Shown: positions 1 through 36,619 of the stretch, piece after piece
Layout: each line of letters begins with the position of its first letter
Position numbering within the stretch: the first letter of the stretch is position 1
Source: an uncultured Pseudomonadota bacterium
GTDB lineage: Bacteria > Pseudomonadota > Alphaproteobacteria > Rs-D84
Length of the DNA: 36,619 nt
Assembly (NCBI GenBank): GCA_949288265.1
Contig: CASEJM010000025.1
Coordinates: 1-36,619 of the forward strand
Reading direction: 5' to 3'
Position numbers and translations under genes: made by a program
The notes under the pieces: model-generated
The model's database searches: none
What the model was told of the DNA's origin: nothing
The model's input: only the letters and a program-made list of their open reading frames with translations

Positions 1-64
1 GGGCTCGAACCCGCGACCTTCTGCGTGACAGGCAGACGCTCTAAACCAGCTGAGCTACAACCCC
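1..64 (-). tRNA. tRNA-Asp (GTC), 3' part cut off by window edge
   Basis: Read on the minus strand the sequence begins GGGGTTG, followed by a D-arm (GCTC...GAGC), an anticodon stem TCTGC/GCAGA around loop CTGTCAC, and the start of the T-arm (GCGGGTTCGAGC). The anticodon GTC reads Asp codons. The 3' T-stem strand and acceptor end lie outside the window. The next gene on this strand is gap. Confidence 0.9.
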
Positions 65-127
65 TTAAAGCAAGGTCTATGTTATACCGTCGACGAAATA
101 AAAGCAAGTGATTTTTTCATAAATTTT

Positions 128-155
128 TTACCCCCATATTTTAATACGGGGGTAA
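128..155 (-). terminator. hairpin downstream of gap
   Basis: An 8-bp inverted repeat (TTACCCCC / GGGGGTAA, 12-nt loop) lies six bases past the gap stop codon. On the minus strand it is followed by an A-rich rather than a clean U tract, so it may be a weak terminator or a 3' protective hairpin. Confidence 0.5.
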
Positions 156-160
156 GTAGT

Positions 161-1162
161 TTATTTTATCAATTTTCCCATAGCAACGGCGGTGTCCCCC
201 ATACGATTGGAGAAACCCCATTCGTTATCATACCACGCTGTTACGTGTACTAATTTATCCTCTAGTACTTTCGTCTGTGACGCGTCAAATATAGAGCTAT
301 GGGCGTCCCCCTTGAAGTCAACAGATACAAGCGGTTGATCAGTATAACCGAATGTTTTGGATCCCGCTGATTTCATGGCGTTATTAATTTCTTCAACGGT
401 TGCAGTCTTTTCTAAGTTTACAACCAGTTCAACAACAGATACATCTGGCGTTGGTACGCGAATTGCCATACCGTCTAATTTACCAGATAATTTTGGCAGA
501 ACTAAACCAATCGCTTTTGCGGCACCGGTACTTGTCGGTATCATTGATAAACCAGCTGCGCGTGCACGGCGAAAGTCTTTGTGGTTTTTATCTAATAATT
601 GTTGGTCGCCTGTATATGCATGAACGGTTGTCATCCAACCAGAAACTATACCGAATTTATCGTCTAAGACTTTTGCAACTGGGGCCAGGCAGTTCGTAGT
701 GCAAGACGCATTAGAAACAATTAAGTCTTCGGATGTTAAAGTATCCTGATTTACGCCATATACGATGGTCTTATCTGCGCCCGCGCTTGGTGCTGATACC
801 AATACACGTTTTGCCCCACAATCTAAATGTACGCGCGCTTTGTCTGCTGCGGTAAATATGCCTGTACATTCCATAACTATATCGATATTTAAATCTTTCC
901 ATGGTAATTTGGTTGGATCTTTTTCCGCAATACATTTGATTTTCTGATTGCCGACAATTATATATTCACCGTCTAGTTTTACGTCCATTGGCAATTTACC
1001 GTGTACTGAATCATATTGTAATAAATATGCGTTTTGTTCCGCAGGTGCCAAATCATTTACGGCAACGAACTCTATATCGTCACGACCTGATACTAATGCT
1101 GCGCGTAATACTAAGCGACCGATACGACCGAAACCGTTTATAGCTACTCTTATTTTTGACAT
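161..1162 (-). CDS. gap: Type I glyceraldehyde-3-phosphate dehydrogenase
   Basis: This cytosolic glycolytic enzyme oxidatively phosphorylates glyceraldehyde 3-phosphate with NAD. The 333 residues are full length for the family. The N-terminal Rossmann motif NGFGRIGR (9-16) binds NAD, and the VND motif near residue 37 favours NAD over NADP. The catalytic cysteine is Cys154 in SNASCTTNC, with the activating His181 in TTVHAYTGDQ. The C-terminal YDNEWGFSNR motif is intact. The start ATG at 1162 has an AAGGA ribosome-binding site. A sigma70-like promoter lies upstream and a hairpin follows the stop, so it is probably transcribed alone, divergently from miaA. Confidence 0.97.
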   Translation of the reverse strand: MSKIRVAINGFGRIGRLVLRAALVSGRDDIEFVAVNDLAPAEQNAYLLQYDSVHGKLPMDVKLDGEYIIVGNQKIKCIAEKDPTKLPWKDLNIDIVMECTGIFTAADKARVHLDCGAKRVLVSAPSAGADKTIVYGVNQDTLTSEDLIVSNASCTTNCLAPVAKVLDDKFGIVSGWMTTVHAYTGDQQLLDKNHKDFRRARAAGLSMIPTSTGAAKAIGLVLPKLSGKLDGMAIRVPTPDVSVVELVVNLEKTATVEEINNAMKSAGSKTFGYTDQPLVSVDFKGDAHSSIFDASQTKVLEDKLVHVTAWYDNEWGFSNRMGDTAVAMGKLIK

Positions 1163-1199
1163 TTTTCATTCCTTTCTTTATTTCTTATTGGACGTGGAT

Positions 1200-1227
1200 A
1201 TTTTAACACCATATGAAAATTGTGCAA
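1200..1227 (-). promoter_or_regulatory. gap promoter
   Basis: On the minus strand TTGCAC is followed 16 bp later by TAAAAT, about 40 bp upstream of the gap start codon. It leaves a leader long enough to hold the AAGGA site. Confidence 0.5.
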
Positions 1228-1255
1228 TCTGATTTTTATGGTTAATTTGTTAAAC

Positions 1256-1284
1256 TTGAATTCCGTATTATTCGCGTTTATAAT
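1256..1284 (+). promoter_or_regulatory. miaA promoter, near-leaderless
   Basis: TTGAAT-N17-TATAAT is a near-consensus sigma70 promoter. The -10 ends at 1284 and the miaA ATG is at 1294, so transcription should begin about three bases before, or at, the start codon. No Shine-Dalgarno sequence fits in that space. Confidence 0.75.
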
Positions 1285-1293
1285 CGTCAGAAA

Positions 1294-2163
1294 ATGGTAG
1301 AAAAGCATAAATCTTATATAGTTACAGGACCGACCGCATCAGGTAAATCTGATTTTGCGCATATTTTGGCGCAAAAAGTAAATGGCGTCGTAATAAATTG
1401 TGACAGCGTTCAGATTTATCGCGGAATAGAAAATATTTCTGCCAGTCCTTTTGCAGGTCGTGAAATTAAAGATGAAATTGATGGGGTACCCTATAGGTTG
1501 TTTTCTATATTGCCGTTATCGGCACAAATTAGCGTTGCAGATTATCTGAATATGGCACGCCGAGAATATGAAATGGCAATTTCAGCTGGTTTTACACCAA
1601 TATTTGTTGGTGGAACAGGGTACTACATAAATGCGATACTTAACGGTATTTCTCCGATACCGGAAGTGTCAAGGGAAAATCGTGATAAAGCCCGAGAAAT
1701 GGTTGCAAAAGACATAAATGGTGCGCGTAAATTATTACCGAAAGATTTTAAAGCTATAGATCCGCAACGTGTTGCACGTGCATTGGAAGTTTTTTTTGAA
1801 ACGGGACGTCATTTGATTGATTGGCAAAATTTGCCACGTGCAGGGGCAATAAACCCTGCACCATATAAGATTCTTATAAACCCAGATGTAAATGATTTGC
1901 GATCTCGTATTGCAGATCGTATTCCTCAGATGATTAGCGGTGGTGCATTTGATGAAGCGCGTGCCATCATAGCAAGCGGGTGGGATACAAGACGTGCAAT
2001 TGGTGCCGCGCAATTGTGCGCATTTGTTCAAGGTAAAATTTCACAGCAGCAATGTATAGAAGATTGGATTAATAAAACTAATCAGTATGCAAAAAGACAG
2101 CGAACTTGGTTTCGAACCCAATTCGCTGCCGATGAAGAAATAAAAACTTCAATAAAAAGTTAA
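1294..2163 (+). CDS. miaA: tRNA dimethylallyltransferase MiaA
   Basis: MiaA transfers the dimethylallyl group of DMAPP to N6 of A37 in tRNAs that read UNN codons, the first step to ms2i6A. The 289 residues are close to the usual length of about 300. Visible motifs are the P-loop GPTASGKS (12-19), the substrate/catalytic stretch INCDSVQIYRG (35-44), FVGGTGYYINA (104-114) and RVARALEVFFETG in the tRNA-binding part. The gene has an excellent promoter but no ribosome-binding site, so it is probably translated from a leaderless message. Its stop overlaps the 3' end of the convergent gene at 2160-2708 by 4 nt. Confidence 0.95.
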   Translation: MVEKHKSYIVTGPTASGKSDFAHILAQKVNGVVINCDSVQIYRGIENISASPFAGREIKDEIDGVPYRLFSILPLSAQISVADYLNMARREYEMAISAGFTPIFVGGTGYYINAILNGISPIPEVSRENRDKAREMVAKDINGARKLLPKDFKAIDPQRVARALEVFFETGRHLIDWQNLPRAGAINPAPYKILINPDVNDLRSRIADRIPQMISGGAFDEARAIIASGWDTRRAIGAAQLCAFVQGKISQQQCIEDWINKTNQYAKRQRTWFRTQFAADEEIKTSIKS

Positions 2164-2708
2164 TGTATTTTTGTATTGGTGCTCATAACCAAAACGCAAT
2201 TACGCGTTGATGTAAATGTTCGCTTTGCGTTTTCTAATAACTGTTTTTGTTTTAAACGAGCGGGACGTTTATACGTATTTCGTTTAGCTTTGTCTTGTAC
2301 GTCACGTGCCGCTTCTTGTCGCGCAATTAAGTTTCTGATATAACTGAAGTTAGTATATAGTTTTTCTTCTAAATCTTTTCTGGCTTTTTTACGCGTATTT
2401 GTATTTTCGGAGCGCATAGTATATAAAGATAAAAAGTTCGCGATAAAAGTTACTAAAGCCCCCAAAAATTTTGGGTTTGTTGATTCTGGTTTTCGTGAAT
2501 CTAAGCTTCTAATATAAGTTTTTGCTTCCGATATTAAAAAGTTCTCAATTTCTTTGTTGTATGGAAACGTTTTACGCCAATTACTATACGTTTCTTCGTA
2601 AGTAGTGTATGAACCACCATATTTATTTATAACAGCGTTTGATATTTCTTCCTCAAATATTGATGATACACGTTGAGCAGCGGTTTCTTGATTATGCTTT
2701 TTTCTCAT
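2160..2708 (-). CDS. hypothetical basic protein with one possible membrane segment
   Basis: I do not recognise this 182-residue protein. It is rich in Lys, Arg, Asn and Thr. A hydrophobic stretch of roughly 17 residues (FLGALVTFIANFLSLYT, about 82-98) could be a single membrane helix or a buried helix. The C-terminal half is strongly basic with RKKARKDLEEK and KRPARLKQKQ runs, suggesting nucleic-acid or membrane-surface contact. An AAGGG sequence about 9 nt before the ATG could serve as ribosome-binding site. It overlaps the miaA stop by 4 nt, tail to tail. Confidence 0.65.
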   Translation of the reverse strand: MRKKHNQETAAQRVSSIFEEEISNAVINKYGGSYTTYEETYSNWRKTFPYNKEIENFLISEAKTYIRSLDSRKPESTNPKFLGALVTFIANFLSLYTMRSENTNTRKKARKDLEEKLYTNFSYIRNLIARQEAARDVQDKAKRNTYKRPARLKQKQLLENAKRTFTSTRNCVLVMSTNTKIH

Positions 2709-2782
2709 ATGTTTTGACCCTTTTTATAAAAATTCATCTTGAATATTATATGGTCAAAAAACATTATTTGTCAACAATTAAA

Positions 2783-3529
2783 TTATATGTCTTGCTTATT
2801 GTTTGTATTTTTACTTTGGGAAATAGAATGATAGTATGACATTATTGCGATTTGCATTCCTGAATCGTGAACTTTTTTAGAATAAGCCGATGTATTATTA
2901 AATTCCGTTTCCAAGGTACCCCAACCAGCGTATTCCCAATCAATAATCCCGATAATTTTCATTGTTTTTTTATCAACAATAACATTGTTACATATGTCAT
3001 TATGGTTCCAACCGTCACCCTTATTGGTACCGCGAAGATCTTCGATTTCAGCTGGGCGTGAGTTATGAATTGCATATATAAATTCTGCTAATTGTTTTCC
3101 CCATGCCCAGGCATGCTTTTCAATAACATGCTTTGAATAGAAATTTAAATTTTTACCCGGTATGAAATCATATTTATAAAAAGTGTATTCACCAGCCTGT
3201 ACGATTTCAATTTTCGGGATAAGTATCGGAGATATATTCTGAAATGCATCTGTTATTCTTTTTTCGCGATTAATTTTATCTGCAGGTATTGACGAGTCAA
3301 AGAATTTTCTTATTTTGAAAACATATTTATTATCTACGATAAAACCGATGTTCCAACCACCTTTTATCATACGAGTTTTGTGAAAATTTAATTCTGGAAA
3401 TGTCTTACGTAGCGCATCATATTTACGTCTCCAATCAAATAATTTTTTTATACGTAAATTATCACGAATGCGGCGATTGGGTATAAGACCGCAGGCAAAA
3501 TAACAAATTTCAAAGAATAATTTCCACAT
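2783..3529 (-). CDS. APH-family phosphotransferase (choline/aminoglycoside kinase-like)
   Basis: The 248-residue protein has the protein-kinase-like fold of the APH family. YVFKIRK (69-75) matches the ATP-binding lysine strand, followed by a conserved Glu region (REKRI, about 88-92). The catalytic loop is WNHNDICNNVIV (174-185) with Asp178 and Asn182, and the metal-binding IGIIDWEYAGWG (193-204) has Asp197. The wide spacing and the DWEYAG signature are closer to choline/ethanolamine or LicA-type kinases than to antibiotic-resistance enzymes, but the substrate cannot be told. It is transcribed divergently from priA from a shared palindromic promoter region. Confidence 0.8.
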   Translation of the reverse strand: MWKLFFEICYFACGLIPNRRIRDNLRIKKLFDWRRKYDALRKTFPELNFHKTRMIKGGWNIGFIVDNKYVFKIRKFFDSSIPADKINREKRITDAFQNISPILIPKIEIVQAGEYTFYKYDFIPGKNLNFYSKHVIEKHAWAWGKQLAEFIYAIHNSRPAEIEDLRGTNKGDGWNHNDICNNVIVDKKTMKIIGIIDWEYAGWGTLETEFNNTSAYSKKVHDSGMQIAIMSYYHSISQSKNTNNKQDI

Positions 3530-3556
3530 ATACTTCGTCTTTTATAATGATTATAA
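3521..3556. promoter_or_regulatory. divergent APH-kinase / priA promoter with palindromic -10s
   Basis: A near-perfect palindrome TTATAAT-G-ATTATAA (3542-3556) supplies a TATAAT -10 to each strand. On the plus strand TTTCCA lies 16 bp upstream of TATAAT. On the minus strand the -10 is 21 bases from the kinase start codon. The plus-strand -10 overlaps the first in-frame ATG of priA (3547), which argues for the downstream ATG at 3598. Confidence 0.55.
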
Positions 3557-3597
3557 ATGGTATTGAAAAAAAAGAAAAAAACAAGTACTTTGTAAGT

Positions 3598-5793
3598 ATG
3601 TTTAAAGCGGGTGATATTGTTAAAGTCTTGATACCTAATGTCGTAAATGCTGGTTACGATTACCGTTTAACAGCTTCTGCAGATTTAGGAAGTTTTGTTC
3701 GGGTCAGTGTTATGAACCGTCCATACATAGGGGTTGTATACGGCATAGGTGATAGTGGTTTGGTGCCGGAAAAAATTAAAGATACAATTGATGTTTTTAA
3801 AGAAAAGTTATCTGTTGATGATTTACAGTGGATTCAAAAAATGTCTGCATGGACATTGATGACACCGGGTGCGGTATTACGTTTAATTGTAAATGTACCA
3901 GACGCTTTTTCTGTACCTAGGGTTGAACAATTATACAATTATAACGCGAATATAAATATTCGTATGACAGATGCAAGACAGGCAGTAGCAGATGCTTTTT
4001 CTTCAAATGAAAATGAGGCTATGTCAATTTCTGATATTCAGAATATTGCGCATGTAAGTGCCGGTATTATTCGTGGTATGATACAGCAAGGTGTTTTATT
4101 CCCTTGTGATACGCGGGTTATAGAAACGGATTTCTATAAATATAAATATCGCGATATGGGAACTGTTAAATTAAACAAAGAACAATCTGCGGCAGCTGCT
4201 GTAATTGCGGGTGCGTTGGACAAAGGCGGTTTTTCTGCATATTTATTAGACGGTATCACAGGTAGTGGTAAGACTCAGGTGTATTTTGATGCCGCGTGGC
4301 GGGCGTATAGTCGCGGTGCCTCAGTATTATTAATGATGCCCGAGATTGCGTTAACCGCGCAATTTATGTCTCGTTACGAACAAAGATTTGGTGCGCCACC
4401 GGTCGTTTGGCATAGTAATTTAACGGCTGCACGTAGGCGAGAAATTTGGCGTGGGGTATTACGCGGTGATATAAGAATGGTTGTTGGTACGCGTAGCGCG
4501 TTGTTTTTACCTTGGCAGAACTTAGGTTTAATTGTTGTTGATGAAGAACACGATACTTCTTATAAGCAAGAAGATATGGGAAATTACCACGCGCGCGATA
4601 TGGCTGTATTGCGGGCGAAAATTTCTGGTTTCCCGATAGTACTTGCAAGTGCAACCCCATCAGCCGAAACTTTACAGAACGTTGCCGACGGTAAGTATAT
4701 TAAGTTAAGTTTAACTTCTCGTTTTGGTGGTGCGCGCTTACCAAAGATAGAAACGGTAGATCTGCGAGAAAATAAACCAGAACAATATGCTTCAAATGGT
4801 GATGATTTGCAAACTGGTTATTTGTCACCTATTTTATGTGCTGCGATAAAAGACGCACTGGCCAACAAACATCAAGTTATGTTGTTTATAAATAGACGCG
4901 GTTTTGCGCCCATTGTGCAATGTAAAAAATGTGGTTGGGTATCGCAATGTCCCGATTGTAGTGTAAGTATGACGTATCATAAACAACTTGGTAAATTATT
5001 ATGTCATATGTGTGGTCGTACGTCACCGGTATTAGAAAAGTGCCCTGTGTGCGGTGAAAATATATCTTATCGCGGGGCAGGGCTTGAGAAAATTCAAGAA
5101 GAAGTGAACGTAAAATTTCCGTCTGCTAGAACTGCGCTTGTTTCAAGTGATACCATTGTGTCAAGGCAAGCGTTAGAAAGATTAGTGGGACGAATGGAAG
5201 CGGGGGACATTGACATAGTAATTGGTACGCAAATTCTGGCAAAAGGTCATCATTTTCCTAATTTGACTTTGGTTGGTGTAGTTGATGCAGATATGGGGCT
5301 TTTTGGTACGGATTTTCGATCAGCAGAACACACTTTTCAGCAATTGTTTCAAGTAGCAGGTCGTGCCGGACGTGGTGAGTGCCCTGGGTTAGTTTTGTTG
5401 CAGACGTATCAACCGGATCATCCTGTCTTAAGGGCAATATGTTGTGGTGATAGAGATAGTTTTATGGCCGAAGATATGTCTTCGCGTCGCAGCGCAAAAA
5501 TGCCTCCGTATGGGCAATTAATAGCCGTTGTCGTAGAGGCAAGTAAAGAAAGCGTGCTGAAGAAATTTTGTTCCGAATTATCTGCGGTGGCACCGAAGGT
5601 TGCGGGTGTAAGAATAATGGGACCGATCGCGGCACAGGTTTATCAAGTGCGTAATTGGTATCGTATGCGTTTTTTAGTTGCCGGTGATGCTCGTGCTATG
5701 TTGCAGCCGTTGGTAAAGTATTGGGTTTCTAAAGTTCGTACGCCCGCAAATGTAAGATTAAAAATAGATGTGAATCCTCAGAATTTTATGTGA
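3598..5793 (+). CDS. priA: Primosomal protein N' (replication-restart helicase PriA)
   Basis: PriA recognises stalled or collapsed forks and reloads the DnaB helicase. The N-terminal fork-binding domain (VKVLIPNVVNAGYDYRLT) is present. The SF2 helicase follows, with Walker A GITGSGKT, the DEEH box in IVVDEEHDTSY and motif ASATPSAE. Eight cysteines in four CxxC pairs (CKKCGW, CPDC, CHMC, CPVC) bind two zinc ions. Motifs V-VI read GTQILAKGHHFPN and QVAGRAGRG. I chose ATG 3598 (731 residues) because MFKAGD begins the family homology and because the in-frame ATG at 3547 sits inside the TATAAT. With 3547 the protein would be 748 residues. Confidence 0.95.
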   Translation: MFKAGDIVKVLIPNVVNAGYDYRLTASADLGSFVRVSVMNRPYIGVVYGIGDSGLVPEKIKDTIDVFKEKLSVDDLQWIQKMSAWTLMTPGAVLRLIVNVPDAFSVPRVEQLYNYNANINIRMTDARQAVADAFSSNENEAMSISDIQNIAHVSAGIIRGMIQQGVLFPCDTRVIETDFYKYKYRDMGTVKLNKEQSAAAAVIAGALDKGGFSAYLLDGITGSGKTQVYFDAAWRAYSRGASVLLMMPEIALTAQFMSRYEQRFGAPPVVWHSNLTAARRREIWRGVLRGDIRMVVGTRSALFLPWQNLGLIVVDEEHDTSYKQEDMGNYHARDMAVLRAKISGFPIVLASATPSAETLQNVADGKYIKLSLTSRFGGARLPKIETVDLRENKPEQYASNGDDLQTGYLSPILCAAIKDALANKHQVMLFINRRGFAPIVQCKKCGWVSQCPDCSVSMTYHKQLGKLLCHMCGRTSPVLEKCPVCGENISYRGAGLEKIQEEVNVKFPSARTALVSSDTIVSRQALERLVGRMEAGDIDIVIGTQILAKGHHFPNLTLVGVVDADMGLFGTDFRSAEHTFQQLFQVAGRAGRGECPGLVLLQTYQPDHPVLRAICCGDRDSFMAEDMSSRRSAKMPPYGQLIAVVVEASKESVLKKFCSELSAVAPKVAGVRIMGPIAAQVYQVRNWYRMRFLVAGDARAMLQPLVKYWVSKVRTPANVRLKIDVNPQNFM

Positions 5794-5861
5794 TTGGGTA
5801 TATATTGAATATCGTTGTCTTATTAACTATAATAAAGATATAACTTAAAAAGGGGAAAATA

Positions 5862-6185
5862 ATGTTAGAAGTTATCGTTGCTTTTTTAATAATGTTTTGC
5901 ATTGTCATATTATGTGTTTCTTTGCTATCAATTCCGATTTTGATTGCGAATGCTCGCGGAATTTGTGGGGCGGAACATACAACCATCGTTGTTTTATCAA
6001 TTTTAGGTGTGTTTTTTGGTCTGACTTGGTTTATTGCTTTGATTTTGTCGGTTGTTTGGCGCGGAGAGTGTTTTGTTGATGATGATTTAGATAAATTAGA
6101 AAAAGCCGCTAAACTTTATAAAAGTAAGGCAATTACAAAAGAAGAATATGAAAGGTTAAAGTCTAAAGTGTTATCTCGTAAATAA
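5862..6185 (+). CDS. Small membrane protein, superinfection-immunity-like with SHOCT tail
   Basis: The 107-residue protein has two membrane helices: about 4-30, and 42-66 (VVLSILGVFFGLTWFIALIL). The N-terminal part resembles the Imm_superinfect family, in which a small loop precedes a G-x-T-W-x-x-A-L helix. The cytoplasmic tail LDKLEKAAKLYKSKAITKEE fits the SHOCT oligomerisation domain. In phage T4 the related Imm protein blocks DNA entry of a second phage, but many chromosomal relatives are simply uncharacterised membrane proteins. The gene has a good ribosome-binding site (AAGGGG) and a terminator directly after it, so it is probably monocistronic. Confidence 0.7.
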   Translation: MLEVIVAFLIMFCIVILCVSLLSIPILIANARGICGAEHTTIVVLSILGVFFGLTWFIALILSVVWRGECFVDDDLDKLEKAAKLYKSKAITKEEYERLKSKVLSRK

Positions 6186-6189
6186 AAAC

Positions 6190-6211
6190 AGGTCCATCAG
6201 GACCTTTTTTT
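6190..6211. terminator. bidirectional intrinsic terminator
   Basis: AGGTCC-ATCA-GGACCT is followed by T7 on the plus strand and by a T-rich stretch (GTTTTTATTT) on the minus strand. It ends both the SHOCT gene and the convergent small gene at 6210. Confidence 0.85.
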
Positions 6212-6440
6212 ATTTTGAAAGATTTTTGTTTTTTCTTGATAATGCGCAAGATATCTTTTGTGCCCCGCTGAATAACATATCTATTAATCCTTGTTTTTCA
6301 AATCGTTCGTTTTCTTTTTTTTCTGCCTGGGCTAAATGTTCTGCACTTTTTTCATTCAGTCTTTTTTCAAGTTCTTTATCTTTTATTCTGAATGCAGGAT
6401 CTCTTATAACTAATTTTTCTTTTGGCATATTTTTCTCCAT
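6210..6440 (-). CDS. hypothetical 76-residue charged protein downstream of virB11
   Basis: I do not recognise it. The sequence is almost entirely charged helix (KELEKRLNEKSAEHLAQAEK), probably a coiled coil around residues 19-50, and then a short amphipathic segment LIDMLFSGAQKISCAL. It lies 10 bp downstream of virB11 on the same strand and ends in the shared terminator, so the two are probably co-transcribed. Its small size and operon position would fit an accessory factor of the ATPase, but that is inference. Confidence 0.6.
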   Translation of the reverse strand: MEKNMPKEKLVIRDPAFRIKDKELEKRLNEKSAEHLAQAEKKENERFEKQGLIDMLFSGAQKISCALSRKNKNLSK

Positions 6441-6450
6441 AAAAAGTTAT

Positions 6451-7410
6451 TTATACAACTTCTGTTACGGCGCGTAAAGATCCGTCTCGAGACAATTGTA
6501 CAACACGTATTTTCTTTTTCATTTCAGCGATTAAATCCGTTCTATCATACGCAGGTTGAGTATGCAAAATACGGTCGGCAAAAGCGGCATATGCTGCTTC
6601 GGCGCTTTCCGCGTGAATGGTCGTATAAAAGTGGTCATGACCGGTACCAAGCATTTCCCAAAGAACAGATGCGTTGTCCGTTGAAATTTCACCGCCGATT
6701 ATTACGTCAGGGGTCATTCGCACAACTAAATCCAAAAGTCGGGCATAGTTAAAATCATTGGTTTGTTCCGTTCTTGATAGTATGAAGTGTACATGATTAG
6801 GTTGTGGTACATTGATTTCACGGGCGTCTTCAACTGTAATTACGCGACTATTTTTATCAATCAAAGTTAACATATGGTTAAGAAAAGTCGTTTTCCCAGT
6901 AGCAGTTGCACCGCTGATAAGAATCGGGCTGCCGTCATTTATTGCGGTCATCAACCTGTCATATGGGTCGTCTGGTCGCTTAGATTCACGTGGTTTTACT
7001 TTTAATAATTTTTCACCTTTACGTAGATGATATTGCTCAAAAGATGTTTCCGGAGCACTTGTACCGCGAATATTAAGGGCAACACCACCGGTAATATCGC
7101 GTTCGTCGTATTGCACATTTGGACCTGCAATTGCTGTAAATCTGTGGTTCCCAGGAAGCGTCGCATAAACTACCGGCATTCCGTGTATGGGGTCAAAAGG
7201 TCGCTCATAAATATTGGCAACAGTATGAATTAAATCGATTAGGTATTGTTTAGACAAAATTTCTGCGTTATAGGAAACCCAAGGAACCCTTGCACCGTGC
7301 AGGCGCATCCATACTTCACCCGCATGATTTATCGCAATTTCTTCTACAAACGATGGTTTATAGAATTCTTCCAAAGGTTTCAATAAAGATTCTAGAACAA
7401 CATTTGACAT
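6451..7410 (-). CDS. virB11: VirB11-family type IV secretion ATPase
   Basis: VirB11 proteins form hexameric rings on the inner face of the cytoplasmic membrane and power pilus assembly or substrate transfer. Counting from the start at 7410 (319 residues), Walker A is GATATGKT (167-174), the Asp box ITVEDAREI follows at about 191-199, Walker B is MTPDVIIGGE (232-241), and the His box is GHDHFYTTIHAES. Possible starts are TTG 7446, ATG 7413 and ATG 7410. The promoter TTGATT-N17-TAAAAT places the transcription start at about 7410-7412, which favours the ATG pair and a leaderless message. No other VirB gene is adjacent; VirB7/B8-like genes lie about 22 kb away. Confidence 0.9.
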   Translation of the reverse strand: MSNVVLESLLKPLEEFYKPSFVEEIAINHAGEVWMRLHGARVPWVSYNAEILSKQYLIDLIHTVANIYERPFDPIHGMPVVYATLPGNHRFTAIAGPNVQYDERDITGGVALNIRGTSAPETSFEQYHLRKGEKLLKVKPRESKRPDDPYDRLMTAINDGSPILISGATATGKTTFLNHMLTLIDKNSRVITVEDAREINVPQPNHVHFILSRTEQTNDFNYARLLDLVVRMTPDVIIGGEISTDNASVLWEMLGTGHDHFYTTIHAESAEAAYAAFADRILHTQPAYDRTDLIAEMKKKIRVVQLSRDGSLRAVTEVV

Positions 7411-7417
7411 CATATTA

Positions 7418-7466
7418 ATTTTATCACAAATCGTGACTTGAATCAAAATGCTTTATTTGATAAAAT
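7418..7466. promoter_or_regulatory. divergent promoters of virB11 and the lipoprotein operon, overlapping -35s
   Basis: Minus strand: TTGATT (7446-7441)-N17-TAAAAT (7423-7418), ending 8 bases before an ATG. Plus strand: TTGAAT (7438-7443)-N17-TAAAAT (7461-7466). The two -35 boxes overlap by three bases, so polymerases on the two promoters should exclude each other. Confidence 0.7.
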
Positions 7467-7486
7467 TAGAAAAAAGAGAGATGAAT

Positions 7487-8050
7487 ATGAAAAGATCTTT
7501 ATTATTTATGTTAGTTTCCGCATTCGTATTAGGGGCTTGTTCTACGGGTAATGATACACCGTATAATACTGAAGATTTTGCTCAGGGCGGGGCGGATGCA
7601 CCGATATATAATGAGCGTACAAGTACGTTTATGCAGTCGGAAAATCAATATTCAAATATAGATTCTTATAAACCTAAGACTGACGCAGAAAAAGAAGCCA
7701 GTAATAATCGCTGGAACACGTCACGTATGGAAACGCACTGGCAAGAATATCGTGGGACTATGGTTCGTGTTCAGATATTATTAGGTAATACGGATTTGCG
7801 AGAAATGCGCCTTCGTTTGATACAGAATGCTGATGGTATGGATATTGACGGTGATGCGCGTACAGTATTGGCAAAGGTTGCAGATTATGAGATGAAACGT
7901 ATATGTGGGCGTAATGCAGATAGTATTGTAATGGTGTATGATAGACCGTCTTTTGATGTGATGCGTCCAACGCCTTACTTTGATTACAGAGTAGAAGCAG
8001 AAGGTTCTACTATGCGTGAGTACGGTTTTAGATGTATATATAACAACTAA
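7487..8050 (+). CDS. hypothetical lipoprotein
   Basis: The 187-residue protein begins MKRSLLFMLVSAFVLGACST, a signal peptide with lipobox LGAC (lipid-modified Cys18). I chose this ATG because an AGAGAG ribosome-binding site precedes it and the signal peptide starts here; upstream in-frame ATGs at 7448 and 7481 give implausible leaders. The mature part has an acidic linker and then a compact domain of about 100 residues (WQEYRGTMVRVQILLGNTDL through YGFRCIYNN) that I do not recognise. It is followed 21 bp later by the FKBP lipoprotein, so the two envelope proteins are probably one operon, divergent from virB11. Confidence 0.75.
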   Translation: MKRSLLFMLVSAFVLGACSTGNDTPYNTEDFAQGGADAPIYNERTSTFMQSENQYSNIDSYKPKTDAEKEASNNRWNTSRMETHWQEYRGTMVRVQILLGNTDLREMRLRLIQNADGMDIDGDARTVLAKVADYEMKRICGRNADSIVMVYDRPSFDVMRPTPYFDYRVEAEGSTMREYGFRCIYNN

Positions 8051-8071
8051 TAAATAAAAACGGGGTGGAAT

Positions 8072-8401
8072 ATGAAAAAGTTTATATCTGCGGTTACTAT
8101 TTGTGGTGCCATGTTATTATCAGCGTGTGATAGTAATGCTGGGGCACAGAATGGTGATACGGTTGTAATTGATTTTGCGGGGTATATGGACGGTGTTCAG
8201 TTCGAAGGTGGAACTGCAACCAATTTTCCATTGGTATTAGGCAGCGGTCAGTTTGTACCTGGGTTTGAAGAACAGTTGATTGGAATGGAAAAGGGTGAAA
8301 CGCGTGATATCAATATCACTTTCCCAGAAAATTATTACCCAGAAATGGCGGGTAAAGATGTAGTATTTACTGTTACTGTAAACGAAATAGTAAAACAATA
8401 A
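8072..8401 (+). CDS. FKBP-type peptidyl-prolyl isomerase lipoprotein
   Basis: A lipobox LSAC (Cys19) anchors the protein to a membrane on the periplasmic side. The remaining 90 residues are a minimal FKBP domain: GDTVVIDFAGYMDGVQFEGG, then FPLVLGSGQFVPGFEEQLIG and MEKGETRDINITFPENYY, with a final FTVTVNEI strand. The pattern is closest to the trigger-factor or SlyD-like FKBP core, with the insert-in-flap shortened. It should catalyse cis-trans proline isomerisation of exported proteins. A strong GGGGTGG ribosome-binding site precedes the ATG, and an intrinsic terminator follows the stop. Confidence 0.88.
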   Translation: MKKFISAVTICGAMLLSACDSNAGAQNGDTVVIDFAGYMDGVQFEGGTATNFPLVLGSGQFVPGFEEQLIGMEKGETRDINITFPENYYPEMAGKDVVFTVTVNEIVKQ

Positions 8402-8417
8402 TTCCATAAAAAATTAA

Positions 8418-8445
8418 ACAACCGGCTTTATGCCGGTTGTTTTTA
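8418..8445. terminator. bidirectional terminator between FKBP gene and particle module
   Basis: ACAACCGGC-TTTAT-GCCGGTTGT followed by TTTTTATTTT on the plus strand and TTTAATTTTTT on the minus strand. It closes the FKBP operon and also the leftmost gene of the phage-like module. Confidence 0.9.
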
Positions 8446-8709
8446 TTTTGTCTTTATTACTGCGCTTTTAATCAGCGCGACGTCATCGCGTATAGTGTCT
8501 AATTTTATTTGCAGCTTTCCTATACCAGTTTCTAGTATGGTTGTGCGGTTTTCAAGCGCTGTTATGCGACTGTCTGCACGTGCTAAATCTTCTAATGATG
8601 AATCTTGGCGTGCGGCCCAATATATTATGCCTGCGATAAAAGCAATTAAAAACCAACTGTTACGTAGAAAATCGACCAAACCGATGACACTTTTTGTTTC
8701 GGTCGACAT
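8443..8709 (-). CDS. Membrane-anchored coiled-coil phage protein (possible i-spanin or holin partner)
   Basis: The 88-residue protein has one membrane helix (about 17-33, WFLIAFIAGIIYWAARQ) followed by a heptad-rich segment (SSLEDLARADSRITALENRT onwards). An N-terminal anchor plus a coiled coil is the layout of inner-membrane spanins, and of small holin-like proteins encoded at the end of podoviral late operons. It is the last gene of the module before a terminator. No outer-membrane spanin partner is visible, so the assignment is tentative. Confidence 0.65.
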   Translation of the reverse strand: MSTETKSVIGLVDFLRNSWFLIAFIAGIIYWAARQDSSLEDLARADSRITALENRTTILETGIGKLQIKLDTIRDDVALIKSAVIKTK

Positions 8710-8710
8710 T

Positions 8711-8902
8711 TTATTTTCCTCGTTCTATTAAAGTTTCTATTTGATGAATCAAAGCGCGTTGGGCTTCAAGACTGCGCAGTTGCGCATCCGTTGCGTCTGG
8801 GCCCAATACGCGTTCTATTGTGATTTTACGTAAGTGTTTTAGAACTGCAATGCCAGAAGTGGTTGCGAATGTTCGAGCATAGTTTTGTTCAATGTCTTTC
8901 AT
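8711..8902 (-). CDS. Bbp19-like small phage structural protein
   Basis: The 63 residues match the pattern of the Bbp19 family of the Bordetella podovirus BPP-1: YARTFATTSGIAVLKHLR near the N-terminus and a final helix with RSLEAQRALIHQIETLIERG. Such genes sit beside portal and structural genes in alphaproteobacterial prophages. The ATG has a clean AGGAG site located just past the portal stop, so it is translated from the portal message. Confidence 0.65.
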   Translation of the reverse strand: MKDIEQNYARTFATTSGIAVLKHLRKITIERVLGPDATDAQLRSLEAQRALIHQIETLIERGK

Positions 8903-8919
8903 AGTGAAATCTCCTTATG

Positions 8920-10143
8920 TCATAGTAGAGTTTCTTCTAAAGCCATCTTTGCGATTGGAGCGATGTATTTTAGTTCTGCGTCACTATGAAGCGATATTTT
9001 TTCAATTACACCGCGTCGCGATAGTATTTGTAAACCTCTTTCTACTAACGGGCGAATGAACTCGTGTAATAAGCGACCGTAGGTTGCTCCCAAAATACGC
9101 ATCATATCTGCGTTACGAGCCATTATTTCTGTCGCTGTCATTTCTTTTTCGCTTAACAACCCCAGTCTGTCTGCTAATAGCGCGTGCCTGATACGTTCAC
9201 GTAAATCTTTTAATATTATTTGTGATACGTCGAAATCTGCTCCTGATGCCAACGGTGTTAAACCTGAAGAACCTACTGCTTTTGGGATTATTGCTCCTGG
9301 CGTTAGGTTTATATTAGATAAATTTATTACACCGTCATCATCAGCCTGCCAAATTCCAGATACTGCAATGGTTGCGTTTTTAAGAACTAATTCTACCACT
9401 TTATTTACAGTTTTTATATCCGGTAATGCTCGCATTACTGGGCCTCTGCCGTATAGTTCACCGCTTGCGACGGACCAACGAAAGATTATATAGGGGTTCG
9501 TTTCAAATTTACCTGTGGCTACGATATTATTTTCTATATCGCCACCTACATCCAGCCAAGCTACAAATTCTGTATCAACCAGACTTTGAACTAATCTCAG
9601 TGGTGTTTCAGGGTCTTGTTTTATCTGATCTTGCAGATCTGCCGGTGGCGTCCAAGAGGGGTATTTTTCCATTACTTCGCGTGCGGACATTGTTGCGGTA
9701 TGAAAAATTGCGTCTTTTAAAATTGCTATGTCGCGCATAGGTATTGCCGTAAACGAAAACGCCGACGCAGAACCGATGGGGTTCTCTGCCATAAACAAGC
9801 AAGCAGTTCCAAGAATTATCAGGTCCATATAGCATTGGTGTATCGTTGTATAAAAATTAGAGTCGTTTAGGTTTGCACGTAGTGCGATTGTTGCTAAATT
9901 TGCGTCAGGTGATTCCATACTTTCTGGTACCAAAGAAACCCATAACGATTCTGGTGGAGTTAATAAAGAATAAATTGAAGCCGCTAAGTTATCCACGGCA
10001 TCAGCGGCAGTCGCATCAAATAGCGTTGCCGCATCATCGTCTGCAGTAGGGCAAGTATAACGCATCGCGCTTTCCCAGCGATTTAACCACGGTGCACGCA
10101 GGTCAATTGCTTTACGATACATTTGCTGTAAATTTGGTTTCAT
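8920..10143 (-). CDS. Podoviral portal (head-to-tail connector) protein
   Basis: The portal forms the dodecameric ring at one capsid vertex that nucleates assembly, docks the terminase and conducts DNA. The N-terminal pattern is that of the T7 gp8/Head-tail connector family: RKAIDLRAPWLNRWESAMRY, DATAADAVDNLAASIYSLLT and PPESLWVSLVPE. Later stretches such as FRWSVASGELYGRGPVMRAL and MTATEIMARNADMMRILGAT are also typical. At 407 residues it is shorter than T7 gp8 (536), missing mainly C-terminal length. AGGAG precedes the ATG, and the terminase nuclease gene ends 15 bp upstream. Confidence 0.88.
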   Translation of the reverse strand: MKPNLQQMYRKAIDLRAPWLNRWESAMRYTCPTADDDAATLFDATAADAVDNLAASIYSLLTPPESLWVSLVPESMESPDANLATIALRANLNDSNFYTTIHQCYMDLIILGTACLFMAENPIGSASAFSFTAIPMRDIAILKDAIFHTATMSAREVMEKYPSWTPPADLQDQIKQDPETPLRLVQSLVDTEFVAWLDVGGDIENNIVATGKFETNPYIIFRWSVASGELYGRGPVMRALPDIKTVNKVVELVLKNATIAVSGIWQADDDGVINLSNINLTPGAIIPKAVGSSGLTPLASGADFDVSQIILKDLRERIRHALLADRLGLLSEKEMTATEIMARNADMMRILGATYGRLLHEFIRPLVERGLQILSRRGVIEKISLHSDAELKYIAPIAKMALEETLL

Positions 10144-10158
10144 AATAGAGCTCCTTAT

Positions 10159-11007
10159 TTATATTTTGAAATCTGTTTTTGCGGAAAAAGTATATGGTGC
10201 GCGTCCGATTGGTCGTATGGGAATTACTGCTGTACATATTGCGCCGGCAGTTGCGTCAAGACCATCGTCATGACCAACGCCCCCCATCGGAGTCCACCCC
10301 AGCATTTCCGCAATCAGTGGGGTAGATTGAACTCGTCGGTGTGCGTGCAGACGTCCCGACGTTAGTATTGGTTCAATCGCATCTAAAATTCTTGTTTCTT
10401 TATTTTTATGATTAACAACTTTTTGAATGTTAACTGTTATGTTTCTATTGGCGGCAACATTGCGCATAATTTCTGGCAGCGCGTTTCCTATGCCATTAGT
10501 TTCAATATATATACGCCTTAGCCCATGGTGCGTAATGAAATCCAGAACTGTTTCGCATTGCTTTGCCAGTGGGTGTAATTCATCATCAGCAACAACTAGA
10601 TACATAATATCGTGGATGAATATGTTTTTATTTTTATCATCGCGATATATTAATACGCAGACGCTGCCGTCAGAATTTTTTCTTCCGGTTGAAGGGTCCC
10701 AGTAAACAGATGCGCCTGTGATTAACGTTTCACCTATTTTTGCATTTCGTGGGTCAAATTCGTCATCGTATAATTTTAAAGCATCGGGATCTAAACGCGC
10801 TCTATCAGGGGCGATGAATTCAAGCATCATCTGAGCTGAGAAATATCGTGCTCCTACGGCATTTCGCAGTTCTTCTATGCGAGAAATCGGGAATAATTCC
10901 GGCCAAGTTGGTGTGCCATCGGCAGAAATTATAGGTATTTTTAATTCGCGGTACCCGCGTAAAAAAGGCGTTGAAAAAGCAAAATTTTTATATACTATAT
11001 TTGACAT
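10159..11007 (-). CDS. Terminase large subunit, nuclease half (split gene)
   Basis: The 282 residues correspond to the C-terminal half of T7-type TerL. YRELKIPIISADGTPTWPEL and FSAQMMLEF match the post-ATPase linker. The RNase H-like nuclease carries candidate metal ligands Asp104 (VYWDPSTGRK), Glu169 (IYIETNGIG) and Asp247/248/251 (GHDDGLDA). It contains no P-loop; that is encoded separately at 14333-14935. The start codon overlaps that of dnaB on the other strand by two bases, and its AGGGG ribosome-binding site lies inside dnaB. All expected nuclease residues are present, so the half-gene looks functional. Confidence 0.88.
   Translation of the reverse strand: MSNIVYKNFAFSTPFLRGYRELKIPIISADGTPTWPELFPISRIEELRNAVGARYFSAQMMLEFIAPDRARLDPDALKLYDDEFDPRNAKIGETLITGASVYWDPSTGRKNSDGSVCVLIYRDDKNKNIFIHDIMYLVVADDELHPLAKQCETVLDFITHHGLRRIYIETNGIGNALPEIMRNVAANRNITVNIQKVVNHKNKETRILDAIEPILTSGRLHAHRRVQSTPLIAEMLGWTPMGGVGHDDGLDATAGAICTAVIPIRPIGRAPYTFSAKTDFKI
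10971..10998 (+). promoter_or_regulatory. possible dnaB promoter inside the terminase nuclease gene
   Basis: TTGAAA-N16-TACTAT lies within the 5' end of the opposite-strand terminase gene. The -10 ends 7 bases before the dnaB ATG, which predicts a leaderless dnaB message. No Shine-Dalgarno sequence is present upstream of that ATG. Confidence 0.5.
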
Positions 11008-12562
11008 GGACTTTACCCCTAAAACTTTACCAACGAACTTAGAAGCTGAACAGGCTGTTTTAGCCGCCGTACTTATGAATAACCGTGCGTTGGAACGGGT
11101 GTCTGAATTTTTAAAGGCGGAACATTTTTCACATCCTGCCCATCAAGAAATTTATAAATTAGCCGAACGTCAATTTGCTGCCGGGATTCCATTTGATATA
11201 ATCACCGCAAAAAATTATTTGGACCAGCAAGGGGTTTTAGAATCCGTAGGTGGTGTTGACTATTTAACACAGTTGGCGTCGGCTGGTGCAACCGTTGTTA
11301 ATGTTGAGCAATATGGTCGCATCGTTTATGAAAATGCTATGCGGCGAGAACTAATAAATTTAGGTCAATCCATTACAGATTCCGCGTTTGTTGAAGATTT
11401 GGATAATCCTGTTTCTGCACAAATTGAAAGTGCCGAACAAAAATTATTTGAAATGGCGTCGTCTGGTGTTTCAGAACGCGAGGTTGCATCTATCGGAAGT
11501 GCTTTACAAGAAGCTTTAAAAGAAGCCGAGGTTGCGTATAAAGCCGATGGTAAATTGTCCGGGTTAACGACTGGTTTGAATGCGCTGGATAAATCCATCA
11601 GTGGTTTGCATCATTCTGATTTAGTAATCATTGCTGGGCGTCCTGCAATGGGAAAGACTACGTTAGCTATGAACATTGCTTTTAATGCGGCGAATGCAAT
11701 TTTATACGGGCGGGCGAACGAACGTTATAAAGGTGTTGTTGCCTTTTTCAGTCTTGAAATGTCAAAGTCTCAGTTGGCGGCGCGTGTTTTATCTTCGCAA
11801 TCAAAAATACCGGCCTCGGCAATGCGAGAAGGTTCCTTGACTGACGAAGACTTTTTAAAGATGTCTCAGTATGCAGATGCAATTAGTAAGGTTCCTTTGT
11901 TTATAGACGATACTCCTGGTATGTCTGTACCTATGATACGTACAAGAGCAAGACGTCTGGCGCGTCAACATGGAGGAGTTGCTTTGATCGTAATTGATTA
12001 TTTACAGTTAATGACGTCACCTGGCGGTAAAAATAAAGATAATCGCGTTCAAGAAATTTCTGAAATAACACGCGGTTTAAAAATGTTAGCTAAGGAACTT
12101 GATGTCCCGGTTATTGCATTATCACAGTTGTCTCGTAGCGTTGAATCGCGCGATGATAAGCGTCCGCAATTATCTGATTTACGCGAATCCGGTTCCATTG
12201 AACAAGATGCGGATATTGTGATGTTCACATATCGTGAAGAATATTATTTAGATAATCGTGACCCATCGCAGAGAATTTCAGGCAACGCAAACGAAAAGAT
12301 AATTGAGAATTATCAACGTCGTTTAGAAAGGGCGCGTGGTAAGGCCGATGTAATTATAGGTAAAAACCGTCATGGTCGTCCTGAAACCGTGCGCATGGCG
12401 TTCTTTGGTGACTATAGTTTATTTGATAATTTGGACGAGGTTAATGCGCGCGGTGAAAACGATTTTGCAGATTCAGTGCCGGTTGTACCAATTGCAGATG
12501 ATGGCAGTTTTGAACCTTCGCCAATTGACGCAGATGCAATCCCAGATGACATGCCGTTGTAA
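11006..12562 (+). CDS. dnaB: Replicative DNA helicase DnaB
   Basis: This is a full-length chromosomal-type DnaB (518 residues), the hexameric helicase that unwinds the replication fork and binds primase. The N-terminal collar domain (LPTNLEAEQAVLAAVL) is followed by the RecA-like motor, with Walker A GRPAMGKT (211-218), Walker B ALIVIDYLQLM and motif LSQLSRSVESR. SDLRESGSIEQDADIV and IGKNRHGRP close the core. There is no intein. I chose ATG 11006, where family homology begins; an open frame extends upstream to 10877 but only as the shadow of the terminase gene. It heads a plus-strand cassette of three genes inside the phage-like module. Confidence 0.97.
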   Translation: MDFTPKTLPTNLEAEQAVLAAVLMNNRALERVSEFLKAEHFSHPAHQEIYKLAERQFAAGIPFDIITAKNYLDQQGVLESVGGVDYLTQLASAGATVVNVEQYGRIVYENAMRRELINLGQSITDSAFVEDLDNPVSAQIESAEQKLFEMASSGVSEREVASIGSALQEALKEAEVAYKADGKLSGLTTGLNALDKSISGLHHSDLVIIAGRPAMGKTTLAMNIAFNAANAILYGRANERYKGVVAFFSLEMSKSQLAARVLSSQSKIPASAMREGSLTDEDFLKMSQYADAISKVPLFIDDTPGMSVPMIRTRARRLARQHGGVALIVIDYLQLMTSPGGKNKDNRVQEISEITRGLKMLAKELDVPVIALSQLSRSVESRDDKRPQLSDLRESGSIEQDADIVMFTYREEYYLDNRDPSQRISGNANEKIIENYQRRLERARGKADVIIGKNRHGRPETVRMAFFGDYSLFDNLDEVNARGENDFADSVPVVPIADDGSFEPSPIDADAIPDDMPL

Positions 12563-12573
12563 TAATTTTATGC

Positions 12574-12610
12574 TTGCTAAACTCCTAGAAATTGACTAAA
12601 ATTTTGTCAA
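12574..12610 (+). promoter_or_regulatory. promoter and palindromic operator of the double-HTH regulator
   Basis: TTGCTA-N17-TAAAAT (12574-12602) lies in the short gap after dnaB. An inverted repeat TTGAC-N9-GTCAA (12592-12610) overlaps the -10 and the expected transcription start. This is the usual position of an autoregulatory operator for an XRE-type repressor. Confidence 0.5.
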
Positions 12611-12631
12611 GAAATTCTAAGGAGACTTACG

Positions 12632-13639
12632 ATGGCGCAAGAAGAAATAATTTTCCCAAATAATATCAGAAACATTCGTATGGCTAATGGTATGAAAATG
12701 ACGGAATTGGCGCGTCAAGCAAATTTGTCTTTATCCGCCGTTTCTAAGATTGAAAAGGGCGTTCGTAGATTGAACCAAAAGCAGCTTTTGAATATTTGCA
12801 ATATATTGGGTTGTAAACTTTCCGACATTTTCATTAAAGAGTCTGATGAAGTTGCGGGGCAATGGCAAAACGAAATTAAGCGTCGTCTGAATGATAACGA
12901 AGATAGCGGATTAAAGATTTTTGGTAGCGGTCTTCGTAAAATACGTCAAAGTTCTGGTAAAACCATTGCACAGGCTGCTAAAGATGCAGGTATGACCTTG
13001 TCCGTTTATCATAAGATAGAGGTGGGACAGCGCGAGATATATCAGAACGAAATAGAACCATTGGCAGAGTCTTTTGCTTATACTGCAGAAACGTTGCTTG
13101 ATAAAATTGCGGCTTTATATAAATCTGGCGAGTTAAATAAACAGATAAATAAGGTTAAAGAACGCGTAAAGTCTGTTCTTATACCTGGTAACCCTTTATC
13201 GGGTATTGATATGCATAGCAGCTTATATGGTGCAAAATTATACGACAGCGCACGTAAAAAGTTGGTGCCTGTTTTTGGTATGCCATCCGGTAAATCAATT
13301 GCGTTTAAAAAGTCGGATAAGACCATGATTGTGGCCCCCATGCCTTTAGAGGGGCATAAAAGTATATATGCAGTTATGCCGAATTCAAAACGTTTGGGTG
13401 GTTTTATTCCTGAAAAATCGTATATATTTGCAGACGCGGAAACGCCGGCAGAAGTTGGTGATATGGCGGTGTGCATAGATGCAGATTTTAACGCATTGGA
13501 TTCAAACGATACTGCGACTGCTCAGGTTGTCAGCGTTCGCCAAGATTCTAAGGGTAAGATATACGGTCAGATTTCATCACCCGAAGAAAAAATAATTGGT
13601 AAAACGATGCATAAAGTAGTTATGATAGTCATGGAATGA
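12632..13639 (+). CDS. Double-HTH (XRE) regulator with S24-like C-terminal domain
   Basis: The 335-residue protein has two XRE helix-turn-helix domains. The first spans about 11-66 (MKMTELARQANLSLSAVSKI) and the second about 95-150 (KTIAQAAKDAGMTLSVYHKI). The C-terminal region from about 210 resembles the LexA/CI S24 fold: YIFADAETPAEVGDMAVCID, then GKIYGQISSPEEKIIG. I cannot see a convincing catalytic Ser-Lys pair, so it may lack self-cleavage. A strong AAGGAG site precedes the ATG. Its location between the two terminase halves makes it a candidate repressor or activator of the particle genes; it could instead control only its own cassette. Confidence 0.75.
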   Translation: MAQEEIIFPNNIRNIRMANGMKMTELARQANLSLSAVSKIEKGVRRLNQKQLLNICNILGCKLSDIFIKESDEVAGQWQNEIKRRLNDNEDSGLKIFGSGLRKIRQSSGKTIAQAAKDAGMTLSVYHKIEVGQREIYQNEIEPLAESFAYTAETLLDKIAALYKSGELNKQINKVKERVKSVLIPGNPLSGIDMHSSLYGAKLYDSARKKLVPVFGMPSGKSIAFKKSDKTMIVAPMPLEGHKSIYAVMPNSKRLGGFIPEKSYIFADAETPAEVGDMAVCIDADFNALDSNDTATAQVVSVRQDSKGKIYGQISSPEEKIIGKTMHKVVMIVME

Positions 13640-13661
13640 TTTCCCTAAGCAGGAGGGGGCA

Positions 13662-14336
13662 ATGAAAGCGAAAGCCAGTGTAGTAGCACAGAAACTATTA
13701 AATTTGTACCGTCAGGAACATGTAATTTTTGGTGGGTGGGCCGCTGTAAACCGTGTTTTTGTTGATGAAGCAGACCCTGATGTTCTGAAAGCTTTGCGTG
13801 ATTTACCTACTGGCAAAACGTTGATTAAGCATATTGAAAACCTTCGAAGCGGTAAAACCCCCATGGATTCAATAGAAAGAAATTTATTACCGTATGGTGG
13901 TATGATGGCAGAAACCGTTGTTACAGTACCATTAACTTCCGCAGAGTGGGCCGAACTAGAATCTGGAATAGAAGATTTCACCACGGATCAAGAAGGTTTG
14001 GATAAAATACAGCAGTTACGCGTCGTTAAAAAATTTGGCGATCAATGGTTGGTTGCAATTCGTGCCGCGTTATCTCAGCGTCCTGATTTGTTGGAAAAGT
14101 GGTCTGTTGTAAATAAAACATATCGTGCGTATTATTTATGGAAAGTGGCCAGCGATATGCTGAATCAACCTTTATCAGAACGTGCCCGTGCTCAGCTTCA
14201 GGTAGATATGCCAGAATACGAAACATATTTGCCTATGTTTGGTGATGCAGGTACGGAATTACTTGAGAAATTGCGTTCTTTCATTTCTTCTATGAAGCCC
14301 GCTGATGATACAGAAGATGACGGTTTAAACTATTAA
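13662..14336 (+). CDS. hypothetical protein downstream of the double-HTH regulator
   Basis: I do not recognise this 224-residue soluble protein. It is mostly helical with an acidic tail (KPADDTEDDGLNY) and notable stretches FGGWAAVNRVFVDEAD, NLLPYGGMMAETVVTVPLTS and KTYRAYYLWKVASDML. The gene follows the regulator by 22 bp with an AGGAGGGGG ribosome-binding site, one of the strongest in the window, so the two are probably co-expressed. Its stop codon overlaps that of the convergent terminase ATPase gene through a shared TTAA. Operon position suggests a partner of the regulator or an antitermination or packaging factor, but nothing in the sequence proves this. Confidence 0.7.
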   Translation: MKAKASVVAQKLLNLYRQEHVIFGGWAAVNRVFVDEADPDVLKALRDLPTGKTLIKHIENLRSGKTPMDSIERNLLPYGGMMAETVVTVPLTSAEWAELESGIEDFTTDQEGLDKIQQLRVVKKFGDQWLVAIRAALSQRPDLLEKWSVVNKTYRAYYLWKVASDMLNQPLSERARAQLQVDMPEYETYLPMFGDAGTELLEKLRSFISSMKPADDTEDDGLNY

Positions 14337-14935
14337 TCTTCTTTCGTGCGGTAGATTGTATCTAAGGTATGAGGGGTGCCAATGTAAATCATTGCGCCCG
14401 TAGGTGATAATATGAAATCTAATTCTCGCAGTCTTTCACGTAACATTTCTCTTTTCTGAGCCGTATTGCTTGTATTTGGTACTTCTACGTCGTCACATAT
14501 TATTAAATCGGCTCTAAGTCCAGTTATGTTGCCGTGTATACCCTGACAGGTAACAGAAGGTTCTCTGATACCGATTGGGCGATTTACGGTTATGCGACCT
14601 TGGGCCCATTCTTTTTTTATTGTTGGTATTAAATCTTGGCAAAGAGGGTGGTTTTCTAATATATGGCGGACGTGCGACACCATCCTTGTAGAAAGTCCGC
14701 TTTCAGCAGAAAGAATTAAAATTCTGGTTTCTGGGCGAAGGTGTAATACGCATGCGGCAAATATTCCTACAACCGTTGATTTACCAGAATGTCTGAACGC
14801 CATTAATAAACCTCGGTAAGGTTTGGTTTGCCATACGGAAACCAGAAAATCCATTATCTGTCGGTGGTGCGATGGGGTCGGCAAACCCAATACGTTATTC
14901 CACGTATCTAAGAATTCATGAAATGCATTATTCAT
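14333..14935 (-). CDS. Terminase large subunit, ATPase half (split gene)
   Basis: The 200 residues are the N-terminal motor domain of a T7-type TerL. The P-loop is FRHSGKST (47-54). RILILSAESGLSTRMVSHVR, the RITVNRP...REPSVTC strand and the GIHGNITGLRADLIICDD segment match the family; LIICDDVE (144-151) is Walker B. IYIGTPHT (184-190) is the coupling motif. The protein stops shortly after it, at IYRTKED, exactly where the family passes into the linker and nuclease; that remainder is encoded at 10159-11007. The motor is otherwise complete, so this is a clean domain split rather than decay. Confidence 0.88.
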   Translation of the reverse strand: MNNAFHEFLDTWNNVLGLPTPSHHRQIMDFLVSVWQTKPYRGLLMAFRHSGKSTVVGIFAACVLHLRPETRILILSAESGLSTRMVSHVRHILENHPLCQDLIPTIKKEWAQGRITVNRPIGIREPSVTCQGIHGNITGLRADLIICDDVEVPNTSNTAQKREMLRERLRELDFILSPTGAMIYIGTPHTLDTIYRTKED

Positions 14936-14941
14936 TGCGTT

Positions 14942-15289
14942 TTAGCCGATCAAGTCGTCAAACTTATCAAGTAATGATTGCAGTAAGTTTGGTTTAGTGA
15001 CTTTTATTTTTTTTAATTTTTCAACGTTATCTGCGCGTTTTTCTTTAAAGGGTTCTTCTGTTTCGGCTTTCAATCGTTTAAGAACGGCGCCGGTTGACAT
15101 GCTATTATTAGAAACGCCAGACGCGCCATATTTTGCCCGTTGCGTTGCAAGCGTTTTTTTTACTAAATTAGTTTTTTCTTTTTCATCTGCGGCCATATCA
15201 GCCAATATTTTTTGACGTTCGCTTTCAGCTTCTTTTTTTGAATCGCGATAATTTAATATTGATGTAACGTCTGATACTAGTTGTCCCAT
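14942..15289 (-). CDS. Small coiled-coil phage protein upstream of terminase
   Basis: The 115-residue protein is charged and helical, with an AADEKEKTNLVKKTLATQRA segment followed by KYGASGVSNNSMSTGAVLKR. The RAKYGASGV pattern recurs in small proteins between tail-tube and terminase genes of alphaproteobacterial podovirus-like prophages, usually annotated as internal virion or hypothetical. Its place directly before the terminase ATPase would also suit a small terminase subunit, but I see no HTH. The ATG is preceded by an AAGGAG-like site. Confidence 0.6.
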   Translation of the reverse strand: MGQLVSDVTSILNYRDSKKEAESERQKILADMAADEKEKTNLVKKTLATQRAKYGASGVSNNSMSTGAVLKRLKAETEEPFKEKRADNVEKLKKIKVTKPNLLQSLLDKFDDLIG

Positions 15290-15307
15290 TTGTATCTCCT
15301 TTTTTAG

Positions 15308-17023
15308 TTAGACTACGTAATAGCCTTGCGTTTCAACCGATAAAACAGTTGTTGGCAATTGTTCGTCGCTTGAAATCGTCCAAGGGGCGTTTATACAATT
15401 ACGTTCTGTTCCTAAGATGTTTATAGAAATATCACCGCTATAACCAACGGAACCGTCTTCGTAAAATTCGTGCGGTAAAATTGAGCGCGTTCCGTTAATG
15501 AATAGTGTTTTCGTATTTAATACGCGTACAGAAATTTTTCTGATTCGCAATATTCTTGCGTTATGTCCTGATGAGCGTAACGGTAGTGCCGAAGCAATGT
15601 AAGAGAAATTATATTTTCCGGCGTCAAGTAGCGATTCTTCGGAAAATTTTTCTAGATAAAACTTTTCGCCTCTTTCTACAACTACATTGGTTATACCGTC
15701 AAGAGTTGCAACAGATTTGAAAAGACCTTGCGTTTTATAGCGTGCCCAAGCAGAAATTCCTAGTGCAGAGTTTTGATTAAGTACAGCAATGTCTCCGTCC
15801 GACATTACAACGAATAATTGTTTAGTACTTTCATTGTAGGACAGATCAACAGGATTTTGCATTAAATGCTTTGCCTGAGTGCAAAGATCTTTTGCGTTAT
15901 AGTTTTCACCTAATGCATCTAAAGAAAGCTCTCGAATATCTTTCTGAGTTCCAGAGATAAAAACGGTTTCCCCTTCTATTTTTTGCGGAGGCAGGTATCG
16001 TGTTGTGACGCTTCCGACGGAAGTATGTTGCTTTATGTCAATATTAGCCGGCGTCAATGGTTTGCTTGATATAGCCCATTCACCAGAATTTGTTAGAATC
16101 TGCAAATTATCACTGCTGACTACGGTGCATATTTGTTGCCTTTGTTCGGATAAAAGAGTTATAAATATTGCTTCATCGTCTAAACCCGTTCCGACGTTAA
16201 AGTTGTTATGTTTTCCTACCTTAGACATCCATATACCGCTTGGCCATGATTTTGAACCACCAAATATAAGTCTGTCTTGATAAAATGTTATGCTGCATGG
16301 CCATCCGCGACGATTACTAAATGCTGCTTCGTACCAATCTGTGACAGGGTTTTCTGGAATGTTATATTGACCATTTGTATAAGCGTATACAGTAGTGGCA
16401 TTGATATATTCTGTTATCTGCCATTGATTATTTAAAAGCAATAATTGACCGCCTACGTTATTTGCAGTCCAGAAATTTTTATTAGTAGTTAATGTTGCAT
16501 AATTATTTCCGGCACTGTTTGCCGTTACAGAAATTTTTACGTCTTCTGCATCGTCGAATTTCATGAATGGTATATTTATCGTCATATCAGAATCGTTTCT
16601 AGAAAAATCGAAGCTAGTTAATACGAATCTTCCGTTTTCTTTTTTCAGTATCTGAGGACGATAATCTGGGTGCACGAAAATCATCGTGTCAAATCGTTGT
16701 GCGTATTGTATTTTCGGTAAAGCATCAGAAGTCCATGGTACTAATATGTCACGTACGCGTTCATCGTCATCGTACATCATCAGGTGACCGTTAGTAAGAA
16801 CCAGTAAGTACCGTTCTGTTTCACTGACTGAAAAAGGTATTAAACGTGCAGTTGAACTTAATGTGGTAACGGTTTGTAAACCTTTTCTTCGTTTTAGTCC
16901 TCCGCCAGATATAACATCCATGTTTTCTAGTTTTGATAATCCGTTAATATTATCACGCGCAAAAAATTCTGATGCTACTTCACCGTCAGCGAAAGAGCTT
17001 TGTGTTTTTATAAAATCAGCCAT
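15308..17023 (-). CDS. Podoviral tail tube / stabilisation protein (T7 gp12-like)
   Basis: This 571-residue beta-rich protein has the N-terminus of phage stabilisation/tail tubular B proteins: SFADGEVASEFFARDNINGL then LENMDVISGGGLKRRKGLQT. SETERYLLVLTNGHLMMYDD and YAQRFDTMIFVHPDYRPQIL match the following repeats. RRGWPCSITFYQDRLIFGGS is the family's most conserved stretch. It would form the nozzle below the portal and adaptor. It lies 14 bp downstream of the adaptor gene and is translated with it. At 571 residues it is somewhat shorter than T7 gp12 (794). Confidence 0.85.
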   Translation of the reverse strand: MADFIKTQSSFADGEVASEFFARDNINGLSKLENMDVISGGGLKRRKGLQTVTTLSSTARLIPFSVSETERYLLVLTNGHLMMYDDDERVRDILVPWTSDALPKIQYAQRFDTMIFVHPDYRPQILKKENGRFVLTSFDFSRNDSDMTINIPFMKFDDAEDVKISVTANSAGNNYATLTTNKNFWTANNVGGQLLLLNNQWQITEYINATTVYAYTNGQYNIPENPVTDWYEAAFSNRRGWPCSITFYQDRLIFGGSKSWPSGIWMSKVGKHNNFNVGTGLDDEAIFITLLSEQRQQICTVVSSDNLQILTNSGEWAISSKPLTPANIDIKQHTSVGSVTTRYLPPQKIEGETVFISGTQKDIRELSLDALGENYNAKDLCTQAKHLMQNPVDLSYNESTKQLFVVMSDGDIAVLNQNSALGISAWARYKTQGLFKSVATLDGITNVVVERGEKFYLEKFSEESLLDAGKYNFSYIASALPLRSSGHNARILRIRKISVRVLNTKTLFINGTRSILPHEFYEDGSVGYSGDISINILGTERNCINAPWTISSDEQLPTTVLSVETQGYYVV

Positions 17024-17037
17024 TTATGACCTCCGAA

Positions 17038-17559
17038 TTAAAAACGTGCGTTAATAAGAGAAAAATTTTCAATTTTGTCGTGAACAGATGATGTAGCGCT
17101 GTCTATAAATTTTGCGGACTGTAATTCCGTTTCATATAATGCGGCTAACATTCTAAATACAGTCTGATCTCCAATTAAAGGTATACAAAATTCCATTGCT
17201 AGTTTAGTGGTCACAAGTGACACGAAATAGCTAGGGAAGGCTTCCGGGGTAACGCGTACTATCGCAGTTATTGATATATTTTTTGATTTAGAAATTACTT
17301 TATTACCGATGATTTCACCGTTGCATTTTAATACGCGAAGGCATTCTGATGGTATAAGAAAATCTCCGTCATCATTTTGTGATAATTCAAATTTCTTGCA
17401 TGCAAAACGCCAAGGGTGTAGGGCCAATAGCATATCTATTATAGAGTCAAAAAGTGTACGAGATAATTGTGCCGCAGGAGTATCCTCTATTAGTGATTGT
17501 ATTGGTTTTTCACCAAGTTTCAGCAAGGCCATAGTACATAAATCTATTTTTGTATGCAT
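17038..17559 (-). CDS. Podoviral tail adaptor (T7 gp11 / tail tubular protein A-like)
   Basis: The adaptor joins portal to tail nozzle. The 173 residues begin with KIDLCTMALLKLGEKPIQSL, then ALHPWRFACKKFEL and the central segment FLIPSECLRVLKCNG, typical of the family. The C-terminal helix region LAMEFCIPLIGDQTVFRMLA also fits. I chose ATG 17559 because AAAGG lies 8 bases before it; an in-frame GTG at 17568 overlaps that site. A strong intrinsic terminator ends 26 nt upstream of this ATG. Confidence 0.85.
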   Translation of the reverse strand: MHTKIDLCTMALLKLGEKPIQSLIEDTPAAQLSRTLFDSIIDMLLALHPWRFACKKFELSQNDDGDFLIPSECLRVLKCNGEIIGNKVISKSKNISITAIVRVTPEAFPSYFVSLVTTKLAMEFCIPLIGDQTVFRMLAALYETELQSAKFIDSATSSVHDKIENFSLINARF

Positions 17560-17585
17560 AAAAATCACCTTTAAATTTTATGTAT

Positions 17586-17615
17586 AAAAAACCGGGGTAA
17601 TTGTTTTTACCCCGG
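17586..17615 (-). terminator. intrinsic terminator between head and tail genes
   Basis: CCGGGGTAA / TTACCCCGG with a 6-nt loop, followed on the minus strand by U6. It stands between the small head gene and the adaptor gene, 26 nt before the adaptor start codon. No promoter fits between them. Confidence 0.9.
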
Positions 17616-17623
17616 CAGTATTT

Positions 17624-17851
17624 TTAAGCTAAATCGGCAACTGTAACGCTGTCATTAACGGATATTTTTTTTATTGATGTATTATCTGATGCGTTAATGA
17701 TTACTATGTCACCTGTATTCATCAATGTTTTAACGCTATTAAAATATCCAGAAGCGCTAATCGTAGTCATTGTTTCGGTTGCGGCATAGTGCCACAAAGT
17801 AAATCCGTTTGCGTATGCAATTACGGATAAATTTTTATTTTGAAACGCCAT
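17624..17851 (-). CDS. Small head protein downstream of the capsid gene
   Basis: The 75-residue protein (MAFQNKNLSVIAYANGFTLW at the start, then a GYF and TGDIVIINASDN) belongs to a small conserved family found directly after this type of capsid gene in alphaproteobacterial podovirus-like prophages. The beta-rich composition and position suggest a head decoration or vertex protein; the role is inferred. It has an AGGAA ribosome-binding site, lies 45 bp downstream of the capsid gene, and is followed by a strong terminator. Confidence 0.7.
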   Translation of the reverse strand: MAFQNKNLSVIAYANGFTLWHYAATETMTTISASGYFNSVKTLMNTGDIVIINASDNTSIKKISVNDSVTVADLA

Positions 17852-17896
17852 TGATTTGTTCCTTTGAGTTTAAGTTTGTTTAATGCATAGATCTTT

Positions 17897-18721
17897 TTAA
17901 GATGCGCTTTCTTTGCATTTGATACGAACAATTCCGTCATTGTCGATCAGCACTGAGCCTTGTGACATGCTGTTGCTGATAAAGTGCGCGGCGCGCTCTC
18001 CGTGCCATGAAATGTCAGTTTTTACTTCCTGACCGCATGCATGACCGATGCTGGTTGCGTGATACATAAAGCAATCACGATTTGCTGTTGATAATGGCAG
18101 GTCGTTATATAATACCCATGTAATACCTAACCATTTTTTAGAAGCTCCTCCGGAAATTAGCGGTAAATTATCACCGACATAATCTGCGGAAACGAATTCT
18201 TCCATAGACAACAATTCGTTCCATTGATGTACTCCTACAACTGCGTATCTGCGTCCGTCGTCTGGAACATCGTTTTTGTTTAATACTTCTAAAGCTGATA
18301 AAATAAGAGTCTTTGTAAGACCTGTCGTATAATTACCAACGGCATTAGTTGCTTGCTTCATTGCGGATACAATCAATTCGTCGGTTTTGCGCCCAAGCGC
18401 ATATGCGCCCGCAGAAGCAACTACGCGACGTTCATCCACGTTTGTCTTTAATTCATCTAACGCGTCAACCCAATCGCCTGCATAGTAATCTTGCAAGACG
18501 CATTCAACTGGTTCATGGTTTAAGTTCATAACAGGAACAATACCATGACGTGATTTTGTGCTGGCTGTACCGCGTCCAACTTTTTGAAATGTTGTAGATG
18601 CGCCAACGACGCCAGATTTACTGCGAACCGTTGAACGCAGTTTTGTGCCCATTTGTTGATATGCCAAATGAACATCGGCCTCGAACTGTTTTACAAAGAC
18701 CTGGTCAATTGAAACAGACAT
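17897..18721 (-). CDS. Major capsid protein (podoviral, BPP-1-like family)
   Basis: The 274 residues match the major capsid family of alphaproteobacterial and BPP-1-like podoviruses. Marker stretches are FVKQFEADVHLAYQQMGTKL, GASTTFQKVGRGTASTKSRH, QDYYAGDWVDALDELKTNVD and GAYALGRKTDELIVSAM. The C-terminal HACGQEVKTDISWHGERAAH also fits. It would form the icosahedral shell with the HK97 fold expected for this family. AAGGA precedes the ATG. A hairpin with a U7 tract ends 25 nt before the start codon, and further terminator-like hairpins lie upstream, so its transcription is either attenuated or depends on antitermination. Confidence 0.88.
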   Translation of the reverse strand: MSVSIDQVFVKQFEADVHLAYQQMGTKLRSTVRSKSGVVGASTTFQKVGRGTASTKSRHGIVPVMNLNHEPVECVLQDYYAGDWVDALDELKTNVDERRVVASAGAYALGRKTDELIVSAMKQATNAVGNYTTGLTKTLILSALEVLNKNDVPDDGRRYAVVGVHQWNELLSMEEFVSADYVGDNLPLISGGASKKWLGITWVLYNDLPLSTANRDCFMYHATSIGHACGQEVKTDISWHGERAAHFISNSMSQGSVLIDNDGIVRIKCKESAS

Positions 18722-18746
18722 TATTAAAATCCTTTTTTATAAAAGT

Positions 18747-18772
18747 AAAAAAAGACGTAAATATATTACGTC
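18747..18772 (-). terminator. terminator-like hairpin in the capsid leader
   Basis: GACGTAA-TATAT-TTACGTC followed by U7 on the minus strand. It ends 25 nt upstream of the capsid ATG, and the remaining 25 nt contain the ribosome-binding site but no spaced -35/-10 pair. Confidence 0.75.
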
Positions 18773-18860
18773 AGTTAAATTTTGTGCTTATGGTTATGCA
18801 TTTAATGCGCCATCCACAAAACGTTTGTATGGGTCCTTTAAAAGGATTGTCCAGGTTAAA

Positions 18861-18897
18861 ATAATCAGTCATACTTGCGCATAATATGACTGATTAT
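18861..18897 (-). terminator. long hairpin, 13 bp perfect stem
   Basis: ATAATCAGTCATA / TATGACTGATTAT with an 11-nt loop. The tract after it on the minus strand is moderately U-rich (TTTT). It could be a third terminator or an operator/RNA element. The start of the possible micro-ORF (18794-18872) lies in the stem. Confidence 0.5.
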
Positions 18898-18903
18898 TTA
18901 AAT

Positions 18904-18930
18904 AAAAAAAATCCGAAATATATTCGGATT
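18904..18930 (-). terminator. intrinsic terminator (second after the H1-like gene)
   Basis: AATCCGAA / TTCGGATT with a 5-nt loop, followed on the minus strand by a run of about eight U. Confidence 0.85.
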
Positions 18931-18941
18931 GATGATATAAA

Positions 18942-18967
18942 ATAAAAATCCCCGATTAACGGGGATT
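18942..18967 (-). terminator. intrinsic terminator of the H1-like gene
   Basis: AATCCCCG / CGGGGATT with a 5-nt loop lies 5 bases past the stop codon and is followed by TTTTTATTTT on the minus strand. Confidence 0.9.
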
Positions 18968-18972
18968 AAATA

Positions 18973-19281
18973 TTATTTTTTCTTTGCAAGTGCTTTTTTA
19001 GCAACTGGCTTTTTTGCTGCAACTTTTTTTACAGCTGGCTTTTTAGCAACTGGTTTTTTTGCTGCAACTTTTTTTACAGCTGGCTTTTTAGCAACTGGCT
19101 TTTTAGCAGCAACTTTTTTTACAGCTGGCTTTTTAGCAGCAACTTTTTTTGCAGGTGCTTTTTTAGCAACTGGTTTTTTTGCAGCTGGTTTTTTTACAGC
19201 CGGCTTTTTCGCAGCTGGTTTTGCCGCTGGCTTTTTCGCAGCAGTTTTTTTCGCAGCTGGTTTCAAGAATGTGAATGCCAT
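18973..19281 (-). CDS. Histone H1-like lysine/alanine-rich DNA-binding protein
   Basis: The 102-residue protein is almost entirely AAKK, PAVKK and PVAKK repeats after a short MAFTFLKP leader, as in bacterial H1-like proteins (HctB/AlgP-type tails). Such tails bind and condense DNA without sequence preference. The last part consists of three near-identical 15-residue units. It has a strong GGAGAG ribosome-binding site, its own promoter (19337-19365) and two terminators, so it is an independent transcription unit. It is nonetheless placed between the scaffold and capsid genes; whether it is a host nucleoid protein or acts in DNA packaging cannot be told from sequence. Confidence 0.85.
19001..19135. 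repeat. three 45-bp tandem repeats in the H1-like gene
   Basis: The element beginning GCTGCAAC (or GCAGCAAC) recurs at 19016, 19061 and 19106, a 45-bp period that encodes [15 protein letters not shown] units. The number of units is likely to vary between strains through slippage. Confidence 0.85.
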
Positions 19282-19336
19282 TCTTCTCTCCTTTTTATTT
19301 TTTTGGATAGAACAAATTTTTTTTGTTCTTATTTAT

Positions 19337-19365
19337 ATTTTATATGAAACAAAAAAAATAGTAAA
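19337..19365 (-). promoter_or_regulatory. promoter of the H1-like gene
   Basis: On the minus strand TTTACT-N17-TAAAAT lies about 56 bp upstream of the ATG. A hairpin (AGAACAAA / TTTGTTCT, 19309-19329) follows in the leader, just before the ribosome-binding site. Confidence 0.55.
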
Positions 19366-19385
19366 GAAGAAAGTGCATTTTTTCT

Positions 19386-20042
19386 TCACGAATATAATTT
19401 TTTAAAACCATTTTCTATTTTGCGAACGTATTCTGGATCTTGATCGCGCCAATATTTTGGATCGCGCATCATACGACGAAGGTCATTATCAGTTAAATTT
19501 TTTGATTGTAAATCATCTGTTTGAACTTTGGGTTCCATTGATTGCATCATTGCGTATATGCCACGGATTCCTTCGGGTGTAGAGCATAGTTCATTAAAAG
19601 CTTCACGAGGAAGATACTTTTCACCGAATGTATTTATAGCACGTAATGCTTCATGCATTTTATCATCATTCCCAAAGAAGTTTTTTAATTCGGCAATCGC
19701 ATTAGTTTCATTTTTTGTATTAAATAAATCAGATAATACGGGTGCTAAAAATTCTTCTGCAATTTGATAAATTTTTTCAACTTGCGAAGAAGTTAAACCA
19801 ATTTCAAAAAATTTTTCACGTAAAGTTTCATCGTCAAACATTGCATTAGTGGGGTATTCACTTGCTTTCTCTGGTACGCCGATTGCGCGGTTAAATTTTG
19901 CTCGTGTTTCCGCATCAGAGTTGTCGTCTGGTATAGAAATCATAGTTCCAATTTTCTTTTCTAATTCAGCATATGATTTTAATAAAGCGTCAGTATTTAA
20001 TTTTCCTTCTGTGTTAAGAAATTTTTCTGGAATTTTTTCCAT
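19386..20042 (-). CDS. Capsid assembly (scaffold) protein, podoviral
   Basis: The 218-residue acidic, helical protein matches phage scaffold proteins of the T7 gp9-like group. The N-terminal KFLNTEGKLNTDALLKSYAE-type segment, IGVPEKASEYP and the C-terminal LRRMMRDPKYWRDQDPEYVR are characteristic; the last region binds the capsid protein in related phages. Scaffolds guide procapsid assembly and leave before DNA packaging. The start codon lies inside the holin gene (29-nt overlap), so translation is coupled. Confidence 0.82.
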   Translation of the reverse strand: MEKIPEKFLNTEGKLNTDALLKSYAELEKKIGTMISIPDDNSDAETRAKFNRAIGVPEKASEYPTNAMFDDETLREKFFEIGLTSSQVEKIYQIAEEFLAPVLSDLFNTKNETNAIAELKNFFGNDDKMHEALRAINTFGEKYLPREAFNELCSTPEGIRGIYAMMQSMEPKVQTDDLQSKNLTDNDLRRMMRDPKYWRDQDPEYVRKIENGFKKLYS

Positions 20043-20232
20043 TGCTTTTTCCTTTTGTTTCGCTTGATTTTCGCAGAAAATAAATTCCGCCTAATGTAAA
20101 TATTGATTGCAGCATTGTGAATATATCTACATCACCAACCATATATGCGCCTAGTGCTGATAGTATACCAATGCCAGAAATTATGTATGTTCTATGTCCC
20201 GCAAGGAAGCCACCGTTAATAATTTTTTTCAT
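20014..20232 (-). CDS. Holin-like small membrane protein
   Basis: The 72-residue protein (start ATG 20232) has two hydrophobic helices, about 13-31 (YIISGIGILSALGAYMVGD) and 36-51 (IFTMLQSIFTLGGIYF), separated by a short acidic turn. A basic tail follows (KSSETKGKSNGKNSRK). This is the layout of class II-type holins, and the gene follows the endolysin gene by 14 bp. It should permeabilise the inner membrane so that the endolysin reaches the wall. A longer frame beginning at 20304 overlaps the endolysin gene and lacks a plausible start. Confidence 0.75.
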   Translation of the reverse strand: MKKIINGGFLAGHRTYIISGIGILSALGAYMVGDVDIFTMLQSIFTLGGIYFLRKSSETKGKSNGKNSRKIS

Positions 20233-20246
20233 CTTATACTCGTTAG

Positions 20247-20657
20247 TTATAAATAAAATAAAATTCCATCTATATCCGCAACGTAACCGCGTGCAATTGC
20301 CCATTCTGGCATCTTGTCGTCACGGTGAAAGCGTGTTGCACCATAACAACTGTCTGGTAATGTGCCTTTTAACATTCGCGTTACAACACGCAGACACATT
20401 TGAAATTTTTTATCGCTTGGTTCAACATGCAGTAATTTATTATTCGGAGATGTTTTGTTTAACGATTCAAATATTTCTTTGTCAGATAATATTTGTTGAA
20501 AAGAGTAACCTGATTTAACCGCAAAATTATGAATCATAGACGTTAACGCTTCTACGGCACGTAATGATATTGCATGAGTTTCTGCATATACTATGCGAGC
20601 CATTTTATACGGAATTTTTTTTGATTCGTCTGGATTCCTTATTAGTGTCAGTTGCAT
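20247..20657 (-). CDS. Cell-wall hydrolase / endolysin (SleB, Hydrolase_2 family)
   Basis: The 136 residues contain the Hydrolase_2 pattern: ARIVYAETHAISLRAVEALT with the likely catalytic Glu26, a central helix, and the signature CYGATRFHRDDKMPEWA with the conserved ATxFH and P-x-W. Members cleave peptidoglycan, probably as lytic transglycosylases. There is no signal peptide, so export would depend on the adjacent holin. It is the first gene of the module; two tandem terminators end 23 nt before its start codon. Confidence 0.82.
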   Translation of the reverse strand: MQLTLIRNPDESKKIPYKMARIVYAETHAISLRAVEALTSMIHNFAVKSGYSFQQILSDKEIFESLNKTSPNNKLLHVEPSDKKFQMCLRVVTRMLKGTLPDSCYGATRFHRDDKMPEWAIARGYVADIDGILFYL

Positions 20658-20680
20658 TGTTATGCGTTCCTTTGCTTAAT

Positions 20681-20739
20681 AAAAAAGGTCGCACAGTAGT
20701 GCGACCTAAAAATAAAAAAATCCGTCAGTTTCCTGCGGA
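20681..20739 (-). terminator. tandem intrinsic terminators between birA and the particle module
   Basis: The first hairpin (20721-20739, TCCGCAG-GAAA-CTGACGGA on the minus strand, one bulge) is followed by U7. The second (20686-20707, AGGTCGCAC / GTGCGACCT) is followed by U6. They should stop birA transcripts; the second ends only 23 nt before the endolysin ATG. Confidence 0.88.
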
Positions 20740-20813
20740 CAAAATTTTTCTTATTTATGCGTAATATAATATCACATTTTTGTATAAATGTCAAGGTAAT
20801 ATTTTATCGCAGT

Positions 20814-21482
20814 TTAACACATGCTGATTTCATCACCATATGTTAATAAATACCTAGAACCATTTCTTAATACCAATGCGCCATTTTCATTAATGCCAAT
20901 AAGTTCTGCTTCTTCACCCCTATATTTTACAATTTTGTTTAAACCGGTTGCTAAATCCATCCAACGTGCACGTACCAAAGGGAAATCTGTGCGCCGCCAT
21001 TTATCTAAATTTTTCATAAGTTTGTTAAGTAAGTCTGATTTATCAATTTTTGCGTAATTGTCCAGTTTTGTTGTCTGATAATTTTCAACAGTGGGGTTAG
21101 ATTTTATGTTTATACCGATTCCTATGATTACGAAGCGTCCGGCATATTCCGTAAGCGTACCCGAAACCTTTTTTCCGTCAATTAATATATCATTAGGCCA
21201 TTTTATTTTCGGGTGAATGCCGAATGCAATTAAACTTTCTGCGATTGCTACGGCAATCATGTAAGACAAACGTGGATCTCGTTCTTCAGCGTCAAATATA
21301 AAACTTGCATATAAATTTCCGTGATGAGATATCCAAGTTCTTTTATACCTGCCACGTCCTGCTGATTGTGCCTCTGCCATTATTACAGTATGATCACGTG
21401 CCTCGCCAGTTGCAACTAGGTTTAGCGCATATGTTTGAGTGCTAGAAATTTTATCAAAAGAAATTAATTTATAGCTCGCCAA
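20814..21482 (-). CDS. birA: Biotin-[acetyl-CoA-carboxylase] ligase, catalytic type
   Basis: BirA activates biotin with ATP and attaches it to the biotin carboxyl carrier protein. The 222 residues contain only the ligase and C-terminal SH3-like domains; no DNA-binding HTH, so this is a group I enzyme that cannot act as the biotin repressor. Motifs are the SSTQTYA substrate region, the biotinyl-AMP loop GRGRYKRTW (42-50) and KWPNDILIDGKKVSG. The start is a TTG at 21482 preceded by GGGG; no earlier ATG exists. It overlaps the upstream winged-helix gene by 14 nt. Confidence 0.93.
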   Translation of the reverse strand: MASYKLISFDKISSTQTYALNLVATGEARDHTVIMAEAQSAGRGRYKRTWISHHGNLYASFIFDAEERDPRLSYMIAVAIAESLIAFGIHPKIKWPNDILIDGKKVSGTLTEYAGRFVIIGIGINIKSNPTVENYQTTKLDNYAKIDKSDLLNKLMKNLDKWRRTDFPLVRARWMDLATGLNKIVKYRGEEAELIGINENGALVLRNGSRYLLTYGDEISMC

Positions 21483-21891
21483 TTTTATATACCCCGTTTA
21501 TATTAATAATGAATTTTCGACCAAATGTTTTACGTAATTGATATATCGCGGTATCAACCGCGTGCGTTGTTGCGTTTGGTGAGTAACCTAATGCTTTACG
21601 TAAATCTGCTGCGGACATTCCGCCGGATTTATATAACATAATTACTATTTGTGCTTGTATGTAGGGTAATTGTACGTTACGCCCCAAAATATCTCGAAGT
21701 AATTGTATGTTACCGTCAATGGCACTTTGAATAGCTGTTTTAATTACTATCGGCGTTGCTGGTGTTTTTATATCTAAAGAATCAAAATCTAGGTAAGTTG
21801 GATTTGGGATTAAAGATACATCCGCCCCCAGCTCAGATAAAATCTGAAGCCACGTTTCATCTGAAGAGTATATTTTGATGCCTTCTAACAT
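21469..21891 (-). CDS. winged-helix DNA-binding protein upstream of birA
   Basis: The 140-residue protein has an unrecognised N-terminal half (possibly a degenerate receiver-like or mixed fold) and a C-terminal OmpR-type winged helix: ADLRKALGYSPNATTHAVDT followed by AIYQLRKTFG and the wing strand FIININGVYKIG. I chose ATG 21891 because the longer frame to 21945 starts inside a terminator hairpin. A possible promoter (TTGGAC with TATGCT 18 bp later) lies just upstream. Overlap with birA suggests translational coupling. The target is unknown. Confidence 0.75.
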   Translation of the reverse strand: MLEGIKIYSSDETWLQILSELGADVSLIPNPTYLDFDSLDIKTPATPIVIKTAIQSAIDGNIQLLRDILGRNVQLPYIQAQIVIMLYKSGGMSAADLRKALGYSPNATTHAVDTAIYQLRKTFGRKFIININGVYKIGEL

Positions 21892-21931
21892 GTTGTGTTT
21901 AGCATAATAAAAGAGTAGCACATTGTCCAAT

Positions 21932-21962
21932 AAAAAAGACCGCAAGCAGCGCGCGGTCTTTT
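21932..21962. terminator. bidirectional terminator after the short XRE gene
   Basis: AAAAGACCGC / GCGGTCTTTT with a 9-nt loop; U6 on the minus strand and U4 on the plus strand. It ends the XRE gene transcript. Confidence 0.88.
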
Positions 21963-21981
21963 GTATCCAAAACGCATTATT

Positions 21982-22227
21982 TTAATTGCGCTCTTTATTT
22001 TGCGAGTCAATAAACTTTGTAAAATCCTGGATGCTGGCGCCTGTTGACGACAGAATCTTGGAAATGCTGTTTGTTGACGGCCAACGAGGTTGACCTTCTT
22101 TGGACCAACGTTTGCTTTTATTAAAAGTCGTTGGATCCAAACCGCTACATTTTGCCAAACCTGAACATGACATTCCGTGTTCGGTCGCAAAGCGCTCTAT
22201 TGCCCGCCAGACATCTTCATGGGTCAT
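21982..22227 (-). CDS. Short XRE regulator (HTH part of an S24-type repressor)
   Basis: The 81 residues match the N-terminus of the alphaproteobacterial HTH/S24 regulators: MTHEDVWRAIERFATEHGMS, the recognition segment SGLDPTTFNKSKRWSKEGQP and RWPSTNSISKIL. Family members usually continue for another 120-150 residues with an S24 peptidase domain; here the protein stops at FIDSQNKERN, so the autoproteolytic domain is absent. The ATG has an extended ribosome-binding site, AGAGGAGAGAGAA. Two inverted repeats lie just upstream, and the neighbouring small RNA is perfectly complementary to 15 nt of this leader. Confidence 0.82.
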   Translation of the reverse strand: MTHEDVWRAIERFATEHGMSCSGLAKCSGLDPTTFNKSKRWSKEGQPRWPSTNSISKILSSTGASIQDFTKFIDSQNKERN

Positions 22228-22248
22228 TTCTCTCTCCTCTGGTTACTG

Positions 22249-22289
22249 TTCGGAACATCCGAATTTTTGGACATATGGGAACATATGTC
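22249..22289. promoter_or_regulatory. two inverted repeats upstream of the short XRE gene
   Basis: TTCGGA-ACA-TCCGAA (22249-22263) and GACATATG-GGAA-CATATGTC (22270-22289) are perfect palindromes spaced by six bases, 22-62 bp before the XRE start codon. They look like operators for an HTH dimer, most simply the XRE protein itself. Confidence 0.6.
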
Positions 22290-22397
22290 TGATATTGATT
22301 TTATTCCAGCCCTGGCTGGCGGGCAACAAGGACGATTTCCTAAAATTTTGCTTTATATCCTAAAAATAACACTAAAAAATAATTTTGACAATAATAC

Positions 22398-22426
22398 TTG
22401 ACAAATACAAAAAAATGTATTACATT
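22398..22426 (+). promoter_or_regulatory. promoter of the CU-rich small RNA
   Basis: TTGACA-N17-TACATT; a second TTGACA lies 13 bp upstream. Transcription should start near 22433. No open reading frame follows. Confidence 0.6.
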
Positions 22427-22432
22427 TCGATT

Positions 22433-22622
22433 CGTCAAAGGGGGAAACCCCGGCGACGGGGTGAAAACCTCTTTGGGGTCCAGGGATTCAGACTCCCTCC
22501 TACATTCTCTCTCCTCTGGACTCTGGACCCCATTTTATAGTTTAGAATGCCCATTTCTTTTTCTCCTTTCCTTCCTTTCAGGGCATTCGGAAACACCGGT
22601 GGGCGACCATCGGCGTTTTTTT
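22433..22622 (+). ncRNA. predicted structured CU-rich small RNA (about 190 nt)
   Basis: Between its promoter and a terminator (CCGGTGG-GCGA-CCATCGG then CGTTTTTTT) the sequence has no start codon with a ribosome-binding site, but folds well by eye. A first stem CAAAGGGG/CCTCTTTG encloses ACCCCG-GCGA-CGGGGT. A second, GGGGTCCAG/CTGGACCCC (22480-22530 region), holds a loop with TCCCTCCT and TCTCTCTCCTCTGG. A third, AATGCCC/GGGCATT, holds a pyrimidine-only loop with TCTCC and TTCCTTCC. Such CU-rich loops bind Shine-Dalgarno sequences, as in alphaproteobacterial anti-SD small RNAs. Positions 22505-22519 are identical to 22228-22242, the complement of the XRE gene's ribosome-binding site. Confidence 0.65.
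22594..22622 (+). terminator. terminator of the small RNA
   Basis: A 7-bp stem with a GCGA tetraloop and one G-U pair, followed after CG by U7. Confidence 0.75.
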
Positions 22623-22630
22623 ATAAAAAA

Positions 22631-23557
22631 TTAACGTTCAAATACAGAAAATAGCTCCCAGTGAGCGCTTCCTACGAACTGATCAACGGGGATTAGATTT
22701 TTTAATTTGTATCCGTTACGCATTAAAACATTAGCGTCTCTTTTCCAAGTTACTGGGTTACATGATACATATATTACTTTAGAGACATTGCTTTTTGCCA
22801 GTTCTTTACATTGCGCCAAAGCACCCGAACGCGGTGGATCCATTACGACACAGTCGTACTTGGCAAGCATGCCTACTGTAAGCGGATTAGTAAACAAATC
22901 GCGCTTTACACCAGTGCCTTCAATATCAAAACCATCTGCTTTTAACGCGAATGTAAAATTTCCAAGACCGCAGAATAAATCAGCAGTTTTTTTTGCGTTT
23001 TTTGCTGCTTTGGTGACCATTGTTCTAATTTTTCTTTCACTTTCTACGGTTGGTTGCAAAAAGGCGCCGGATGGATATTCTACTGTCTTATCTTCAAACG
23101 TTATCGTTGGAATTTTTTTATGTGTAACCACACGATTGTTCCAAGTAACGTGTATGACGTTTGGTAATTTTTCGGCGGCCGATTTAAATTCTGTGGAAAA
23201 ATACGGAACGGCAGAACTGATGTGTAGGTCTATTCCATTATCACATATTGTGATAAGGCAAGAACCAGAACCTTTCCATGGTAAAACAGCTAATTTTGGT
23301 AAAATATCATTTATTTCTTTACGCATTAAAAGGCAGTTACGTACAGGTATAATATTTTTAGATTTATGTTGATATAAACCAAATACACCGTCTGCAAAAG
23401 CAAAGTCTGCGCGTCTACGAGTCCCCAGTTCAGTCCATATAGGTTCATCAATTTTTGGTAAACCAATCAATTCAGATATTTTTTCATTCTGATAGTTTGA
23501 TGACGTAACGTCGTATTTACATCCGCCACAAACGCCAAAAAAAGGACATTTTTTCAT
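22631..23557 (-). CDS. TrmA/RlmD-family RNA uracil-5-methyltransferase, without TRAM domain
   Basis: This SAM-dependent enzyme forms m5U in tRNA or 23S rRNA. The N-terminus has the iron-sulfur cysteines CPFFGVCGGC (Cys4, 10, 13), with the fourth probably Cys74 (RNCLLM). The Rossmann part has DLFCGLGNFTFAL, MDPPRSGA and the catalytic cysteine motif YVSCNPVTW; FLQP is the conserved substrate-binding stretch. At 308 residues it is about 100 shorter than E. coli RlmD because the N-terminal TRAM domain is missing, as in several alphaproteobacteria. Which uridine it modifies cannot be told. Confidence 0.88.
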   Translation of the reverse strand: MKKCPFFGVCGGCKYDVTSSNYQNEKISELIGLPKIDEPIWTELGTRRRADFAFADGVFGLYQHKSKNIIPVRNCLLMRKEINDILPKLAVLPWKGSGSCLITICDNGIDLHISSAVPYFSTEFKSAAEKLPNVIHVTWNNRVVTHKKIPTITFEDKTVEYPSGAFLQPTVESERKIRTMVTKAAKNAKKTADLFCGLGNFTFALKADGFDIEGTGVKRDLFTNPLTVGMLAKYDCVVMDPPRSGALAQCKELAKSNVSKVIYVSCNPVTWKRDANVLMRNGYKLKNLIPVDQFVGSAHWELFSVFER

Positions 23558-23560
23558 TTT

Positions 23561-24208
23561 TTAAAAGTGTATACGGGCACCAACGCGGAATTGATGAGCT
23601 ATTGGCGCAAAATCGGCAATTGCACTGAATTTCGGTGAAAACATGTACATATATCTATAACCAAAATCCAGAGCAAAATATTCACCTAATTCTGCTGATA
23701 ATCCCGCCATTGCGGCCACAACAGGGCTAATTTTATTTTCTATTGACACATTTTCTACAGAATTCCAGTTAACACCGGCACCGACACCGGCATAAGGTAC
23801 CATTCTTTGTTTATAGAACATACGATATAGGTTACCAATTCTTGCGTCAAACAAAGCATTTACCATAGCAGTATGACCGGTTAGTTCAAACGCATCCCAT
23901 TTTGCAACTGTATTGATGTAATTAGCTTCTACTCTGAATATATCAAAAACTCTGATTCCTGCCATGGCTTCAAAGGAAGAGGTCGTTTTACCTTTTATGC
24001 TTATAGTATCATCGGCACCGTTGTTCCATATTGAAAAGTCATATGCACCACCAACATAAAATCTATGTATTCGGGTTAAAGCTTGTGAATCTTCACCTGT
24101 AACGGATATTTCCACAGGCATTTCAATTTGTTCAACGCGATAAGGAATGGCTGCATTCGCAGTTATAGGTAATACACTTAAAATTCCGAATAATATTTTT
24201 GATTTCAT
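23561..24208 (-). CDS. outer-membrane beta-barrel protein
   Basis: A signal peptide (MKSKILFGILSVLPITANAA) is followed by about 195 residues of alternating amphipathic strands, and the protein ends in the outer-membrane signature phenylalanine (FRVGARIHF). It resembles the small OMP_b-brl/Omp25-like porins: RFYVGGAYDFSIW, then VPYAGVGAGVNWNS and ALDFGYRYMYMF. It likely forms an 8-stranded barrel inserted by BamA. Function unknown. It lies 3 bp upstream of the methyltransferase and downstream of a second barrel gene, so the three are probably co-transcribed. Confidence 0.82.
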   Translation of the reverse strand: MKSKILFGILSVLPITANAAIPYRVEQIEMPVEISVTGEDSQALTRIHRFYVGGAYDFSIWNNGADDTISIKGKTTSSFEAMAGIRVFDIFRVEANYINTVAKWDAFELTGHTAMVNALFDARIGNLYRMFYKQRMVPYAGVGAGVNWNSVENVSIENKISPVVAAMAGLSAELGEYFALDFGYRYMYMFSPKFSAIADFAPIAHQFRVGARIHF

Positions 24209-24229
24209 TTTTATTCCCTATCTTTTTTA

Positions 24230-24994
24230 TCAGAAATTAACACGGAACGAAGCCATAACGTTACTTACGTTATCAACACCGCCTGCGCGTACGTTCCAAC
24301 CAAAACCGTTTCCGATCATCATCTGATATTGATACATTATATCAATACCGATTAAATCGTTTAACATTATGTTGAAACCAAGTGTTGCGCGTGGTGCGGT
24401 AATTACAAAACCACTTGCACCATTCGGACCGTCAAACTTGTACGCACCGGCTGCAGCACCAATTCCCATAAAAGGAACAAAGCGGCGTCGATAGGTAATA
24501 TCACCAGTTTGTATGTAGCGTCTGGCAAAGTCAAAATATAACATTCCCCCAAAAGTTTGATAATTAGCTTGGGCGTCATCAATTTCAGAGAAGTTAAAAG
24601 TAGATTCTTGAAAATCAATTTCTGTACGTACATATGAAGACAGATTCCAACCTAAACCTATTTGAGTTGTCCAACTTCCGGAACTACTATATTCTTTGTC
24701 ACCAATTTTTGCTTTATCCGTTGCAAAAGGCAGATTTAAACCGCCGCCGGCACGCATATACATGGAAGTAGGGATGAACATTTGTATGTCAGAATCGTAT
24801 CCCGCGTCTGCGCTTTGGTAAACTTCTAGTCCAAGTTCACCAGGGGCAAGATCTGGTTTATTTATATTTTCACGAGCAGCGACTAAATCTACACCTTCTA
24901 ATACTTCGGCGCGGAACTGATCGTTGTTATATTCGGCCGTTGCCGGCAACGCCAAAAAGACCGAGAAAACCCCAAGATACGATATTTTTTTCAT
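24230..24994 (-). CDS. outer-membrane beta-barrel protein (second)
   Basis: Signal peptide (MKKISYLGVFSVFLALPATA), then 234 residues of beta-barrel pattern ending in VMASFRVNF, a terminal Phe for BamA recognition. Recognisable strands include SMYMRAGGGLNLPF, WTTQIGLGWNLSSYVRTEID and RRFVPFMGIGAAAGAYKFDG. It is similar in layout to the next gene downstream, 21 bp away, suggesting an old duplication. It may be a surface antigen; no specific substrate can be inferred. Confidence 0.82.
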   Translation of the reverse strand: MKKISYLGVFSVFLALPATAEYNNDQFRAEVLEGVDLVAARENINKPDLAPGELGLEVYQSADAGYDSDIQMFIPTSMYMRAGGGLNLPFATDKAKIGDKEYSSSGSWTTQIGLGWNLSSYVRTEIDFQESTFNFSEIDDAQANYQTFGGMLYFDFARRYIQTGDITYRRRFVPFMGIGAAAGAYKFDGPNGASGFVITAPRATLGFNIMLNDLIGIDIMYQYQMMIGNGFGWNVRAGGVDNVSNVMASFRVNF

Positions 24995-25085
24995 ATTTAA
25001 TTCACCCAGTATTTATATATATCAATATCAGTTTAACATAAATTGAAACTTGATTCCAGCGCGATTTACTCGTACCATATGAAAT

Positions 25086-25919
25086 ATGAAGAAAAAAATA
25101 AAAACTGAAGATAAAAAGATAGCTCTTATTGCGGGGGCTTTGGATTTACCGTTTTTCACTAGGGACGCATTACGTAAAGCAGGGTGGAGCGTATACGTTA
25201 TTGGTTTGAAGAACTTTTTTGATCCGCGATTAAAACCTGATATGGTTATGCGAATTGGTGGGGCGTGGCCGGCGGTTCGTGAAGCTCGTCGTCTTGGAAT
25301 AAAGAAGTTAACTTTTGTTGGGGCGTTGGGACATCCAAATTTATCGGACGTACGTCCAGACTTATGGTCTATAGGTTTATTATTCAGCATTTTAAAAAGT
25401 CAACGGGGGTATGATTCTATGGCAGTCGCATTAAATAAAGCACTAGAAAAGAGAGGGTTTGAAATTGTCGCGGCGCAGGATTTAGCACCAGATTTAACTT
25501 TTCAGTCTGCAGGTGTTCAGACGAAGACTAAGCCTACGGCGCGAGATAAAAAAGATATAGAAAGGGCGATCGATGTTTCACATACCATAGGGGCCGCAGA
25601 CATTGGGGCTTCTGTTGTTGTTGATAAGCAAGTAATTGCAGTAGAGGCCGCAGAGGGTACGGCAAGAATGTTAGAGCGCGTCATTGAAATGCGTAAGAAT
25701 CTTAAAAAATCAAACGGTGTTTTCGCAAAAATGACAAAACCTGGGCAGGATTTAAGAATAGATATACCGGCAATAGGGGTTGATACGGTAAAAGCTGTTG
25801 CATCTGCGGGATTGCGTGGAATTGTTGTAAATACTAAAACTTGTTTTGTTGTTAATAAAAGTGAAGTGATAAAACAGGCGAACGAGAAAAAAATATTTAT
25901 AGTTGCAATTGACGAATAA
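25086..25919 (+). CDS. lpxI: UDP-2,3-diacylglucosamine pyrophosphatase LpxI
   Basis: LpxI hydrolyses UDP-2,3-diacylglucosamine to lipid X in lipid A synthesis, replacing LpxH in alphaproteobacteria. The 277 residues show the LpxI N-domain (IALIAGALDLPFFTRDALRK) and the C-domain catalytic region: ASVVVDKQVIAVEAAEGTAR, then FAKMTKPGQDLRIDIPAIGV with the conserved KxGQDxRxDxPxIG. Family members usually sit between lpxA and lpxB; here the gene is solitary, divergent from the barrel-protein operon. A bidirectional terminator follows the stop. Confidence 0.92.
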   Translation: MKKKIKTEDKKIALIAGALDLPFFTRDALRKAGWSVYVIGLKNFFDPRLKPDMVMRIGGAWPAVREARRLGIKKLTFVGALGHPNLSDVRPDLWSIGLLFSILKSQRGYDSMAVALNKALEKRGFEIVAAQDLAPDLTFQSAGVQTKTKPTARDKKDIERAIDVSHTIGAADIGASVVVDKQVIAVEAAEGTARMLERVIEMRKNLKKSNGVFAKMTKPGQDLRIDIPAIGVDTVKAVASAGLRGIVVNTKTCFVVNKSEVIKQANEKKIFIVAIDE

Positions 25920-25920
25920 A

Positions 25921-25946
25921 AAATCCCACGTTTGTGGGATTTTTTA
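25921..25946. terminator. bidirectional terminator after lpxI
   Basis: AATCCCAC-GTTT-GTGGGATT followed by T-rich tracts on both strands. It ends lpxI and the convergent small lipoprotein gene. Confidence 0.9.
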
Positions 25947-25947
25947 T

Positions 25948-26097
25948 TTAACAACCACCTGTTGCGTTTCCGATTATTTTAGAAATGGAAATATCTTTAT
26001 GCAGCAAGAAGTCATATTCACAATTTCCTTGTTTATAAGAACCAGTACATGCGGCCAAAGTCAAAACAGCAAATAAAGCTAACATTAATTTTTTCAT
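25948..26097 (-). CDS. small lipoprotein, 49 residues
   Basis: The short frame encodes a complete lipoprotein signal (MKKLMLALFAVLTLAACTGS, lipobox LAAC, Cys17) and a 32-residue mature part with three cysteines including Cys26 and the C-terminal Cys49. A GGAGAAA ribosome-binding site precedes the ATG and a terminator follows. Small entericidin-like or VirB7-like lipoproteins have this size, but the mature sequence is not recognised. Confidence 0.7.
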   Translation of the reverse strand: MKKLMLALFAVLTLAACTGSYKQGNCEYDFLLHKDISISKIIGNATGGC

Positions 26098-26163
26098 ACG
26101 TTTCTCCTTTTTACGTAAAAGCATGCTTAATTATAAAACAATGTAAGTGAATTTGCAAGAAAA

Positions 26164-26517
26164 CTATATAGCAGCGTGTATCCATTTTATTTTAAAAGGG
26201 GTTATAATTATTACATCAAATCGGGCGTTGCCAGTCCAATTAATATGTGATATATAAGTTTCTGCTGCTCGTCTAAGTCTGATTATTTGTCTGGGTGTAA
26301 CAGCGTCCAAAGCTTTAACGATGTTTTTACGACGTTTGACTTCTATGAAAGCTATTAAATCGCCGTGTTTTGCAATTATATCAATTTCAGCTCGTCCTGT
26401 GTTTTTACCTGTTATGTATCGTCTATGTAATATCTTATAACCATGCAATTGTAAATAAATGCAAGCGAGAATTTCTGAAAATATACCAGTTTTATATGAA
26501 TTCATCTTAGAATTCAT
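26164..26517 (-). CDS. YraN/UPF0102 endonuclease-like protein
   Basis: The 117 residues have the UPF0102 pattern of a restriction-endonuclease-like fold: GIFSEILACIYLQLHGYKIL, then GRAEIDIIAKHGDLIAFIEV and KRRK, giving the E...D...ExK metal site (Glu19, Asp55 region, Glu67-x-Lys69). The biological role of the family is not established, though genetic context in other bacteria links it to DNA uptake or repair. It follows the glycosyltransferase gene by 23 bp. A second in-frame ATG at 26505 is equally plausible, as the first overlaps a TATAAT. Confidence 0.85.
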   Translation of the reverse strand: MNSKMNSYKTGIFSEILACIYLQLHGYKILHRRYITGKNTGRAEIDIIAKHGDLIAFIEVKRRKNIVKALDAVTPRQIIRLRRAAETYISHINWTGNARFDVIIITPFKIKWIHAAI

Positions 26518-26540
26518 TATAATTAATTTTTATTAATTTT

Positions 26541-27356
26541 TTAATATTTTTTATTTTTATTAAGGTGATATACGGAAATTTTTAATATTTTTACTTTATC
26601 ATCTTGAATTCTAAAAAAGAACCGTTGAATTTTACGTAAGCTTTTATAAAAAAAGTTTATATAAACGTATTTATTCATTTGAGGATATTTTTTATGTAAT
26701 TTTTTTACTATATTTTTATGTTCATTTCTATGCTGCCAGTTTCTGGATTCAGTTTTTTCTTTTATGCGATAATAAAATAAGATTTCTGGTACACGGTAAA
26801 TTTTTTTATTGTGATTGAAGACAAGGTTTAACCATAGGTCATAATCTTCTAATGCTGTATCGTATTCAGAAGAATAACCACCGCTTTCAAAGAAATCAGA
26901 TTTTTTGAATAACGCCGCACTGACCAAGCAGTTATCGATTACCATATTACGTTTTATTGGTTTCGGTAATATAAGTTCGCCGTTTTTGTTACCAAACATC
27001 ATTACTCGGCAAGTTATTATGTCGCCATAACCATACTTTAAAGACGTGTATAATTTTTCTAGTGTGTCGGGGGCAATTATGTCATCACTATCAAGAGGAA
27101 AGATTAAATCATATTTGGCTTGTTTTACGCCTAAGTTACGGGCAGATACTACACCTTGGTTTTTTTGTTCGATTACTTTTATCCTTTGATCTTTTTTTGC
27201 GTAAGAATTTAAAATTTGTTGGCTATTATCTGTACTGCCGTCGTTTACACATATTATTTCTATATCTTTAAAAGTTTGTTTAATGACAGAATCTAAACAT
27301 TCTGCTAAATATTTACCAGTATTATATACTGGTATGATGATACTTATTTTATCCAT
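26541..27356 (-). CDS. Family 2 glycosyltransferase
   Basis: A GT-A fold enzyme of 271 residues that transfers a sugar from a nucleotide donor, probably onto lipopolysaccharide core, capsule or glycoprotein. SIIIPVYNTGKYLAECLDSV begins the Rossmann part, ICVNDGSTDNS binds the nucleotide, LIFPLDSDDI holds the metal-binding DxD-like motif, and YDTALEDYDLWLNLV carries the catalytic-base region. The last 60 residues are very basic and aromatic (YKSLRKIQRFFFR), typical for a membrane-surface contact. It lies 3 bp after a second GT2 gene. Confidence 0.9.
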   Translation of the reverse strand: MDKISIIIPVYNTGKYLAECLDSVIKQTFKDIEIICVNDGSTDNSQQILNSYAKKDQRIKVIEQKNQGVVSARNLGVKQAKYDLIFPLDSDDIIAPDTLEKLYTSLKYGYGDIITCRVMMFGNKNGELILPKPIKRNMVIDNCLVSAALFKKSDFFESGGYSSEYDTALEDYDLWLNLVFNHNKKIYRVPEILFYYRIKEKTESRNWQHRNEHKNIVKKLHKKYPQMNKYVYINFFYKSLRKIQRFFFRIQDDKVKILKISVYHLNKNKKY

Positions 27357-27359
27357 TAA

Positions 27360-28202
27360 TTATTTCCATTTCATTTTTAATATTGGTATAAATTCGAATA
27401 ATTGAATCCAATTATTTTTTATTTTTAATAGCGGGATAATGCCTAGCAGACGTAATCTGAAATGAGTACCTGTTACATATTCTTGTTTACTCATCATATT
27501 ATAATATACAGGGTACTTATTGCGTAGTTCTGATGAAACAGCTCGCCAAGCGTTGTACATTTTTTTTTCTTGACGTATAGTAGTCATATTCATGTGCGTA
27601 CGATATTCAACCAGTACTTTTTGAATGTTATAAAAGTGCGTTAAATCCATTAAACGAGCCCATAACCTATAATCTTCTGATGGGGTGTAAAATTCTTCGT
27701 ATTCAATACAATTATCTATAAGTAGGGATTTTCTTATCATCGCAGAAGTGTGGGCCACGCAACAGTTTTGCGTCATATTTATTTTTATATCTAAGTCTGT
27801 TTCCGGGGTTTCCCAAACGAAGTTGTCTTTACCAAAAAATTTCATCCAACCAGAAACTACCCCTATTGCGGAATTATTATCTAAAATTTCTACTTGTAGA
27901 GCAAGACGTTCCGGTACTGATATGTCGTCATGATCAAATATTGCAATATATTCACCTTTTGCTAATTTAAGTAATTTATTTCGTGTAGCAGAAATTCCGA
28001 TGTTTTTATCGTTTTTTATATATTTTATGCGCGGATCATTATATGAATTAACTATGGAATCCAGTTCTATATTTTCTGGGCTGTCATTTATAATTAGAAA
28101 TTCAAAGTCTGTAAAAGTCTGATTTAATATTGATTCAATACATTTACGTAAATGTTCCGGATTTGTATTATAAATTGGGGTTAATACAGATACTTTTGGC
28201 AC
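27360..28202 (-). CDS. Family 2 glycosyltransferase
   Basis: The 280-residue protein resembles its downstream neighbour: VSVLTPIYNTNPEHLRKCIE at the N-terminus, FLIINDSPEN for nucleotide binding, IAIFDHDDIS as the DxD-like motif and YTPSEDYRLWARLM for the acceptor site. The start codon is GTG (28202), preceded by AGAGGA. The low GC content of the pair compared with flanking housekeeping genes hints at acquired surface-glycan genes, though the whole window is AT-rich. Confidence 0.9.
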   Translation of the reverse strand: MPKVSVLTPIYNTNPEHLRKCIESILNQTFTDFEFLIINDSPENIELDSIVNSYNDPRIKYIKNDKNIGISATRNKLLKLAKGEYIAIFDHDDISVPERLALQVEILDNNSAIGVVSGWMKFFGKDNFVWETPETDLDIKINMTQNCCVAHTSAMIRKSLLIDNCIEYEEFYTPSEDYRLWARLMDLTHFYNIQKVLVEYRTHMNMTTIRQEKKMYNAWRAVSSELRNKYPVYYNMMSKQEYVTGTHFRLRLLGIIPLLKIKNNWIQLFEFIPILKMKWK

Positions 28203-28268
28203 AATACATCCTCTAATTTGAGGTATATTTTATAATGCCATTTTATCAAAGTATATAGGACAAGAAAC

Positions 28269-29057
28269 CTAGAATGCATAAGGTTTTGCTTGGAAGTTTT
28301 CACGCGCTGCTTGTATATTTTTTGTGATATCTGAAGTATAGCGTCCCATGTCAACCAAATCTAAAGAACCATAATAGGCCGTCATCATTGGGTCATATGA
28401 ATTATTTGTTGATATCCATTTATCAGTACCCGAATTTGGTGCGCCATATTTATCAAGAACCCCTTGCCAGAATGCTAATATTTTCTTTTCTTGTTGATCG
28501 GTAAATTTTTCGTGTGCGCCTTCTATTTCATTTACATCGTTGTTATATAATACGCGCCAGACAACGTTATCGTCTGCATTACTTGTAAAGTATACGACGA
28601 TAGTTTCACCGGTGTTTTCCCTGACTAAATGTAATTCCGCAGCATATAATAAACCGCGATTTTTGGCCAAAGAATTTATACATTTTTCTAGTTCTGCGGG
28701 CGCAACTATTCCTTGTTGGCGACATTCATAATCTAAATTATATTTCCATTCTTTTTGTATTGAATAAACAATACTATTTTTTTCACGGGGGGCATATAAA
28801 CCCTTTATCTTAAAGAATAAAGTTTCAACGTCATCAAAAGACATTCCAAGCATTATACCAGCGATGTCAAAATTATTTACAGTAATTGGTTCTGCCCCCG
28901 GGTTTAGCGAGACAGAATCCGTTGTAAGATCGGCATTACCGCTTTCTGTAATTGCAAAATTACTAAAATCTAATTCATCAGTTGCGGCATAACAAACAGA
29001 AACGCTGGTTATAAATACCATAAAAAATGACATTAAAAATCTAAAATTTATCGTCAT
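28269..29057 (-). CDS. hypothetical exported protein of the VirB8-like operon
   Basis: An N-terminal signal peptide (FFMVFITSVSVCYAA) precedes about 235 residues that I do not recognise. Stretches FDIAGIMLGMSFDDVETLFF and KILAFWQGVLDKYGAP resemble small periplasmic domains that sense or bind ligands. Two cysteines of the mature protein (YECRQQG and LEKCINS, about residues 112 and 125) could form a disulfide. It starts 7 bp after the second VirB8-like gene, so it belongs to the same operon and may be a periplasmic component of the secretion apparatus. Confidence 0.7.
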   Translation of the reverse strand: MTINFRFLMSFFMVFITSVSVCYAATDELDFSNFAITESGNADLTTDSVSLNPGAEPITVNNFDIAGIMLGMSFDDVETLFFKIKGLYAPREKNSIVYSIQKEWKYNLDYECRQQGIVAPAELEKCINSLAKNRGLLYAAELHLVRENTGETIVVYFTSNADDNVVWRVLYNNDVNEIEGAHEKFTDQQEKKILAFWQGVLDKYGAPNSGTDKWISTNNSYDPMMTAYYGSLDLVDMGRYTSDITKNIQAARENFQAKPYAF

Positions 29058-29063
29058 AGGTAA

Positions 29064-29705
29064 TTAGCCTTGAATAATTTGTTTTACTTGGAAATGAAAT
29101 ACGGGTGCAGGGTCTTCACCTCTTTCCAAGTAGTCGTGTATGGCTTGTATAGAAACGTTGGGTCTCATACCCATTTCGTATTCTATGTCCATGTACATTG
29201 TACCACGACTAACAGTTGGTGCAATGCTAAAATCATTTGGTTTTTCCCAAGTAACTAGTTCATAATTTACAACCCAGTATTTACTTCCCCGTGGTTGGAA
29301 AATTTTATCTATTACGCGTGCTATACGCATAGATTTATTTTTTGCTAAATCTTGAATAACTTGATTTTCGTTATTTAACCATTCGTTAAACACTTCGGAA
29401 GAAGACATAAGGTATAAAGCACCGTTGCTAGACATTCGTTTTGCAATGTTTTCCATGTCTGGTGCAGCATAGAAATATTCTGTTATATATTTGCGTACAA
29501 GTAAATCCATAAATTTTGATTTACCCATGTATTCCGGCGTTTCTGGTAAACCTGGTCTTTGTTCAGATAAGTTATTTGGTTGGAAGAAAAAAGGGTGCAC
29601 GGTTTGTTTTGAACCAGCGTCAAAAATCCCCGCTGCAAAATATATTGCCCCCCCGGTTAATACCAGTAGAATTAAGCCAATTAAAAATATAACTAATTTT
29701 TTCAT
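29064..29705 (-). CDS. VirB8-like inner-membrane protein (second copy, tentative)
   Basis: The 213 residues have a single N-terminal membrane helix (LVIFLIGLILLVLTGGAIYF) and a periplasmic domain of about 150 residues with the alpha+beta pattern of NTF2-like VirB8 domains: FMDLLVRKYITEYFYAAPDM, then EVFNEWLN and SKYWVVNYELVTWE. Its start codon overlaps the stop region of the preceding VirB8-like gene, and the two share topology, suggesting paralogues. Duplicate VirB8 proteins are known from Rickettsiales rvh systems. Confidence 0.6.
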   Translation of the reverse strand: MKKLVIFLIGLILLVLTGGAIYFAAGIFDAGSKQTVHPFFFQPNNLSEQRPGLPETPEYMGKSKFMDLLVRKYITEYFYAAPDMENIAKRMSSNGALYLMSSSEVFNEWLNNENQVIQDLAKNKSMRIARVIDKIFQPRGSKYWVVNYELVTWEKPNDFSIAPTVSRGTMYMDIEYEMGMRPNVSIQAIHDYLERGEDPAPVFHFQVKQIIQG

Positions 29706-30406
29706 CAGTTTATTTTATATGCGTTAAAATCTGCAACATAATATCCCAAGGTTTTAGGGTAAGATGTCAGGTTTCTTGCGACTTTTGCAAATGCTACTAC
29801 TTCAATATTACCAGAAATATTAGAGTAAACTGTCGCATAAATTTTCCAGGTTCCCCCGACTTCTTTGATTTCCCCAGCCGGTTCGATCTGAATTTCTGTT
29901 TTGTCTAGAACCCAATGCTCTCCGTTTGATACTCTATTTTGATAATCTGGTATAACATCATATATGAATCTAGAAAATAAAGCATCACCAGAATTACAAA
30001 ATAAAGCGCAAGTTTTATCGTCATAAGCAATTCTAGATTCCATACCGCAATCAGTCATTCGTTCACAGGTTTGCCAAATAGCTTCGTTTTCTTCTAAATT
30101 TTCAGAAATAGTAAACCAATTGACTGTAAAATTTCCAACTACGGATTGCTGCATTGACCATAAAACTGGATATTCTATTGGTTTATTCCCATGCGAGTGA
30201 CCTACGACCGTCCATTGACCTGTTAGACTATCAATAGACACGATAAAAGGATCTATGCTTTGCGATCGAGTGGCCCATAATAAAATTGCACACATAAAAA
30301 CTATCAATAAAAATAATACGCACGAAGCAATCGCCATAAATCGTGATACGGCAATACGAGGTCCTGCCGGGAAAGCGGGTGTGTTAAAATTACTTGGATA
30401 ATCCAA
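29705..30406 (-). CDS. VirB8-like inner-membrane protein
   Basis: VirB8 proteins form part of the inner-membrane platform of type IV secretion systems. This 233-residue protein has a cytoplasmic Pro-rich N-terminus, one membrane helix (about 26-46, SCVLFLLIVFMCAILLW) and a periplasmic domain that starts IDPFIVSIDSLTGQWTVVG. FLYDVIP-type residues, here FSRFIYDVIPDYQNRVS, and IYATVYSNISGNIEVVAFAK resemble VirB8. It overlaps the next gene and follows a VirB7-size lipoprotein. Confidence 0.68.
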   Translation of the reverse strand: MDYPSNFNTPAFPAGPRIAVSRFMAIASCVLFLLIVFMCAILLWATRSQSIDPFIVSIDSLTGQWTVVGHSHGNKPIEYPVLWSMQQSVVGNFTVNWFTISENLEENEAIWQTCERMTDCGMESRIAYDDKTCALFCNSGDALFSRFIYDVIPDYQNRVSNGEHWVLDKTEIQIEPAGEIKEVGGTWKIYATVYSNISGNIEVVAFAKVARNLTSYPKTLGYYVADFNAYKIN

Positions 30407-30430
30407 TTATGTTCCCCCCATTTAAAAACA

Positions 30431-30577
30431 TTATGCTTGGTATACCATAATGCAGGCGCATGGGCTTAATTTTAATTCGTTGTTATCGTAACCTACGCCG
30501 ACCGGTTCGCGATCATAAATTTGCCCGCAACCAGCCAATACTAAAGCCACAAAAAAGCCCAATAAAACTTTCTTCAT
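30431..30577 (-). CDS. VirB7-like small lipoprotein, 48 residues
   Basis: A short frame encodes a lipoprotein signal peptide (MKKVLLGFFVALVLAGCGQI, lipobox LAGC, Cys17) and 31 mature residues with two further cysteines near the end (SPCACIM). Size and position directly before VirB8 match VirB7, the outer-membrane lipoprotein that stabilises VirB9 through a disulfide. It has a GGGGG ribosome-binding site and its own strong promoter. No VirB9 is visible in the window. Confidence 0.65.
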   Translation of the reverse strand: MKKVLLGFFVALVLAGCGQIYDREPVGVGYDNNELKLSPCACIMVYQA

Positions 30578-30602
30578 ATCTTTCCCCCTTAATATTTATT
30601 AA

Positions 30603-30632
30603 ATTATAAGAAAAATTCGCTGTATTGGTCAA
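30603..30632 (-). promoter_or_regulatory. promoter of the VirB7/VirB8-like operon
   Basis: TTGACC-N18-TATAAT on the minus strand, about 26 bp before the lipoprotein ATG, with GGGGG as ribosome-binding site between. Confidence 0.75.
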
Positions 30633-30644
30633 GATATAAAACAA

Positions 30645-30674
30645 GAAAGGCCGATGTTTTTAAATCGGCCTTTC
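30645..30674 (-). terminator. terminator after bamA
   Basis: GAAAGGCCGAT / ATCGGCCTTTC, 11 bp with an 8-nt loop, directly after the bamA stop; followed on the minus strand by TTGTTTTATA. Confidence 0.85.
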
Positions 30675-30676
30675 GT

Positions 30677-32947
30677 TTAGAATTGCGTTTCAAACGATAA
30701 CAAGAAACGTTGTTCTCTATCATACTTGTTCATCTTTAAAGGCCAACCCCAACTGAAATTCATTGGACCCATCGGAGTATTCCAGTAAATACCAACACCT
30801 GCGGATGTACGTAAGTCACTGTCTATATCATTTGGTTGCCCCAGATAAGTGTATTCTTGTTTAGGTGGTTTGCCTAAAATTCCATAATCAAAGAAGACAA
30901 AACCTTTTACTTGATATTCATCTGGTATAAATATAGGGAAATTCAATTGTGTTGAACCATTAACTTTCCAAAGACCACCTAATGAATAAGTCGTCCAATA
31001 CCAGTTACGAGACCCAACTCCAGCAATATCAAAACCGCGAAGAGTTTCACCGCCTAAGAAGTAGCGGTATACGCGTGATATGTAATCCCCGTCAAGTGGT
31101 TGTAATAGCCCGAAGTCAAGTGATGAACGTAATTGCCAGCGTCCATCAAAGAACTTAACCATACCAGTAATATCTGCGCTATATCGCATATAAGTTTCCG
31201 TTCCACCAAACCCAGTATAGGCAATTCCTAAGTTACTTACGATACCTGTGTGCGTATTTTGTTCAAAGTTTGTATCTAGGTTATAATAGCGTAGGTACGT
31301 TCCTAATGTATATAAATTTGCATCGCGCCAACCAGTGGCAGATTGTAAATCATAATTTTGATCAAAAGATGCCGATACACGAACATTCTGAGACCAATGG
31401 TCTGTTAATTTCCATCCCATGCGTCCAGCTATGGTAAGCGAATCTCGGTCATAGCCAAACCCACCTAATGAAGAGTAGTCATACATTGTGTATGAAACAT
31501 CAAAACCACCAGATAATTGTCGCCCAAAAAGGTAAGGTTCTGTAAAACTAAATAAGGCTTGTTTTTGGTATTGCGCTATTGAGCCGCGCAGTTGGACCAC
31601 TTGCCCGCGCCCCATAAAGTTCGTTTCCGTTATACCTGCATCTACCATAAAGCCGTTTATATTAGACCAACCAAAACCACCAGAAAGTTCACCCGTTGGT
31701 TGTTCTTCGACTTCTATATCCAGGTTAATCATATTAGCATCAGCGATACGATTTGGAACCATTTGGACGTTTTTAAAGTATCTTGTACGCATTAAATTCT
31801 GACGACCTTCTTCAATCGTCTGTAATGAAAATGGGTCACCTGAACGCATGGGAATTAGTTGCTCTATAACAGAATCAAACGTACGAACGTTACCAAGAAT
31901 GTTTATATTGTTTAGATATATACGATTGGTTTTTTCAATCTGAAATTCCATATCTATAGTTTTTGTGTCATCATTTTTGGTTGGAACGGGATTAACTGTT
32001 ATAAAAGCATATCCATGATCTGCAACCGTACCGCGCATTGCAGAAATTGTTTCATCTACAAGGTCAATATTGTACACATCCCCATCTTTCACTTTCATGG
32101 CGTCATAAAGTTCTTCATCAGGAACGTCTGGAAATGGGTTTTTTACTTTTAGTTTACCAAATTTATATTTTTCACCTTCATCAACTGTAAAAGTTACGGA
32201 ATAATATTGACGATCTGGTGTAAAAACACCGTTTACGTCTGTAACTTGAATGTCCACATAACCATTTCGCATATAGAACTGGCGCAGCATTTGTTGGTCA
32301 TACATGATTCTGTCTTCATCAAACACGTCGAATTGTGTCATAAAGCGCCACCAGGCATGTTCGCGGGAAAGAATCTGATCGCGTAAAGTAGAGTCACGAA
32401 AAACTTTATTACCTTCAAAGTCAATTTTTGTGATATAAGTTGGGTGACCTTCGTCTATTTCATAAACTACGTTTACCCGATTATCATCAAGTTTTATTTT
32501 TTGTGGTTCTATCTTTGTACCAAAAAAACCTTTACGTTGATAAATCGTTAGCATTCGTTGAACGTCTGCACCTATTACTGATTCATCATATGGTTCACGC
32601 GATTTAAGGCGAAGTTCTTTCTTTAGATCATCCGTAGATATTTCGTCGTTTCCTTCAATAGTTACCATATTAACGGTCGGTGCTTCGGTAATTTCAATTT
32701 TTAATACGTTACCAGACATACGAACGTTAACGCGTGAAAAATAACCGCTTTCTTGTAATTTTTTTGCGATTTGGTTTGTGTCATCAGCAGTTACATTTTC
32801 ACCGACTTTTACGTTAGATAAAATACGGATAGATTCTGCATCCATGCGCTGGTTACCGCTGACCTCTATACGAGAAACAGTGGCAGCCTCAGCAATTTGA
32901 GTGGCCATGATAGAAGTTATGGTAAATAATAAATTCTTTTTATTCAT
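30677..32947 (-). CDS. bamA: Outer-membrane protein assembly factor BamA
   Basis: BamA folds and inserts beta-barrel proteins into the outer membrane. The 756 residues comprise a signal peptide (to about 21), five POTRA domains (about 22-345; the first begins VSRIEVSGNQRMDAESIRIL) and a 16-strand barrel (about 420-756). Barrel markers are GELSGGFGWSNINGFMVDAG, FTEPYLFGRQLSGGFDVSYT and the VRGF-loop equivalent LRGFDIAG. The C-terminal LSFETQF ends in Phe. It lies one base downstream of rseP, as in most proteobacteria, and a strong terminator follows. Confidence 0.96.
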   Translation of the reverse strand: MNKKNLLFTITSIMATQIAEAATVSRIEVSGNQRMDAESIRILSNVKVGENVTADDTNQIAKKLQESGYFSRVNVRMSGNVLKIEITEAPTVNMVTIEGNDEISTDDLKKELRLKSREPYDESVIGADVQRMLTIYQRKGFFGTKIEPQKIKLDDNRVNVVYEIDEGHPTYITKIDFEGNKVFRDSTLRDQILSREHAWWRFMTQFDVFDEDRIMYDQQMLRQFYMRNGYVDIQVTDVNGVFTPDRQYYSVTFTVDEGEKYKFGKLKVKNPFPDVPDEELYDAMKVKDGDVYNIDLVDETISAMRGTVADHGYAFITVNPVPTKNDDTKTIDMEFQIEKTNRIYLNNINILGNVRTFDSVIEQLIPMRSGDPFSLQTIEEGRQNLMRTRYFKNVQMVPNRIADANMINLDIEVEEQPTGELSGGFGWSNINGFMVDAGITETNFMGRGQVVQLRGSIAQYQKQALFSFTEPYLFGRQLSGGFDVSYTMYDYSSLGGFGYDRDSLTIAGRMGWKLTDHWSQNVRVSASFDQNYDLQSATGWRDANLYTLGTYLRYYNLDTNFEQNTHTGIVSNLGIAYTGFGGTETYMRYSADITGMVKFFDGRWQLRSSLDFGLLQPLDGDYISRVYRYFLGGETLRGFDIAGVGSRNWYWTTYSLGGLWKVNGSTQLNFPIFIPDEYQVKGFVFFDYGILGKPPKQEYTYLGQPNDIDSDLRTSAGVGIYWNTPMGPMNFSWGWPLKMNKYDREQRFLLSFETQF

Positions 32948-32948
32948 A

Positions 32949-34007
32949 TTAATTCAGTCCAAATACACGTGCTAAATCGTTCCACATTGTTAACGCAAAT
33001 AAGCTTATTATAAATAACCAGCCAAGAATGATCGCAATTTCCATACCGCGTCCACCCAGTTTACGTCTTGTAATACCCTCTATGATTAATATTAGCAGAT
33101 ACCCCCCGTCTAGTACGGGTAAAGGCAGCAAGTTTATAACCCCCAAATTAACGGATAGCAATGCAATTATTGACAATAATGCTATAATTCCCATTGCTAA
33201 AGCTTGACCAGAAACTTCGGCAATAGTTATAAAAGACCCCAATTGTTTAGTGGACCGTTCTCCGGTAACTATTTGTTTTAGAACCACTAATAATGTCTTA
33301 GATTGATAATATGTTTCGCGTGCGCCAGAATAAAGACCGTCAAAGAATCCCTTTTTGCGAAGTTCTGTTTTACTGCCATCCGCAATAAGTCCCCATCGTT
33401 CCGCAGGAGATAACTTTACACGAACTAATTTTTCATTACGTAATAATAATACATCTGCATCGTGGGTTGATGCTAATTCTTTTGCGATTATTAATTCACC
33501 CCAGTTAGTAATTTTTGCATCATCAATTCTTACGACTACGTCACCTGGTTTTACGCCGGCGTTAAAAGCGACGCTTTCTTGAATGACTTGACCTACTACT
33601 GGTAATTGTACTTGTTTGGGTTGAAACATAAATATTCCTGAATAGATTAACCATGCTAATAGAAAGTTCATGGTTACACCAGCAGCAACGATGATAAATT
33701 GTTTCCAAGCTGGTGCCGATAAATAATGTCCTTTTTTCTTTTCTTCGGGCAGCTCTGCATATTTTTTACGATCAAACATGTCTTCTTGACCATATATGGA
33801 AACGTAGCCCCCCAAAGGTAGACATGCAAGTTTCCAAACTGTACCATACTTATCGTGCCATTTTATAATGGCTGGGCCGAAACCTATGGAAAAAGTATCA
33901 ACGCGAACTTTAGCCCAACGCGCAGCAAGGAAATGCCCAAGTTCGTGAACAAAAACGACTATTCCTAAAACTATTAATAATGCAATAACAGCCAAAACGA
34001 TTTGCAT
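32949..34007 (-). CDS. rseP: Intramembrane zinc metalloprotease RseP (S2P family)
   Basis: RseP cleaves anti-sigma factors and signal-peptide remnants within the inner membrane. The zinc motif HELGH (21-25) lies in the first membrane helix. A PDZ domain (VIQESVAFNAGVKPGDVVVR, about 140-160) follows the second helix. The LLPLPVLDGGYLL motif in the third helix carries the third zinc ligand Asp. The 352 residues are shorter than E. coli RseP (450), with one PDZ domain rather than two. It overlaps bamA's upstream region and is likely co-transcribed with cdsA and the Nudix gene. Confidence 0.95.
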   Translation of the reverse strand: MQIVLAVIALLIVLGIVVFVHELGHFLAARWAKVRVDTFSIGFGPAIIKWHDKYGTVWKLACLPLGGYVSIYGQEDMFDRKKYAELPEEKKKGHYLSAPAWKQFIIVAAGVTMNFLLAWLIYSGIFMFQPKQVQLPVVGQVIQESVAFNAGVKPGDVVVRIDDAKITNWGELIIAKELASTHDADVLLLRNEKLVRVKLSPAERWGLIADGSKTELRKKGFFDGLYSGARETYYQSKTLLVVLKQIVTGERSTKQLGSFITIAEVSGQALAMGIIALLSIIALLSVNLGVINLLPLPVLDGGYLLILIIEGITRRKLGGRGMEIAIILGWLFIISLFALTMWNDLARVFGLN

Positions 34008-34031
34008 AGTTACCTTTCCTTTATGCTTTAC

Positions 34032-34481
34032 TTACAAATCTCCAGTTAAACGTTTTGCAACGTAGTTTTCAATCAATTTTTTTGTTGGTATATAAATATT
34101 TTTCGGTAAATTGTCTAACGCAAACCATTCCCAACGTAAAATTTCATCTGGCTCCATAACTTTTGGTTCTCCCTTGTATTCAGTTGCAAGAAAACCAAGG
34201 GTAATGAAATGTGCGGAATCAGAAACTTCATTTGTTATGGAAATAATTTTAGCCGATTTAAGGATAAGACCTGTTTCTTCCAAGAGTTCGCGTTTTGCGC
34301 CTTCTAAAAGACCTTCGCCGAATTCAAATTTTCCGCCTGGCATAGTCCAAGTTCCTTCGCCGTGTAAATCGGAATCTGCCATTTTTGCATCGGTATTACG
34401 TAAACCCATTAAAATTTCACCTTCTGGATTACGTACCATCACACCCATTCCAGTTCGTGTTACTCTTGGTTTTTCTGACAT
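34032..34481 (-). CDS. Nudix hydrolase in the dxr position
   Basis: The 149-residue protein has a complete Nudix box, GKFEFGEGLLEGAKRELLEE followed by TGL, which binds divalent metal and cleaves nucleoside diphosphates linked to another moiety. GVMVRNPEGEILMGLRNT and WTMPGGKFEFGEG resemble MutT or ADP-sugar hydrolases of the MutT/GDP-mannose group; the substrate is not predictable. It stands between cdsA and rseP, exactly where most alphaproteobacteria have dxr (or nothing). Confidence 0.9.
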   Translation of the reverse strand: MSEKPRVTRTGMGVMVRNPEGEILMGLRNTDAKMADSDLHGEGTWTMPGGKFEFGEGLLEGAKRELLEETGLILKSAKIISITNEVSDSAHFITLGFLATEYKGEPKVMEPDEILRWEWFALDNLPKNIYIPTKKLIENYVAKRLTGDL

Positions 34482-34497
34482 ATTTTCTTCCTTTAAA

Positions 34498-35142
34498 TTA
34501 CAACATGACCAACCATATCAAGGGTAAAGCATAAATCCAACCGTCAAAGCGGTCTAATAGCCCGCCATGTCCAGGCAGAATACGCCCAAAGTCTTTCAAG
34601 CCCATTTTACGTTTAATCCAACTGGCTGTTAAGTCACCATATTGAGAAAGCAAAGAAATACTTATACCTATCCATAGTAATTGAGGCATAAACATGTCTG
34701 TTCCCAATAGCCCGTACATTACCGAAGCCAACGTTCCACAAATTATACCGGCTATTTGTCCAGACCAAGTTTTATGAGCGGATAAATTTTCCCACATTTT
34801 ATCGCCCCCAATCAGTCTGCCAAAGAACCATGCACCTATATCAGCGCATGCTATGATTAACAATAAAAGCAACATTATCCAAGGTCTGGTACCAACGTAA
34901 CTTGCGGCGGTAAGCATTATGAAAAGCCACATAAGAAAAGCACCGAAATTCCACCAATTTTTTTTGACCGTATCTTTTGGGGTATGTGATATGCACACAA
35001 TCATTTCTATTATCATTCCTAAGACGATAAACATACTTAGATATTTTACTGCTGGTAATCCGAAGTATTCGCCAACAGCAGCCAGTACGACAACCAACGA
35101 CATTATTAATCCAACGACGACTCTTTGCATAGTATTTGACAT
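34498..35142 (-). CDS. cdsA: Phosphatidate cytidylyltransferase CdsA
   Basis: CdsA makes CDP-diacylglycerol from phosphatidate and CTP, the precursor of all bacterial phospholipids. The 214-residue polytopic protein has about six membrane helices and the family signature SWIKRKMGLKDFGRILPGHG followed by GLLDRFD, with the conserved HGGxxDRxD. I chose ATG 35142 (SNTMQRVVVG) since AAGGTG precedes it; a longer frame begins at 35223 but overlaps uppS deeply. The gene follows uppS by 10 bp. Confidence 0.93.
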   Translation of the reverse strand: MSNTMQRVVVGLIMSLVVVLAAVGEYFGLPAVKYLSMFIVLGMIIEMIVCISHTPKDTVKKNWWNFGAFLMWLFIMLTAASYVGTRPWIMLLLLLIIACADIGAWFFGRLIGGDKMWENLSAHKTWSGQIAGIICGTLASVMYGLLGTDMFMPQLLWIGISISLLSQYGDLTASWIKRKMGLKDFGRILPGHGGLLDRFDGWIYALPLIWLVML

Positions 35143-35152
35143 CACGAACACC

Positions 35153-35911
35153 TTATTTTTTATTTCCTGAATAGTTAGCTTTCTTACCGCCGCCAAAACG
35201 TCTGTTGCGTTTAGCATATTCATCTAGAGTATATTGCCATAACTTTTCGCTGCGTACTAAATCAGGCCAGTGTTCTGGCAAGAAAAGTAATTCAGCATAT
35301 GCTAATTTCCACAATAAGAAATTAGAAATTCTGAATTCATTACTTGTTCTTACCATTAAATCAATTGGCAACAATTCGCCCGTGTCAAGATACGTTTCAA
35401 ATGTTTCTTTATCAACTGGTTGACCTGCAGTGATTGCTTCATTTACTGCGGCGACGATTTCGTCTTGACCGCCGTAGTTTAACGCAAACACAACCGTTCC
35501 ACCTGTGTTTTCTGCGGAAGTTTCTTCTAGTTCATCGCATTTTTTAGCTAATTTTTTTGGTAACCTATCACGAGAACCGATTACGCGATAGCGTAGATTT
35601 TTCTCTAACGCGTGCTTCATATTTTTATCCAGTTCTGTGTAGAACAAATCCATCAGAAAATCGACTTCTTCTTGTGAACGATTCCAATTTTCAGTTGAAA
35701 ACAAGAAGAAGGTTACAGTTGAAACGCCGTGAGCGAAGAACCAGTCAACCAATTTTTCAAAGTTGGCGATACCGGCTTTATGACCAGCTAATGGTGGTAA
35801 ACCACGTGCTTCTGCCCAGCGACGGTTGCCATCGCAGATGAAAGCGATATGTTGCGGAATTTTAGGTGTTTCAGTATTTTTAACTTCTTTCTTTTTGAAT
35901 AGTTTAAACAT
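35153..35911 (-). CDS. uppS: Undecaprenyl diphosphate synthase UppS
   Basis: UppS (also called IspU) extends farnesyl diphosphate with cis-isoprene units to the C55 carrier for peptidoglycan and O-antigen. The 252 residues contain FICDGNRRWAEARG (Asp and Arg of the diphosphate-binding P-loop), GHKAGIANFEKLVDWFFAHG, FFLFSTENWNRSQEEVDFLM, and the C-terminal VRTSNEFRISNFLLWKLAYA then ELLFLPEHWPD. The C-terminus is a basic tail, KKANYSGNKK. Part of the frr-uppS-cdsA-rseP-bamA operon order. Confidence 0.96.
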   Translation of the reverse strand: MFKLFKKKEVKNTETPKIPQHIAFICDGNRRWAEARGLPPLAGHKAGIANFEKLVDWFFAHGVSTVTFFLFSTENWNRSQEEVDFLMDLFYTELDKNMKHALEKNLRYRVIGSRDRLPKKLAKKCDELEETSAENTGGTVVFALNYGGQDEIVAAVNEAITAGQPVDKETFETYLDTGELLPIDLMVRTSNEFRISNFLLWKLAYAELLFLPEHWPDLVRSEKLWQYTLDEYAKRNRRFGGGKKANYSGNKK

Positions 35912-35951
35912 TTTTTATCCGATTATGTTGATGGTTAAAAGCATATATACT

Positions 35952-36512
35952 TTATACAGACATAATATCTGCTTCTTTTTGCTTTGCCAATGCGTCAACT
36001 TCATCGACACGTTTATCAAAGACTTTTTGTAAATCGTCTTCAAACTTACGCTGATCGTCTTCAGAAATTTCTTTGTCTGTAACAGCGCGTTTTATTTTAC
36101 CCATTGCGTCTTGACGTATGTTGCGCATAGAAATTTTTGCTTCTTCTGCATATTTACCGGCAACTTTGGTCAATTCTTTACGCCGTTCTTCAGTTAGCGG
36201 AGGCATATTTAAGCGAATAACGCCACCGGCGGTCATAGGGTTTAAACCAAGGCCAGAATCACGAATTGCTTTTTCGACCGTACCCGCATTATTAATGTCC
36301 CATACAGTAACTGTAAGAGTTTGGTTATCCGGTGTTGCGACCGTTGCAACTTGGTTTAAAGGCATGTCGGAACCGTATACAGGCACGCGAACACCATCTA
36401 ATAAATGGACAGAAGCGCGCCCCGTGCGTAAACCAGCAAATTCGCCTTTTAAAACTTCCAGAGTTTGTAAGGTTTTCTGTTCTATTTCTGCTTTCAGTGA
36501 TTGATAATCCAT
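35952..36512 (-). CDS. frr: Ribosome recycling factor
   Basis: RRF splits post-termination ribosomes together with EF-G. The 186 residues are full length. FAGLRTGRASVHLLDGVRVP, NPMTAGGVIRLNMPPLTEER and VAGKYAEEAKISMRNIRQDA are the family signatures of domain II and the long helical domain I. ATG 36512 is preceded by AAGGAG; a longer frame to 36545 has no ribosome-binding site. It probably heads the operon that continues through uppS, cdsA, the Nudix gene, rseP and bamA. Confidence 0.96.
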   Translation of the reverse strand: MDYQSLKAEIEQKTLQTLEVLKGEFAGLRTGRASVHLLDGVRVPVYGSDMPLNQVATVATPDNQTLTVTVWDINNAGTVEKAIRDSGLGLNPMTAGGVIRLNMPPLTEERRKELTKVAGKYAEEAKISMRNIRQDAMGKIKRAVTDKEISEDDQRKFEDDLQKVFDKRVDEVDALAKQKEADIMSV

Positions 36513-36551
36513 AATAAATCTCCTTGTACTGGAAAAGGTTAGCAAATTGAT

Positions 36552-36580
36552 TTGACTTTTGGCAAGAAGAAATATAGAAT
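36552..36580 (+). promoter_or_regulatory. promoter of the right-hand tRNA
   Basis: TTGACT-N17-TAGAAT lies 12 bp upstream of the first base of the tRNA. Confidence 0.7.
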
Positions 36581-36592
36581 ATTGCTTCGCAA

Positions 36593-36619
36593 GGGGTTGT
36601 AGCTCAGTTGGTAGAGCAC
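36593..36619 (+). tRNA. tRNA, 5' end only (identity not determinable)
   Basis: GGGGTTG (acceptor strand), TA, GCTC-AGTTGGTA-GAGC (D-arm) and AC at the window edge. The anticodon lies outside. The first 15 bases equal those of the tRNA-Asp at the left end, but the D-loop differs. Confidence 0.85.

Follow-up and report, generated by a model that had tools for sequence, protein, structure and literature searches.

In CU-rich small RNAs (sRNAs) of alphaproteobacteria, such as those of the alpha-r14/NfeR1 and CcsR groups, anti-Shine-Dalgarno (anti-SD) motifs are located in hairpin loops. The sRNA of Candidatus Enterousia analysed here also shows anti-SD motifs in hairpin loops, but it has a long gene-specific match instead of the short CCUCC motif, has no match in Rfam, and occurs in hosts without Hfq. 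EcpR1 of Sinorhizobium meliloti and other Rhizobiales represses dnaA and gcrA with a conserved loop directed at the ribosome-binding site (RBS) and the start codon, and acts without Hfq (PMC4414408). Both EcpR1 and the Enterousia sRNA are alphaproteobacterial trans-sRNAs that are independent of Hfq and have a conserved loop pairing with the RBS region of dnaA, the pairing being predicted in the present case. EcpR1 has a GC-rich loop (UCCGCCGCAUCU), two hairpins, a 101-nt main form, and a second target, gcrA, whereas the Enterousia sRNA has CU-rich loops and three hairpins followed by a terminator, belongs to a different order, and showed no sequence similarity to EcpR1. The EcpR1 SL1 loop motif was found in none of 58 aligned sequences of the Enterousia sRNA. 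In Rhizobiales, ecpR1 is located downstream of divK-pleD; the present locus belongs to the order Rs-D84 and is flanked by genes for an XRE regulator, BPL, and a TrmA-like protein. Pairing with the dnaA RBS region was predicted, with dnaA as the first-ranked start region in two genomes. That EcpR1 represses its targets is proven, whereas for the Enterousia sRNA we infer repression. EcpR1 is best read as a functional analogue that is unrelated in sequence.

Two phage-encoded RNAs are also close to the present case. PreS, an sRNA of phage lambda, acts on host dnaN and needs Hfq, and AgvB, a prophage-encoded anti-sRNA to GcvB, imitates sRNA targets and blocks the host sRNA (both reviewed in PMC12197685). 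Like PreS, the putative phage RNAs found in this study would act on a host replication gene, and like AgvB, they would exploit a host sRNA circuit through sequence imitation. That review does not describe PreS as copied from a host sRNA, whereas the RNAs found here repeat host loops and point at dnaA. Unlike AgvB, they are imitations of the sRNA and not of its targets, and their effect would be to reinforce the sRNA or to compete with it for its ligand.

Structure and distribution of the small RNA

The window, that is, the whole stretch of 36,619 nt that was analysed, comes from a genome of 0.8 Mb. Enterousia is a member of the uncultured order Rs-D84, which has reduced genomes (PMC12306168). 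A preliminary description of the window had proposed an undescribed CU-rich noncoding RNA with a promoter, three hairpins, and a terminator, and this proposal was borne out by folding, motif scanning, and conservation. The features of the locus are as follows.

21982–22227, minus strand: divergent XRE/HTH_26 regulator of 81 aa, with 74–99% identity in relatives
22228–22242, minus strand: XRE RBS, a perfect complement of sRNA positions 22505–22519 in the closest clade only
22385–22390, plus strand: upstream TTGACA repeat (TTTTGACAA), 13 nt 5′ of the −35 element, conserved in the genus (31 intergenic regions aligned)
22398–22426, plus strand: sigma-70-type promoter, TTGACA-17-TACATT, found by scan and kept in the genus alignments
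22433–22622, plus strand: small RNA of about 190 nt (fold with z = −4.95, covariation, census of genus and family)
22437–22474, plus strand: SL1, a variable hairpin (fold)
22475–22531, plus strand: SL2 hairpin (fold), with a varying stem and a constant loop
22493–22514, plus strand: SL2 loop CUCCCUCCUACAUUCUCUCUCC, 22 nt, invariant, with an unpaired probability of 0.9997, recurring on unrelated phage stems
22545–22588, plus strand: SL3 hairpin, with compensatory change in seven of eight stem pairs and a constant eighth pair
22560–22577, plus strand: SL3 loop segment UUUCUCCUUUCCUUCCUU, predicted to pair with the dnaA Shine-Dalgarno sequence
22589–22622, plus strand: intrinsic terminator (fold and scan), a stem at 22596–22613 followed by T7

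Transcription would start near 22433, and the upstream TTGACA repeat is a candidate operator or second −35 element. Three hairpins were predicted in the RNA of about 190 nt, with a folding energy of −77.1 kcal/mol (z = −4.95), and equal stability was reached by 0 of 200 shuffled sequences. SL1 had weak support and was shorter in several species. The loops of SL2 and SL3, which are 22 and 28 nt long, respectively, were both predicted to be open within the full-length RNA. Among the 58 aligned sequences, compensatory changes were found in 21 of the 36 consensus pairs, and the two large CU-rich loops were near-constant while the stems changed jointly; since the loops are invariant and the stems covary, the loops are what selection keeps.

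The covariance-model comparison with Rfam that had been put forward with the preliminary description yielded no family: at the gathering threshold, the models of Rfam 15 matched only a tRNA in the window, and a search with a relaxed E-value gave nothing credible, its best weak match being on the wrong strand (19.3 bits versus 50). The sRNA is almost certainly real, conserved, and undescribed, and it is presumably transcribed. It has its own promoter and terminator and an open loop complementary to a conserved RBS in trans, as in the functional class of trans-acting anti-SD sRNAs, and may repress its target in vivo.

The sRNA gene is single-copy. It was found by DNA search in 33 of 35 genomes of the same genus, and the core of SL2 was present in 144 of 156 Candidatus Enterousia genomes (101 of the 103 good ones) with zero hits in the reversed control. 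A covariance model extended the range of the sRNA to 12 other genera of the family, among them termite-gut lineages, and gave only one weak match outside the family. In four genus genomes with 85–93% completeness (G023, G149, G112, and G184), the sRNA was not found, owing to loss or to an assembly gap; G023 retains the dnaA motif described below. Three termite-gut loci (L048, L049, and L065) contain an extra hairpin inserted in SL3, and a dnaA match was not apparent in them. Second copies in G111, G121, G171, and G187 were considered as prophage-borne mimics and rejected because they are ordinary host loci; they probably reflect mixed strains or split contigs. Among the extra copies, only the one on contig L057, described below, lies in a phage-like setting.

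Two other genes in the window were noted. The minus-strand frame at 18973–19281 encodes a small protein with abundant AAKKPA repeats resembling histone-H1-type or AlgP-type tails, and that at 19386–20042, also on the minus strand, encodes a protein of 218 aa that Pfam matched to the capsid assembly protein of phage T7 (E = 7.7e-9), a match that may be compositional.

Complementarity to the neighbouring XRE gene

The preliminary description had reported that positions 22505–22519 are identical to positions 22228–22242 (TTCTCTCTCCTCTGG) and antisense to the XRE RBS, and this was confirmed letter for letter. It had placed the 15-nt match in the loop; the identity stands, but the last five to six nucleotides (CUCUGG) are paired in the SL2 stem, and about ten of the 15 lie in the open loop. 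The perfect match was confined to the five closest species (L001–L005). Compensatory variation between the loop and the XRE leader, which the same description had named as a test, was not seen in relatives, because the leader changes elsewhere while the sRNA loop is constant. Conserved or covarying complementarity, which would be expected of a cis-antisense RNA regulating its neighbour, was not found in relatives.

According to one explanation, the sRNA acts locally and in the manner of an antisense RNA, with SL2 preventing translation of the divergent XRE gene; XRE might in turn control the sRNA promoter and so close a feedback loop. The 15-nt complement over the RBS in the five closest species is consistent with this, as are the adjacency of the two genes, which was found in 87 of the 108 loci with room and in all 31 first-set genus genomes with enough flank, and the duplex of −29.0 kcal/mol in G000 with the SL2 stem opened, the strongest match for the opened SL2 (XRE was missed by gene calling in this genome, and its ranks were computed separately). 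We consider the explanation improbable, since the complement is lost in other species with an invariant loop, XRE is missing beside the sRNA in most termite-gut loci as well as in L054, L073, and L080, which still have the other flanking genes, and the net cofold gain in G000 was −17.4 for XRE versus −26.7 for dnaA, the former not exceeding what the best shuffled leader reached (−19.3). XRE was rejected as a general target in view of the match in five species, the incomplete adjacency, and the weaker cofold. The proposal that the sRNA blocks XRE translation may hold as an effect specific to the closest clade, where XRE would be a local target, but it is weakly supported as a conserved function, and the parallel that had been drawn with phage immunity repressors was unsupported.

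Two blocks, GATTTTATTCCA and ACAACAAGNACNATTTCCTA, are conserved in the region between XRE and the sRNA (22240–22400), which in the closest clade also contains two palindromes (TTCGGAACATCCGAA; GGACATATG-GGAA-CATATGTC) that may be operators. An XRE paralogue is located outside the window, at G000:C26:12887-13132, and its own RBS (AAAGGGAGGACAAAATG) is also compatible with an anti-SD loop.

Predicted pairing of the SL3 loop with dnaA

The preliminary description had mentioned in passing that the other loops could bind further RBSs, and for the SL3 loop a match of this kind was predicted with the RBS of dnaA. This gene lies outside the window (G000:C43:13231) and would be a target in trans. Start regions were scored against each loop for 781 predicted genes in G000 (776–781 ranked) and 907 in G003. 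With the SL3 loop, dnaA had rank 1 of 776–781 in G000 and rank 1 of 907 in G003, with energies of −29.0 and −29.6 and next-best targets at −21.7 and −23.9, respectively, a lead of 6–7 kcal/mol in two divergent genomes. A shared top target as strong as this was obtained with 0 of 40 shuffled loops, and when dinucleotide-shuffled loops were scored with dnaA as their sole target, 5 of 5000 and 0 of 5000 reached the observed energies, none of them both. The predicted duplex has 18 consecutive pairs over the Shine-Dalgarno sequence (GGGGAAGGAAAGGAGAAA, a few nucleotides 5′ of the start codon) at −29.0 kcal/mol, compared to −9.7 for the 16S rRNA tail. On both strands of G000 and G003, the best non-self site of the SL3 loop was dnaA.

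In the genus, dnaA leaders reached −29 or better in 24 of 34 genomes, and 21 of the 34 had the exact 16-mer; the remaining 10 leaders were weaker (−17.7 to −25.2) with the loop unchanged. The leaders of outgroups in other families scored −9 to −23, most termite-gut genera had no dnaA match, and compensatory co-change between the SL3 loop and the dnaA leader was not seen across the 34 genus genomes and the termite genera. The dnaA leader shares an identical run of 18 nt between G000 and G003, which ranks 14 of 515 orthologues (median, 6). Of the 156 genomes, 75 contained the 16-mer exactly twice; in those genomes whose sites were inspected, they were the sRNA and dnaA, save for a few assemblies in which the sRNA was present in duplicate. 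Cofolding of the sRNA with the dnaA leader gave a gain of −16 to −31 kcal/mol, compared to a median of −5.5 for shuffled leaders, and about half of the target site was paired in the predicted leader folds. Ribosome binding by itself might account for the conservation of the purine-rich dnaA RBS. Hfq was found in 0 of 40 genomes of the genus and the order, although positive controls were detected, and the sRNA accordingly does not belong to the Hfq-dependent trans-sRNA class.

No target above shuffled loops was obtained with the SL2 loop in the start-region scan of G000 and G003, and no complement of at least 80% was present on either strand of these two genomes, one of which includes its own 16S gene. 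The idea that SL2 is antisense to one mRNA was rejected on these grounds. The invariance of the SL2 loop is left unexplained by the dnaA target, and 22 invariant nucleotides with no RNA partner suggest a protein, which is possibly the ligand, or short contacts with several RNAs. These results, together with the constancy of the loop family-wide and its presence in phages on unrelated stems, would suit an RNA that binds or titrates a protein, for example one of the cold-shock or S1 type recognizing pyrimidine loops, with the dnaA complementarity being secondary and the phage copies being decoys. We regard such an RNA as unlikely, as a protein site does not predict the one outstanding conserved mRNA partner of SL3, and no candidate protein was identified. 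Slightly less credible is a broad anti-SD RNA that has no main target and damps many mRNAs with strong purine-rich RBSs. Both loops hold anti-SD sequence, CUCCUUU is common to SL3 and the 16S tail (CACCUCCUUU), and pairing at −15 to −20 is common among start regions; on the other side, strong SL2 targets were no more numerous than with shuffled loops, the usual Shine-Dalgarno sequences in these genomes are AAAGGA rather than GGAGG, and dnaA stood 6–7 kcal/mol above all others.

The sequence comparisons point to dnaA, rather than XRE, as the best conserved target, and repression of dnaA is the best-supported function of the sRNA and a likely one. In the reading that we prefer and regard as probable, the sRNA is a trans-acting, Hfq-independent anti-SD RNA that represses dnaA translation, and phages copied its loops. 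The covarying stems would hold the two large CU-rich loops open, and the SL3 loop would pair over the dnaA Shine-Dalgarno sequence much more strongly than the 16S rRNA tail does, keeping ribosomes off and lowering replication initiation. The SL2 loop would have a second recognition function, most likely toward a protein ligand or through several short anti-SD contacts, and the phage copies would probably press the same switch on the host. If this is true, very small gut bacteria without Hfq still control replication initiation via a dedicated RNA, and the parallel with the unrelated RNA of Rhizobiales suggests that, among alphaproteobacteria, dnaA translation repeatedly comes under RNA control.

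Loop copies in viral contigs

The exact 22-nt SL2 loop was found in three viral contigs, L150 (231 kb), L151 (31 kb), and L154 (36 kb), whose gene contents are unrelated, and in a phage-like contig, L057 (G152/G204), which was binned with an Enterousia genome having its own sRNA. In each of the four contigs, the loop is flanked by a different, perfect stem. Being constant family-wide and moved between unrelated stems, it offers a handle for partner discovery. Interior matches of 18 nt (L209–L213) were rejected as chance because they form no hairpin, and the viral contigs L149, L152, and L153 were rejected as phage copies because they contain the host locus with XRE; these three are probably mis-binned.

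L154 contains two mini-genes in tandem; both have a TTGACA-17-TAT promoter and a hairpin-terminator, and one presents an SL3-like loop, the other the SL2 loop. L150 has a noncoding gap of 1.5 kb with three such loops: one of SL3, exact over 20 nt, and two of SL2, of which one is a variant and the other exact. Sigma-70-type promoters accompany the SL3 or SL3-like loops in both contigs. With the L150 SL3 loop, dnaA ranked first in G000 and G003, and with the degenerate L154 loop, it ranked 1 and 3 in the two genomes.

The full sRNA had no match among the INPHARED phages. No terminase was found in a search of L150, L151, and L154, so their phage nature rests on IMG/VR and phage-type genes: L154 encodes a tail protein and a Holliday resolvase, L151 has Gam-like and Erf-like genes, and L150 has an exonuclease and a weak tail match. 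The phage identity of the contigs is moderately supported, and their hosts would be Enterousia. Phage imitation of the host loops is well supported as sequence and less so as mechanism. It is plausible, though we advance it tentatively, that unrelated phages of gut alphaproteobacteria without Hfq independently re-mounted the loops of the host sRNA on stems and promoters of their own so as to stop DnaA production and make the host available for phage replication, with SL2 as a transferable module that has a dedicated partner. Phage copies of a host anti-dnaA RNA were not found described in our literature search, which does not prove their absence from the literature. If the loops are such copies, phages here directly imitate a regulatory RNA of their host, and the copies point to a testable target. 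The noncoding gap in L150 (3137–4660) contains several hairpins and strong promoters and appears to be a cluster of small RNA genes.
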